Shown: in pieces, positions 1 through 43,761 of the stretch
Layout: every line of letters starts with the position of its first letter
Numbering within the stretch: position 1 is the first letter of the stretch
NCBI RefSeq assembly: GCF_021209385.1
Contig: NZ_JAJOIL010000002.1
Coordinates: forward strand, 1 to 43,761
Reading direction: 5' to 3'
Source: Seleniivibrio sp.
Lineage (GTDB): Bacteria; Chrysiogenota; Deferribacteres; Deferribacterales; Geovibrionaceae
Length of the DNA stretch: 43,761 nt
Notes under the pieces: generated by a model
Databases searched by the model: none
The model's input: the letters and a program-made list of their open reading frames with translations, nothing else
What the model was told of the DNA's origin: nothing
Translations under genes and position numbers: made by a program

Positions 1-152
1 TTTTGTTATCCATGATAGATAAAATCAATATTCACTATAGTATATATTCAAACGGTATTATGTAATTATAATATATAAAAGATTAATGGAGAGTTTAAAA
101 AGCGTTGAGAGGCTTTTATAAAGTAAAACATAGGCATGTTAAAACAATAATT

Positions 153-184
153 TTGCTGGAATATCCATAATAATGTTATATAAT
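153..184 (+). promoter_or_regulatory. Possible sigma-70 promoter of livK1
   Basis: The AT-rich leader holds TTGCTG (153-158) and overlapping -10-like boxes TTATAT (176-181) and TATAAT (179-184), just upstream of the first binding-protein gene. The spacing is 17 bases to the first box and 20 to the second, so only the first pairing is canonical. The rest of bases 1-152 is AT-rich and I see no gene in it. Confidence 0.3.
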
Positions 185-225
185 TAATCATAATAATCGG
201 GGACGATTATATGGAGGTTAATTAT

Positions 226-1413
226 ATGAGAAAAGCGATTACATCTGCTCTGTTTACCATGTTATTCGCTTTCGGTGCTATGTTCGCATACGCCGAGGAT
301 CTCAACCTTACTATCCCGCTGCCCCTCACGGGTACGCAGGCGAAGTTCGGTGACATCCAGAAAAGGTCTTATGAAATGGCCGCCGCCGAAATAAACGCGA
401 AAGGCGGTATCAAAGGTAAAACCCTGGTTCTGAAATTTGAGGATTCGGGTGCAAAGCCTGAGGTTGCCAGAGGTATCGTCGAAAAGCTCATCGACGTTCA
501 GAAGCAGCCAATAATTATCGGTGAATATACATCCGCATGTGCAAAAGCGGTCGCTGCAGTCAGCGAAGAACGCAAAACACCATATATGGTGGTTGTGTCC
601 GGTGCTGATGATATAACTCAGCAGAATTACAAATACGTTTTCAGACTAAACTCCCCCAACGCAAACTATGCCGACGGTCTTCTGGGATTTATGAAAGAGG
701 CTGTTAAACCCAAAACTATCGCCATCCTCCATGAGAGCTCCGATTTCGGTACATCCGGTGCGGACGAAATGGCAAAACACGCAGAAGCGCTTGGCATCAA
801 AGTGCTTCTGAAAGAGAAATATGAAAAGGGAGCAGTTGACTTCAAACCCATTCTGACAAAAGTGAAATCTCTCAGACCCGACGTGGTTTATATGGTTTCA
901 TATGTTATGGATGCGGCGCTTCTTATGAGGCAGATAAAAGAACTCAGACTTGACGCTAACCTCTTTGCAGGCGGCGCGGCAGGGTTTGCTATCCCTGAAT
1001 TTGTGGACAATGCAAAAGATGCTTCCGAATATGTAGTTACCTCAACTCTTTGGAGCCCGCAGGTCAAATACAAAGGTTCAAAAGAGTACGCCGAAAAGTA
1101 TAAAAAAATGTATGGCGACTATCCTTCATACCACGGTGCGGCTGCATACGGAGCGCTTTTCGTTGCGAAAGACGCTCTTGAGCGTGCGAAAACGTGGACG
1201 CCCAACGATATCCGCGACGCTCTGAAAGCAACAAAAATGCAGACTGCGTTCGGTAACGTTCAGTTCGTTGACAAGAACGGATATCAGAACCAGAACTTCA
1301 TCCCCACTTTGGCGCTTCAGGTCATCAAGGGTCAGCACGAAACTATCTGGCCGAAGAATATGGCAAGCGCAAAATATCTCTATCCCATGCCTAAGTGGAG
1401 ACAGAGGAAGTAA
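226..1413 (+). CDS. livK: Branched-chain amino-acid-type ABC transporter substrate-binding protein (LivK family)
   Basis: Periplasmic solute receptor that would deliver an amino acid or amide to the LivHMGF permease encoded downstream. The start is ATG 226, because GGAGG lies at 213-217 with 8-base spacing; a longer reading from 211 would bury the ribosome site. The 395-residue product opens with a signal peptide (MRKA, hydrophobic stretch, cleavage near AYA-ED at residue 23). A type I periplasmic binding fold (Peripla_BP_6) follows, seen in the opening 'IPLPLTGTQAKFGDIQ' and the 'GAAAYGALFVAKDALERA' stretch near the C terminus. A terminator follows directly, so this gene can be expressed in excess of the membrane genes, as is common for Liv receptors. 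The ligand cannot be read from sequence. It is only distantly similar to the second receptor at 39252. Confidence 0.93.
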   Translation: MRKAITSALFTMLFAFGAMFAYAEDLNLTIPLPLTGTQAKFGDIQKRSYEMAAAEINAKGGIKGKTLVLKFEDSGAKPEVARGIVEKLIDVQKQPIIIGEYTSACAKAVAAVSEERKTPYMVVVSGADDITQQNYKYVFRLNSPNANYADGLLGFMKEAVKPKTIAILHESSDFGTSGADEMAKHAEALGIKVLLKEKYEKGAVDFKPILTKVKSLRPDVVYMVSYVMDAALLMRQIKELRLDANLFAGGAAGFAIPEFVDNAKDASEYVVTSTLWSPQVKYKGSKEYAEKYKKMYGDYPSYHGAAAYGALFVAKDALERAKTWTPNDIRDALKATKMQTAFGNVQFVDKNGYQNQNFIPTLALQVIKGQHETIWPKNMASAKYLYPMPKWRQRK

Positions 1414-1424
1414 TCATTATACTG

Positions 1425-1457
1425 AGGCTCCCTTCGTCTTGCGGAGGGAGCTTTTTG
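1425..1457 (+). terminator. Rho-independent terminator after livK1
   Basis: GCTCCCT (1427-1433) pairs with AGGGAGC (1445-1451), extended by wobble pairs, and a T-rich tract follows. It lies 11 bases after the livK1 stop. It either ends the transcript or lets only part of transcription through to livH. Confidence 0.8.
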
Positions 1458-1481
1458 TTTATGCAATTTACTTTGATAATA

Positions 1482-1655
1482 AATGACACGACGTCATTTT
1501 GTTAAAAATAAAATAAGACACAGGAAGTGTCTCACGGAGAATGTTTTCAGCCGATTTATGGATGAAAACATGCGCAGTGTGAGCAAAGCGAAGTTTGACT
1601 GAGCTTTGCGTTAGTAACAAAATGACACGAGGTCATTTTGTTAAAAATATAATAA
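1482..1655. repeat. Pair of 35-bp direct repeats flanking a hairpin-rich spacer before livH1
   Basis: Two copies of a 35-bp unit, 1482-1516 and 1621-1655, match at 33 of 35 positions by eye. Each has its own small dyad, AAATGAC-N5-GTCATTT, and ends in an AT-rich run. Between them are further dyads: GACAC/GTGTC (about 1517-1531), ATGTTTTCA/TGAAAACAT (about 1541-1571), and GCAAAGC/GCTTTGC. The spacer holds no convincing gene; the long reading of livH through it is rejected. The second copy ends exactly at the livH ribosome site. Confidence 0.7.
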
Positions 1656-1666
1656 AGGAGCTTCTG

Positions 1667-2590
1667 GTGGTTCAACTTGAGGTCTTTCTACAAACAATGG
1701 TTTCGGGGCTTCTCCTTGGCGGACTGTATGCTCTTATAGGTCTCGGAATGACGCTCATCATGGGCGTTATGAAGATAATAAACCTTGCCCACGGCGAGCT
1801 GATGATGGTGGCGATGTACATCGCATACTGGCTTTTCACGCTTCTCGGTGTAGACCCGTATGTTGCTGTGTTCATAGCGTCGCCGGCTCTGTTCATTCTG
1901 GGCGTACTGATACAGAAATATCTGATAACTCCCGTCATAAAGGTGGAATCCATTCTGCCGGAGAATCAGGTAATTCTGACAGTGGGCATAGGCATGGTTC
2001 TGGCGAGCCTTGCTACCGTATTTTTCAAGTCCGATTACCGTTCAACTCCGGTGGAGTATGCATCGGTGACATGGTATCTGTCTGATTTCTGGCAGAGCAG
2101 CCCAATAGAACTTTCGATTTCGCTTCTGTGGGCGGTTTCGTTTATTTTCTCAATACTTATCACCCTTGCGCTGTGGTTTTTCCTCAGCCGCACGGACATT
2201 GGCAAGCAGATTCGAGCCACATCACAGGACAGCGACGCGGCGATTCTGATGGGGATAAACGTTAACAGAGTGAGGGCTTTCAGCTTCGGTCTCGGTTCCG
2301 CAATCGTTGCGGCGGCGGGCTGTCTGTTCATCCCGCTTTACTATCTGTACCCCGCATTGGGAGGACAGTTTACGCTTATTGCTTTCGTAATAACAATTCT
2401 CGGAGGTCTCGGCTCAAACATCGGCGCCATCATCGGCGGTCTGATACTGGGCGTTTTCGAGTCACTTACATCCACATACATAGGCATGGGCTGGGCGCCT
2501 GTGGGCAGGTTTGCGATATTCATCGCTGCGCTTGTCTTTCTTCCGGGCGGCATAGCATCACTCCTTAGAAGCCGGAGGTTAGGGAAATGA
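1667..2590 (+). CDS. livH: Liv-type ABC transporter permease LivH
   Basis: Inner-membrane permease of the importer, half of the LivH/LivM heterodimer. I place the start at GTG 1667 because AAGGAG at 1655-1660 sits six bases before it and the resulting 307 residues match the usual LivH length; upstream in-frame sequence is repeat DNA. Hydrophobic helices fill the protein, with the family landmarks 'GLLLGGLYALIGLGMTLIMGVMKIINLAHGE' near the N terminus (written in part) and 'GGLGSNIGAIIGG' near the C terminus. It overlaps livM by four bases (ATGA), which indicates translational coupling. Confidence 0.92.
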   Translation: MVQLEVFLQTMVSGLLLGGLYALIGLGMTLIMGVMKIINLAHGELMMVAMYIAYWLFTLLGVDPYVAVFIASPALFILGVLIQKYLITPVIKVESILPENQVILTVGIGMVLASLATVFFKSDYRSTPVEYASVTWYLSDFWQSSPIELSISLLWAVSFIFSILITLALWFFLSRTDIGKQIRATSQDSDAAILMGINVNRVRAFSFGLGSAIVAAAGCLFIPLYYLYPALGGQFTLIAFVITILGGLGSNIGAIIGGLILGVFESLTSTYIGMGWAPVGRFAIFIAALVFLPGGIASLLRSRRLGK

Positions 2591-3528
2591 AAAAATATTA
2601 TCCTTTCATAACTCTGGCATTGCTTCTGGTTCTGCCGATGCTGGGATTCAGCACCTATGTGATGCATATTTTCATACTGCTTCTCATGTGGGCGACAATA
2701 GGCATGGCCTGGAACCTGCTTTCCGGTTATTGCGGACAGGTTTCGTTCGGTCATGCGGCATTTTTCGGTATCGGAGCTTATACGGCGGGCATACTGTATA
2801 GCAAAGCAGGCGTTTCGCCTTGGTTCGGTCTGCCGCTGAGCGTATTTGTTGTGGGCGTGTTTGCCTTTATCATAGGTCTGATAGTGCTGAGGCTTCGCGG
2901 TCCTTTCTTTGCCCTTGCAACGCTGGCATCAGGTGAGGTGTTCAGAGTAAGTGCTGAGAATATGGAATGGCTCACCAGCGGAACTCTCGGAATCATGCTT
3001 CAGAAGAGGCTTTGGGTAAGCAAGGAACCGTATTATTACATCATCCTTGCCATCGCAGTTACAACTTTCATACTGATGAAATATCTGGTGGCTTCAAAGC
3101 TTGGTTACTTCTTCGTGGCGATACGCGAAGATCAGGACGCGGCGGAGTCAATGGGGATAAATACCACGCTTTACAAGACGATAGCGCTGGTTGTCAGCGG
3201 TATGATAACGGGTGTGGCTGGTGCTTTTTATATGAACTATATGGGTTACATAGACCCCCACATAGTCTTCGCTCTTCATGACGTATCTATTATCACTATC
3301 ATGATTGTTATGGTGGGCGGCGTGGCGACCCAGTGGGGACCATTCGTAGGTGCCGTGATAATGGTAATGCTGCAGGAGGCGGTACGTTCGATAGGCAGTC
3401 TGGGCGCTTTGCATCAGGCTATATTCGGACTTCTGCTGATCTTCATAATCATCTTCCTGCCCAATGGTATCGTTGGCGATTTCCGTAAGATCAAACGGTT
3501 CTTTGGTCTTGGGAGGGTGAGAGCATGA
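2587..3528 (+). CDS. livM: Liv-type ABC transporter permease LivM
   Basis: Second inner-membrane permease of the first Liv system, 313 residues. The early helices include 'WNLLSGYCGQVSFGHAAFFG', the LivM signature segment, and 'RLRGPFFALATLASGEV' precedes the cytoplasmic loop that contacts the ATPases. It begins inside the livH stop (ATGA overlap) and ends in another ATGA overlap with livG, so livH-livM-livG are tightly coupled. The length is normal for the family and I see no defect. Confidence 0.92.
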   Translation: MKKYYPFITLALLLVLPMLGFSTYVMHIFILLLMWATIGMAWNLLSGYCGQVSFGHAAFFGIGAYTAGILYSKAGVSPWFGLPLSVFVVGVFAFIIGLIVLRLRGPFFALATLASGEVFRVSAENMEWLTSGTLGIMLQKRLWVSKEPYYYIILAIAVTTFILMKYLVASKLGYFFVAIREDQDAAESMGINTTLYKTIALVVSGMITGVAGAFYMNYMGYIDPHIVFALHDVSIITIMIVMVGGVATQWGPFVGAVIMVMLQEAVRSIGSLGALHQAIFGLLLIFIIIFLPNGIVGDFRKIKRFFGLGRVRA

Positions 3529-4238
3529 GCATTTTACAGGTTAAGGAAGTGTCAAAGTTTTTCGGCGGTCTGGCGGCGGTTTCGGGTGTCAGCTTTGACG
3601 TGAACGAGAACGAGATACTGGGAATCATCGGACCCAACGGAGCGGGCAAGACCACCCTGTTCAACGTTATAAACGGTTTTTATAAGCCTTCTAAAGGCGA
3701 AATAATTCTTAACGGCAAATCCATAGGCGGCAAAAAGCCCCATGAGATATGCAAGGCGGGCATGGCGCGTACTTTCCAGATAGTGCGTCCGCTTCGCAGG
3801 CTGAGTGTTTTCGACAATGTTCTTGCGTCCGCATTTCTGCGTGCAAAGAGCAAGGCGGAAGCGGAGGAAATAGCTACGGAAGTTTTAAAGTTCACAGATC
3901 TTTACGAGGACAGAGACATCCTTTCCAAAGGTCTGCCGCTGGGTAAACGCAAACGTCTTGAGATAGCGCGGGCGCTCGCCACCAGACCGAAACTCCTGCT
4001 TCTGGATGAATCTTTCGCGGGACTTAACCCTGCGGAGCTTGACAAGTCCATTGAGATTATAAGGAACATAAAAAAGAGCGGCATCACGGTAATGATCATC
4101 GAACACCACATGAAGGTCATTATGTCCATATCCGACAGGATTGTGGTGCTGACATACGGACAGAAGATAGCCGAGGGAACGCCCGACGAAATAAGGCACA
4201 ACCAGCAGGTTATCGAAGCGTATCTGGGGGAGGCGTAA
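3525..4238 (+). CDS. livG: Liv-type ABC transporter ATP-binding protein LivG
   Basis: Cytoplasmic ATPase of the importer, 237 residues. Walker A is seen as GPNGAGKTT near residue 37, the Q-loop region as 'ARTFQIVRPL', Walker B as 'LLLLDESFAGL', and the H-switch as 'IIEHHMKVI'. The ABC signature is the relaxed 'LPLGKRKRLEIARAL' rather than LSGGQ, as is usual for LivG proteins. The Walker B stretch carries DES where most LivG proteins have DEP or DEV. GGAGG at 3512-3516 supports ATG 3525. It is followed after one base by livF. Confidence 0.92.
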   Translation: MSILQVKEVSKFFGGLAAVSGVSFDVNENEILGIIGPNGAGKTTLFNVINGFYKPSKGEIILNGKSIGGKKPHEICKAGMARTFQIVRPLRRLSVFDNVLASAFLRAKSKAEAEEIATEVLKFTDLYEDRDILSKGLPLGKRKRLEIARALATRPKLLLLDESFAGLNPAELDKSIEIIRNIKKSGITVMIIEHHMKVIMSISDRIVVLTYGQKIAEGTPDEIRHNQQVIEAYLGEA

Positions 4239-4239
4239 G

Positions 4240-4944
<705 letters not shown>

Positions 4945-4959
4945 GAGCGGAGGTGGAAT

Positions 4960-5604
4960 ATGTATGTTAAAGACTGGATGACTCACACGGTTCACACAGT
5001 TGATATAAAAGATGGTGTCGTGGCGGCAGTGAGACTTATGCATGCCATGGACATAAAACATGTCCCTGTAATGGATCACGGCAAAGTGATAGGTCTTGTT
5101 TCCGACAGGATGCTGAAAGAGTATCTCCCGTCCAAAGGTACCAGCCTTGACGTTTTTGAGCTGAATTATCTGCTTGAGAACACGAAGATATCCGAACTTC
5201 TGAAACACGAGGTTATTGTCTGTCCTCCTCAGCTTCCCATTGAGGAGGCGGCTATGGAGATGCTTGACAAAGGCATCGGGTGTCTGCCCGTTGTTCAGGA
5301 CGGGGTGCTTGTGGGCATCATATCCGACAAAGACATCTTTAAGGCTATGGTGGACATAACAGGTGGAAACAAGAGGGGATACAGGATAACGTTCGTTCTT
5401 GAAGACCGCTCCGGAAGTATCAAAGAGGCGGCAAATATAGTCAGGGCGCACGGGTTCGGTATCGAGAGCATACTCAGCGGACACGTCGCCACCGACGGTA
5501 TGAGAAAGGTAGTTATACGTTCCAGAGGAAAAGGGGACGGAGAGGCTATGTGCAAGGAAGTGATGGAGAAGTATCCCGACGCGGAGATATTATTTCGCGG
5601 ATGA
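4960..5604 (+). CDS. CBS-CBS-ACT domain protein, AcuB-like
   Basis: A 214-residue soluble protein with two CBS motifs (about residues 1-60 and 70-125) and a C-terminal ACT-like domain (about 138-205, 'RITFVLEDRSGSIKEAANIV'). The domain order and length match Bacillus AcuB. CBS pairs usually bind adenine nucleotides and ACT domains usually bind amino acids, so a sensor of energy state and amino-acid level is plausible; this is inference from the families. It is the last gene of the liv operon, 15 bases after livF with a strong GGAGGTGG site, which suggests it modulates transport or metabolism of the imported substrate. No catalytic domain is visible. Confidence 0.82.
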   Translation: MYVKDWMTHTVHTVDIKDGVVAAVRLMHAMDIKHVPVMDHGKVIGLVSDRMLKEYLPSKGTSLDVFELNYLLENTKISELLKHEVIVCPPQLPIEEAAMEMLDKGIGCLPVVQDGVLVGIISDKDIFKAMVDITGGNKRGYRITFVLEDRSGSIKEAANIVRAHGFGIESILSGHVATDGMRKVVIRSRGKGDGEAMCKEVMEKYPDAEILFRG

Positions 5605-5672
5605 TATTGGCTTTGTTAGATTTCTCCTAGGAATGCTCGTATCCTGCCGCCAAATTAATGTAGTGCAACTTA

Positions 5673-5735
5673 AAAGCCCCGCTTTTTTACTGTCCGAAAA
5701 ATGGGAGACAGTTCAATTTGCGGGGCTTTCTTATT
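5673..5735 (+). terminator. Terminator-like hairpin after the first liv operon
   Basis: AAAGCCCCGC (5673-5682) pairs with GCGGGGCTTT (5720-5729). The 37-base loop holds a second small dyad, ACTGTC/GACAGT. T-rich tracts on both sides allow action on either strand. The loop also resembles an IS3-family end when read on the minus strand. Confidence 0.6.
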
Positions 5736-5761
5736 GACTTTAATCTATAACCATGTATAAC
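5734..5761 (+). promoter_or_regulatory. Promoter of the cytosine methylase gene
   Basis: TTGACT (5734-5739) and TATAAC (5756-5761) are separated by 16 bases and form a good sigma-70 promoter. The predicted start of transcription (about 5768) lies downstream of the in-frame ATG at 5753. That ATG is therefore unlikely to be used, and the initiator is ATG 5780. Confidence 0.55.
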
Positions 5762-5779
5762 CTTGTGTATGGTGGTTAT

Positions 5780-7048
5780 ATGAAAGAATATTATACCCTT
5801 ACAGAAGTTGCTGATTTACTCGGTGTTTCAAAAGAAACATTAAGACGCTGGGATAATTCAAGAAAACTTGTTGCCGTTCGACATCCAATTAATAATTACA
5901 GAGTTTTTCATAAAAGTGAACTAAAAAAATTTGAACAATTGGGTTTTATGTTTAATGAAGCGGCAAATAATGAACGCGAACCTCTCAGAAAATATACATC
6001 CATAGAACTTTTTGCCGGAGCAGGGGGGCTGGCTTTAGGTCTGGAAAAAGCAGGACTTGAATGTGCCATGCTTAACGAGATAGATCATTGGGCATGTGAG
6101 ACATTGAAAAAAAACAGACCAAACTGGAATGTTATTGAAGATGATATTGCAAATTTAGATTTTATGCATTTTAAATCCAAAATAGATGTTGTTACTGGTG
6201 GATTTCCTTGCCAGGCTTTTAGCTATGCAGGGAAAAAACTCGGCTTAAATGACACCAGGGGGACGCTTTTTTATGAATTTGCCAGGGCAGTTAATGAAAT
6301 TCAACCTCCAATATTTATGGCTGAAAATGTTCGTGGACTTCTTACTCATGATGATGGTAAAACATTAAATGGTATTTTATCTGTATTTGAAGAGATAGGA
6401 TACAAAGTAATAGAGCCAAAAATCCTTAAAGCTATTTTTTACAAAGTACCACAAAAACGAGAGCGTTTAATCATTGTTGGTGTTAGAAAAGATATAAATG
6501 TTCCGTTTTATTTTCCTAACCCTCATTCTGAATTGTATACTCTTAAAGATGCTTTATTAGCTGGCAGATTATACGATACGGAAGTCCCAAAATCAGATGG
6601 AATGAAATATCCTTTAAAGAAACTTAACATAATGGAACATGTGCCGGAAGGCGGATATTGGAGAGATTTACCTATTGAACTTCAAAAAGAATATATGATG
6701 AAAAGTTATTATCTTGGAGGCGGTAAAACAGGAATGGCTCGTCGAATGTCATGGGACGAACCTTGTTTAACTCTCACATGTAGCCCATGTCAAAAACAAA
6801 CAGAACGTTGCCACCCATCAGAAACTCGCCCTTTCACAGTGAGAGAGTATGCCAGGATACAGACATTTCCTGATGATTGGACGTTTGCTGGTTCATTGGC
6901 TCAACAATATAAGCAAATAGGCAATGCTGTACCTGTTAATATGGCAAAAGAACTTGGGTATTCTATTATTGATTTTTTAAACAGATACTCAGCTATTTCC
7001 AATATGAATCATTTAGATTCTGTGCAATCTCTGACGCAAGTTTATTGA
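5780..7048 (+). CDS. C5-cytosine DNA methyltransferase with N-terminal HTH (Eco47II/Sau96I-like modification enzyme)
   Basis: Transfers a methyl group from SAM to cytosine in a specific DNA site, protecting the host from the neighbouring nuclease. From ATG 5780 (GGTGG at 5771-5775) it has 422 residues. Residues 1-55 form a MerR/excisionase-type helix-turn-helix ('YTLTEVADLLGVSKETLRRW'). The catalytic part shows motif I FAGAGG (78-83), motif IV with the PCQ loop and catalytic C144, motif VI ENV (182-184), motif VIII QKRERL (225-230), a target-recognition part with a Cys pair, and motif X 'QIGNAVPVNMAKELG'. The gene is clearly more AT-rich than its surroundings, which suggests horizontal transfer. 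Its 3' end overlaps the nuclease gene by 56 bases, tail to tail. The HTH may repress its own promoter, as in other C5 methylases with such an extension; this is inference. Confidence 0.9.
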   Translation: MKEYYTLTEVADLLGVSKETLRRWDNSRKLVAVRHPINNYRVFHKSELKKFEQLGFMFNEAANNEREPLRKYTSIELFAGAGGLALGLEKAGLECAMLNEIDHWACETLKKNRPNWNVIEDDIANLDFMHFKSKIDVVTGGFPCQAFSYAGKKLGLNDTRGTLFYEFARAVNEIQPPIFMAENVRGLLTHDDGKTLNGILSVFEEIGYKVIEPKILKAIFYKVPQKRERLIIVGVRKDINVPFYFPNPHSELYTLKDALLAGRLYDTEVPKSDGMKYPLKKLNIMEHVPEGGYWRDLPIELQKEYMMKSYYLGGGKTGMARRMSWDEPCLTLTCSPCQKQTERCHPSETRPFTVREYARIQTFPDDWTFAGSLAQQYKQIGNAVPVNMAKELGYSIIDFLNRYSAISNMNHLDSVQSLTQVY

Positions 7049-7715
7049 CAGCTTCTTCAAGTGCTATTGTTCCGTTTGTTTCACACGCAATTTCGCCGAA
7101 TGCCGTTATGAGGTCATAATAGAAGTTTTGAAACCCTGTCAGGCGATACCAGAAATCCTGTCCTATATGGATATTATAGTCTATGGAAACTTTTTTATAA
7201 TGGGCATTAAGTTGTTTCATCTTTCCATATGTTATACCAACGACCATGTCTCCTGGTAGTATTTGCAAATTATTAGTTCTAGCCCTGTTTTGCAAACTTT
7301 TAAAGTGTTGTTTAATCGGTTCCACATCTCCTTTATTAATGGTATCCGGTCCGGCTTTTAATTGACAATACTTTTTGCGTTTGTCGATTTGGTCGACAAA
7401 TTCTATGTCTATACCATCTATTGCGCTTCCATAACCATCAAGTACCTCGGCACAGAATTTATTCTGAATATTAGTGCCGAAAGATGTCGTAAAAGATGTT
7501 CCCAGTATTCTGGGGTACAAAAGAGCTTTGGCAATACTTTCTGGTGATTCATTTCCAGTTAGAAAATTTGCAAGATATCTGTATGTAAAAGGATTTATAT
7601 TTAATTCAGGTAAATTGGCAGCCTTTTTAAGATTTGATAAATGATTTTCAGCTATGTATTTCCTAAAGAAGCTCTTTGCTTTATCTAAAAGACCCACGAC
7701 CGTATTATTGTCCAT
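6993..7715 (-). CDS. Type II restriction endonuclease, Eco47II/Sau96I-like family
   Basis: A 240-residue protein with a PD-(D/E)xK-like core: D103/E105 in 'GIDIEF', then 'YCQLKAGPDTINKGD' with Q118 and K120. I recognise that segment from the Eco47II-type endonuclease family (RE_Eco47II), whose characterised members cut GGWCC or GGNCC. The specificity here is inferred, not read. The start is ATG 7715 with AAGGTGA upstream on the minus strand. It converges on the methylase with a 56-base overlap at the stop codons, and both share an AT-rich composition unlike the flanks. Length and core motifs look complete, so the system may be active. Confidence 0.8.
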   Translation of the reverse strand: MDNNTVVGLLDKAKSFFRKYIAENHLSNLKKAANLPELNINPFTYRYLANFLTGNESPESIAKALLYPRILGTSFTTSFGTNIQNKFCAEVLDGYGSAIDGIDIEFVDQIDKRKKYCQLKAGPDTINKGDVEPIKQHFKSLQNRARTNNLQILPGDMVVGITYGKMKQLNAHYKKVSIDYNIHIGQDFWYRLTGFQNFYYDLITAFGEIACETNGTIALEEAVNKLASEIAQNLNDSYWK

Positions 7716-7743
7716 ACTTCACCTTTCTGTTTTCATATTAACA

Positions 7744-7778
7744 AGAAAAAAGCATAAGTGTAAATTTATTTATGCTTT
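7744..7778 (-). terminator. AT-rich terminator of the araC-MFS-pirin operon
   Basis: On the minus strand AAGCATAA pairs with TTATGCTT across a 12-base AT loop, and a T-run follows. The hairpin begins within the last codons of the pirin gene and separates it from the restriction gene, which starts at 7715 on the same strand. Confidence 0.55.
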
Positions 7779-8602
7779 ATAAAAGTGCCTCTTTCGATCT
7801 CGTCAAACGCGAGCCTCAATTCGTCCTGCGTGTTCATGACAATAGGTCCGCCCCACGCAACAGGTTCTTTCAGCGGTTTTCCGGCTATAAGAATGAAGCG
7901 TCCGCCTTTTTCCGAATGTGCAGTGAAGGTGTCTCCTTCCGTAAAGAGAATCGCCTGTTTTGCCTTCTCTTCTTTGCTTTCGCCGAAGGAACATTCGCCT
8001 GAGATTGTATAGACAAAAAGATTGTCGTCAGAGTTGGTTGCCATTTCCCATTTCTGTCCCGCCTTAACGGTTACGTCGAGAAACGTCACGGGGATATGTT
8101 CACCTCTGATACCGCCTTTCTGTCCGTCATATTCGCCAGTTACTATGGCGACCGATGCCTTATCGCTTTCAACTTTCGTAACAAGGTCGGGTGTTATGTC
8201 ACGATAGGCAGGTTCAGTCATTTTCTTTTCGGCTGCAAGGTTTACCCAGAGCTGAAGACCCAACATTCTGGGCGAAGGCTTCGGCATCTCCTGATGCAGT
8301 ATACCGCTGCCCGCTGTCATCCACTGGCAGGAACCGGATGTTATAACGCCTTTGTTGCCAATGCTGTCCTGATGTTCTATTTTTCCCTCGATAAGGTATG
8401 TAACAGTTTCTATGCCTCTGTGGGGGTGCATCGGGAATCCTTTAACATAGTCGTCGGGGTTCACCGAATCGAATGCATCCAGAAGCAGGAACGGATCGAA
8501 ATCAACAACGTTTGATCTGCTTAAAACGCGTACCAGATGCACACCTGCGCCGTCCACAGCGGGTCTTCCGGTCACTATAGATTTTACCTGTCTGACTTTC
8601 AT
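7766..8602 (-). CDS. Pirin family protein (bicupin)
   Basis: A 278-residue cytoplasmic double-cupin protein. The N-terminal cupin carries the expected metal ligands H59 and H61 (in 'FPMHPHRGIETVTY'), H103 and E105 (in 'SGILHQE'), equivalent to the iron site of human pirin and E. coli YhhW. Some pirins act as quercetin dioxygenases and others as redox-sensing regulators; which applies is not visible. AGGAGG precedes ATG 8602. The MFS gene ends 25 bases upstream on the same strand, so the order is araC-MFS-pirin in one likely transcript, pointing to a role in handling an aromatic or electrophilic compound (inference). Confidence 0.9.
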   Translation of the reverse strand: MKVRQVKSIVTGRPAVDGAGVHLVRVLSRSNVVDFDPFLLLDAFDSVNPDDYVKGFPMHPHRGIETVTYLIEGKIEHQDSIGNKGVITSGSCQWMTAGSGILHQEMPKPSPRMLGLQLWVNLAAEKKMTEPAYRDITPDLVTKVESDKASVAIVTGEYDGQKGGIRGEHIPVTFLDVTVKAGQKWEMATNSDDNLFVYTISGECSFGESKEEKAKQAILFTEGDTFTAHSEKGGRFILIAGKPLKEPVAWGGPIVMNTQDELRLAFDEIERGTFIKHK

Positions 8603-8627
8603 GCCGTCCTCCTATAATAAAATAGTA

Positions 8628-9824
8628 TCAAATGTCTTTCTTTGCGTAAAGCTCCTTGGGTTCCGTGAGCAGGTATAGAAACGCCAGAACCGGCATTGCA
8701 AAACCTGTCCACATTGCGGCATAAAATCCGTATGACGCATAGACGTATCCGCCCAATGCAGAACCTGCCGCGCCGCCTGCAAAAAATGCGCCCATGTAAA
8801 CGCCGTTTACGCGGCTTCTGTACTGCGCACCCAGAGAAAATATGACCCTCTGACCCATTACCTGACTTGCGATAGCTCCGAAGTCCAGCACAACGGCGCA
8901 TGCCGCAAGGAGCAGAACTTCTGCCATGCCCTGTCCCCCTGCAAAATGCGGAAGGAGCAGACCGAATCCCGCTGTGATTATTGCCATGGCGGATTTAAAC
9001 TGCGTAACGCCCTTGTCAGCTATTCTGCCCGCTATGGGTGCCGCTATTACTCCTGCCGCGCCGACCAGACCGAATATTGCTATGTGTCCCTGCGTCATGC
9101 CGTAAGCGTCGCTCATGAAATACATGGGTGCAACTGTCCAGAAGAGGCTGAAAGCACAGAACAGCGATGCCTGATACAAAGCTCTGCGTCTGAGAACGGG
9201 CATTGTCACGAACATCTTACCCATAGAAGCAAGCAGGGCGCCGTAGCCCATTGAAGCCTGCGGTCTGCGTTCCGGCATCATCTTAAACAGAACAGCCATC
9301 AGCAGAGTCAGAACAGCCGCCGATATAATGAAGATGTAATGCCACGAGGAAAATTCTGTGACGATGCTGGCGAACGGTCTGGCGAGCATCACGCCCAGCA
9401 GAAGCCCGCTCATGACATATCCCACGACGCGCCCCTGAATCTCCTGTGGAGCTATGCTTGCGGCATAGGGGATGATTATCTGCACGGCTACGGAGCCTAT
9501 GCCTATAATAAACGAAGCGGCTATAAATTGTGCAGAGTTCTGCGAGAATGCCGCGCTCAGAAGGGAGATTATCCCAAGTGCGGTTATTGCTATAATAAGC
9601 CGTCTGTTCTCAAACATATCCCCGGTGGGTACAACGAACAGAAGTCCAAGTCCGTAACCCGCCTGAGACATGGTAACGAGCAATCCCGCGGCGGCTGGAG
9701 CCATGTTAAGGTCTTTTGATATAAGAGCCACAAGGGGCTGAGCATAGTAGAGGTTAGCCACTATGAGACCGCATGATGCGGCGAGAAGCATCACTATGGA
9801 TGCGGAAAATGTCTTTTTTATCAC
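8628..9824 (-). CDS. MFS transporter, 12-TM (DHA1-like)
   Basis: A major-facilitator proton-coupled exporter, about 398 residues if started at GTG 9824, where GGTGG (9830-9834 on the plus strand as CCACC) gives a ribosome site. A longer frame to 9935 runs into the upstream regulator and lacks support. Twelve hydrophobic helices are visible in two halves. The loop 2-3 motif reads 'PTGDMFENRRLI', a variant of the GxLxDRxGRR motif, and 'GRIADKG' is its counterpart in the second half. The substrate is unknown. It begins 16 bases after the AraC gene stop, so it is probably that regulator's target. Confidence 0.87.
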   Translation of the reverse strand: MIKKTFSASIVMLLAASCGLIVANLYYAQPLVALISKDLNMAPAAAGLLVTMSQAGYGLGLLFVVPTGDMFENRRLIIAITALGIISLLSAAFSQNSAQFIAASFIIGIGSVAVQIIIPYAASIAPQEIQGRVVGYVMSGLLLGVMLARPFASIVTEFSSWHYIFIISAAVLTLLMAVLFKMMPERRPQASMGYGALLASMGKMFVTMPVLRRRALYQASLFCAFSLFWTVAPMYFMSDAYGMTQGHIAIFGLVGAAGVIAAPIAGRIADKGVTQFKSAMAIITAGFGLLLPHFAGGQGMAEVLLLAACAVVLDFGAIASQVMGQRVIFSLGAQYRSRVNGVYMGAFFAGGAAGSALGGYVYASYGFYAAMWTGFAMPVLAFLYLLTEPKELYAKKDI

Positions 9825-9840
9825 TTTTACCACCAATAAA

Positions 9841-10716
9841 TTAGTTTGTTCCGGTTCGTATCTCTCTGGATTCGCTGGCAGGTGTTCTGCCAAAGAGTTT
9901 TTTAAAATCCCTGCTGAATTGCGACGGGCTGGCATATCCCACCCTGCCGGATGCGTCGCTGGCGTTCATCCCGTCTTGTATCATCATCAGGCGCGCCTTG
10001 TGCAGACGGATGCTTTTCAGATATTGCAGGGGCGAGGTTGATGTTACCGCTTTAAAATTATGATGGAATGCCGAAAGGCTCATGTTCGCTTCGCATGCCA
10101 GAGCTTCCATAGAGAAATCGCTGTCAAAGTCTTCCTGCATGCGGCGCAGAACCTTTGCTATCTGGCTGAAGTTGCTGTGGCGCACAGCAAGCGCGCGCAG
10201 AGCTGCACCCTGTTTTGTGCATAAGATGCGGTAAATAATCTCCCGCACTATCTGGGGTCCGAGGATACGGCAGTCCTTTTCGTTTGATATGCATCTGAGA
10301 AGTCTTATTGTGGCGTCGGTCATCTCTTGTGTAAGCTCTGACGAGAAAGCACCCGCAAAGCTCTGCTGATAGGAGATTTCCGAATCCATATCCAGAAGCA
10401 GTTCTCCTACAGTTGTCGGGTCGACCTTGATGGATATGCCAAGAAGCGGTTCCTCCCACGATGCAAAGGTTTCACACTCCAGAGGAAGCGGCACTGACAT
10501 CACAAGAAAGTGGTTTGGATCGTAATGCAGAATTTCTTCACCCATATAGACCCTTTTGCTCCCCTGCGCCAGAATGAAGATGTTCGGCTCATAAACCAGC
10601 GGTGTTTTGCGTACGGAAACGTCACTTCTTATGAGGCGCACTCCGTTAACGGGAGAAAAAATTACGCCTGGCTTTTGCATATATTGTTTCAGAAGTTCTG
10701 CCATTGTGTTCAGCAT
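9841..10716 (-). CDS. AraC-family transcriptional regulator with AraC_N domain (YqhC-like)
   Basis: A DNA-binding activator, 291 residues from ATG 10716, chosen because GGAGG lies just upstream on the minus strand; a longer frame from 10755 is less likely. Residues about 25-180 form an AraC_N-type sensing domain ('FSPVNGVRLIRSD', 'YDPNHFLVMSVPLPLE'). The C-terminal ~100 residues hold two helix-turn-helix motifs ('MSLSAFHHNFKAVTSTSPLQYLKSIRLHKAR' in part, and 'VGYASPSQFSRDFKKLFG'). It lies head-to-head with an aldo/keto reductase and leads an operon with an exporter and a pirin. E. coli YqhC, of the same family, controls an aldehyde-reductase locus, so aldehyde or electrophile sensing is a reasonable guess. 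Confidence 0.88.
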   Translation of the reverse strand: MLNTMAELLKQYMQKPGVIFSPVNGVRLIRSDVSVRKTPLVYEPNIFILAQGSKRVYMGEEILHYDPNHFLVMSVPLPLECETFASWEEPLLGISIKVDPTTVGELLLDMDSEISYQQSFAGAFSSELTQEMTDATIRLLRCISNEKDCRILGPQIVREIIYRILCTKQGAALRALAVRHSNFSQIAKVLRRMQEDFDSDFSMEALACEANMSLSAFHHNFKAVTSTSPLQYLKSIRLHKARLMMIQDGMNASDASGRVGYASPSQFSRDFKKLFGRTPASESREIRTGTN

Positions 10717-10865
10717 TTTTACCTCCGTAGATATCAATAGATCAATCTGATGCATTATTCCAGTCTTTTGCAGAAACAGGCAAGAAAAAGGCAGGAATGA
10801 GTATTGAAGATGATATTATAAAGTATATTCTGACATCAGAGGTTTTTTATTACGGAGGTTTCAGG

Positions 10866-12071
10866 ATGCTTTACAGAAAAATGCCTAAAACGGGAGACGA
10901 ACTCTCAATTCTCGGGTTCGGGTGTATGCGTCTTCCCATGAAGGACGGACAGATAGACGAAGAGCGTGCGCAGGCACAGCTTCGCGGTGCTATAGACAAA
11001 GGTGTGAACTATGTGGATACCGCATGGCCGTATCACTTTGGCGCCAGCGAACCTTTTGTGGGCAGAGCGCTTAAGGACGGATACAGAGACAAAGTGTTCC
11101 TTGCTACAAAACTTCCATGCTGGCTTGTGAAAACACCCGATGATATGGAAAGATATCTGACAGCACAGCTTGAACGCCTTGAAACTGACCACATCGACTA
11201 TTATCTGATGCACAGCCTCGGCTGGGACACATGGAAAAAAATGCTGGAAATGGGCGTTACAGGCTTTATGGACAAAATAAAAGCCGACGGACGCGTGCGT
11301 AGGGTGGGTTTTTCTTTCCACAGCGCACCGGACGAGTTTGAACCAATCGTGGATTCATACGATTTCGATTTCTGTCAGATACAGTTCAACTACCTTGACA
11401 GGGATTTTCAGGCAGGTCTTTCAGGTCTTAAATACGCCGCATCAAAGAACATTGGAATCATTGTTATGGAACCGCTGCGCGGCGGAAGCCTCGGCAGTGC
11501 GGAACAGCCGGAGGCTGTTAAAGCTGTGTTCGACAGCGCCGATGTAAAACGCACTCCCGTTGAATGGGCGCTTCGCTGGGTGTGGAACTATCCCGAAGTC
11601 GGCGTGATACTTTCAGGTATGAACGAGGAAGCTCACATCGACGAGAACATAAGAATAGCATCCGAGGCTGAACCTTTTTCTCTTACGGCGAAAGAGCTTG
11701 AGATAATGGACAAGGCGGAGGCGGAGTTCAAAAAACTTATCAAAGTGAACTGCACCGCCTGCGAATACTGCCTGCCATGTCCGGCGGGTGTAAAAATTCC
11801 GGTATGTTTCGAGCATTACAACAACATGTTCATATTCAACGACCCCAACGGTGCCATGTTCCGCTATGCGATACAGACAGGCGAAGGGTTTGCGGAGCAT
11901 CCCAATACGGGCTTTGCATCCCAGTGTGTGGAATGCGGTGAGTGTGTAGAGAAATGCCCGCAGGGTATAGACATTCCTACTGAGCTTGCAGAAGTTGTCA
12001 AGGTGATGGAAGCGGGCGATTTTCAGGGCAGGGTGGCAGGCGTAAGAGCCTTTGCCCGCCGCGGACTTTAA
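10866..12071 (+). CDS. Aldo/keto reductase with C-terminal [4Fe-4S] domain
   Basis: A 401-residue oxidoreductase of the iron-sulphur aldo/keto reductase group (COG1453). ATG 10866 follows GGAGG (10854-10858) by seven bases; the longer frame from 10797 lacks a ribosome site. The barrel shows the catalytic tetrad D and Y in 'VDTAWPYHFG', K in 'FLATKLPCW' and H in 'YLMHSLG'. The C terminus (about 315-375) carries two Cys clusters, 'CTACEYCLPCPAG' and 'CVECGECVEKCPQG', the second a normal [4Fe-4S] motif. It could reduce an aldehyde or ketone with electrons from a ferredoxin. It is transcribed away from the AraC regulator, which may control it. Confidence 0.88.
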   Translation: MLYRKMPKTGDELSILGFGCMRLPMKDGQIDEERAQAQLRGAIDKGVNYVDTAWPYHFGASEPFVGRALKDGYRDKVFLATKLPCWLVKTPDDMERYLTAQLERLETDHIDYYLMHSLGWDTWKKMLEMGVTGFMDKIKADGRVRRVGFSFHSAPDEFEPIVDSYDFDFCQIQFNYLDRDFQAGLSGLKYAASKNIGIIVMEPLRGGSLGSAEQPEAVKAVFDSADVKRTPVEWALRWVWNYPEVGVILSGMNEEAHIDENIRIASEAEPFSLTAKELEIMDKAEAEFKKLIKVNCTACEYCLPCPAGVKIPVCFEHYNNMFIFNDPNGAMFRYAIQTGEGFAEHPNTGFASQCVECGECVEKCPQGIDIPTELAEVVKVMEAGDFQGRVAGVRAFARRGL

Positions 12072-12084
12072 AAACAATGTACAC

Positions 12085-12112
12085 AGGCGGAGGTTTTCCT
12101 CCGCCTTTTTTT
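12085..12112 (+). terminator. Rho-independent terminator after the Fe-S aldo/keto reductase
   Basis: A perfect stem, AGGCGGAGG (12085-12093) with CCTCCGCCT (12098-12106), has a four-base loop and a T-run. It lies 13 bases after the stop codon. Confidence 0.93.
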
Positions 12113-12125
12113 GTCCGGTATTGAC

Positions 12126-12156
12126 ATCTGCCGCCTATGGGTGCAGACTGGCAGAT
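12126..12156. promoter_or_regulatory. Inverted repeat upstream of the permease operon
   Basis: Perfect 7-bp arms, ATCTGCC (12126-12132) and GGCAGAT (12150-12156), lie 17 bases apart and are followed by a T-rich run. It sits 23 bases before the permease start. It may be an operator for a metal- or metalloid-responsive repressor or a second hairpin terminator; the sequence does not decide. Confidence 0.4.
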
Positions 12157-12178
12157 ATTTTTTTATTGAAGGCTTGCC

Positions 12179-13072
12179 GTGTATAATCTGTTACAGGTTT
12201 TTGTGCTGAAATCATCTGCTATCGTGATGGAGGCTCTTCCGTTCATACTTCTGGGGTCTCTTGTCTCCTCTCTCATACATGTCTACGTTTCGGAAGAAAC
12301 CGTTGTGAAATCAGTGCCGAAAGGCGTTTTCCGCCAGATAATCTCCGGTATTTTTCTCGCTCTTTTTATTCCGTCGTGCGAATGCGGCATAGTGCCGATA
12401 GTCCGCAGACTGAATGCGAAAGGGGTTCCGGCTCCGATGTCTGCGGCATATATGGTGGCTTCGCCAGTCATAAACCCTGTGGTGATGGTGGCTACCTATG
12501 CCGGCTTTAAAGGAAATGCAGAAATGACGCTCATGCGTATTCTGATAAGTATCCTCGCGGCTTTTGCAATCGGTTTTCTGTTCTCCCGCATGAAGGATCC
12601 TTTTTATGCTGTGAAAACTGAAACCCACGCGCACGGTTGTTCATGCGGATGCCACGATGAAAAGGGCGGTTTTGGAAACATAATTAACCATGCAAAGGAC
12701 GATTTTGTCCAGACGCTTGTTTATCTGACAATCGGCGCTTTTTTTGCGGGAGCTTTCCATGTGCTGATGCCTGAAAGCGTCATGAACTCCATCAGCGGAC
12801 ACGGTGCCGCAGCAATTGCCATTATGATGGTGTTTGCGGTTCTGCTCTCCGTATGTTCAGAGGCGGATTCTTTCGTCGCGTCGTCGTTTGTGCATTTTTC
12901 TCCCGCGTCAATGCTGGGGTTTGTGAATTTCGGTCCTATATTTGATCTTAAGCTGGTTTTTATGTACAGGGCTGTTATGTCAAACCGCACTATGAGCAAA
13001 ATGGTGCTCACAGCAGCGGCAGTTGTGTATATTGCGTGCCTGCTTATTGATATTGCAGGATTCGGGGTGTGA
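12179..13072 (+). CDS. ArsP_1/DUF318-family permease (YcgR-like)
   Basis: A 297-residue membrane protein with about eight helices. The family core is visible: 'PFILLGSLVSSLIHVYV', 'FIPSCECGIVPIVRRL' with the conserved Cys pair, and 'ASPVINPVVMVATY'. A Cys/His-rich cytoplasmic loop ('HAHGCSCGCHDE', near residue 150-160) could bind metal. Family members export organoarsenicals or are of unknown substrate. The start is GTG 12179 with a weak ribosome site. It overlaps the next gene at TGATG, and the following two genes encode both halves of its usual TIGR03943 partner. Confidence 0.85.
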   Translation: MYNLLQVFVLKSSAIVMEALPFILLGSLVSSLIHVYVSEETVVKSVPKGVFRQIISGIFLALFIPSCECGIVPIVRRLNAKGVPAPMSAAYMVASPVINPVVMVATYAGFKGNAEMTLMRILISILAAFAIGFLFSRMKDPFYAVKTETHAHGCSCGCHDEKGGFGNIINHAKDDFVQTLVYLTIGAFFAGAFHVLMPESVMNSISGHGAAAIAIMMVFAVLLSVCSEADSFVASSFVHFSPASMLGFVNFGPIFDLKLVFMYRAVMSNRTMSKMVLTAAAVVYIACLLIDIAGFGV

Positions 13073-13356
13073 TGATGTTGAGAAGGCTCGAAGGCATACT
13101 GATTGCTGTTTACGGATGTTTTCTGCTGTTTCTGATGTTCAGCGGCAGATACAGCCTTTATATGAATCCGAAATACATGTGGCTGACCTTCCTTTCCGCC
13201 GTGATGCTCCTTGTCTACGGAGTGCATGGAACGGTTTATCCGCCCCATCGTGCGAGGATTTTTTATACTTTAGTGATAGGGCTTCTGCTGGCGCTTATGC
13301 TTGGCGTTCCCGCACGGGAACTCGGTGCAGGCGACATGCTGTTTTCCCCATTCTGA
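13072..13356 (+). CDS. TIGR03943/DUF1980-like protein, N-terminal membrane half
   Basis: A small membrane protein of about 94 residues with helices at roughly 8-25, 37-52 and 65-80. The stretch 'FSGRYSLYMNPKYMWLTFLS' matches the start of TIGR03943 proteins (YcgQ type), which pair with ArsP_1 permeases. Translation probably begins at ATG 13072 or 13075, overlapping the permease stop. The usual C-terminal domain is missing here but occurs in the next gene, in another frame with its own start and ribosome site. Confidence 0.72.
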   Translation: MMLRRLEGILIAVYGCFLLFLMFSGRYSLYMNPKYMWLTFLSAVMLLVYGVHGTVYPPHRARIFYTLVIGLLLALMLGVPARELGAGDMLFSPF

Positions 13357-13363
13357 GGATGCT

Positions 13364-13918
13364 ATGAAATACATCACCACTGTCATAACCGTTATAATGG
13401 TCATAGTGCTTGCGTTTTCCGTCTTTTACAACAGACAGAAAAAAGAGGTGCAGGCGTTTGAGGATAAGTATATAAAACTCAACCTTGCAGAGCTTTATAT
13501 GATACTCAACGACGATAAAATGTCAAAAATGCACGGCATGGACTACGTTTTCAGAGGACGGGTATATCTGGACAGCGCGCTTGAAAAAGAGGGCTATTTC
13601 GGAGTGCTTCGGGTCGCCATGGTTTGCTGTGCGGCGGACACTATCGCCGCAGGATTCCGTATCCCTGCCAAATATCTGCCGGAAGGTACCGAAAACGGCG
13701 CATGGGTTAAGGTATACGGAAAAGCGAAAAGGATAGGCAAAGATAAAGAGGGCGAGACGGTTCTTGGCGATAAATCTTCCAGAACCATGTCGGGTTCGCC
13801 GATATCGGTTACCGTGAGGAACGATTTTATATTTGTTCCTGATAAGATAGAAAAGATAGAACGCCCTGACGACGGCTATATGTATAAATGGAACGAGTCG
13901 GGACCTTATAATTACTGA
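13364..13918 (+). CDS. TIGR03943/DUF1980-like protein, C-terminal half
   Basis: A 184-residue protein with one N-terminal anchor helix (residues 4-22, 'ITTVITVIMVIVLAFSVFY') and a soluble, probably extracytoplasmic domain. The segment 'YFGVLRVAMVCCAADTIAAGF' followed by 'GAWVKVYGKAKRIG' matches the C-terminal part of TIGR03943 family proteins, including the paired cysteines. ATG 13364 has GAGGA at 13355-13359. As it has its own anchor and ribosome site, I read this as a natural gene split rather than a frameshift. With the two genes before it, it likely forms one transport complex of unknown substrate. Confidence 0.72.
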   Translation: MKYITTVITVIMVIVLAFSVFYNRQKKEVQAFEDKYIKLNLAELYMILNDDKMSKMHGMDYVFRGRVYLDSALEKEGYFGVLRVAMVCCAADTIAAGFRIPAKYLPEGTENGAWVKVYGKAKRIGKDKEGETVLGDKSSRTMSGSPISVTVRNDFIFVPDKIEKIERPDDGYMYKWNESGPYNY

Positions 13919-13985
13919 AGCATTGGTATTGTTACCTGTACACTCGCGGGGTATTATGTATAAATACGCCATGAGGTTGCGATAT

Positions 13986-14978
13986 ATGAGAAAAATCCTT
14001 GTCTGCGCCGCTGTTGCCGCCCTTTTGGGGTGCGCGCCCAAAGTCAGCACGTCCGTGCTTATGCCGTCCGATGCCGACGGAATATCTTCATATAGAAACG
14101 TTGCCGTTCTGCCGTTTTCCGGCAGTTATGGGAAACAGCTTACGCCTTCTGCGGAGAACGTGCTTGTTACGACAGAGGTCAGAGGCGTCAGGTATTTTAA
14201 CGTAGCGGACAGACAGAATCTCAACAGGGTGATTTCCGAACAGAAACTTCAGGTTTCGGGAGTGACAGACGAGAACACGGCGGTCAAGCTCGGAAGGCTG
14301 GTTGGTGTTCAGGGTATCTTCACCGGAACAGCCGACATTACGTCCGACAGGTCGAACTATACGGAAAGGCGCACAAAATGCGGCGCAACGAACAGCAAAG
14401 GCAAATGCACGTCATATTACGATTATAATGTAACCTGTACAAAGAAGAAGGTGCTGGTCACATTTATTCCCAAACTCATAGACGTTTCCACTGCACAGGT
14501 GGTCTATTCCGAAAAGATAACAGGTGCTGCCGAAGACAATAGGTGTCAGGACAGCGGTTCGCCGCTGATGTCCGATGCAGATCTCATAAAATCAGCGGAA
14601 AATTCCGCTATGTACGAATTCCGCAGACAGATAGCGCCCTACAGTGCAGACGTAAAGCTTACTCTTTTAACGAGTAAAAGCGGACTGGACGGCGACGGCA
14701 AAGATATGCTGAAATCCGCGCAGAAGTTTGCAGAGGCGGGCAGACTGGACAGAGCCTGTGCTATCTGGACAGACGGCATGGCTAAATATCCTAAGTCACC
14801 TTCCTTCATCTTCAATATTGGGGTTTGCCGCGAGACCGAAGCGAAATATGAAGAGGCTCTTGAACTTTATATGAAAGCCGACGCGCAGACCGACGAACCG
14901 GACAAGGTTATAGGCGAAGCCATGGACAGGGTCAGACAGCGCATCGCAGACAAAGACAGGCTTAAAAAACAGCTTTAA
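13986..14978 (+). CDS. CsgG-like lipoprotein with C-terminal TPR-like helices
   Basis: A 330-residue lipoprotein. The signal sequence from ATG 13986 ends in a lipobox 'LLGC' with acylated Cys at residue 16. Residues about 40-220 resemble the CsgG/LpoB fold ('RNVAVLPFSG', 'RYFNVADRQNLNRVISEQKL', 'KLGRLVGVQGIFTGTADIT'). A cysteine-rich insert ('RRTKCGATNSKGKC') lies at about 135-160, and it could form disulphides. Residues 245-325 are helical and TPR-like ('FIFNIGVCRETEAKYEEALELYMKA'). CsgG-type proteins form outer-membrane secretion pores or organise envelope machines; the role here is unknown. Whether it belongs to the permease operon (67-base gap) is uncertain. Confidence 0.75.
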   Translation: MRKILVCAAVAALLGCAPKVSTSVLMPSDADGISSYRNVAVLPFSGSYGKQLTPSAENVLVTTEVRGVRYFNVADRQNLNRVISEQKLQVSGVTDENTAVKLGRLVGVQGIFTGTADITSDRSNYTERRTKCGATNSKGKCTSYYDYNVTCTKKKVLVTFIPKLIDVSTAQVVYSEKITGAAEDNRCQDSGSPLMSDADLIKSAENSAMYEFRRQIAPYSADVKLTLLTSKSGLDGDGKDMLKSAQKFAEAGRLDRACAIWTDGMAKYPKSPSFIFNIGVCRETEAKYEEALELYMKADAQTDEPDKVIGEAMDRVRQRIADKDRLKKQL

Positions 14979-14984
14979 AACAGA

Positions 14985-15004
14985 AGCGGAGCTTCTGCTC
15001 CGCT
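14985..15004 (+). terminator. GC-rich hairpin after the CsgG-like gene
   Basis: AGCGGAGC (14985-14992) pairs with GCTCCGCT (14997-15004) around a four-base loop, but no T-run follows. A near-copy of the stem with a T-rich tail lies at 15236-15262, beyond a repeat element. The original terminator may have been split or duplicated by an insertion. Confidence 0.5.
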
Positions 15005-15027
15005 CTGACTGATGACAAAGTCAGGAA

Positions 15028-15204
15028 AATGCGAGATCGCGTCGTCGCTTTATTCGACAAATAGTTTAAAGTGGACTCATTTCAGCAAGCTCGGTACAGA
15101 AACATTTGCAAAAATAGGCAAATGTTTTCAGCCTCCGGCTAGTGCTCCTCGCGAAGACAAAAAACGTCTCTGCGAGGGTGTTAACCCGAAGCAGTCTAAT
15201 GTGA
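15028..15204. repeat. Dispersed palindromic element, copy A
   Basis: A non-coding block with dyads CTCGCGAAGAC/GTCTCTGCGAG (about 15148-15177) and AACATTTGC/GCAAATGTT (about 15101-15126). Its left end (GAGATCGC), centre stem and right end (GAAGCAGTCT) recur in copy B at 37471-37552, which lacks about 100 bases of internal sequence. The segment AATGTTTTCAGCC also occurs in the livH1 leader (1540-1552). A 74-codon open frame across it is not credible as a gene. Confidence 0.6.
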
Positions 15205-15235
15205 GTCTGTGTAAATTTAGTTTGTTAACAACCTG

Positions 15236-15262
15236 AGCGGAGCATTTGCCCCGCTTTATTAT
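15236..15262. terminator. Terminator between convergent genes
   Basis: AGCGGAGC pairs with GCCCCGCT (one mismatch) and a T-rich tail follows on the plus strand. It lies between the CsgG-like gene (+) and the aldo/keto reductase (-), whose stop codon it touches. Confidence 0.45.
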
Positions 15263-16272
15263 CTTTTTATATTTTCTTTTGCGGGTGGCGCCATGAACTC
15301 CGGTCCCACAGGATTTTTAACAGTTTCATCAAGTATTTTGTCAATCTCTCTGAAATCGTCTTCCGTGAGTTTCCAGCCGAAAACGTCTGCTGCGGCAGTT
15401 ATCTGCTCAGGTTTTCTCGCACCCCAGAGTGCAAAAGTTCCTTTGTCTATGACCCAGCGCACAGCCAGAGCCAGAACGCTTTTGCCATATTTTTCTTTTG
15501 CGTATGCGTCCAGCTTGGCAACTGCGGCAGCATATTCAGCTATTCTGGGCTCCTTGAATTTCGGGTCGTAATTGCGGATGTCGCCTTCGGGGAAGGTTGT
15601 GCCTTCGCCTATCTTTCCTGAAAGAAGCCCACGGCATATCGCACCGTATGACAGAACCGCTATATTGTTCTTATGTGCATAGGGAAGTATGCCGTTTTCG
15701 ATCTGTCTTTCAAAAAGGTTATAAGGTGGCTGAACACTGTGTATTGGCGCTTCCAGTCTGAAAGAATCCATCTGGTCGCTGGAATAGTTGCTTACGCCAA
15801 TAGCCCTTATTTTGCCTTTGTGCAGAAGCCTGTTCATTATCTCTGCTGTTTCCGCTATTGGGGTGAGCGGGTCGGGCCAGTGTATCTGGTAGATGTCGAT
15901 ATATTCTGTCTGAAGTCTTTTCAGAGAATCGTCTATCTCTTTTTCAATACGTTCCTTTGTACTGTTGCGGAATACTTTTCCGTCGTCAGTCCAGTCAAGT
16001 CCGGCTTTTGTGGCGATAACGACTTTTTCTCTGTCCGCATAACCTTTGAGCGCTTTACCTACTATCTCTTCCGAGCGTCCGAATCCGTACACAGGCGCGG
16101 TATCAATGAAATTTATGCCGCTGTCAACAGCCGTGCGTATGGTCTGAACAGCGTCCTGTTCGTCGCTTCCGCCCCACATCCAGCCGCCTATCGCCCATGT
16201 TCCGAGGCATATTCTGCTTGCCTTTGTTTCCAGCGTGCCTATGTTCGCTCTTTCTATGTTATTGATTTTCAT
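15259..16272 (-). CDS. Aldo/keto reductase
   Basis: A 337-residue NAD(P)H-dependent (beta/alpha)8-barrel oxidoreductase without Fe-S clusters. The catalytic tetrad is complete: D57 and Y62 in 'FIDTAPVYGFGRSEE', K89 in 'VIATKAG', H131 in 'DIYQIHWPDP'. The C-terminal 'ALRW..DKGTFALWGARKPEQI' stretch matches the cofactor-binding end of the family. A GGAGGAG ribosome site precedes ATG 16272. The carbonyl substrate cannot be inferred. A terminator upstream separates it from the ferredoxin-domain gene, so it is probably transcribed alone. Confidence 0.92.
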   Translation of the reverse strand: MKINNIERANIGTLETKASRICLGTWAIGGWMWGGSDEQDAVQTIRTAVDSGINFIDTAPVYGFGRSEEIVGKALKGYADREKVVIATKAGLDWTDDGKVFRNSTKERIEKEIDDSLKRLQTEYIDIYQIHWPDPLTPIAETAEIMNRLLHKGKIRAIGVSNYSSDQMDSFRLEAPIHSVQPPYNLFERQIENGILPYAHKNNIAVLSYGAICRGLLSGKIGEGTTFPEGDIRNYDPKFKEPRIAEYAAAVAKLDAYAKEKYGKSVLALAVRWVIDKGTFALWGARKPEQITAAADVFGWKLTEDDFREIDKILDETVKNPVGPEFMAPPAKENIKR

Positions 16273-16321
16273 TATCTCCTCCTGAGATAATAAAGATAAG
16301 CCGTTTGGGGATTTTTTAAAT

Positions 16322-16348
16322 AAAAAAAGCGGGGTTTTTATCCCCCGC
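16322..16348 (-). terminator. Rho-independent terminator of the ferredoxin-domain gene
   Basis: On the minus strand GCGGGG pairs with CCCCGC across a loop of about eight bases and a run of seven T residues follows. It lies just after the stop codon at 16357. Confidence 0.88.
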
Positions 16349-16356
16349 CTGTTGTG

Positions 16357-17640
16357 TTATCTGTGTTCCGTTTTCTCTATCAGATTGTAGAGATATCTGG
16401 ATTTGACCTGTTCGCTTGCCATGTAGCGTTTCACAGGCGGAAGTTTCAGTATAGCGCCGATAACAGCCGCCATAGCGCGATGTGAGAAGAGTGCTCTGTT
16501 GTCGAATATCAGGTTTTCCAGCCCGCCGCGCTCAACAGCCATCATAACCACCTTGTGAACGCCTGTTTCGGGTGTGATTACCCGTTTTTCGCGTGATTTA
16601 AGTTTGAGCGCGTCCGTTTTGCACCCGCGCAGGCAGACGCCGCAGCCGAGGCAGGTGTCTTCATTAAGTTTAGCCAGTTTCTTTTTAGGTTTATGCGGAT
16701 CGTTTGCGGAGACCATCGCCATAGCTTCCACGGGACAGAGTTCGGCGCATTTGCCGCATCCGGTGCATTTTTCCGTTTCTATTTCAGGCAGGAAGTTGGA
16801 TGTGTGGACAGGGTTCATTATGGCGAATTTGCGGGCGGCTATGAGCGCTTCGCAGCAGCATCCGCAGCAGTTGCAGATAAAGCTTACTTCCCGTTTGCTG
16901 TTCTCGCCGAACTGCACGAGGTTATGTTCGTATGCCTGTGCCAGCAGATCCATACATTCTGAAACGTCTATCTGTCTGGCATATCCGTGGCGTATCAGCG
17001 AACCGCCGACGTTGTTGAACGTCATGCATATGTCCATGGGCGCATCGCAGGCTTTTCCCATGTGCTGCATCTTGTGGCGGCAGTAACACATGCTGACACC
17101 TATGTGGCTGGCGGTCTTTATTACCTCCGTCGCGCGTTCATAGTCCAGAACGTAGAGGTTGTTGTCTTCGGAGAGCATTTCCTCGTTGACAAACGTGCGC
17201 CCCAGCTGGGTTTCGCCGTTGGTGAACAGGTTTTTTATGAAGTCCTCTTCAACGTTCATATACTGATAATAAAGCTGTCCGAGCAGTTCCTGATTGATGT
17301 CGCCCCGCGTGCGCATCATGGAAAACTCGAAAAAGCCCGCCATTGGGGGCGGCAGGACATAGGTCATCTGCCCGTTTTCAATGATGTCCATCAGAAGCAC
17401 CCTGTCGCAGAGTGCGTCGAGCTGTTTTCGAGCCTCAAGGTCGCTGACCTTCCATATTTTCGCCGCTTCCTCTGCTTTGAAGGGTTTTATAGGAAGCTGC
17501 GCAATGAGCGCAGCCTCTTTTTCAGTCATGAGTATTGAGAGTATCTTGAAGAGCGTTTCCGATGCCGGAGCGCCCTGTGGAAATCTGTTCAGTCTTTCGG
17601 CAAGACTGCTGTAGCCGTGTTTAGCTGTATGATGTGCCAT
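16357..17640 (-). CDS. Winged-helix plus [4Fe-4S] dicluster ferredoxin-domain protein
   Basis: A cytoplasmic iron-sulphur protein, 427 residues from ATG 17640 (GAGGA upstream). Residues about 25-120 look like a winged-helix domain ('LIAQLPIKPFKAEEAAKIWKVSDLEARKQLDAL'; quoted in parts, MarR/ArsR-like). The middle has a distinct Cys cluster, 'CYCRHKMQHMGKACDAPMDIC', and 'CNCCGCCCEAL'. The C-terminal third has two ferredoxin motifs, 'CTGCGKCAELCP' and 'CLGCGVCLRGC'. At least three clusters seem possible. Families with this layout appear as electron-transfer partners or redox-sensing proteins of unknown function. It begins 49 bases after the RND pump stop on the same strand with no terminator visible between, so co-transcription with the efflux pump is possible. 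Confidence 0.75.
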   Translation of the reverse strand: MAHHTAKHGYSSLAERLNRFPQGAPASETLFKILSILMTEKEAALIAQLPIKPFKAEEAAKIWKVSDLEARKQLDALCDRVLLMDIIENGQMTYVLPPPMAGFFEFSMMRTRGDINQELLGQLYYQYMNVEEDFIKNLFTNGETQLGRTFVNEEMLSEDNNLYVLDYERATEVIKTASHIGVSMCYCRHKMQHMGKACDAPMDICMTFNNVGGSLIRHGYARQIDVSECMDLLAQAYEHNLVQFGENSKREVSFICNCCGCCCEALIAARKFAIMNPVHTSNFLPEIETEKCTGCGKCAELCPVEAMAMVSANDPHKPKKKLAKLNEDTCLGCGVCLRGCKTDALKLKSREKRVITPETGVHKVVMMAVERGGLENLIFDNRALFSHRAMAAVIGAILKLPPVKRYMASEQVKSRYLYNLIEKTEHR

Positions 17641-17689
17641 ATCAGTTCCTCTGAAAAAAGTATAACCGATATGCACAATGATTTAAATA

Positions 17690-20600
17690 CTAAATATCTT
17701 CGTCTGCGACCTGCTTTTTCACTGTTGCCATAAGCCTGTAGGCGAGCGGCACTATCAGAAGGGTGAGCGTTGTCCCCAGAAGAAGCCCGCCGACAATTAC
17801 CCAGCCGAGCTGGTGACGGCTCTCCGCTCCCGCACCCTCTGCAAATGCAAGTGGTATGGAACCCAGAACCATAGCGGACGTTGTCATAAGAATGGGGCGG
17901 AGACGCAGTGTAGCGGCTTTTACGACTGCTTCCGTCTTGCTCAGTCCTGTAAGCTGAAGCTGGTTTGCGAATTCAACTATAAGTATGCCGTGCTTTGTGA
18001 TAAGCCCTATCAGGGTGATAAGTCCTATCTGGCTGTAAATGTTCAGTGTGTTGCCCGTCAGTTTCAGGGCGAGCAGTGCGCCCGTCATGGAAAGCGGAAC
18101 GGTGAGCATGATTATGAACGGGTCGATAAAGCTTTCAAACTGTGCCGAAAGCATGAGGTATATGAAAAGTATGGCGAGTATGAACGTGAACACAAGCCCG
18201 CCGCTTGATTCTCTGAATTCTCTGGATTCACCGTCGTAGTCAACGGTATAGTTTTCGGGGAGCATTTTGGATGCGGTCGCGTTCAGATAGTTCAGCGCCT
18301 CGCCGAGCGAATACCCTGCATTAAGGCTCGCGCTGACAACCGCCGCCCTCGACCTGTCGAAGTGGTTGAGCGACTGTGCAGTGATGCCCTCTCTGATGTC
18401 CACAAGGTTTGACAGCGGCACCATCTCTCCCGTACCTGAACGGACATACAGTCTGTCCAGATCCTGCGGAACGGTGCGTCTTGAGTCCTCTGTTTTAAGG
18501 ATAACGTCATACTGCTCGCTGTCCATTTTGAACTGTGTCACGGTGCTTCCGCTGAACATTGTTTCTATGGCGCGGTTTACATCCTCGACACTGATGCCCA
18601 TTGCCGCCGCCTTGTCCCTGTTAACGCTGACCTTAAGCTCCGGTGTGTTGAGTTTCAGGTCGCTTTTAACAGAAGACAGCATGGGGCTTTGGCTGACCTC
18701 GCGGATAAATTTCTCTGTTAAGGTGTTAAGTTCCGCGTATGAGGATGTTGTCTTTATTACAAACTGGACAGGCTGTTTCGTTGCCGAAAGTCCCAGTGAA
18801 GGCGGATTGATGGGAAACGCTCTTACATCGGGTATCATAGCCATTTTCGGAGCTATCTCCGCCGCAATATCCTGCTGTGAGCGTGTGCGCTCGTCCCATG
18901 TACGAAGCCTTATGACTGTCCTGCCGTCGGCGACAACAGGTGTTCCGACCCTTGTTTGAATGGCTGTCCGTTCGGGGATGGTTGCGTATATCTCTTCAAG
19001 TTTTCTTGCAGATTCCATTGAATAGGCTGGTGTTGCCCCGTCGGGTCCTGAGTATATGCCGAAGATAACGCTTCTGTCCTCAATGGGTGCAAGCTCCGAG
19101 GGCAGAGATTTCAGCAGGTAGAATCCGGTTGAAAACACTGCGATCATAACGATAATGCCTGGCAGCCACGATTTGATGGACACACGCAGAACTTTTTCAT
19201 AAGCGGAATCCATCGCGTCAAAGAATGCATCAGCCGCTTGGTTTAAACGATTTTTTGAATGGTTCTCCTTAAGCATCTTGGAGCACATCATCGGTGTAAG
19301 CGTCAGAGCTATGAAGCCCGATACTATAACCGCGCCTGCAAGTGTTATAGCGAACTCGGTGAACAGTTTGCCGGTTCTGCCCTGTGTGAAAGCCACCGGA
19401 ACGTAAACCGCGGCAAGGGTCAGCGTCATGGAGATGATAGGGAGCGAAATCTCTTTCATCCCTTCTATGGCTGCCTTGAAAGGTTTTGTACCACCCTCGA
19501 TGTGTCTGTGGATGTTTTCAAGAACGACGATTGCGTCATCCACAACAAGACCCACTGCGAGAACGAAAGCCAGAAGTGTCAGAGTGTTTATGGAGAAGCC
19601 AAGCCCCCACATGATAGCGAATGCACCCACAAGCGACACGGGTATCGTTACCAGAGGTATGATGGTTGAGCGGAGGTTTCTGAGGAAAAGGAAGATGATT
19701 ATTATGACCAGCAGAACGGCTTCGGATATTGCGCTGTAGACGTTCTTTATGGAGTGGTCAATGAAGACCGACGAATCGTATGTTATGAGCAGTTTCATGC
19801 CGTCGGGCAGAGTTTTGTTGATGTCCTCCACAACGACTTTAAGGTCTTTCGAGATATTCAGCGGGTTCGCCGTACTCTGTTTGACCACGCCCATACCGAT
19901 GGCGTTCTTACCGTCCAGTCTGTAAAAAGACCTCTGGTCTTCTATGCCCATTTCAACATGACCTATATCTTTGATACGCAGGAGATATCCGTTTCTATCG
20001 GCAATTACGATGTTTGCAAATTCTTCAGGTTTGTTCAGCCCTGTTTCGGCGAGAACGGAAAATTCTCTTGTCTGACTTTCAACCCTTCCGCCGGGGACTT
20101 CAAGGTTCTGTGCGGATACGGCATTTTTAACGTCGGCAACGGTAACTCCCGCCGCCGCCATTCTGTCGGGATCGAGCCAGACACGCATGGCGTATCTTCT
20201 TTCGCCGTATATGTTTGCCGCGGCGACACCGTCTATAAGCTCGATACGTTTGACGATGAATCTGCTCATGTAGTCCGATATCTGCGCTGGTGAATGTTTT
20301 GTGCTGGTGACCGTCAGAAAGATGATGGGGGACGCATCCGCCTCCACCTTTGTTATGACAGGTTCGTCAATATCGTCCGGCAGTGAGCCGCGCACACGCC
20401 CGACTCTGTCGCGGATATCCGCTGCAGCGTCGCCCGGGTCGATGTTCATATTAAACACGACCGTGATGTTGCTCTGTTCCTGCCTGCTCTGTGATGTGAT
20501 GCTCTTTATGCCGTCGATACCAGAGATACGGTCTTCAATTACCTTAGTAACCCTGCTTTCGATGATGTCGGGGCTTGCTCCGGTATACGTCGTCTGAATT

Positions 20601-20737
20601 GAGACCGTGGGTTCGTCTATGTTCGGATACTCTCTCACTGTCAGTTCGCTGTATGCCACAAAACCTATGAGGAGTATGATAAGGCTTAAAACTGTTGCGA
20701 GAACAGGCTTGCGGATAGTTATTTCGGACAGTTTCAT
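17690..20737 (-). CDS. RND multidrug efflux pump, inner-membrane subunit (HAE-1/AcrB-like)
   Basis: A proton-driven trimeric efflux transporter, 1015 residues, a little shorter than AcrB. It begins with the typical 'MKLSEITIRKPVLATVLSL' helix, has two large periplasmic loops and twelve helices. The TM4 proton-relay aspartates are present ('VGLVVDDAIVVLENI'). The matching second-half landmarks 'SQIGLITLIGLITKHGILIVEFANQ' (shown in full sequence as TM10) and 'RLRPILMTTSAMVLGSIPLA' are intact. The start overlaps the adaptor gene by four bases (ATGA). No outer-membrane channel gene adjoins; the only candidate in the window is the NodT-type lipoprotein at 28048. Confidence 0.95.
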   Translation of the reverse strand: MKLSEITIRKPVLATVLSLIILLIGFVAYSELTVREYPNIDEPTVSIQTTYTGASPDIIESRVTKVIEDRISGIDGIKSITSQSRQEQSNITVVFNMNIDPGDAAADIRDRVGRVRGSLPDDIDEPVITKVEADASPIIFLTVTSTKHSPAQISDYMSRFIVKRIELIDGVAAANIYGERRYAMRVWLDPDRMAAAGVTVADVKNAVSAQNLEVPGGRVESQTREFSVLAETGLNKPEEFANIVIADRNGYLLRIKDIGHVEMGIEDQRSFYRLDGKNAIGMGVVKQSTANPLNISKDLKVVVEDINKTLPDGMKLLITYDSSVFIDHSIKNVYSAISEAVLLVIIIIFLFLRNLRSTIIPLVTIPVSLVGAFAIMWGLGFSINTLTLLAFVLAVGLVVDDAIVVLENIHRHIEGGTKPFKAAIEGMKEISLPIISMTLTLAAVYVPVAFTQGRTGKLFTEFAITLAGAVIVSGFIALTLTPMMCSKMLKENHSKNRLNQAADAFFDAMDSAYEKVLRVSIKSWLPGIIVMIAVFSTGFYLLKSLPSELAPIEDRSVIFGIYSGPDGATPAYSMESARKLEEIYATIPERTAIQTRVGTPVVADGRTVIRLRTWDERTRSQQDIAAEIAPKMAMIPDVRAFPINPPSLGLSATKQPVQFVIKTTSSYAELNTLTEKFIREVSQSPMLSSVKSDLKLNTPELKVSVNRDKAAAMGISVEDVNRAIETMFSGSTVTQFKMDSEQYDVILKTEDSRRTVPQDLDRLYVRSGTGEMVPLSNLVDIREGITAQSLNHFDRSRAAVVSASLNAGYSLGEALNYLNATASKMLPENYTVDYDGESREFRESSGGLVFTFILAILFIYLMLSAQFESFIDPFIIMLTVPLSMTGALLALKLTGNTLNIYSQIGLITLIGLITKHGILIVEFANQLQLTGLSKTEAVVKAATLRLRPILMTTSAMVLGSIPLAFAEGAGAESRHQLGWVIVGGLLLGTTLTLLIVPLAYRLMATVKKQVADEDI

Positions 20738-21855
20738 TTCACAGACCCTTTTTCATCCTCTGCGGGAGTGACCTTGTCTCCGTCCTTTATCCTGTCCTGT
20801 CCCTTTGTAATTATAATGTCGCCGGCTTTCAGTCCCGCAGTGACCTCGACGAAACCTGTTATCCTGTTTCCTGTTGTCACTTTGGTCTGAACGGCGATGC
20901 CGTTGTTGTATATGAATACCGATTTGCCGGATGCGTTCTGGGTTATTGCTGATTCGGGAATGAATAGGGCGTTTTCACGCTCCTCTGTTTCAATGCTTAT
21001 CTGCGCGAACATGCCAGGGTGAAGCTCTCCGCCTGTGTTTTTGATTATTCCGCGTACTGTCAGGCTTCTGCTCTGCTGATCTATCTTCGGGTCGATGGCG
21101 TATATCCTGCCTGAAAACACCCTGTCAGGATATGCGTCCGTTGTCGCTGTGAATGTCTGCGAGATTCTTATTTTTGAAATGTCCGTCTGGGGAACGCTGA
21201 ACTGTACTTTTACGGCTGAGATGTCTTCAAGGTTGACTATCTGGGTTCCAGCCTGAATATAGTTTCCTGCACTCACCTGCCTGAGACCCACTGTGCCGGA
21301 GAACGGTGCTTTTATGGTTGTTTTCACAAGCTCGGCTTTGACAAGGCGTACCTGCGCCTCGCTTCTTTGCCAGTCTGCAAAGGCAATGTCCCTGTCCTGT
21401 CTGGATACTGCGCCGGATTCCACAAGGTCTTCCGCGCGTCTGTATTTCGCTTCGTTCAGCGTGCGGTCTGTTTCCGCGCTGTCAAGCTCCGCTTTCAGAG
21501 TGGAATCGTCGATGCGGACAAGCACCTGTCCGGCTTTAACTTTCTGACCTTCAGAAAAAAGAATGTCTGTGATGCGTCCAGCCGTTTCGGATGTTATGAC
21601 AACCGACTCGTTTGACATGATGTTTCCAACAGAAAAAACTGCGTGTCCGGTGCTGCGGAATGCAACAGGCGCTGTTTCAACATATGCCTTTTTTTCTTTG
21701 GGCTTTTGCGCGTCTTTCTGTTTTCCCTGTGAAAAAACTTTTCCGCCGGACAAAAAGAAAGCCGCACAGAGTATTGCTACAGCTGCCGCCGCTATTATGG
21801 CTTTGGTTTTAGCCGGATTTTTCCAGTCCGACTTTTGTTTAACTCTCTCTTCCAT
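20734..21855 (-). CDS. RND efflux periplasmic adaptor subunit (membrane fusion protein)
   Basis: Links the RND pump to an outer-membrane channel. It has 373 residues: an N-terminal anchor helix (about 16-34), a lipoyl-like half ('ITDILFSEGQKVKAGQVLVRID'; quoted in part), a short coiled-coil hairpin (about 120-165), the second lipoyl half ('TIKAPFSGTVGLRQVSAGNYI') and a beta-barrel domain. ATG 21855 has a GGGGGAG site upstream. The first codons are rich in K and E, as expected for a cytoplasmic tip before the anchor. It is the first gene of the minus-strand pump operon. Confidence 0.93.
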   Translation of the reverse strand: MEERVKQKSDWKNPAKTKAIIAAAAVAILCAAFFLSGGKVFSQGKQKDAQKPKEKKAYVETAPVAFRSTGHAVFSVGNIMSNESVVITSETAGRITDILFSEGQKVKAGQVLVRIDDSTLKAELDSAETDRTLNEAKYRRAEDLVESGAVSRQDRDIAFADWQRSEAQVRLVKAELVKTTIKAPFSGTVGLRQVSAGNYIQAGTQIVNLEDISAVKVQFSVPQTDISKIRISQTFTATTDAYPDRVFSGRIYAIDPKIDQQSRSLTVRGIIKNTGGELHPGMFAQISIETEERENALFIPESAITQNASGKSVFIYNNGIAVQTKVTTGNRITGFVEVTAGLKAGDIIITKGQDRIKDGDKVTPAEDEKGSVK

Positions 21856-22170
21856 GTTTATTTACTCCCCCGTCAGGCAATAGCTTAATATTAAAGACGG
21901 AGGAATGGAATAAAAATTCATATTATGAAGAAAATTTGCAGAAAAAGAGAGTTGTTTGTCCTGAAAAAGATATTTCGGAAATCCTGTGCCGTTGACTTAA
22001 AATCGTGCGCGGTATTCTTTGTTTATTCTTTTGCTATGTATTACTAAGTTATAATATATAGTTGCGTTATTTTTGCATAATTACCTGATAAATATTGACT
22101 TTTTTATCATTATGCTTAATTGTATATAACGTAATCGGAGTTTTGTAAATTATATATACGGGGGAAGACC
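21856..22170. promoter_or_regulatory. Divergent AT-rich control region with a nested dyad
   Basis: No gene is seen in these 315 bases between the RND adaptor (-) and the radical SAM gene (+). A nested inverted repeat occupies 22075-22115: outer arms GCATAAT (22075-22081) and ATTATGC (22109-22115), inner arms GATAAA (22087-22092) and TTTATC (22103-22108). TATAAT-like boxes occur around 22050-22062. The dyad could be an operator for either gene. A GGGGGAAG ribosome site lies at the right edge. Confidence 0.45.
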
Positions 22171-23952
22171 GTGAAGTGTAACGTATGCGAGATAGGATGC
22201 TCTGTGAGCGAGGGTGCAGGTGGAGCCTGCGGGCGATATACTGTTGAGAACGGAAAAATCACGGAGCTTTTTCCCCACAGCTATCTTGTGGTCTGCCCTA
22301 TCTCAGCTGAAACTATGCCGGTCATGAACTTTTACCCCGGAGCAAAGTTTCTCCAGATAAGCACCAGCGGGTGCAACTTCGACTGCGGCGGGTGCGTTGC
22401 CACCGTCTGCGCAAAGGAGATGAACGCCGACAGCAGTGCCATGAAAAAACTTACCCCTGAACAGATAATTCAAAAGGCATTTGCGCAGGAGTGCGCAGGA
22501 ATAGCGTTTCTGATGAACGATCCGCTGGCTTCATTCCACACTTTTCTGGAAGTTGCGAAGCTGGCAAAAAATAACGGGCTTCTCGTCGGCTGTTCGTCAA
22601 ACGGGTATTTCACGGAAGATTCGCTGAGCGGGATTTCGGATTATCTTGATTTTATCAACATAGGTATAAAGGGTTTGAATGACGCAGACTACAGAGCCTG
22701 CGGAGCGCCTTCGTACCTGCCTGTTATGCGCAATATACGGCTGTTTCATGAAAAGGGTGTACATGTTGAGGCGGCATGCATGCACAAAAAAGGCGGCGAA
22801 GAGACCGCGGTCAGCATAGCACAGGCTGTTGCCGCTGTTTCCAAAGAGATTCCGTTGCAGGTGATGCGGTTCATTCCTCTGGACGAGGCAGACATTACCG
22901 ATGAACCCACCATAGCGGAATCAGAAGCTCTGATAGAGCGAATGAAAGAGATACTGGACTATGTATATCTTTTCAACTCCCCCGGCACCGACTGTATCAA
23001 CACCTATTGTCCTGAATGCGGTAAGCTGATATTCGAGCGGGATTTTTACGGTCCCATGGGTTCAAAGCTCCGCGCATCGCACATAGGGCACGATGAAAAG
23101 AACTGTCCGAAATGCGGACACGCGCTGAAGCTTGAGGGTGATGTTGCGAAAAGGTCTTTCAACGAAAACGATTTCGAGGGCGGATACCCGTTCACCCGCG
23201 CTCTTGAGATAATAGAGGGAACGCTCGCCGCAATAGGCGTGCGCGACAGGAAAAAGATAATAAAATGCTGGGCGGATACGCTGAACGACGGCGGTCTGAC
23301 CCGTTTTCACGGAAATATCCAGAGTTTTGACAAATATGCGGACACAATTAAGTATTTCGGAAAACTGACAGGACATGTTGACGGTGCAGAGAGACTTGTC
23401 AGGTATATGCGCGATAAGATAGATATCATCAGTGAAGGGGCAGCTGGAGCCGCCTATAAACCTTCTGTGTATTATGTGATGAGTTCACCCCTTTTCGCCC
23501 TTGAGCCGGGCAGGCTTGAAAACTGGCTGGTGGAGATGGCTGGCGGCGTGAGCCTTAACAGAGGTATGGACTGCGAGGGCAGACCGGGCATGAGGATAAA
23601 ACCTGAAAGGCTGAACGAGTTAAACCCCGACGTGATATTCATCTCTTCGTTCATGCATGCGGAGCTGGACGATTTCTACAGTCTTTGCGACAGGCACTCA
23701 ATCATGACCAATGCAGTGGAAAACGGACGCGTCTATAACCACGTTGCACCCTGTTTCGACTTCGGAAGTCCCCGCTGGGTGCTTGGATTGATGCATATAG
23801 CGAATTGTCTGCATCCGGAGGTTTTCGGGTTTGACATAAAGGCGGAGGCGAAAGAGTTTTATGCGCTTTTCTACGGAATAGATTTCAGAGCGGAAGATGT
23901 TAACCGTTCATTTGCGAAACCCAGCAGAACATGGGAGTATTCAATGTTCTGA
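22171..23952 (+). CDS. Radical SAM protein (AmmeMemoRadiSam/PflA-like) fused to a periplasmic-binding-protein-like domain
   Basis: A 593-residue protein, GTG start with GGGGGAAG upstream and no signal peptide, so cytoplasmic. Residues 3-20 hold four cysteines (C3, C6, C10, C20) as in AmmeMemoRadiSam-type enzymes. The radical SAM cluster is C68-x3-C72-x2-C75 in 'SGCNFDCGGC'. The SAM-binding barrel runs to about 275. A zinc-ribbon-like pair follows (C280/C283 and C312/C315). A helical segment leads to residues about 430-590, which resemble the Fe3+-siderophore/BtuF-type binding fold ('RIKPERLNELNPDVIFISSF', 'NGRVYNHVAPCFDFGSPRW'). A binding-protein fold without export on a radical enzyme is unusual; it may bind a cobalamin, haem or iron-chelate ligand. 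The substrate is unknown. Confidence 0.8.
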   Translation: MKCNVCEIGCSVSEGAGGACGRYTVENGKITELFPHSYLVVCPISAETMPVMNFYPGAKFLQISTSGCNFDCGGCVATVCAKEMNADSSAMKKLTPEQIIQKAFAQECAGIAFLMNDPLASFHTFLEVAKLAKNNGLLVGCSSNGYFTEDSLSGISDYLDFINIGIKGLNDADYRACGAPSYLPVMRNIRLFHEKGVHVEAACMHKKGGEETAVSIAQAVAAVSKEIPLQVMRFIPLDEADITDEPTIAESEALIERMKEILDYVYLFNSPGTDCINTYCPECGKLIFERDFYGPMGSKLRASHIGHDEKNCPKCGHALKLEGDVAKRSFNENDFEGGYPFTRALEIIEGTLAAIGVRDRKKIIKCWADTLNDGGLTRFHGNIQSFDKYADTIKYFGKLTGHVDGAERLVRYMRDKIDIISEGAAGAAYKPSVYYVMSSPLFALEPGRLENWLVEMAGGVSLNRGMDCEGRPGMRIKPERLNELNPDVIFISSFMHAELDDFYSLCDRHSIMTNAVENGRVYNHVAPCFDFGSPRWVLGLMHIANCLHPEVFGFDIKAEAKEFYALFYGIDFRAEDVNRSFAKPSRTWEYSMF

Positions 23953-24041
23953 GGTTAACGCTTTGCAACGCCTGTTGTTAAGTTTCATCTCAAAGTAAAA
24001 TCAAATATACTATTCTGTCATTCTTTATAATATAATAAACT

Positions 24042-25691
24042 ATGTTTAATTATCACAATTATTCACTTAACGGCATCTCATATGTCATGCTTTTCTTTCT
24101 GTGCCTTCATTCCGGTGTTCTGTACGGTACTCTGAAACGCATCGACAGACCGTCACTTCGCCTTTTTGCAGCATACATGTTGCTGGCATGGGTTCATTGC
24201 GCGTCATATTTCATGCAGATATCTGCTTTAACTCTCGATGTGAAGCTGTTCTGGGCAAATATAAAGGTTTCTATGCTGTGCGTAAGTCCGGTTGTATGGC
24301 TTTATTTCACTTATATGCTGACAAACAATAAATATCTTAATAAAAAGATAACCGCTGTGCTTCTGACCATAGCTTTTCTGAACATGTATGTGATCTGGAA
24401 CGACCAGACACTCCATCTTTTCCGTGAATCTGTGGAACTGTATAAGATTTCCGACAGTATTTCCATAATGAAGCCGAAGTTCGGTATATGGTTTTTGAGC
24501 ATATATATCTGGTCTTTGTATATTCCGGTTCTGGTTTCCATTCTCATGTTTCTTGCCGCCTATATAAATACCGGAAAGTATGGAAGATTTCTTTACGGTA
24601 TAATGATCGTTGCCATGGTGTTTGCCCTCATTGCAGGGATTCCGCAGGTTGTAGGGCTTACATATATAGATTCGTATGCCATATCAATCGGTCTGACAGC
24701 CATCGTTTATTTCATTCTGGTGCATAAATTTCATATCTTCGGTATTGTGCCGCTATCGAACAGCGATATCGTTGATATGGTTGAAGCAGGAATATTAATA
24801 TACGGCAGCACCGGAAAACTTGTTGAAGCGAACTCCGCCGCCGGATCTGTTTTTGAAACAGAGGAGCAGATGTCGCTTCTGGAATCAGCTTGCCGGGTGC
24901 TCAAACTGGATCCGTATAAATCTGGCGGTGATACAGATATCCCGATTTCCGAGATATCTTCAGGCGACAGAATATACACGGCAAAACTGAAAACTGTTAA
25001 AGGGTATAACGGAAATATCGACGGATATATAATCTTCATCAACGACGCCACCGAGCATTACAAACTTGTGCAGGTGCAGAAGGACAAGGCTCTTGCGGAG
25101 CAGAAAAGCGCAATCATAAGCGACATACACGACAATATCAGCGGCAGTGTAAGTGTCATAAGTATTCTGGCTGCCGGCGCTATTGAAGACGGGTATGACA
25201 GGAAAACCGTTCTGGAGAAGATACGCAGTATCTCCGCCGATACATGCGAAGAGGTTCGTTTCATGATGAACACATACGAGCGGCGCAGGTTTGTATACAA
25301 AGACCTTGTGTCGGATATGCAGAACGTCGGAAACATGCTGACAGACGGAACCCGTATAGATTTTACAATGACGTCAAATCTGATGACCGATATGAAATAT
25401 CAGGAGATATCTTTTGACGTATATATTAATCTGATCAGGCTTTTTAAGGAATGTGTAATCAACTGTGTCAAACATTCGGGAGCGAGAACCCTTCATACCG
25501 AGGTGCAGATCGCCGGCGGAAGCGTTTCTCTGCTTATCAGAGACGACGGATGCGGTTTCCACGGCGACGTGAAAAAGGGCAGGGGACTTAAGAACATGCA
25601 TAACAGGGCAAAAAGCATAGGCGGCGAGTTGGTGTTCGACGGCTCCTCAGGAACTGTTGTGCGTTGCATTGTGCCTTTGAAGGAAGGCTGA
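24042..25691 (+). CDS. Orphan histidine kinase: 7TM N-terminus, PAS, NarX/LiaS-type kinase core
   Basis: A 549-residue membrane sensor kinase. Residues about 10-230 form seven or so helices (7TMR-HisK-like). A PAS-like domain covers about 238-342. The phosphoacceptor box 'SDIHDNISGSVSVI' puts His at 363 and is of the HisKA_3 type. The ATPase part has an N-box-like 'LFKECVINCVKHSGA', G1 'IRDDGCGF' and G2 'GRGLKNMHNRAKSIGG'. This kinase class normally signals to LuxR/NarL-type regulators, and none is nearby. The adjacent sigma-54 activator has a GAF domain instead of a receiver. No Shine-Dalgarno site precedes ATG 24042, but two overlapping TATAAT boxes (24026-24036) do, so a very short leader is possible. 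Confidence 0.82.
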   Translation: MFNYHNYSLNGISYVMLFFLCLHSGVLYGTLKRIDRPSLRLFAAYMLLAWVHCASYFMQISALTLDVKLFWANIKVSMLCVSPVVWLYFTYMLTNNKYLNKKITAVLLTIAFLNMYVIWNDQTLHLFRESVELYKISDSISIMKPKFGIWFLSIYIWSLYIPVLVSILMFLAAYINTGKYGRFLYGIMIVAMVFALIAGIPQVVGLTYIDSYAISIGLTAIVYFILVHKFHIFGIVPLSNSDIVDMVEAGILIYGSTGKLVEANSAAGSVFETEEQMSLLESACRVLKLDPYKSGGDTDIPISEISSGDRIYTAKLKTVKGYNGNIDGYIIFINDATEHYKLVQVQKDKALAEQKSAIISDIHDNISGSVSVISILAAGAIEDGYDRKTVLEKIRSISADTCEEVRFMMNTYERRRFVYKDLVSDMQNVGNMLTDGTRIDFTMTSNLMTDMKYQEISFDVYINLIRLFKECVINCVKHSGARTLHTEVQIAGGSVSLLIRDDGCGFHGDVKKGRGLKNMHNRAKSIGGELVFDGSSGTVVRCIVPLKEG

Positions 25692-25706
25692 CAGAACTGC
25701 ATTCCT

Positions 25707-27227
25707 CTATTTTCTCCTGACATCCAGCTTTGCCATTTTGCTTCTCAGCGTGCTTGGCTTCAGTCCCAGAATCTCCGCCGCTCCGCCTTTGCCGTTTATC
25801 TTTCCTCCGGTGTAGTTCAGAACCTGAGAAATGTAATCCGCCGTGTGTACATCCAGATTTTCGGGGATTAAATCCGGTGCCTGCGATCTTACGAATTTTC
25901 TGTCCTCAAGCCTGTCGGCTGTTATGGATGAGAAGGTCAGTTTTCCGGTTTTGAAACGGATAAGTTCCCGTTCTATGACGTTTTGAAGTTCACGGACGTT
26001 GCCCGGCCATGAATAATTCGCCAGCTTTTCCAGTGTGCCAATCTCTATTGGCGGTGTCTGGTGAAGCCCTATCTCGCGGCACTTCTGTTCAATGAAATAG
26101 CGTGCAAGAGCGGGTATGTCCTCTTTGCGATTTCGCAGTGGCGGGATGTATATGGGGAAAACGTTCAGACGAAACCAGAGGTCTTCGCGGAATCCGCCTT
26201 CGGCAACCATGTCCTCCAGCTTTTTGTGGGTTGCGGCTATGATCCTTATGTTCAGCGGTATCGGCGTGCTGCCGCCGACCCTTTCAAGTTCACGGTTCTG
26301 CAGCACCCTCAAAAGACGTACCTGTGCCTGCAAGGGAAGCTCTCCTATCTCATCAAGAAATATAGTGCCTCCTTCCGCCCTTTCAAACCTTCCGCGCTTC
26401 ATTGCCGTGGCGCCCGTGAAGGCTCCCTTCTCATGTCCGAAAAGTTCCGTGTCAATGAGCGCTTCGGGTATAGCCCCGCAGTTGACCTTTATAAACGGCT
26501 GATTCTTTCTGGCTGAATTATAGTGGATGGCATTTGCAATGACCTCTTTTCCGACACCGGTTTCGCCAAGAAGAAGCACTGTGTTGTTTCTTTGCGCCAC
26601 CTGCGAAACCATCTCCATAACGTTTCTCAGTCCGCTTTTGGAGCCGATGATATCTTCGTGGTATTTTGAGGTGAGCTCATTTTGCAGAAACTGGTTTTCA
26701 TCCACCAGTCTGTCTTTGAGGTTCATAAGATCTTTATGGGCAAGTGCGTTTGCAAGCGCGATGGTGAAAGGATCCGTAACTATGCTTATAAGTTTTAAAT
26801 GATCCTGATTGTATCTTCTGTTGCCTAAGGCGCGCAGCGCAAGGGTTCCCAGTTTTGTGTCGTCTATGTGCAGAGGCACTATGATTGAAGAGTTCCCTTC
26901 ATCTTTTGTAATTTCCACCATCTTCTGAACAAACGGGAGTGGATTGTCTATGTCCTTTATCATGGGATGCTTTAATGCTCTTGTTATTTCCCACAGCTCT
27001 TCGTTGAGGGGGATGATTGTATCTTCCGTTAAGTTGCTGTTGTTCGGGACGGCAGCAATAAAACGGATTGCTCCCAGTTCATCGTCGTGTATAGCCAGAT
27101 AGATGTTGTCCAGAGGCATTATATTTCTGATATAGTCGTAAACCTTACTGAGGGCGGCTTTTATATCCAGACTGCCGCATATCCTGAGCGTGATCTCTTT
27201 GAAAAACTCATTTTCATCTATATTCAT
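25707..27227 (-). CDS. GAF-domain sigma-54-dependent transcriptional activator (NorR/FhlA-like)
   Basis: A 506-residue activator of sigma-54 RNA polymerase. Residues about 10-165 form a GAF sensor domain, a short coiled coil follows (170-188), then the AAA+ domain with Walker A GETGVGKE (221-228), GAFTGA (268-273), Walker B '[12 protein letters not shown]' (286-297) and an arginine-finger region. The C terminus is a Fis-type helix-turn-helix ('GGAAEILGLKPSTLRSKM'). No receiver domain is present, so a small ligand or redox signal probably acts on the GAF domain. It is divergent from the azoreductase-emr operon, which has a sigma-54 promoter and a nearby inverted-repeat cluster. It is therefore the likely activator. 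Confidence 0.92.
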   Translation of the reverse strand: MNIDENEFFKEITLRICGSLDIKAALSKVYDYIRNIMPLDNIYLAIHDDELGAIRFIAAVPNNSNLTEDTIIPLNEELWEITRALKHPMIKDIDNPLPFVQKMVEITKDEGNSSIIVPLHIDDTKLGTLALRALGNRRYNQDHLKLISIVTDPFTIALANALAHKDLMNLKDRLVDENQFLQNELTSKYHEDIIGSKSGLRNVMEMVSQVAQRNNTVLLLGETGVGKEVIANAIHYNSARKNQPFIKVNCGAIPEALIDTELFGHEKGAFTGATAMKRGRFERAEGGTIFLDEIGELPLQAQVRLLRVLQNRELERVGGSTPIPLNIRIIAATHKKLEDMVAEGGFREDLWFRLNVFPIYIPPLRNRKEDIPALARYFIEQKCREIGLHQTPPIEIGTLEKLANYSWPGNVRELQNVIERELIRFKTGKLTFSSITADRLEDRKFVRSQAPDLIPENLDVHTADYISQVLNYTGGKINGKGGAAEILGLKPSTLRSKMAKLDVRRK

Positions 27228-27239
27228 ACAGTTTCCTTA

Positions 27240-27303
27240 TAACGAAATATCGTTGTTTTTAATATATGTATCGATATTTAGATACCAGTATAACGATATT
27301 TCG
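27240..27303. promoter_or_regulatory. Operator cluster (probable enhancer) for the divergent GAF activator
   Basis: A 13-base word ACGAAATATCGTT at 27242-27254 recurs inverted as AACGATATTTCGT at 27291-27303, with a degenerate third copy (TCGATATTT, about 27271-27279) between. The right copy lies about 57 bases and the left about 106 bases upstream of the -24 element of the next gene, a normal range for sigma-54 enhancers. Confidence 0.7.
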
Positions 27304-27358
27304 TCTCTAAAGCAAGACGTTTATAGCTAAGTTGTTTATGCAGCAGAAGTTAAGGTTA

Positions 27359-27374
27359 TGGCATGCGTATTGCA
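27359..27374 (+). promoter_or_regulatory. Sigma-54 (-24/-12) promoter of the azoreductase-efflux operon
   Basis: TGGCATG-CGTA-TTGCA matches the consensus TGGCACG-N4-TTGCA at all but one position, with GG at 27360-27361 and GC at 27372-27373. Transcription would start near 27385, before the GGAGG site (27396-27400). An in-frame ATG at 27358 lies in the promoter and cannot be the start. Confidence 0.87.
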
Positions 27375-27405
27375 ATATCCATTGGATAAGGTATCGGAGG
27401 AAAAT

Positions 27406-28038
27406 ATGAAGACAGTTCTTTTTATCACGTGCAATCTTAAACCGAAGGAACGGTCAAGAAGCCTCACAGTTGCGGACGAGTTTCTGAAAAAGTATACGGA
27501 ACTCAATCCCGAAGACCGGATTGAGGTCATAGACACATACAGAGACCACATTCAGCGGTTTGACGAGGATGTTCTGAACGGAATGGAAAAGCTTCATGGC
27601 GGAATGGCGTTTGCGGCTTTGACATCTAATGAGCAGGTCAAGCTAGGAAAGATATGGGCTTCTGCGGAGAAATTTGCAGAGGCGGACAAATATGTTTTTG
27701 TGACGCCCATGTGGAACCTTAACTTTCCGGTGGAACTGAGGATGTATCTGGACACGATATGCGTGGTCGGAAAGACGTTCATGTACACTGAGAAAGGACC
27801 GGTGGGACTTCTGAGCGGAAAAGGCAAAAAATGTCTCAACATCCACGCCACAGGCGGATTTTATTACGGCACTCCCTTTGACTTTTCGGTTCCGTATCTC
27901 AAAACCCTGATGAAGTTTATCGGTGTGGAGGATTTCTCTTCGATAGTTATAGAAGGCTTGGACATTCTCCCCGACAGAGCGGCGGAGTTCGTAGCCCATG
28001 CGATTGAAAAGGCGAAGGTCGAAGCGGCTGTATTTTAA
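27406..28038 (+). CDS. azoR: FMN-dependent NADH-azoreductase / quinone reductase (AzoR family)
   Basis: A 210-residue flavodoxin-fold oxidoreductase that uses NAD(P)H to reduce quinones, azo dyes or nitroaromatics by two electrons. ATG 27406 has GGAGG five bases upstream. Family landmarks are 'SRSLTVADEFLKKY' in the FMN phosphate loop, 'TPMWNLNFPVELRMYLD', and 'TGGFY' near residue 145. It heads a likely operon with an outer-membrane channel, adaptor and MFS pump (gaps of only 9 bases, an overlap, and 17 bases), which suggests combined reduction and export of toxic aromatics. Confidence 0.92.
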   Translation: MKTVLFITCNLKPKERSRSLTVADEFLKKYTELNPEDRIEVIDTYRDHIQRFDEDVLNGMEKLHGGMAFAALTSNEQVKLGKIWASAEKFAEADKYVFVTPMWNLNFPVELRMYLDTICVVGKTFMYTEKGPVGLLSGKGKKCLNIHATGGFYYGTPFDFSVPYLKTLMKFIGVEDFSSIVIEGLDILPDRAAEFVAHAIEKAKVEAAVF

Positions 28039-28047
28039 GGAAGGCAT

Positions 28048-29484
28048 ATGAAAAGAACAGCAATACAACTGTCTGTGTTAACTCTGTCCATCCTGCTTTT
28101 TTCAGGCTGTACCGGATATAAAGGACTGAACACGGAATCTGAAATGGAAAAGATACCCCTTGTGGGTGTAGAGACGCAAAAGGGCGACTGGCCGGATGAA
28201 AAATGGTGGGAGAGGCTGAATGACCCGCAGCTTAACGCGTTAGTGGAGGATGCACTTGCCGGAAATCCTTCACTCAGTGAGGCGCAGGCGAGAATTCGTC
28301 AGGCGCAGGCGGCGGCGGGCATAGCGGATTCAGAGAACTCGGTTCAGGTGAACGGTGAAGCGGCAAGCACATATCAGCGTTTTCCGCGCCACGAAACCTA
28401 TCCGGCGGCACACGCAGGCAGAAAGGACACTGTGAACCGTTTGCAGATAACCGCAGGGTACGATTTTGACCTGTGGGGAAAGAACAAGGCGGAATATGAA
28501 GCGGCATTGGGCGGGGTTCGCGTTGCGGAAGTGGACAAAGAGGCGGCAAAACTGACCCTTGTTTCGGCACTGGTGCTCGACTATGTGCGTCTGGACAACG
28601 CATACCGTAATGAAGATCTGAAAAAAGAGATGCTAGGTAAATATGCGCAGATAATCGACCTGCAAAGAAAGCGCTACGGTGCCGGACTTGATTCCGAAGG
28701 GAATATAAAGATGACTGAGAGCGCCATGCACTCCGTCAGTGCAGATATAAAGAAACTGCAGGAAGAGCAGACGCTTCTGAAAATATCTCTGGGAGCCATG
28801 ACGGGAATAGGAACCGAGAGGGGACTCAAACTGAACAGACCTGCGCTGGGTGAGTACGCTTTTGCGTATCTGCCTGAAGACCTTCCGGCGGAACTTGTCG
28901 GCAGAAGACCCGATATCGCCGCACAGAAATGGCGTATAGAGACGATGCAGCAGCGCATAAAATCTGCGAAGACGGAATTCTATCCCAATGTGAACCTGAA
29001 TGCGTTTGCCGGATTCCGCTCAATAGGACTTGAAAATCTGCTGAGAACAGGAAGCGGTACCTTCGGCGTGGGACCTGCTGTCACTCTTCCCATATTCAAC
29101 GGAGGCGCGCTCCGAAGTAATTTTGCAATGAAGAATGCGGAATATGATGAAGCGGTTGAAAGATATAATACTCTTATTCTGGATGCCGTTCAGGAGGTTG
29201 CAGACCTCGCCGTATCGGGCAAAGAGAACATGAAACAGCTTGAGGACAGACAGAACGCGGTGGGCAGTCTTACGAATGCTAAAAGGCTGTCGGATCTTAA
29301 CTATAAAAGCGGGATTGCAAGCGCTCTGCCCGCTCTGAACACTGAAATAGATATCCTTAATGCTAAAAGCGCCGTGATAGCGCTGAAATCCAGACAGACT
29401 GAGCTTGCCGTATCCATGACAAGAGCGCTCGGCGGCGGATTTGAAACGGCTGTTAAGAAAGGTGAGGAGAAGAATGATGAGTGA
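28048..29484 (+). CDS. NodT-family outer-membrane efflux lipoprotein
   Basis: Outer-membrane channel (TolC/OprM class), 478 residues. The signal sequence ends in the lipobox 'LFSGC' with acylated Cys21. Two repeats of the outer-membrane efflux protein domain follow, with characteristic 'WWERLNDPQLNALVEDAL', 'LPAELVGRRPDIAAQKWRIE' and 'AKTEFYPNVNLNAFAGFRS'. It is encoded just before the EmrA/EmrB pair, with which it probably forms a tripartite exporter. It may also serve the RND pump, which lacks its own channel in this window. Confidence 0.94.
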   Translation: MKRTAIQLSVLTLSILLFSGCTGYKGLNTESEMEKIPLVGVETQKGDWPDEKWWERLNDPQLNALVEDALAGNPSLSEAQARIRQAQAAAGIADSENSVQVNGEAASTYQRFPRHETYPAAHAGRKDTVNRLQITAGYDFDLWGKNKAEYEAALGGVRVAEVDKEAAKLTLVSALVLDYVRLDNAYRNEDLKKEMLGKYAQIIDLQRKRYGAGLDSEGNIKMTESAMHSVSADIKKLQEEQTLLKISLGAMTGIGTERGLKLNRPALGEYAFAYLPEDLPAELVGRRPDIAAQKWRIETMQQRIKSAKTEFYPNVNLNAFAGFRSIGLENLLRTGSGTFGVGPAVTLPIFNGGALRSNFAMKNAEYDEAVERYNTLILDAVQEVADLAVSGKENMKQLEDRQNAVGSLTNAKRLSDLNYKSGIASALPALNTEIDILNAKSAVIALKSRQTELAVSMTRALGGGFETAVKKGEEKNDE

Positions 29485-30619
29485 AAATACAATGAGACCG
29501 AATTCAAGGATGCGGCTGATGCTGATGGTTACGGGAATTTTTGTCCTGATAGGAGCGTCGTACGCATTTTACTGGTTCACGTTCGCCAGATACAGCATAA
29601 CGACGGATAATGCATACGTTTCCGGCAATATAATTCAGATCACGCCCCAGACTTCCGGTTCAGTTGCTGCTGTTTTTGTTAACGATACCGACTTTGTTAA
29701 AGCGGGGACTGTTCTTGTGAGCCTTGACAGAGCCGACGCTGAAACAGCACTTGAACAGGCGGAGGCGGAGCTTGCCCGCACCGTGAGACAGGTCAGAAGC
29801 CTTTACACATCCGACAGCAGACTGAAAGCTGTTGTGAAACAGAAAGAGACTGCCCTTAAAAAAGCACAGGACGACCTTGACAGGCGTATGAAACTTTCAG
29901 GTACAGGGGCTATAGCACAGGAAGAGATAGACCACGCGGGTGAAGCGGTAAAGCTGGCTCAGCAGTCACTTGAAGAGGCACATGAACAGTTTAAAACAAG
30001 CAGAAGCCTCACCGAGAGAACGGTTGCCGAAAGCCACCCCGATGTTGAAAAAGCGGCGGCACAGGTTCGCGAGAGCTACCTTGCCCTTAAAAGAACGGAA
30101 ATTGTCGCACCGGAGGACGGTTTTGTCGCAAGACGCAATGTGCAGAAAGGACAGTGGGTCAACACAGGCGCACCCCTTATGGCTATTGTGCCGCTGGATC
30201 AGATATGGGTGGACGCCAATTTTAAAGAAACTCAGCTCAGAAACATGCGCATAGGTCAGCCCGTTGAACTTTCCAGCGACCTGCTGGGCAGCGGCGTTAA
30301 ATATAAAGGCGTGATACAGGGCTTTTCCGCTGGAACAGGTTCGGCTTTCTCCCTTCTGCCCGCGCAGAACGCCACAGGGAACTGGATAAAGGTTGTTCAG
30401 AGACTTGCCGTGCGCGTTGCGCTCGATAAAAAAGAGATAAAGGAAAATCCTCTCCAGATAGGGCTTTCGATGGAAGCACGCGTAAATGTCAGGGATAATT
30501 CCGGCAAAAGATTCACAGGCGGCGTGTCTGCCCATGACAGCGTTAAACCTGCCTATAAAAATACATGGAAAAGCGAGGCTGATGCCGTAGTTTCCGGAAT
30601 AATAGCCAGAAACCGCTGA
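29477..30619 (+). CDS. emrA: EmrA-like membrane fusion protein (HlyD family)
   Basis: Periplasmic adaptor, about 380 residues. GAGGAG at 29464-29469 supports ATG 29477 (ATG 29474 is also possible); both overlap the channel gene by a few bases. An anchor helix lies at about 14-34 ('LMVTGIFVLIGASYAFYW'), then 'YSITTDNAYVSGNIIQITP', the standard EmrA entry to the lipoyl domain. A long coiled-coil hairpin spans about 95-190, and the lipoyl return is 'TEIVAPEDGFVARRNVQKGQW'. Confidence 0.93.
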   Translation: MSENTMRPNSRMRLMLMVTGIFVLIGASYAFYWFTFARYSITTDNAYVSGNIIQITPQTSGSVAAVFVNDTDFVKAGTVLVSLDRADAETALEQAEAELARTVRQVRSLYTSDSRLKAVVKQKETALKKAQDDLDRRMKLSGTGAIAQEEIDHAGEAVKLAQQSLEEAHEQFKTSRSLTERTVAESHPDVEKAAAQVRESYLALKRTEIVAPEDGFVARRNVQKGQWVNTGAPLMAIVPLDQIWVDANFKETQLRNMRIGQPVELSSDLLGSGVKYKGVIQGFSAGTGSAFSLLPAQNATGNWIKVVQRLAVRVALDKKEIKENPLQIGLSMEARVNVRDNSGKRFTGGVSAHDSVKPAYKNTWKSEADAVVSGIIARNR

Positions 30620-30636
30620 TATGCAGGGAGAAAAGT

Positions 30637-32190
30637 ATGCAGGACAATAAACAGGCTCCTCCTGCACCCCTTACAGGAGCGAAACTTGTGTTCGCCACGA
30701 TATCTCTTTCGCTGGCGACACTTATGATAGTTATAGATACGACCATTGCTAACGTTTCCATACCTGCGATATCAGGTGACCTTGGTGTCAGCACCAGTCA
30801 GGGAACGTGGGTCATAACCTTTTTTGCTGTGGCAAATGCCGTCGCGGTACCGCTCACCGGATGGCTGATTCAGCGGATAGGACAGATAAAACTGTTCGTC
30901 TGGTCTGTGGCGCTCTTTATCCTGTCTTCGTTTTTGTGCGGGATGGCATGGAATATAGAGTCGCTGATAGGATTCAGGATTATGCAGGGGTTTGTGGCGG
31001 GACCCGTTATTCCTCTGTCTATGTCACTGCTTTTGCAGTGTTATCCGCGGGAAAAATCGGGTATGGCGATAGCTATTTGGTCGATGACGATTACAGTTGC
31101 GCCAATCGCGGGACCGATTCTGGGCGGTTGGCTTACCGATAACATATCATGGCCATGGATATTTTATGTCAATATACCGATAGGTATATTGGCGCTGGTT
31201 ATTTCGCTTATGATGATAGGCGACAGGGAATCGCCCACGCGCAAACTGCCTGTGGATAGGGTGGGACTTGCACTTCTAATCATATGGGTTGGCAGTTTTC
31301 AGGTAATGCTGGACAAGGGAAAGGAGCTGGACTGGTTCGGTTCACCGTTCATTGTTACTCTGGCTGTGGTTTCAGTTGTGGCGTTCGTATATTTCCTTGT
31401 GTGGGAACTTACGGAGAAACATCCCATCATAGATCTTTCGCTGTTTAGGATAAGAAACTTCACCGTCAGTACGTTGACGCTCAGTCTGGGCTATGGCGTG
31501 TTCTTTATGAACCTTGTCCTTGTGCCGCTCTGGCTTCAGAAATACATGGGATACACTGCGACATGGGCAGGGCTTGTGACAGCGACTTTCGGGATATTCG
31601 CCATCATCCTTTCGCCCCTTGTGGGAAAAGGGATATCGAAATATGACCCAAGACTGTTCGTGACGTTCGCGTTCACGTTCTTTTCCGCGGCGTTCTTCAT
31701 GCGGAGCGGTTTTTCCCCAGCTGTGGATGCGAAGTCCATTGCACTTAACCACCTGTTTCAGGGTATAGGTATGGCGGCGTTCATGACACCGCTTAACGCT
31801 ATGGCTGTGGCGGGCATGGCGCATGACAGGATAGGTTCCGCATCGGGGCTTATAAATTTTGCCCGTATCATGATGGGGGCTTTCAGCGCTTCCGTTGGAA
31901 CAACCATATGGGAGAACAGAGCCGCGATGCACCACGCGAGACTAACCGAGGAGATAACTCCTTATTCGGTGGCATGGTCGCATATGGCAAACGCTCTTTC
32001 GGCTATAAACATCAAGGGTTCGGCTGCTTACAGCATGATAGAGAGGGACATAACCGTTCAGTCATTCATGTTTTCGACATATGAGATGTTCAGGGTCTCC
32101 GGATTTCTGATACTTTGCCTGATAGGTGTTGTCTGGCTGGCAAGACCGAAAAAGGTAAAGGCGGGACCAGATTCCGCAGGCGGACATTGA
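30637..32190 (+). CDS. emrB: EmrB/QacA-type MFS drug exporter (DHA2, 14 TM)
   Basis: Proton-driven exporter, 517 residues with 14 helices. Motif C of antiporters is visible as 'APIAGPILGGWLTDN', and the first helix has 'LMIVIDTTIANVSIPAI' with the acidic residue typical of DHA2 pumps. It is the last gene of the azoR-nodT-emrA-emrB operon, 17 bases after emrA and ended by a strong terminator. The likely substrates are hydrophobic organic compounds, by family. Confidence 0.94.
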   Translation: MQDNKQAPPAPLTGAKLVFATISLSLATLMIVIDTTIANVSIPAISGDLGVSTSQGTWVITFFAVANAVAVPLTGWLIQRIGQIKLFVWSVALFILSSFLCGMAWNIESLIGFRIMQGFVAGPVIPLSMSLLLQCYPREKSGMAIAIWSMTITVAPIAGPILGGWLTDNISWPWIFYVNIPIGILALVISLMMIGDRESPTRKLPVDRVGLALLIIWVGSFQVMLDKGKELDWFGSPFIVTLAVVSVVAFVYFLVWELTEKHPIIDLSLFRIRNFTVSTLTLSLGYGVFFMNLVLVPLWLQKYMGYTATWAGLVTATFGIFAIILSPLVGKGISKYDPRLFVTFAFTFFSAAFFMRSGFSPAVDAKSIALNHLFQGIGMAAFMTPLNAMAVAGMAHDRIGSASGLINFARIMMGAFSASVGTTIWENRAAMHHARLTEEITPYSVAWSHMANALSAINIKGSAAYSMIERDITVQSFMFSTYEMFRVSGFLILCLIGVVWLARPKKVKAGPDSAGGH

Positions 32191-32205
32191 AATTGTAAAC
32201 AAAAG

Positions 32206-32231
32206 GCACTCTTTTTTAAGAGTGCTTTTTT
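32206..32231 (+). terminator. Rho-independent terminator after emrB
   Basis: GCACTCTT (32206-32213) pairs perfectly with AAGAGTGC (32218-32225) across a four-base loop, followed by six T residues. It isolates the efflux operon from the kinase gene. Confidence 0.93.
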
Positions 32232-32313
32232 CATAAAAATACTTGCCCAAAATTCAAAATGTCTGTACGAACACAGGAGACAAAACTATCGGAGATTTTT
32301 CTGTTAAATAAAC

Positions 32314-32329
32314 TGGCACGCCTTTTGCA
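32314..32329 (+). promoter_or_regulatory. Sigma-54 (-24/-12) promoter of the dCache kinase
   Basis: TGGCACG-CCTT-TTGCA is an exact match to the consensus, with GG at 32315-32316 and GC at 32327-32328. Transcription would start near 32341, so the kinase is likely translated from ATG 32370 rather than from 32259. I see no GGTCAA-N6-TTGACC palindrome in the 120 bases upstream. Confidence 0.8.
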
Positions 32330-32369
32330 CGTTTCTCTCGGTAAATTATACGATCCAAACGGAACCGAG

Positions 32370-34490
32370 ATGACATTTAAAGTTAAAAATTCATTGATCA
32401 CCATGACGCTTGTTCTCATCGGGATACTCACCCTTATAGGTGTGACCTATCACAGCACACGGGTGATTATCGACAGAACGGTCATGAACCACCAGCAGAA
32501 CATAGCCGCGCAGGCGGCGAACACCACCGGAATATGGGTTCAGCAGCAGATAAAGATACTCCAGTCTGCGGCGAATTCGCTTGGTAAAGAGCCTGAAAAG
32601 AATCTTGATAAGACTATGAACATTCTGAAAATGGCTATGGATGCGGGTGATTTCAGTGACGTTTATATCGGCATGTACGACGGGCAGATGATAGACGGGG
32701 CTGAATGGATTCCGCCGCACAATTACGACCCCAGGACACGCCCGTGGTACAAAAGAGGCGAAAAGTCGGATTCCGCCGGTTTCACATACCCTTACGTTGA
32801 TATGACCACCAGACAGATAGTAATTGCCCTTTCAATGCCTATTGTTGCCGACAGAAAACTGAAAGGTGTTCTCAGTGCGGACACTAACCTTGATATGCTT
32901 ATGAAGAACGTGGTGAACGCCAGAGCGGCTAAGGGCGGATATACCTTCGTTGTCAGTCAGGGCGGAACCATCATAATGCACCCCGACAAGAATCTGCTCA
33001 TGCGCGAAAAACTGCAGGACGCCGACCCCAGTCTTGAAAACATCCTTAACGTTATGAAGGACGAAGACTCCGGTTCGTTTTCATACACACAGCATGGCAA
33101 AGAATATATCCTCGCCTTTCAGAAGATAGAAAACGTTGATTGGTACCTCTGCACAACCATGACCAGAACCAACGCATACGAGCTTTCCGGCAGAGCGTCC
33201 ATGCTCCTCGCCACCGAATCGGTGCTTAAAGTGCTTGGGCTTCTGGTGGTTATAACCATGATCGGCATAGGCGGAAGCGCACTTATTCTGTATCTGTATA
33301 ACCGCAGGTTTGTCAACGCTATGCAGAGGCAGCAGGTGCAGATAACAGGTATGAACGAAGACCTTAAGTGGAACATCACCCGCCGTAAGGAACTTGAGAC
33401 ACACTACCACACTCTGTTCAACGTGGCGAACGACGCAATCATGGTCTGCAAGGGTATGATATTTGTGGACTGCAATGAAAAGGCGAACGAGATATTCAGG
33501 CTGAGTCATTACGGTATATTGGGAAATAACATGCTCGATCTTTCACCTGCCCACCAGCCCGACGGGGTGCGCAGCCACGAGAAAGCGCTTGTTATAATCT
33601 CGGAAGCGGAGAAGGGCGAACAGCAGTTCTTTAACTGGAACTTCATGCGTGGCGACAAAACGGAGTTCCCCGCTGAAGTGAGTCTTAAAAAGCTCCGTCT
33701 GAACAATGAACAGCTCATATTGCTGAGTATCAGGGACATATCCAAACGTGTGAACGCCGAACAGCAGCTTCGTCAGGCGCAGAAGATGGCGGCGATGGGT
33801 GAGATGGTGGGAGCCATAGCCCACCAGTGGCGCCAGCCTCTGAACATCCTTTCAACATACGTTGCCAGTATCCAGTCGGCATACTATAATAATATGGTGA
33901 ATAAGGATTTTGTTGAAAAACTGGTGTCCGGAGCGGACAGCCAGATTCAGTTCATGTCAAAGACCATCGACGATTTCAGACACTTCTTCAAACCGTCAAA
34001 GGCGAAGGAACCTTTCGATTCCGTTGAAGCGGTGGAGAGCGCCGCAAGGCTCATAGCGCCTAATTACAAAGACGGCAATATATCGCTCAACATACTGAAA
34101 CCGCAGGAAAAATATCCGCTGGTGGTTAACGGATGCCGGAGCGAATTTGTTCACGTTGTTCTTAACCTGCTGGCAAATGCCAGAGACGCTATTATTGAAA
34201 GAAATGCACCGGAAGACGAACCGCGTGAAGTTTATATTGAGATTGAACATGACGACAATAATGTTATGATAAAGGTGAAAGATACCGGATGCAAGATAGC
34301 GGAACATATTCTGCCGAAGATATTCAACCCGTATTTTTCCACAAAGACCTACGCTTCGGGAACGGGGATAGGACTTTATATGTCGCGCACCATTATCGAA
34401 AGCGAGATGCAGGGGACATTGACCGCGCAGAACTATGAGCATGGAGCGGTGTTTACGGTAACCCTGCCGAAAATTCATAAAGAGGATTAA
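32370..34490 (+). CDS. dCache-PAS sensor histidine kinase
   Basis: A membrane sensor kinase of 706 residues from ATG 32370, chosen because a consensus sigma-54 promoter lies inside the longer frame from 32259. TM1 is at about 8-27. A dCache domain fills the periplasmic part (30-275), with R124-x-W126-Y127 and Y142-x-D144, the pattern seen in amino-acid-binding dCache domains. TM2 is at about 285-308, PAS at 345-460. The H-box 'GAIAHQWRQPLNIL' has His at 485, and N, G1 ('VKDTGCKI') and G2 ('TGIGLYMSRTI') boxes follow. G1 has 'CK' where DxG-x-G is usual, a small deviation. The NtrC-type regulator follows after one base, so they form a pair. Confidence 0.9.
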   Translation: MTFKVKNSLITMTLVLIGILTLIGVTYHSTRVIIDRTVMNHQQNIAAQAANTTGIWVQQQIKILQSAANSLGKEPEKNLDKTMNILKMAMDAGDFSDVYIGMYDGQMIDGAEWIPPHNYDPRTRPWYKRGEKSDSAGFTYPYVDMTTRQIVIALSMPIVADRKLKGVLSADTNLDMLMKNVVNARAAKGGYTFVVSQGGTIIMHPDKNLLMREKLQDADPSLENILNVMKDEDSGSFSYTQHGKEYILAFQKIENVDWYLCTTMTRTNAYELSGRASMLLATESVLKVLGLLVVITMIGIGGSALILYLYNRRFVNAMQRQQVQITGMNEDLKWNITRRKELETHYHTLFNVANDAIMVCKGMIFVDCNEKANEIFRLSHYGILGNNMLDLSPAHQPDGVRSHEKALVIISEAEKGEQQFFNWNFMRGDKTEFPAEVSLKKLRLNNEQLILLSIRDISKRVNAEQQLRQAQKMAAMGEMVGAIAHQWRQPLNILSTYVASIQSAYYNNMVNKDFVEKLVSGADSQIQFMSKTIDDFRHFFKPSKAKEPFDSVEAVESAARLIAPNYKDGNISLNILKPQEKYPLVVNGCRSEFVHVVLNLLANARDAIIERNAPEDEPREVYIEIEHDDNNVMIKVKDTGCKIAEHILPKIFNPYFSTKTYASGTGIGLYMSRTIIESEMQGTLTAQNYEHGAVFTVTLPKIHKED

Positions 34491-34491
34491 T

Positions 34492-35901
34492 TTGTTTGAC
34501 CTGACAGGATTCAACCCCTCCATTCTGATAATAGACGACGAGAAAGAGGAACTGACAGCTTATAAGTTTCTGCTTGAATCAATGGGGCTTAAAGATATTA
34601 CAACCCTTGACGACAGCAGGAATGTTCTTGATACACTTGAAAAACTCGATTCTCCCGTTGTGTTTCTCGACCTCAACATGCCGAAAAAGAGCGGCAAAGA
34701 GGTTCTGAAAGAGATCAAGGAGCGTCTTCCGCAGGTTCCGGTTATAATCTGCACTGCGAACAGCGACCTTGAAACCGCTGTGGAGTGCCTTAAGCTCGGC
34801 GCACACGACTATCTTGTTAAACCTATAAGTGTCAGCACTTTCGGTTCAGCGCTGAGAAACGCCAGCGAGATAGGTTCACTCCGTTCGGAACTCCTTTCAC
34901 TTAAAAGGATCGGTACGGATACAGGACTTAAAACTCCAGAAAACTTCAAAAGCCTTGTCACATGCAGCGGCATAATGACGGGCATATTTCAGTATATAGA
35001 ATCCATTGCGAAAAGCGGTCAGCCGGTGCTGGTTCTCGGTGAGACAGGTGCAGGCAAGGAGCTGATAGCCAAGGCTGTTCACGATTCCAGCGGGCTGAAC
35101 GGCGAATTCGTCGCCGTGGACGTTTCAGGGCTTGATGATTCGCTGTTCTCCGACACCCTGTTCGGTCACGCAAAGGGCGCGTATACAGGTGCTGACAGCA
35201 CCCGTCCGGGGCTTGTGGAGCGTGCGGCGGGCGGAACGATATTCCTTGACGAGATAGGCGATCTTAACGAGACCTCGCAGGTGAAGCTTCTGCGTCTTAT
35301 GCAGGAGCGGATATACTATCCTCTCGGTTCGGATAAGCCCAAACAGTGTCAGGCGCGGATAATCGCCGCGACAAACAAAGATCTGAACGCTATGACCGTT
35401 GCCGGCGGCACATTCCGCCGCGACCTTTATTACAGACTCAGCACACATCTTATAAAACTGCCTTCACTGCGGGAACGCAAAGAGGATATTCCCCTTCTGA
35501 CGGAATATCTTGCGGAAGAAGCGGCAAAAGGAATGGGCAAAACTACGCCTGTTTTCAGCCCGCAGACGATGCGTATGCTCATGGGACACGATTTCCCCGG
35601 CAATATCAGAGAGCTGAAAACCTATATCTATGACGCAGTTGCGAGGTGCAATTCCGAAGTTATGGAGGACAGGTTCATAGCCGACAGGCTGGGTGAGCTC
35701 ACGCGGGAGCAGACTGTACAGATTCTATCCGGCGAGCCTCTGGAGCAGATATTCGGTCATTTCCCCACCCTTGAGGAAATCACCCAATATGCTGTTACAT
35801 CGGCGATGAAGTCAGCAAATAATAATCAGTCGCAGGCGGCGAAGCTTCTGGGCATCTCCAAACAGGCGCTCAACAAACGTATTCAGAAACGCGGACACTG
35901 A
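34492..35901 (+). CDS. NtrC-family response regulator (sigma-54 activator)
   Basis: A 469-residue partner of the preceding kinase. The TTG start at 34492 has AGAGGA five bases upstream. The receiver domain has the acidic pair D15/D16, phosphoacceptor D60 ('VVFLDLNMP') and K110. The AAA+ domain has Walker A GETGAGKE (183-190), the sigma-54 contact loop as GAYTGA (229-234; Y for the usual F) and Walker B '[12 protein letters not shown]'. The C-terminal Fis-type HTH is '[19 protein letters not shown]'. The palindrome GGTCAA-N6-TTGACC before the two following catabolic genes, each with a -24/-12 promoter, is its probable binding site. Confidence 0.92.
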
Positions 35902-35922
35902 TAGATTACTAATGTCAACCAC

Positions 35923-35944
35923 GGGGTCAATAAAAGTTGACCCC
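35923..35944. promoter_or_regulatory. Probable enhancer site upstream of the aldehyde dehydrogenase
   Basis: GGGGTCAA-TAAAAG-TTGACCCC is a perfect palindrome with 8-bp arms, flanked on each side by a further GTCAA word (35914 and 35946). It lies 47 bases before the -24 element. The core is the same as the site at 37659-37676. Confidence 0.75.
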
Positions 35945-35990
35945 CGTCAACTATAACTGCCGCAAAACCACTGTTTCAATACCTTTTTTC

Positions 35991-36006
35991 TGGCACTGTT
36001 CTTGCG
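35991..36006 (+). promoter_or_regulatory. Sigma-54 (-24/-12) promoter of the aldehyde dehydrogenase gene
   Basis: TGGCACT-GTTC-TTGCG has GG at 35992-35993 and GC at 36004-36005, the required spacing. The gene starts 35 bases later. Confidence 0.85.
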
Positions 36007-36040
36007 TCCTTTTCCTCCATCAGATTTCATGAGGTGAACG

Positions 36041-37465
36041 ATGAAGCATTATAAAACTTTGATCGGAGGGGAGTGGGTCGATTCCGCCAAAAAACTTGAA
36101 GTGAAGAACAAGTATAACAACGAAGTCTTCGCCGACGTTCCCGTTGCGGACGAGAAAGAGACTCAGAGAGCCATAGACATAGCCGAAGAGGCTTTCAAAA
36201 CTTTCAGAAAATGCCCCGCACACAAAAGGTCGGAGATACTTGAAAAAACAGCCGACATCATCCTTGCCAGAAAGGAAGAAATTGCGGAGATAATATCAAA
36301 AGAAGCGGGAAAAGCATGGAAATTTTCCATGAACGAGGTTTACCGCAGTGCGGAAACCTTTAAATTTGCCGCGGAAGAGGCGAAAAGAGTACACGGCGAA
36401 ACCATTCCCGTGGATGCCAGCGCATTCGGTGAGAACCGCGTGGGCTATTTCATCAGAGAACCTCTGGGAGTTATCGGAGCCATCACTCCTTTCAACTTCC
36501 CGCTGAACCTTGTTGCGCACAAGGTCGCACCTGCCATTGCAACTGCGAACACGGTTGTTCTGAAACCGGCGTCCAGCACTCCTTTGTCTTCAATCATCCT
36601 TGCCGAAATAATGGAGGAGGCAGGACTGCCCGCAGGTGTTCTTAACGTTGTCATCGGTTCCGGCGGCACAGTTGGCGACACCATCGTGGCAAGCCCCAAA
36701 TGCAAGAAGATAACCTTCACAGGTTCACCCGGCGTCGGCGATCAGATAATCAAAAAAGCGGGTATCAAAAAGGTCACTCTTGAGCTTGGCAACAACTCCG
36801 CAACGCTCATTGAAGCCGATGCGGATATCGAAAAAGCCGCCGCAAGATGCGTCGTCAGCGCGTTTTCAAACTCAGGACAGGTGTGCATCTCACTCCAGAG
36901 AATATACGTTAACAGAAAAGTTGCAGAAGAGTTTTCTAAGGTTTTTGTAGAAAAGACGAAAGCTCTCGTTGTGGGCGATCCCATGGATGCGGCTTGTGAC
37001 GTTGGGCCCATGATAGACGGCAAAGAGCTTAAACGTATCGAGGAATGGGTGAACGAGGCGGTTGCTCAGGGCGCTGTGCTCGCCGCAGGCGGAAAGGTCA
37101 ACGGCAACATCTTTGAACCGACAGTGCTCACAAACGTCACCGAGGATATGAAGGTAATGTGTATGGAGACCTTCGCGCCCGTTGTGTCCATCGTTGCATA
37201 CGATAATTTCAGCGATGCAATCAAACGCGTGAACGATTCCGACTTCGGGCTTCAGGCTGGCGTTTACACCAGAGATATTAACAAGATAATGGAGGCTGTG
37301 GAAGACCTTGAAGTTGGCGGCGTTATGATTAACGACACTGCAACGTTCAGAGTTGACCATCTGCCCTATGGCGGAAACAAACTTTCAGGTCTCGGACGGG
37401 AAGGCGTGCGCTTTGCCATGGAGGACATGACAAGCATCAAAATGGTGATGATAAACAGAAACTGA
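36041..37465 (+). CDS. NAD(P)-dependent aldehyde dehydrogenase (probable succinate-semialdehyde dehydrogenase)
   Basis: Oxidises an aldehyde to the acid, 474 residues. Catalytic C282 is in 'NSGQVCISLQR', general base E248 in 'VTLELGNNSA' (ELGN where ELGG is common), oxyanion N152 in 'TPFNFPLN'. The C-terminal 'GGNKLSGLGREGVRFAMEDMT' matches the lactaldehyde/succinate-semialdehyde branch. The gene has its own sigma-54 promoter, follows the NtrC-type regulator, and precedes a GABA-type aminotransferase. These neighbours make succinate semialdehyde (or glutarate semialdehyde) the best guess; the sequence alone does not prove it. A strong terminator ends it. Confidence 0.88.
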   Translation: MKHYKTLIGGEWVDSAKKLEVKNKYNNEVFADVPVADEKETQRAIDIAEEAFKTFRKCPAHKRSEILEKTADIILARKEEIAEIISKEAGKAWKFSMNEVYRSAETFKFAAEEAKRVHGETIPVDASAFGENRVGYFIREPLGVIGAITPFNFPLNLVAHKVAPAIATANTVVLKPASSTPLSSIILAEIMEEAGLPAGVLNVVIGSGGTVGDTIVASPKCKKITFTGSPGVGDQIIKKAGIKKVTLELGNNSATLIEADADIEKAAARCVVSAFSNSGQVCISLQRIYVNRKVAEEFSKVFVEKTKALVVGDPMDAACDVGPMIDGKELKRIEEWVNEAVAQGAVLAAGGKVNGNIFEPTVLTNVTEDMKVMCMETFAPVVSIVAYDNFSDAIKRVNDSDFGLQAGVYTRDINKIMEAVEDLEVGGVMINDTATFRVDHLPYGGNKLSGLGREGVRFAMEDMTSIKMVMINRN

Positions 37466-37470
37466 TAAGA

Positions 37471-37552
37471 GAATGAGATCGCTTCGGGTATACGACCCTC
37501 GCGAAGACGGAAAAAGTAAGTCTCTGCGAGCGGAGCGAAGCAGTCTCATCAG
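37471..37552. repeat. Dispersed palindromic element, copy B
   Basis: The ends are inverted repeats: GAGATCGCTTCG near 37475 and CGAAGCAGTCTC near 37547. The centre has a second stem, CTCGCGAAGAC with GTCTCTGCGAG. The same left end, stem and right end occur in copy A (15028-15204). It sits directly after the dehydrogenase stop codon and holds no gene. Confidence 0.65.
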
Positions 37553-37594
37553 GATAAACAAACTTAACTGCACGAAAGTCAACCCGTGCATTTC

Positions 37595-37627
37595 GCCCCG
37601 TTATCGGACAGGTAACGGGGCTTTTTT
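37595..37627 (+). terminator. Rho-independent terminator after the aldehyde dehydrogenase
   Basis: GCCCCGTTA (37595-37603) pairs with TAACGGGGC (37613-37621), followed by six T residues. It makes the aminotransferase dependent on its own promoter. Confidence 0.92.
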
Positions 37628-37658
37628 ACGTCAATTTTTGTTTATTTTCCGGTCTGCG

Positions 37659-37697
37659 GGTCAATTATTGTTGACCTGCACTTCAATAAAAATTGAC
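37659..37697. promoter_or_regulatory. Tandem enhancer sites upstream of the aminotransferase
   Basis: A perfect GGTCAA-N6-TTGACC palindrome lies at 37659-37676. A weaker copy, TTCAA-N6-TTGAC, lies at 37682-37697 with the same spacing. They are about 90 and 65 bases upstream of the -24 element. The core equals the site before the dehydrogenase, which supports control of both by one regulator. Confidence 0.75.
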
Positions 37698-37747
37698 ACA
37701 AATGGGTCTGGTTGAAAAAATATTTTATTTATTAATATCTTATCTTG

Positions 37748-37763
37748 TGGCATGGGCGTTGCT
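37748..37763 (+). promoter_or_regulatory. Sigma-54 (-24/-12) promoter of the aminotransferase
   Basis: TGGCATG-GGCG-TTGCT has GG at 37749-37750 and GC at 37761-37762. The in-frame ATG at 37752 lies inside this element, which rules it out as the start. Confidence 0.85.
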
Positions 37764-37802
37764 TTAACGGATTTAAATAACATCAAATCCTTGGAGGATA
37801 CT

Positions 37803-39149
37803 ATGCTGAAAGGCGACGAACTGGCGCAGATATCTGCACCCCAAAGCGAAAAGACAAAAGAACTGCTCCGCAAGAAAGAGGCGTACGTTGCGGCTGGCAT
37901 AAGCGCTTCCGTACCGATTTTTATCAAACAGGCTAAGGGCGCTGTTATCGAGGACATCGACGGCAACCGCTATATAGATTTCTATGCCGGAATAGGCGTT
38001 ACCACCGCAGGGCACTGCCCCGAACCCGTCGTTGCGGCTGTTAAGGAGCAGGCGGAAAACCTCATCCACTCCTGTTTCATGGTCTCAATGTATGATTCCT
38101 ACGTTGAGCTTTCCAAAAAGCTCACTGAGATAGCACCGGGAAATTTCGAAAAGAAGGCGATGCTTGTTAACAGCGGCGCGGAAGCCGTTGAAAACGCCGT
38201 TAAGATAGCCAGAGCATACACAGGCAGACAGGGCGTTATCTGTTTCGAGTCCGCTTTCCACGGACGCACACTGCTCACAATGTCACTCACCAGCAAAGTG
38301 AAACCCTATAAACACGGCTTCGGTCCCTATGCGCCCGAAGTTTACAAGGTTCCGTTCCCCAACCTTTACAGAGGTCAGCTCCACGTCGGCAAAGAGAACG
38401 CGGTGAAGGCATACCTTGACTACTTCGAAAGGTTCTTCGCGGCGGAGGTTGACCCTTCGCACATCGCCGCAATCATCATCGAACCTGTTCAGGGTGAGGG
38501 CGGATTTAACGTCACACCCAAAGAATATATGAAAGGGCTTCGCGAAATATGCGACAAACACGGCATCCTGCTTATTGCGGACGAGGTTCAGACGGGCTTC
38601 TGCCGCACAGGAAAGATGTTCGCTATGGATCATTACGACATTTCTCCCGACCTTGTCACCATGGCTAAGTCAATCGCATCCGGTATGCCCCTTTCGGCAG
38701 TTGTGGGACGCAGAGACGTTATGGATTCAGTCGGCGCGGGACGCATCGGCGGCACATACGGCGGCAACCCTGTTGCGTGCAAAGCGGCGCTTGCGACCAT
38801 TAAATATATGGAAGACGAGAAACTCGCCGACAAATCAGCAGACCTCGGCGAAAGGATAGTGGAGCGCGTTAAGGCACTTCAGGCTGAGTTTCCCGTGATA
38901 GGCGATGTTCGCAACCTCGGCAGCATGATAGGTATCGAGTTCATCAAAGACGAAACCACAAAGGAACCCGACAAATACAGCGTCACATCGATAATAGCTG
39001 AATGCCAGAAGGACGGTCTGCTGCTCATCGGCGCGGGTATCTTCGGCAACGTTATCCGTATGCTTCCCCCTGTTGTACTTACAGACGCGCAGTTCGGTCA
39101 GGCAATGAGCATATTCGAAAAAGCAGTACGCAAGGTGCTGAGTAAGTAA
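37803..39149 (+). CDS. gabT: 4-aminobutyrate-type class III aminotransferase
   Basis: A PLP-dependent omega-amino acid transaminase of 448 residues. ATG 37803 is preceded by GGAGG (37793-37797). The active site is complete: 'NSGAEAVENAVKIAR', D260 in 'LLIADEVQTGFCRTG' contacting the PLP ring, and Schiff-base K289 in 'MAKSIASGMPLSAV'. The family moves the amino group of GABA or a related compound to 2-oxoglutarate, yielding a semialdehyde for the dehydrogenase encoded upstream. GABA, 5-aminovalerate or a similar substrate would fit. It is followed by a hairpin and then the second Liv importer. Confidence 0.9.
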   Translation: MLKGDELAQISAPQSEKTKELLRKKEAYVAAGISASVPIFIKQAKGAVIEDIDGNRYIDFYAGIGVTTAGHCPEPVVAAVKEQAENLIHSCFMVSMYDSYVELSKKLTEIAPGNFEKKAMLVNSGAEAVENAVKIARAYTGRQGVICFESAFHGRTLLTMSLTSKVKPYKHGFGPYAPEVYKVPFPNLYRGQLHVGKENAVKAYLDYFERFFAAEVDPSHIAAIIIEPVQGEGGFNVTPKEYMKGLREICDKHGILLIADEVQTGFCRTGKMFAMDHYDISPDLVTMAKSIASGMPLSAVVGRRDVMDSVGAGRIGGTYGGNPVACKAALATIKYMEDEKLADKSADLGERIVERVKALQAEFPVIGDVRNLGSMIGIEFIKDETTKEPDKYSVTSIIAECQKDGLLLIGAGIFGNVIRMLPPVVLTDAQFGQAMSIFEKAVRKVLSK

Positions 39150-39165
39150 CTGAAAAATAAGTGTA

Positions 39166-39206
39166 AATCCCCCTAACCCCCTTTTAAAAAGGGGGGATTA
39201 GGGGGT
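39166..39206. repeat. C-rich/G-rich long inverted repeat
   Basis: A C5-TAA-C-rich left arm (39166-39185) pairs with a G-rich right arm (39186-39206), giving 17 or more base pairs with one mismatch and almost no loop. No T-run follows. Hairpins of this AATCCCCCTAAC type occur between genes in many bacteria. It lies between the aminotransferase and the livK2 ribosome site and may reduce read-through or protect a transcript end. Confidence 0.7.
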
Positions 39207-39251
39207 CTCATTACCGCTTTATGGCGGTGAAAATAAAAAGGAGGGTATTCT

Positions 39252-40490
39252 ATGAATCTGAAGAAATTCATCGTTCCTGCCGTTGTACTGGCAATGGGAA
39301 CAGCATCTTTTTCTGCTTACGCTGCGGAAAAAGTGGTCAAGATAGGTAACATACTCCCCCTGTCCGGACCTTCGGCATCCGTTGGTATTCAGGGCAAACA
39401 GGCAAGGGAAATGGCTGTTGACGAGATCAACAAAGCAGGTGGTATCAAGGCACTCGGCGGTGCTAAGCTGAAACTTCTCTTTGCCGACAGCAAAGGCGAT
39501 CCCACAACAGGCGTTACTGAGACTGAACGCTTCATCAGCACCGAAAAAGTCAGCATCGTCACAGGCGCCTGGAACTCATCCGTAACCTATCCCTCGACTC
39601 AGGTTGCCGAAAGATACGGGGTTCCCTTCGTTGTGCCCGTGTCTGTCCGCGACACTATAACAGAGAGAGGCTTCAAAAACGTGTTCCGCATCGCAGCGAA
39701 AGACTCATGGTGGACACGCGACCAGTTCCGCTTCCTTTCCGATATGCAGAAAGAATTTAAAACCCCCATTAAAAAAGTTGCTTTTGTTTATGAAAACGGC
39801 GACTGGGGAACAGGTTTCGCTGAGAAATGGCGTGAACTTGCGAAGGCTGCCGGATATCAGGTTGTTCTTGATGAACCCTATCCCAGCACAGCAAGCGACC
39901 TTACCCCCGTTGTTCTTAAACTGAAACGCTCCAACCCCGACGTTGTCTTCATGACTTCAAACGCGGCTGACGCGATTCTTCTTACAAAGACAATGACCGA
40001 CCTCAAGGTCAACGTTAAAGCCATTGTAACATCCGGCGGCGGACACGCAGACCCTTCATATCTGGCGGCTGTGGGCAAGAGTGCTGAATATCTGTTCGAC
40101 ATCGTCGAGTGGGAGACAGACCTCAACAGACCCGGTCTGAAAGAGACAAACGAAAAGTTCAAAAAACTCTACGGATATAACCTCACAGGTGAAGCTGTTG
40201 ACGCATACGCTTCCATGTACCTCGTCAAAGACGTTCTGGAAAGAGCAAAATCAACAGACCCCAACGCTCTGCGCGCGGCTCTTGCATCCACAAACCTTTG
40301 CGGCGGCAAAACAGGTCTTCTGGCATACAACTGTATCCAGTTTGACCAGACAGGGCAGAACAGGAACGCAAGCCTTGTCATTGTTCAGGTGAGAAGCGGC
40401 AAAGACGGCAAGATGGAGAGAATCACCGTATGGCCTAAAAACGTCAGAAGGGCGGGATATAAAGTGGTATTCCCCCAACCGAATAAATAA
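39252..40490 (+). CDS. livK: Amino-acid ABC transporter substrate-binding protein (LivK family), second system
   Basis: Periplasmic receptor, 412 residues. GGAGG precedes ATG 39252. The signal peptide ends near residue 25 ('SAYAAEK'). The binding fold opens with 'IGNILPLSGPSASVGIQGKQ' and carries 'GAWNSSVTYPSTQVAERYGVPFVVP', the region that usually contacts ligand (quoted in part). A possible disulphide pair lies near the C terminus in 'LCGGKTGLLAYNC'. It clearly differs from the first receptor, so another ligand is likely. Its position after gabT suggests GABA or a related amine (inference). Confidence 0.93.
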   Translation: MNLKKFIVPAVVLAMGTASFSAYAAEKVVKIGNILPLSGPSASVGIQGKQAREMAVDEINKAGGIKALGGAKLKLLFADSKGDPTTGVTETERFISTEKVSIVTGAWNSSVTYPSTQVAERYGVPFVVPVSVRDTITERGFKNVFRIAAKDSWWTRDQFRFLSDMQKEFKTPIKKVAFVYENGDWGTGFAEKWRELAKAAGYQVVLDEPYPSTASDLTPVVLKLKRSNPDVVFMTSNAADAILLTKTMTDLKVNVKAIVTSGGGHADPSYLAAVGKSAEYLFDIVEWETDLNRPGLKETNEKFKKLYGYNLTGEAVDAYASMYLVKDVLERAKSTDPNALRAALASTNLCGGKTGLLAYNCIQFDQTGQNRNASLVIVQVRSGKDGKMERITVWPKNVRRAGYKVVFPQPNK

Positions 40491-40504
40491 GAACCATTCA
40501 TAGA

Positions 40505-40545
40505 ACGGGTCGGGGGAGACTTTTACCCCCCTGACCCGTGTTTTT
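40505..40545 (+). terminator. Attenuating hairpin between livK2 and livH2
   Basis: ACGGGTC plus G5 (40505-40516) pairs with C5/GACCCGT (about 40527-40539), followed by G and five T residues. It occupies the same operon position as the terminator after livK1 and probably sets a higher receptor-to-permease ratio. Confidence 0.82.
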
Positions 40546-40560
40546 ACGGGAGTTATTATT

Positions 40561-41445
40561 ATGATCGGCTATATAGAATCCGTCATCAACGGCATACTCA
40601 TGGGTTCGATTTACGGACTCACTGCGGTGGGGCTTACCCTGATATTCGGGGTGATGAAGGTGGTAAACTTTGCTCACGGCTCAATCCTCATGGTGGGGAT
40701 GTTCGCTGCATACTGGTTTATTACGCTGACAGGGGTTAACCCCTATCTGGCGCTTGTGGTTGTTGTACCTCTGCTCTATTTCTTCGGTTATTATATGCAG
40801 AAGATCGTCATTAAACCCATCTTTGAAGCTGAAAAGCATGTCAGAGAGCCTATCACTGTCATCATAGTCACAACGGGTATCTGGTATGTTCTGGACAACC
40901 TTGCTCTGCTGGTTTTCGGTGCGGAGTTCCGCGTTGCTCAGACATCCGTCACAGGCAAAATGGTTGAAGTGGCAGAGATGTATTTTCCGCTGGCAAAGAT
41001 AATCGGCACAGGGATAACACTTCTGCTGGGCGTATACCTTTACTGGTTCCTCAAACACTCGCGTATGGGAAAAGCTGTGCGCGCAACGAGCCTTGACAGG
41101 GAGGCGGCAACCCTTATGGGCATCAAACAGAGCCGCATATACAACATCGTATTCGGTATGGGCTGCGCCTGCTGCGGCGTTGCGGCTTGCGTTCTTGTCC
41201 CTTTCTATTATGTATATCCGACGGTTGGCGTTCCGTTTGACATAAAGGCTTTTGTAATAGTCGTTCTCGGCGGTCTGGGGAGCATCCCCGGCGCGATACT
41301 GGGCGGCGTGATCATCGGTATCATAGAGACCGTGGGCGCACAGTTTATGGCGGCGACATGGACGGAAATGCTTATATATGCGTTTTTCCTTGTGGTTCTG
41401 TTTGTTAAACCTTCCGGTCTCTTCGGTCTGAGACAGGATTATTAA
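40561..41445 (+). CDS. livH: Liv-type ABC transporter permease LivH, second system
   Basis: Inner-membrane permease of 294 residues with eight or so helices. The N terminus reads 'INGILMGSIYGLTAVGLTLI' then 'MKVVNFAHGS', and 'GGLGSIPGAILGG' lies near the C terminus. A GGGAG ribosome site lies just after the attenuator hairpin. It is followed 12 bases later by livM. Intact. Confidence 0.93.
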   Translation: MIGYIESVINGILMGSIYGLTAVGLTLIFGVMKVVNFAHGSILMVGMFAAYWFITLTGVNPYLALVVVVPLLYFFGYYMQKIVIKPIFEAEKHVREPITVIIVTTGIWYVLDNLALLVFGAEFRVAQTSVTGKMVEVAEMYFPLAKIIGTGITLLLGVYLYWFLKHSRMGKAVRATSLDREAATLMGIKQSRIYNIVFGMGCACCGVAACVLVPFYYVYPTVGVPFDIKAFVIVVLGGLGSIPGAILGGVIIGIIETVGAQFMAATWTEMLIYAFFLVVLFVKPSGLFGLRQDY

Positions 41446-41457
41446 GGGGGCGCACAG

Positions 41458-42471
41458 ATGAAATTTCTAAGCAACGTACCGACAACACATAAAGTATTCG
41501 CGGCGCTTGTTCTGGCTGTGCTCTACGCACTGCCGCTGTTTGTTACAAGCCCTGTTATGTTACAGATATTCATACTTATATTCTTCTATGCGTATCTGAC
41601 CTCTTCATGGAACTTCGTTGGCGGTTTCGCAGGGGTTCTGCCTCTGGGGCACTCCGCATTTGTTGGACTTGGCGCTTATACGTCAACGCTTCTTTATCTC
41701 ACATACAACATCAGCCCGTGGATAGGCATGATAGCGGGCGGCATCGTGGCGGCGGCGTTCGGTCTGCTCATCGGTCTGCCGACACTGAAACTGCGCGGCG
41801 CATATTTCGCCCTTGCAACCATTGCGTTTGCCGAGGGTCTGCGCGTTCTGGTGGAAAATATCGAAAAACTCGGTTCTTTCGAGGTTCGCGGTCCCAAGGG
41901 TCTGCTCATCAACCTTGTGGGCAACTCGTTCAGGGATTTTCAGTTTCTCAGCAAGGTTCCCTATTATTACATAATACTCACCATGCTTGTACTGGTGCTG
42001 ATACTGACCTTTTTTATGATGCGGTCAAAGGTGGGCTACTACCTTGCTGCCGGTGGCGAAGAACCGGAAGCTGCGGAGGCGCTTGGTATCAAGGTTTCAA
42101 AATATAAGCTCATCGCAATGGCGATAAGCTGCTTTCTCACAGCTCTTGGCGGTACTTTCTATGCCCAGCTCGTGCTGTATTTCTATCCGAAATCCATCAT
42201 GGGGCTTGATATGTCCTATGAAATCGCTTTCATCGCCCTCATAGGCGGCAGAAGTACAATCTTAGGTCCCGTTCTCGGCGCGTTCCTTCTGCGTCCGGTT
42301 GGTGAGCTTACGAGGATATACCTCGGCGATACGCTCCCCGGTCTGCACCTCATCATCTTTGGTCTGGTGCTCATAATCGTTATGCGCTATCAACCGCGTG
42401 GGCTTGTTGAGCCTGTGTCAAAATGGCTTACCGCTATTTTTGACCGCATTGAGAACAGGAGGAGGGCGTAA
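41458..42471 (+). CDS. livM: Liv-type ABC transporter permease LivM, second system
   Basis: Second permease, 337 residues, slightly longer than its paralogue at 2587 because of an extended N terminus and a charged C-terminal tail. The family segments 'SSWNFVGGFAGVLPLGHSAF' and 'LKLRGAYFALATIAFAEGLR' are present. It ends two bases before livG. Intact. Confidence 0.93.
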   Translation: MKFLSNVPTTHKVFAALVLAVLYALPLFVTSPVMLQIFILIFFYAYLTSSWNFVGGFAGVLPLGHSAFVGLGAYTSTLLYLTYNISPWIGMIAGGIVAAAFGLLIGLPTLKLRGAYFALATIAFAEGLRVLVENIEKLGSFEVRGPKGLLINLVGNSFRDFQFLSKVPYYYIILTMLVLVLILTFFMMRSKVGYYLAAGGEEPEAAEALGIKVSKYKLIAMAISCFLTALGGTFYAQLVLYFYPKSIMGLDMSYEIAFIALIGGRSTILGPVLGAFLLRPVGELTRIYLGDTLPGLHLIIFGLVLIIVMRYQPRGLVEPVSKWLTAIFDRIENRRRA

Positions 42472-42473
42472 TC

Positions 42474-43205
42474 ATGGCACTTTTGGAAGTTAAAGGCGTA
42501 ACGAAGCAGTTCGGCGGTCTCACGGCGGTCAACAATGTGGATATGGAAGTGCAGGAGGGGCAGATTGTCGGGATCATAGGACCCAACGGTGCAGGCAAAA
42601 CGACCCTTTTCAGCTGCATAGCCGGTTCACACGTTCCCACTAAAGGGAGCATAAAATTCAACGGAACAGAGATTGCGGGCAAAAGACCCTATGACATATG
42701 CAAACTGGGCGTGACCAGAACCTTTCAGGTGGTTAAGCCCTTCGCAAACAAAACCGTGCTCTATAACACAACCGTCGGCGCTTTCGCAAAGACCAACAGA
42801 CTGGACGTTGCGGAAGAGAAGGCGATGGAGGTTCTTAAACTCATCGACCTTTACGACAAAAAGGACGTTCCCGCAAAGAACCTCACTCTGCCGGAACGTA
42901 AAAGGCTTGAGCTTGCCAGAGCGCTGGCAACAGAGCCTAAGCTGCTGCTGCTGGACGAGGTTATGGCAGGGCTGCGTCCCTCCGAAGTGGCGGAGATGCT
43001 GCCCGTTATCCGCAAGATAAACTCCGTGGGCGTTTCGATAGTTATCGTCGAGCACATAATGCAGGCGATAATGAACCTGTCGGAGCAAGTGTACGTTATC
43101 AATTTCGGTAAGAAGATAGCCGAGGGAGACCCCCATAAGGTGGTCGCCGAGGAAGAGGTTATCAAAGCCTATCTGGGGGATGAATATGTCGCTAATAGCC
43201 ATTGA
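42474..43205 (+). CDS. livG: Liv-type ABC transporter ATP-binding protein LivG, second system
   Basis: ATPase of 243 residues with Walker A GPNGAGKTT, a relaxed signature 'LTLPERKRLELARAL', Walker B 'LLLLDEVMAGL' and H-switch 'IVEHIMQAI'. It overlaps the interrupted livF by 20 bases. As its ATPase partner is broken, the complex may depend on a foreign LivF, for example the one at 4240. Confidence 0.93.
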   Translation: MALLEVKGVTKQFGGLTAVNNVDMEVQEGQIVGIIGPNGAGKTTLFSCIAGSHVPTKGSIKFNGTEIAGKRPYDICKLGVTRTFQVVKPFANKTVLYNTTVGAFAKTNRLDVAEEKAMEVLKLIDLYDKKDVPAKNLTLPERKRLELARALATEPKLLLLDEVMAGLRPSEVAEMLPVIRKINSVGVSIVIVEHIMQAIMNLSEQVYVINFGKKIAEGDPHKVVAEEEVIKAYLGDEYVANSH

Positions 43206-43656
43206 AAATCTTTGCGCCGGATACGGCGAGATAGGCGTTCTGTTCGACGTCTCCATGCGTGTGGAGGCGGGCGAAGTTGTGAGCATCATCGGTGCGAACG
43301 GTGCGGGCAAATCCAGCCTGCTCAAAGCGCTTTCCGGTCTCATCCGCCCGTCGTCCGGCAAAATAACCTTTAACGGCGAGGATATTACTAAGCTCCCCGC
43401 CGACGAGATAGTGGGCAGGGGACTTATCCACGTTCCCGAAGGCAGAAGGCTTTTCAGCCTTATGACCGTTTTCGAGAACCTTGAGATGGGCGCTTTCAGC
43501 AAGCGCGCACAGAAGGATTTCAAAAAGAATCTGGAGGACGTGCATAACCTGTTTCCGCGACTGAAAGAACGGGAAAAACAGCTCGCAGGAACGCTTTCCG
43601 GCGGTGAACAGCAGATGGTCGCCATCGGAAGGGGCGTAAGCTCCCCTATTAAGTAG
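43186..43656 (+). pseudogene. livF: Second livF, truncated by an IS3-family insertion
   Basis: The frame starts at ATG 43186 (GGGGGA five bases upstream). It has Walker A GANGAGKSS and the signature LSGGEQQMVAIGRG. After 'AIGRG' (about base 43635) the LivF sequence stops: where the intact copy at 4240 continues with 'LMSLPKLMMLDEPSLG', this one reads VSSPIK and ends. The frame has 156 codons instead of about 234 and lacks Walker B, the D-loop and the H-switch. An IS element begins at the break. The truncated product should not hydrolyse ATP. The rest of the gene may lie beyond the window. Confidence 0.9.
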
Positions 43657-43761
43657 ACGTTTCATAAGCAGAGTTTTTCTGGCAAACTATAAAAGCTAGG
43701 AGGCTCGTTTTGAAGAAGTCACGATTCACAGAGACACAGATAATTTCAATTCTTAAAGAAG
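43636..43761 (+). mobile_element. IS3-family insertion sequence, left end (runs off window)
   Basis: The sequence changes from LivF coding DNA at about 43635/43636 to a non-coding leader with an IS-end-like start (AGCTCCCCTATTAAGTAGAC), then a transposase gene with its own ribosome site. The style resembles IS3-family ends of the IS2/IS407 type. The right end, second transposase frame and target duplication lie outside the window. Confidence 0.82.
43710..43761 (+). CDS. IS3-family transposase OrfA (partial)
   Basis: The first 17 codons of an OrfA-type protein, a helix-turn-helix DNA-binding subunit that acts with OrfB through frameshifting. The TTG start at 43710 follows AGGAGG (43698-43703). 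The visible peptide 'MKKSRFTETQIISILKE' is the standard beginning of IS3-family OrfA proteins. The window ends inside the gene. Confidence 0.88.
   Translation, partial: MKKSRFTETQIISILKE

Follow-up and report, generated by a model that had tools for sequence, protein, structure and literature searches.

What might a bacterium do with a radical-SAM enzyme that is joined, inside the cytoplasm, to a binding-protein fold? The question is raised by a fusion gene at positions 22171–23952 (+ strand) of the window, by which we mean the whole 43,761-nucleotide stretch of Seleniivibrio sp. DNA that was analysed. The reading frame is uninterrupted by stop codons and encodes 593 amino acids from a GTG start, which is preceded by a probable ribosome-binding site read from the sequence (GGGGGAAG, 22160–22167, +). 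Pfam, NCBIfam and structure-database matches divide its product into a radical-SAM half and a cut-down type III binding-protein half. The full-length fusion is colinear in four genomes, namely the window's own (G000), a Seleniivibrio woodruffii MAG (G028, 80% identical to the window fusion), Deferribacteraceae UBA6799 (G025, 70%) and Thiobaca trueperi (G050, 63%), and purifying selection acts on both halves, each with a dN/dS of about 0.1 (NG86; some dS values are saturated). Since the fusion is full-length in four genomes and constrained in both halves, it is not an assembly artefact. Hydropathy of the whole protein gave no signal peptide and no transmembrane helix: the most hydrophobic 19-residue stretch averages 1.1 on the Kyte-Doolittle scale and lies within the enzyme half, and the N-terminus starts straight at a cysteine motif. 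The protein is a rare cytoplasmic enzyme with a radical-SAM catalytic half and a cut-down binding half, and we found no report of such a fusion in the literature searched. In these respects the original prediction, of an AmrS/PflA-like enzyme joined to a binding-protein fold without a signal peptide, was right, the AmrS model covering residues 1–320 and type III matches falling in the C-terminal part.

The first half (residues 1–317; 22171–23121, +) was delimited by Pfam, NCBIfam and alignment with AmrS. The Pfam Radical_SAM domain covers residues 64–199 (E 3e-15; 57.2 bits against a cut-off of 29.5) and includes the CX3CX2C motif that marks the superfamily and forms the [4Fe-4S]/SAM site of these enzymes (CNFDCGGC, residues 68–75; 22372–22395, +); its cysteines, C68, C72 and C75, are invariant in all four fusions. 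On the NCBIfam model for AmrS (AmmeMemoSam_rS, TIGR04337) residues 1–320 score 112.9 bits, under the cut-off of 220, whereas the AmrS encoded elsewhere in the same genome (G000, contig C9), about 30% identical to the fusion, scores 293.7. The N-terminal cysteines 3, 6, 10 and 20 (CX2CX3CX9C), the CX3CX2C motif and two zinc-ribbon-like CxxC pairs (280/283 and 312/315; 23008–23115, +; the ribbon is also matched weakly by Pfam) all align with both AmrS proteins compared. The N-terminal cysteines and the zinc-ribbon pairs, regarded in the original prediction as extra, are therefore features of the AmrS family. What does distinguish the fusions is a set of six other cysteines (42, 108, 141, 177, 203 and 275), which all four fusions have and neither AmrS protein does. 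The enzyme half is a divergent relative of AmrS.

For the second half, a BtuF- or siderophore-receptor-like fold had been proposed, and structure prediction and fold search do place the C-terminal part among type III binding proteins. Sequence search matched it to solved type III proteins (4ovk, E 2e-9; 4hn9, E 7e-8), a profile of the four fusions matched 4pag (E 3e-15) and, with E 8e-4, the Haemophilus molybdate protein MolA, and Pfam Peripla_BP_2 matched residues 361–522 below its cut-off. An AlphaFold2 model of the C-terminal 276 residues, built with six sequences (pLDDT 72.5, pTM 0.75), superposed with VIA-align on 4hn9 with Z 18.8 (219 residues, 2.7 Å), on MolA (3psa) with Z 16.8 and on BtuF with Z 13.4. 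The interlobe helix and C-lobe are assigned to residues 386–580 (23326–23910, +) on sequence and profile matches, the model and structure comparison. The N-lobe is another matter: solved proteins are matched only from about their residue 110–135 on, past most of that lobe, alignment with the complete binding proteins encoded by the partner operon leaves large gaps where it should be, and the model is all helix from residue 334 to 425, with the earliest strand at 432. Alignment and the model place a helical stretch (residues 334–380; 23170–23310, +), containing the nearly invariant GGYPFTRALEIIEGTLAAIGV, at the N-lobe position. Of the type III hallmarks, the C-lobe and interlobe helix are thus present, whereas a complete alpha/beta N-lobe and an export signal are absent. 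As modelled, the N-lobe is shrunk to about 60 residues without a predicted strand, and the interlobe helix and C-lobe are retained. Because the fold is cut down, one cannot take for granted a ready-made chelate pocket between two lobes, and the ligand site may have been lost. The full-length AlphaFold2 model is weak (pLDDT 55), so the packing of the two halves cannot be placed.

Three of the four fusion genomes belong to one Deferribacterota genus. The fusion is absent from two more genomes of that genus and from the remainder of a 50-genome set of the phylum, and none was found at E 1e-55 to 1e-60 among 209 further genomes of the Thiobaca order, 397 further Pseudomonadota and 368 further Gammaproteobacteria, samples that may overlap; the scan of the genome collection used exact peptide patterns from one query, with a reach of close relatives only. 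Between the two phyla the fusions are 63% identical and the AmrS proteins 37%, which points to horizontal transfer. The FecCD and ATPase components of an importer, which recur alongside the fusion across phyla, are themselves 51% identical, against 32–38% for the other FecCD/E proteins compared. Taken together, these identities suggest transfer as a module, and enzyme and importer appear, on sequence comparison, to move together.

In G028 the fusion gene is divergent from fecCD, from a gene whose product joins an ATPase to a second binding-protein domain, this one complete, and from a gene for a periplasmic binding protein; G025 has the same transporter operon on a different contig from the fusion. 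The ATPase fusion (L004:6925–8814, −; L035:7894–9801, +) carries a complete type III domain without a signal and would be a second cytoplasmic binding protein, encoded in the same transporter operon. Unlike its sister G028, G000 lacks the fecCDE operon at this place, so either another importer serves the enzyme there or it acts alone. In Thiobaca, vodCAB-like genes, fecCD, the ATPase gene and the fusion lie head to tail, with a gap of 116 bp before the fusion and a TonB receptor gene downstream. Within 30 kb upstream are VnfDGK (VnfD scores 966.8 bits on VNFD, cut-off 823), a NifEN/VnfEN-type fusion protein and a vanadium-specific operon encoding a binding protein, a GTPase, a nitroreductase and a glutamate-cysteine ligase; the V-nitrogenase cluster also holds NifX-like and VnfA-like proteins. 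A counterpart of that operon is reported to be conserved with V-nitrogenase (PMC9542535).

The Thiobaca fusion operon is divergent from a VnfA-like regulator gene. Between vnfA and vodC are two exact VnfA motifs, GT(T/A)C-N6-GTAC, 31 bp apart; the pair occurred in none of 3000 random sequences, is unique in the 21.8-kb locus and is found also upstream of vnfDGK. A σ54-like site upstream of vodC (L006:5247) has one mismatch, and 87 of 3000 random sequences contain such a site; the first possible vodC start follows it by only 21 bp, which makes a later start (L006:5415 or 5499) likelier.

In the window, the promoter of the fusion carries a palindrome resembling a ModE operator, CATTATGCTTAATTGTATATAACG (22108–22131, not assigned to a strand), 40 bp upstream of the gene. 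It was scored with a matrix trained only on sites from modE promoters, a small set made up of three different Deferribacterota sequences, of which one counts twice (the G026 site is the reverse complement of the G000 site), and one of Thiobaca. These promoters hold CGTTAT-N12-ATAACG at five Deferribacterota modE loci and the similar palindrome CGCTAT-N12-ATAGCG at one Thiobaca modE locus, and ModE itself was found in all six genomes checked. The window site ranks first in the 43.8 kb, scoring 20.8 against 9.0 for the next, and was equalled in 1 of 5000 random intergenic sequences. The site before the Thiobaca operon, CGCTATATATTTTCACATATAACG, again ranks first in its 21.8-kb locus (22.2 against 9.9; 0 of 5000 random sequences equal). 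Upstream of the G028 orthologue (L004:9935) all 24 bases are identical, and the flanks there are also fairly conserved. We found no convincing site at the G025 fusion promoter; the motif does stand without mismatch before the fecCDE operon elsewhere in that genome. It also precedes modE-modABC, a second modABD-like operon and genes for Tat-signal/molybdopterin-type oxidoreductases. Genome-wide, G000 has 14 sites with at most one mismatch against 7 for a reversed-pattern control, so some isolated one-mismatch sites are not real. The ModE consensus CGNTATATA-N6-TATATAACG gave only a marginal window site, with four mismatches and equalled in 94 of 2000 random sequences, and was replaced by the matrix. 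Since that consensus had helped to locate the modE-promoter sites, the training set is independent of the sites tested but not of the prior idea. From the operator we infer that ModE probably regulates the fusion in vivo.

Several further sites were seen. One adjoins exbB-exbD-tonB genes, in front of the operon (G000:C10:55766 and G028:C10:152507), as if TonB energisation were molybdenum-controlled. Two adjacent ModE-operator-like sites (G000:C15:7912–7964) precede a second transporter of the mod type, which includes a ModD-like gene. In Thiobaca, modE, ModE-type sites and an adjacent TonB receptor gene share a region (G050:C4:297700–304600, L069) with a type III binding-protein match at C4:304094. 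Another palindrome, CGATATTTAGATAC..ATAACG, lies at 27272–27295 of the window and at L004:13357–13380, in both genomes between a gene for a GAF/σ54 regulator and azoreductase/TolC/EmrAB genes; as a ModE site it was rejected, being equalled on the matrix by 487 of 5000 random sequences. The adjacent NifA-like regulator (25707–27227) was likewise dropped as a partner of the fusion, since the VnfA/AnfA cysteine motif is missing from it, its identity to Thiobaca VnfA is only 39% and it is divergent to azoreductase/TolC/EmrAB in both G000 and G028. No convincing σ54 promoter was found upstream of the window gene. Elsewhere in the window, a C5-cytosine methylase gene adjoins that of an EcoO109I-family restriction enzyme (5753–7715).

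The fusion co-occurs with alternative nitrogenase. Of the 50 genomes of the phylum, four encode AnfG/VnfG, all from one genus; the fusion is found in three of these four and in none of the remaining genomes, and the AnfD of G000 scores 1022 bits. In a sample of 398 Pseudomonadota two genomes have AnfG/VnfG, one of them the single fusion genome. These counts are weakened by the relatedness of the genomes, in effect one lineage plus Thiobaca. One genome, G026, has AnfDGK, the Fe-only nitrogenase, without the fusion, which is thus not required for that enzyme.

Beside these, a single gene run of G000 (C10, L056:2902–16133) encodes a FecBCDE importer and TonB receptors together with NifH/NifD/NifK-like proteins and a methyltransferase. 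This uncharacterised system resembles nitrogenase and is tied to chelate import; another NifH-like copy is at G028:C10:200424. For comparison, the NifD-like Avin_39870 belongs to a VnfA-controlled TonB/ABC operon (PMC9542535).

In Azotobacter, vnfA and anfA are repressed by ModE as long as molybdenum is present, and VnfA drives TonB/ABC operons when both molybdenum and vanadium are lacking (PMC9542535). On this pattern the fusion should be made in the cytoplasm when molybdenum is scarce, alongside the FecCDE importer. Its promoter and its relatives link it to the way in which bacteria with alternative nitrogenases respond to scarcity of molybdenum/vanadium, and it may therefore process metal chelates imported at low Mo/V. 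Our main reading, to which we give a probability of roughly 0.45, is that the fusion is the cytoplasmic end of a system acquiring scarce metal, Mo and/or V, and processes imported chelates.

ChuW and HutW are radical-SAM enzymes that open haem anaerobically, so that metal is freed from an imported chelate. A comparable sequence of events can be drawn for the fusion. With molybdenum exhausted, ModE would leave the operator upstream of the gene and the fusion would be expressed, in Thiobaca together with the fecCDE importer and under VnfA and σ54. A metal chelate would enter through an importer of the TonB/FecCDE type, to be grasped by the signal-less cut-down binding module, unless that module docks on the importer. 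The AmrS-like half could then generate a 5′-deoxyadenosyl radical that cleaves or modifies the organic ligand, releasing the metal independently of O2, as with ChuW/HutW. The metal, the binding of a chelate and the radical chemistry are what we infer from these parts; candidates for the metal are Mo, V and W. More tentative is the full picture, in which the half-built binding domain hands a Mo/V chelate to the radical-SAM centre, the ligand is destroyed or remodelled anaerobically, and importer, handler and alternative nitrogenase form one pathway controlled by ModE and VnfA. To our knowledge, the cytoplasmic freeing of Mo/V from chelates in diazotrophs is poorly known, and we found no radical route for such release in the literature searched. 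A signal-less binding protein in such a regulon does have a precedent in VnfZ (PMC9542535).

VnfZ also lends itself to an unlikely alternative, that the fusion is a metal sensor or regulator whose binding module reads cytoplasmic Mo/V, free or bound, and whose radical-SAM half or clusters signal to the regulators of alternative nitrogenase. VnfZ, itself a binding protein without a signal, controls VnfA3 (PMC9542535), and in Thiobaca the regulator gene divergent from the fusion operon is VnfA-like. However, VnfZ is of the PhnD type, not type III, the regulator near the window fusion has no VnfA cysteine motif and shares just 39% identity with Thiobaca VnfA, and a sensor would have no need of a radical-SAM motif that, with six further cysteines, is invariant. 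Those six cysteines would suit a somewhat less probable reading, namely a NifB-like enzyme for building, trimming or loading the heterometal of a nitrogenase or nitrogenase-like cofactor, the binding half being the metal donor. Its location in the Thiobaca Vnf cluster is consistent with this, and Foldseek matches the radical-SAM half to NifB, as well as to PflA and viperin. Yet no NifB family appears among the 18 NCBIfam families matched with E up to 0.1, the fusion runs with importer genes and not with vnfEN, G026 has AnfDGK without it, and the full-length model is weak.

The original prediction had named a corrinoid, haem or metal chelate as ligand. A corrinoid or haem enzyme is improbable: the type III fold is shared with BtuF and haem-binding proteins (Z 12–15), and FecCD-type importers carry cobalamin and haem too, but no riboswitch, for cobalamin or otherwise, was found in five loci at gathering thresholds, and the ModE-type operators, the Thiobaca vnf operon and the co-occurrence with nitrogenase point to Mo/V. 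MolA and iron-complex proteins do match better (16.8–18.8, against 13.4 for BtuF); as the fold is shared, this closer match of a model is not proof of ligand. Corrinoid, haem and iron chelate thus gain no support, and a metal chelate in the wide sense is our best guess for the binding half. An activase of a glycyl-radical enzyme, of PflA type, is very improbable, since the PFLA and YjjW models do match but with about 26–28 bits against cut-offs of about 230–250 (PFLA, 25.8 against 231.75), and no glycyl-radical enzyme was noticed among the translated neighbours of the fusion loci.

Were processing of imported Mo/V chelates confirmed, it would bring radical-SAM chemistry into the acquisition of Mo/V for alternative nitrogenases, provide an anaerobic counterpart of siderophore hydrolysis, and mean that binding-protein folds are re-employed inside the cell. 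An orphan AmrS-like enzyme meanwhile gains a testable physiological setting, molybdenum starvation.

Set against known systems, the fusion shares with AmrS (TIGR04337) the whole layout of its first half, from the N-terminal CX2CX3CX9C through CX3CX2C to the C-terminal zinc-ribbon pairs, and departs from it in its score (112.9 bits for a cut-off of 220, with some 30% identity to the 293.7-bit AmrS of G000), in six additional invariant cysteines, in the attached binding-protein fold and in the ModE-type site of its promoter. With type III proteins of the FecB/BtuF/MolA kind (4hn9, 4pag, MolA 3psa) it has in common the interlobe helix and C-lobe (Z 16–19); unlike them it has no signal peptide, an N-lobe reduced to helices and an enzyme joined to it. 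ChuW/HutW offer a working analogy only, that of O2-free metal release from an imported chelate (cf. PMC10035031), and belong to another radical-SAM family with a tetrapyrrole substrate and no binding-protein half. VnfZ of Azotobacter vinelandii differs in being PhnD-type, in lacking an enzyme half and in acting on the regulator VnfA3, but resembles the fusion in being a cytoplasmic binding protein, without a signal, that belongs to a regulon under Mo/V control (PMC9542535).

Follow-up and report, generated by a model that had tools for sequence, protein, structure and literature searches.

Introduction

Multidrug pumps of the EmrAB type are usually controlled by release from a repressor. Quinone-resistance genes and EmrAB genes classically stand under MarR-family repressors (PMC6798810, PMC6249546), and the AzoR-family enzymes display good quinone reduction (PMC4051601). 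In the NorR system, three enhancer sites are essential, and the GAF domain acts as an off-switch that is released by nitric oxide (PMC4601167, PMC2941729). In the open literature searched, including the paper on the sigma-54 regulome of Desulfovibrio (PMC4641369), no sigma-54-driven EmrAB operon was found. The locus described here lies in a stretch of 43,761 nucleotides from Seleniivibrio sp., analysed as a whole and called the window, and, as read from its sequence, it very probably represents a sigma-54 circuit in which a GAF activator, enhancer sites and a -24/-12 promoter would serve azoR-nodT-emrA-emrB as their target.

Organization of the Activator and the Operon

The activator gene (25707..27227, minus strand) is divergent from the operon and encodes a protein of 506 aa with a GAF-AAA+-Fis order, in which Pfam detected Sigma54_activat (PF00158, 2.2e-70), an AAA lid and HTH_8. 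The AAA+ domain carries the Walker motifs (Walker A GETGVGKE at 221 and FLDE at 290) and the GAFTGA loop (at 268) that mark a sigma-54 enhancer-binding protein. The GAF_2 match (4.3e-6) falls just short of its cut-off and is supported by a good AlphaFold model of the GAF domain (pLDDT 86.8), which in a fold search matched solved GAF domains, including that of a sigma-54 regulator (3k2n). A ligand could not be assigned from the fold, as bilin-, cAMP- and other GAF domains were matched alike with no preference.

The operon on the plus strand comprises azoR (27406..28038), encoding a 210-aa FMN-dependent NADH-azoreductase-like protein by profile matches (Flavodoxin_2, 4.9e-38), which scores 148.8 bits over its full length with the curated azoreductase model, under the cut-off of 188; nodT (28048..29484), encoding an outer-membrane efflux subunit (TIGR01845, 352 bits, cut-off 210); an emrA-like periplasmic adaptor gene (29441..30619), which lies below the cut-offs of both EmrA models (PRK15136, 441 bits, equivalog cut-off 563; and 354 bits, cut-off 391); and an emrB-like gene for a DHA2-family MFS efflux permease (30637..32190; TIGR00711, 488 bits, cut-off 230). 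A DHA2 permease, an EmrA-type adaptor and an outer-membrane channel are thus combined in one operon, as in a tripartite EmrAB/NodT MFS pump. The order of the activator and the four genes had been given correctly by an earlier sequence-only reading, with a small correction to the start of azoR, which is most likely the ATG at 27406, following GGAGG, and not the mechanical ORF start at 27358. The mechanical ORF start of emrA (29441) overlaps nodT, and the true start is probably located downstream. The operon probably ends at a stem-loop with a T tract, GCACTCTT TTTT AAGAGTGC TTTTTT (32206..32231, plus strand), which was identified by reading the sequence, the scan reporting this stem on the other strand only.

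The histidine kinase genes flanking the locus on either side were considered as further members of the unit and rejected, as neither is adjacent in one relative (G006) and only one is adjacent in each of two others (G002, G003). The stem-loop and another sigma-54 promoter separate the downstream kinase from emrB, and the kinase and its response regulator, with a promoter of their own at 32314, are placed outside the unit because the pair is missing there in G003 and G006. That promoter, TGGCACGCCTTTTGCA (32314-32329), is a second perfect sigma-54 match just 5' of the Cache-PAS histidine kinase, whose real start is probably downstream since the mechanical start (32259) precedes the promoter; also downstream of it lies a response regulator (34492-35901) that has an AAA+ sigma-54 domain. 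On the other side of the activator, an apparently complete RND efflux operon occupies 16357-21855 on the minus strand, with its adaptor (20734-21855) confirmed by Pfam and a 1015-aa ORF 30% identical to the AcrB homologue of another locus (L031), so that, EmrAB-NodT included, two tripartite pumps seem to lie within 16 kb. The stretch 22171-23952 encodes a radical SAM protein whose C-terminal part resembles periplasmic binding proteins (Peripla_BP_2, below cut-off), which is an odd pairing of domains.

Sigma-54 Promoter and Palindromic Sites

The near-perfect sigma-54 promoter claimed by the sequence-only reading, TGGCATGCGTATTGCA, was recovered by pattern match exactly at 27359..27374 (plus strand), where it departs from TGGCACG-N4-TTGCW at a single position (T for C); GGCA and TTGCA of this predicted element are invariant in four genomes. 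The strict pattern TGGCAYG-N4-TTGCW has eight matches in the 2.9-Mb genome vs none for the reversed control. Three of these eight fall within about 10 kb, one of them being TGGCATGGGCGTTGCT at 37748-37763, about 40 bp before a ribosome site and an ATG near 37803. The genome encodes rpoN and 18 sigma-54 activator domains, and rpoN and the -24/-12 promoter of the target are thus both present, as a sigma-54 enhancer-binding system needs. No sigma-70 promoter-like site was detected in the region, and a palindrome at the expected start site (TATCCATTGGATA, 27376-27388) was discarded as an element, as the relatives do not conserve it.

The intergenic region between the activator and azoR spans 178 bp, taking 27406 as the azoR start. 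Two inverted copies of the 13-mer ACGAAATATCGTT were found as previously claimed, at 27242-27254 (plus) and 27292-27304 (minus), and an inverted repeat of at least 13 appeared in none of 3000 dinucleotide shuffles of this region, where the maximum of 12 was reached five times. Each copy forms most of a 16-bp palindrome, giving candidate enhancer site 1, TAACGAAATATCGTTG (27240..27255), and candidate enhancer site 3, TAACGATATTTCGTCT (27291..27306), both identified by the exact 13-mer and by conservation in four genomes; site 1 is a perfect palindrome, TAACGATATATCGTTA, in two relatives. The third copy that had been proposed is present as well, while its description as degenerate did not hold, since candidate site 2, GTATCGATATTTAGATAC (27268..27285), is a real site conserved in three related genomes and so kept in all four. 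The three are putative binding sites, to which the activator protein is predicted to bind. One candidate IHF site with one mismatch (27313-27325) was seen in the enhancer-promoter interval and judged not significant.

A genome-wide search for the 13-base word, as had been suggested, returned no exact copies besides these two in 2.9 Mb. In a position-weight model, the three sites take the top three places in the window, with 21.6, 19.7 and 18.4 bits, the next scoring 12.1 with this same full model, and they still score 21.0, 19.5 and 16.9 bits when the model is trained without the species of the window. The three-site pattern, which as written misses site 1 of the window itself, has a single match in each of G002, G003 and G006, located at the regulator-azoR locus, and none at any other place among the 59 genomes searched. 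A wider regulon was considered and rejected, as a 14-bp palindrome with up to two mismatches stands at background genome-wide (127 vs 116 in the control) and clusters only here. The regulator looks dedicated to the azoR-nodT-emrA-emrB operon because no further cluster of the word is seen in the genome.

Conservation and Distribution of the Module

The whole module (regulator, azoR, nodT, emrA and emrB) was detected in four of the 12 genomes of the family; in the remaining eight, neither the regulator ortholog nor emrB occurs. Besides the window, three genomes contain the divergent module, two from the same genus, with regulators 75% identical to that of the window, and one from another genus of the family, where the identity is 62%. 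In the alignment of the four intergenic regions, the -24/-12 element is kept along with each of the three sites, with site centres spaced by 29/22 bp in the window and 28/22 bp in the three relatives, and with the last site separated from the -24 element (TGG) by 60, 59, 59 and 62 bp. Invariant columns make up 33 of 50 in the sites (66%), nine of 11 in the promoter and 26 of 117 in the rest of the intergenic region (22%); a Fisher test for the sites gives 1e-7, with columns and species that are not independent, and the set of four genomes, two of them with nearly identical site regions, represents few independent lineages. Sites 2 and 3 have both changed to GTCG in their left half-sites in the genome of the second genus (G006), a joint change that fits a single protein reading both. 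The earlier claim of a sigma-54 circuit is therefore well supported: rpoN is present, the module is co-inherited, and phylogenetic footprinting shows the sites with their spacing fixed.

The azoR gene is present in the four module genomes and in G004, where a 42%-identical GAF activator adjoins a 60%-identical azoR with a -24/-12-like element of its own, AGGCATGGGTATTGCA. Relatives of the activator at 42-49% identity are divergent beside an FMN reductase (L028), an RND pump (L031) and an acyl-CoA dehydrogenase (L029), and those within the family adjoin molybdopterin, multihaem cytochrome and flavocytochrome genes (L111, L112, L114, L115); most of the intervening regions contain a strong -24/-12 match. 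The coupling of the activator to azoR-nodT-emrA-emrB looks restricted to the family because none of 80 collection loci has azoR, emrA or emrB in the flanks that were retrieved, a nodT-type gene being present in one of the 80. At L028 (6236-6500), several TTATCTTATTAGATAA-like palindromes between the related activator and the FMN reductase are a candidate for another enhancer array. At L031 (4872-6500), the activator (44% identical) stands with a strong -24/-12 match, TGGCACAGGCTGTGCT, opposite the RND pump, which adds a second example in which a GAF activator adjoins an efflux operon.

Proposed Mechanism and Inducer

The activator protein, probably dimeric, would bind the three palindromes of the TAACGATATATCGTTA form, which lie about 85-140 bp ahead of the azoR start site and would serve as a scaffold for the AAA+ hexamer. 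By analogy with NorR, the GAF domain would keep the AAA+ domain off when no signal is present, and upon sensing a small molecule it would permit ATP hydrolysis to remodel the sigma-54 RNA polymerase that waits at the -24/-12 promoter, leading to transcription of azoR-nodT-emrA-emrB. A toxic compound would then be reduced by AzoR and exported by the EmrAB-NodT pump, with a quinone, nitro or azo aromatic as the most likely candidate. Judged from the AzoR enzyme family, such an aromatic is only tentatively proposed as the inducer, the redox or aromatic signal suggested by the sequence-only reading being likewise tentative, and it is the leading guess because AzoR-family enzymes reduce quinones and because quinone-resistance and EmrAB genes are classically MarR-repressed. 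It is rather doubtful, though conceivable, that the activator belongs to a new class of GAF chemical sensors, spread over several anaerobe lineages and exerting sigma-54 control over reductases, cytochromes and pumps, with a quinone or reducible aromatic as the signal here; if true, this would place an EmrAB pump under a detoxification switch that is inducible and otherwise tightly off. Control of the azoR operon apparently needs sigma-54 and ATP, so very low basal expression is possible; the locus is small with a defined operator, so that a simple reporter screen could find the inducer, which would be the first ligand for this subfamily of GAF activators beside reductase, cytochrome and efflux genes.

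As a variant of this explanation, the signal may be the oxidation or alkylation of Cys17, a residue that would then act as a thiol switch responding to quinones or other electrophiles. The residue, in a TLRICxSLDI motif, is retained in nine of the 10 GAF activators compared, with Q in NorR, and the quinone reduction by AzoR-family enzymes (PMC4051601) fits such a switch. However, Cys17 appears in the model to sit in the first helix and is also kept in relatives whose neighbours are acyl-CoA dehydrogenase or cytochrome genes; its role may therefore be structural, and the variant is considered unlikely.

Less probable still, and by a good margin improbable, is that the palindromes mainly autoregulate the activator or bind a different regulator, azoR being driven from the sigma-54 promoter by another of the 18 activators. 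The location of site 1 only 12 bp away from the start codon of the activator gene and the number of sigma-54 activator domains in the genome would suit this, but the geometry fixed relative to the azoR promoter, the co-inheritance with the adjacent GAF regulator and the lack of a second site cluster elsewhere speak against it. A NorR-type nitric-oxide circuit, with non-haem iron in the GAF domain and an operon answering NO, is very improbable, for despite the same domain order, divergent layout, three sites and last-site-to-promoter distance, the iron-site residues R75, Y98, D99, H111 and C113 of NorR (listed in PMC2941729) correspond to I, F, V, N and S in the activator, in an alignment that is approximate across this divergent region, and are not conserved in its relatives, the azoR upstream region has no GT-N7-AC site, the curated NorR model gives 340 bits (cut-off 476) and the operon has no NO reductase gene; sensing by a NorR-type iron centre was thus rejected for its missing ligand residues. 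The preferred reading remains the adjacent GAF activator acting on azoR from the three sites.

Comparison with Known Systems

In EmrR-emrAB the target is likewise an EmrAB pump, and in the MhqR quinone response the kind of target, quinone resistance, is alike; the regulator in each (PMC6249546, PMC6798810) belongs to the MarR family and is not a sigma-54 activator. It was fair to have called the present control unusual for an EmrAB pump, as the literature searched gave EmrR/MarR control and no EmrAB pump under sigma-54, although the style is not unprecedented. At the copper-tolerance operon of Myxococcus, CorSR-sigma-54 (PMC3707914), a predicted sigma-54 activator also drives the export of a toxic compound, but it is a two-component response regulator, with a P-type ATPase and a metal signal. 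The activators of the NifA/FhlA family have the GAF-AAA+-Fis order in common with the activator, whose best NCBIfam scores are to their models (NifA, 366 bits, cut-off 529; FhlA, 354 bits, cut-off 830); both scores lie under the cut-offs, so the curated model does not place it in NifA, and, unlike in those systems, the unit holds no nif or formate hydrogenlyase genes.

The layout is very like that of E. coli NorR/norVW. Both systems consist of a GAF-AAA+-HTH one-component activator, a divergent target, three enhancer sites and a sigma-54 promoter, and at norR-norV the centre of the last site is about 60 bp from the TGG, as here. The three sites of norR-norV are GT-N7-AC, whereas the three sites present here have another sequence; NorR is 29% identical overall to the activator, whose locus lacks both the iron ligands and the GT-N7-AC sites, and the target here is azoR with an efflux pump, unlike the norVW of NorR. 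Because the architecture is shared while the iron-ligand residues and the site sequence are not, the activator, though not a NorR, probably works in a similar way.

Follow-up and report, generated by a model that had tools for sequence, protein, structure and literature searches.

A conserved palindromic operator and predicted sigma-54 promoters probably link a predicted amino-acid-sensing two-component system to GABA-type catabolism genes in Seleniivibrio

In Seleniivibrio sp., genes for an aldehyde dehydrogenase and a class III aminotransferase follow a two-component regulatory gene pair, and the same palindrome lies upstream of both. Is this palindrome the site through which the neighbouring regulator would control them? 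The window, the whole stretch of 43,761 nucleotides analysed here, carries in order a kinase, a regulator, the dehydrogenase, a terminator, the aminotransferase and an amino-acid ABC transporter (Table 1). The gene content and domains, the operators and promoters with their conservation, and the way in which the operator follows the regulator through two phyla lead us to consider it highly likely that the regulator binds the palindromes and activates sigma-54-dependent transcription of the genes for dehydrogenase, GABA-type aminotransferase and transporter. The kinase-regulator pair very probably switches on neighbouring genes for the catabolism of an amino acid, such as GABA, by way of this palindrome.

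Table 1. Features of the window (G002 and G004, sister species; C7, contig with a second copy of the locus).
Feature	Position	Strand	Sequence or basis
Sensor histidine kinase	32259-34490	+	Pfam: TM - dCache_1 - TM - PAS - HisKA - HATPase
Third sigma-54-type -24/-12, before kinase-regulator operon	32314-32328	+	TGGCACGCCTTTTGC, exact match
NtrC-type response regulator	34492-35901	+	Pfam Response_reg, Sigma54_activat, HTH_8
Extra half-site GTCAA	35914-35918	+	upstream of operator 1; kept in three species
Operator 1	35925-35942	n/a	GGTCAATAAAAGTTGACC, exact GGTCAA-N6-TTGACC; kept in G002 and G004
Extra half-site GTCAAC	35946-35951	+	downstream of operator 1, 20 bp from its start; kept in three species
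-24/-12 of dehydrogenase gene	35991-36005	+	TGGCACTGTTCTTGC, perfect; identical in G002 and G004
Aldehyde dehydrogenase, succinate-semialdehyde-dehydrogenase-like	36041-37465	+	Pfam Aldedh 4e-165
Intrinsic terminator, dehydrogenase-aminotransferase spacer	37595-37629	+	11-pair stem, then T run
Operator 2a, weak	37630-37645	n/a	GTCAATTTTTGTTTAT; largely kept in three species and C7 copy
Operator 2b	37659-37676	n/a	GGTCAATTATTGTTGACC, exact; core half-sites kept in G002, G004, C7
Operator 2c	37681-37698	n/a	CTTCAATAAAAATTGACA; three mismatches to GGTCAA-N6-TTGACC
-24/-12 of aminotransferase gene	37748-37762	+	TGGCATGGGCGTTGC, one mismatch; TGGCAC (perfect) in G002, G004, C7
Class III aminotransferase, 4-aminobutyrate family	37803-39149	+	start ATG 37803, not 37752
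Amino-acid ABC transporter	39252-43640	+	binding protein, LivH, LivM, LivG, LivF
Transporter binding protein	39252-40490	+	Pfam, NCBIfam
LivH	40561-41445	+	Pfam, NCBIfam
LivM	41458-42471	+	gene order common with orthologous loci
LivG	42474-43205	+	gene order common with orthologous loci
LivF	from 43180, cut ~43640	+	gene order shared with orthologous loci; end of homology

A first-pass annotation of this DNA had proposed that both genes share the palindrome GGTCAA-N6-TTGACC, together with weaker copies, upstream of -24/-12 promoters. Both exact palindromes and both promoters are present, and the weaker copies are real: the 16-bp core of operator 2c, TTCAATAAAAATTGAC (37682-37697), is invariant in four sequences, those of three species and the C7 copy. 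The arms of operator 1 extend to GGGGTCAA and TTGACCCC, spanning 35923-35944. From the centre of the proximal site to the -24 element the distance is 57.5 bp at the dehydrogenase promoter and 58.5 bp at the aminotransferase promoter and in the C7 copy, the imperfect operator 2c thus occupying nearly the position of the perfect site before the dehydrogenase. The exact pattern occurs twice in the window against 0.0026 expected (P for at least two occurrences = 3e-6) and three times in the 2.9 Mb genome against 0.17 expected (P = 7e-4). A genome scan had been set as a check on the proposal, and all three exact sites precede dehydrogenase or aminotransferase genes of the gab-locus type. When two or three mismatches are allowed, matches to the pattern do not exceed the chance level in either window or genome (at two mismatches, 51 genomic matches against 60 for the reversed control), and hence only near-perfect sites carry signal. 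A genome-wide regulon beyond these loci is accordingly unsupported; the one-mismatch sites C12:60219, C12:76498 and C25:169071 have no -24/-12 element nearby.

Palindromes of this kind could instead form RNA hairpins, as terminators or attenuators. Short stems are possible, and a weak terminator-like stem was flagged on the minus strand at 35935-35952. Against this, the palindromes lie upstream of the -24/-12 elements and lack a T run on the plus strand, and a separate true terminator begins at 37595; on these grounds the terminator reading was rejected. Conservation across loci, moreover, falls mainly in the half-sites and not in the spacer, leaving a hairpin function scarcely credible.

Operator function in transcription initiation thus remains the preferred reading, and the arrangement of the genes bears on its extent. 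The terminator at 37595 splits dehydrogenase and aminotransferase into two units, which accounts for a separate promoter and set of operators before each gene. A scan to 39400 showed no strong terminator that would part the aminotransferase from the binding-protein gene, and therefore the transporter is probably part of the second unit. The regulon of two genes originally proposed was too small: the transporter genes, which are the core target in the other phylum discussed below, follow the aminotransferase, and a separate -24/-12 element stands before the kinase-regulator operon. The core of this third element, AACTGGCAC-N5-TTGCA, is kept in five genomes despite diverging flanks, and no recognisable palindrome was seen there. 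The true start of the kinase is probably the ATG at 32370, which is conserved in alignment. Elsewhere in the locus, a repeat-like GCGAGCGGAGCGAAGCAGTCTCAT occupies 37476-37553 in the dehydrogenase-aminotransferase spacer; a similar sequence precedes the dehydrogenase gene in G002, and the window holds a single copy, which does not establish a dispersed repeat. Homology to the sister species ends near 43640 within livF, and 43640-43761, to the contig end, holds an IS3-type OrfA-like start (KKSRFTETQIISILKE).

The third exact palindrome of the genome, C7:39975, precedes a further aminotransferase gene (product 94% identical) whose -24/-12 promoter, TGGCACATTCGTTGC, is perfect. A regulator 94% identical to that of the window is encoded in a Seleniivibrio woodruffii assembly. 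Both sister species keep both palindromes, and in G002, G004 and the C7 copy the operators and -24/-12 elements form conserved islands amid diverging spacers. The C7 region (L046, G000:C7:28000-40991) is a second dehydrogenase-aminotransferase-transporter copy, 86.5% identical in DNA, that carries operators and -24/-12 elements of its own and ends at the contig edge within the dehydrogenase gene. Its livF is intact and is followed by a further sigma-54 activator gene and a gene for a molybdopterin oxidoreductase. An origin by tandem duplication is unsupported, given these other genes past livF and the IS-like contig end inside livF in the window; the C7 block differs from the window about as much as it does from the sister species.

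The NtrC-type activator described directly before the target genes is borne out by its domains. Its receiver (Response_reg, 2e-26) has an LDLNMP motif with the phospho-acceptor aspartate, its AAA+ domain (Sigma54_activat, 4e-53) the Walker A sequence GETGAGKE and GAYTGA as a GAFTGA variant, and its third domain is a Fis-type helix-turn-helix (HTH_8, 5e-7). It thereby shows the receiver, AAA+ and HTH features of NtrC-family response regulators, which are sigma-54 activators, without reaching the cut-off of a named equivalog (AtoC, the best, 307 against 714 bits; NtrC, 290 against 559). Binding of the upstream palindrome and a need for rpoN are predicted from comparative evidence.

Part of this evidence comes from a second phylum, in distant genomes of sulfate-reducer type. 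In a sample of 194 genomes from the order of a Desulfobacterales MAG, ten encode regulator orthologues of 60-64% identity, and at all ten loci palindromes of the form GTCAAC-N4-GTTGAC lie beside the kinase-regulator genes. At nine of the loci the palindrome is present twice, at a distance of exactly 19 bp; the tenth has, judged by eye, a degenerate partner at 19 bp. These palindromes typically precede a binding-protein gene whose product is 63-66% identical to that of the window, and a -24/-12 element (at most one mismatch) follows in 6/10 loci. The targets vary: the operator precedes TRAP-transporter genes replacing the ABC transporter in G163, an additional operator precedes a chemoreceptor gene in G204, and a dehydrogenase orthologue (75%) lies downstream of the transporter in G186. 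In G013, of the window's own order, an aldehyde ferredoxin oxidoreductase (AFOR) replaces the dehydrogenase and the operator is retained. Since operator and regulator both persist while targets change, which would otherwise be hard to explain, the two appear to work together, and the original suggestion that operator, regulator and sigma-54 promoters belong together gains comparative support.

Two wider searches point the same way. The composite GTMAAYN4RTTKAC-N40-70-TGGCA gave 14 matches, which fall in 9 of 40 genomes and are confined to the window's own family, against six scattered matches for its reversed control, none of them in that family; several of the matches lie outside gab loci. 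Among 53 related regulators, a palindrome lay within about 1.5 kb of 15/33 with a QA[LMVF]xKR-type helix and 0/20 with other helices (Fisher P = 1.7e-4, a value that ignores relatedness, for a helix class defined post hoc); such P values are optimistic because loci related by homology are not independent samples. Among the 18 negatives within the helix class are several che-type regulators, whose sites lie farther off. Individual loci also depart from the pattern: the aminotransferase of G008 is preceded only by a drifted operator, the dehydrogenase genes of G008 and G010 have a -24/-12 element and no evident operator, G013 has an operator and no clear -24/-12, and in G005 a regulator of 52% identity has no operator nearby.

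Might the palindrome belong to another dimeric regulator, for instance a FleQ-like one, the neighbouring regulator acting elsewhere? FleQ boxes (GTCAAT-N2-ATTGAC; PMC10723142), found at flagellar and biofilm genes, have the same half-sites, as does the DVU2894 motif, yGTCA-N6-TGACr (PMC4641369). The FleQ box, however, is 14 bp long with a 2-bp spacer, against 16 bp and 4 bp here: at operators 1 and 2b and at the collected gab-type sites GTCAAY and RTTGAC stand 4 bp apart. As the palindrome also follows the regulator gene across phyla and does not occur close to regulators whose helices are of other types, we judge this very improbable and retain the adjacent regulator as the predicted binding protein. 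The TyrR box, TGTAAA-N6-TTTACA (PMC4374768), shares the 18-bp frame, 6-bp spacing and G-N14-C anchor of the window operator, which differs in having C where the TyrR box has A as the fourth base of each arm; operator 1 matches 8/12 positions by eye, where a TyrR box needs at least 10/12, and TyrR is a one-component aromatic amino-acid regulator.

As a system, the pair resembles AtoSC and NtrBC in its kinase, its receiver-AAA+-Fis HTH regulator, its palindromic upstream activating sequences and its -24/-12 promoters; among NCBIfam models AtoC scores best with the regulator, and operator and targets differ. In Bacillus thuringiensis, GabR activates a GABA aminotransferase gene in a sigma-54-dependent manner from a repeat upstream of a -24/-12 promoter, but it is a one-component PAS protein, and its site, a 21-bp inverted repeat with 5-bp separation, is unlike the palindrome of the window (PMC4279683). 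No description of a GTCAA-N6-TTGAC operator was found in the texts searched; motifs in PMC4641369 and PMC3333781 are given as logos only, so a published equivalent is possible.

The first-pass annotation was right to see an activator, to which a cognate kinase with a predicted amino-acid-sensing domain can now be added. The sensor region of the kinase can be aligned to PctA, PctB and PctC and carries the complete seven-residue PctA-type amino-acid motif (Y156, R161, W163, Y164, Y179, D181 and D208). Of 14 kinase orthologues, 13 have all of these contact residues, the remaining one having a conservative Y-to-F change. Four of the seven motif positions we take to belong to the PctA-type contact set. 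The others correspond to W128, Y144 and D173 of the PctA motif (PMC10104139). The kinase is thus probably a dCache_1AA amino-acid sensor, its ligand binding being predicted from these residues, and GABA is suggested as its signal because of the identity of the aminotransferase.

The same circuit might serve 5-aminovalerate, beta-alanine or another omega-amino acid in place of GABA, which we regard as a serious if less probable option. The dehydrogenase falls below every curated NCBIfam cut-off shown (TIGR01780, succinate-semialdehyde dehydrogenase, 408 against 646 bits), its best model being lactaldehyde dehydrogenase, and its substrate is therefore uncertain. In Pseudomonas aeruginosa, moreover, AgtSR-agtABCD, likewise a two-component system beside an ABC transporter, handles both GABA and 5-aminovalerate (PMC11113362), although the AgtS sensor is an SBP_bac_3 domain and that of the window kinase dCache_1. 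The aminotransferase, by contrast, passes the curated cut-off for 4-aminobutyrate transaminase (TIGR00700, 577 bits against 506.65), as does that of G013, and the solved structures nearest to it are GABA aminotransferases. GABA, or a near relative, remains the favoured substrate.

The palindrome is not private to the gab system. The genome of the window (G000:C16, L078) holds a paralogous kinase-regulator pair adjoining a chemosensory operon that has nearly the same operator before it, and such pairs (41-46% identity) lie near chemosensory-type genes in this genome, G001, G003 and G006-G011, the receiver, MCP, CheA, CheW, CheR and CheD being assigned by Pfam in L078 only and elsewhere by gene size and order. 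Most of these che loci have GTMAAY-N4-RTTKAC sites at 64-71 bp spacing with a -24/-12 element about 70 bp away; the G003 locus yielded a -24/-12 element alone. Two or three gab-like palindromes each lie at the chemosensory-type operons of L078:7337-7486, L061:8645-8863, L063:6690-6908 and L067:6033-6251, and the che-type sites (TGTMAA-N6-TTKACA) are close to the TyrR box. At L065:2381-5774 (G009:C10), a gab/che-type operator and a perfect -24/-12 element lie near two genes that encode carbonic anhydrase domains of eukaryotic type, in one case fused to the signalling domain of a chemoreceptor.

The two regulons could consequently be cross-wired, the C16 paralogue binding the gab palindromes or the gab regulator the che sites. 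The paralogous regulator (45% identical) has the same type of helix, ITRQALHKR; the promoter beside it carries GTCAACTTTAATTTAC and GTCAACTTTGATTAAC with a -24/-12 element; both site collections share the core GTCAAY-N4-RTTGAC; and paralogous regulators on one site are reported from D. vulgaris (PMC3333781). Yet the flanking base, the main difference between the collections, separates them in this genome: GTCAA is preceded by G at gab operators 1 and 2b, and both che sites have T in that place, the base present in 78% of che half-sites overall. Che sites also tolerate A at position 3, and the sensor domains of the two kinases differ. We therefore think cross-wiring unlikely and prefer separate control of the gab genes by their own regulator. 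More tentatively, a widespread sigma-54 two-component clade (helix LGI[ST][KR]QALxKR) might use one operator, GTMAAY-N4-RTTKAC, having been duplicated between amino-acid catabolism and chemosensory operons (about 64-71 bp spacing), a generalisation we hold to be possible and still doubtful.

Under the favoured mechanism, an extracellular amino acid, GABA or a near relative, would probably bind the dCache_1AA domain of the kinase, which would then phosphorylate the regulator. GTCAAY-N4-RTTGAC would be its upstream activating sequence, occupied by dimers of the phosphorylated regulator that would bind co-operatively at strong and weak sites separated by about two turns of the helix. The bound regulator would loop to sigma-54 RNA polymerase at the -24/-12 element, with ATP hydrolysis driving open-complex formation, and aldehyde dehydrogenase, GABA-type aminotransferase and transporter would be induced. 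The transporter may then import the amino acid, the aminotransferase transaminate it and the dehydrogenase oxidise the resulting semialdehyde.

Judged by this comparative record, the predicted regulon is real, well supported and new, and its switch is of a familiar type. For a sigma-54 two-component system that two phyla have retained, and whose signal is predicted to be an amino acid outside the cell, it offers a concrete assignment of regulator, operator and targets, and it provides a natural test case for insulation against cross-talk between paralogous enhancer-binding proteins that share an operator. If the wider clade holds, gab and che regulators in one cell may be cross-wired, linking the sensing of food to production of the chemosensory array, or may be insulated by the single base flanking each half-site.
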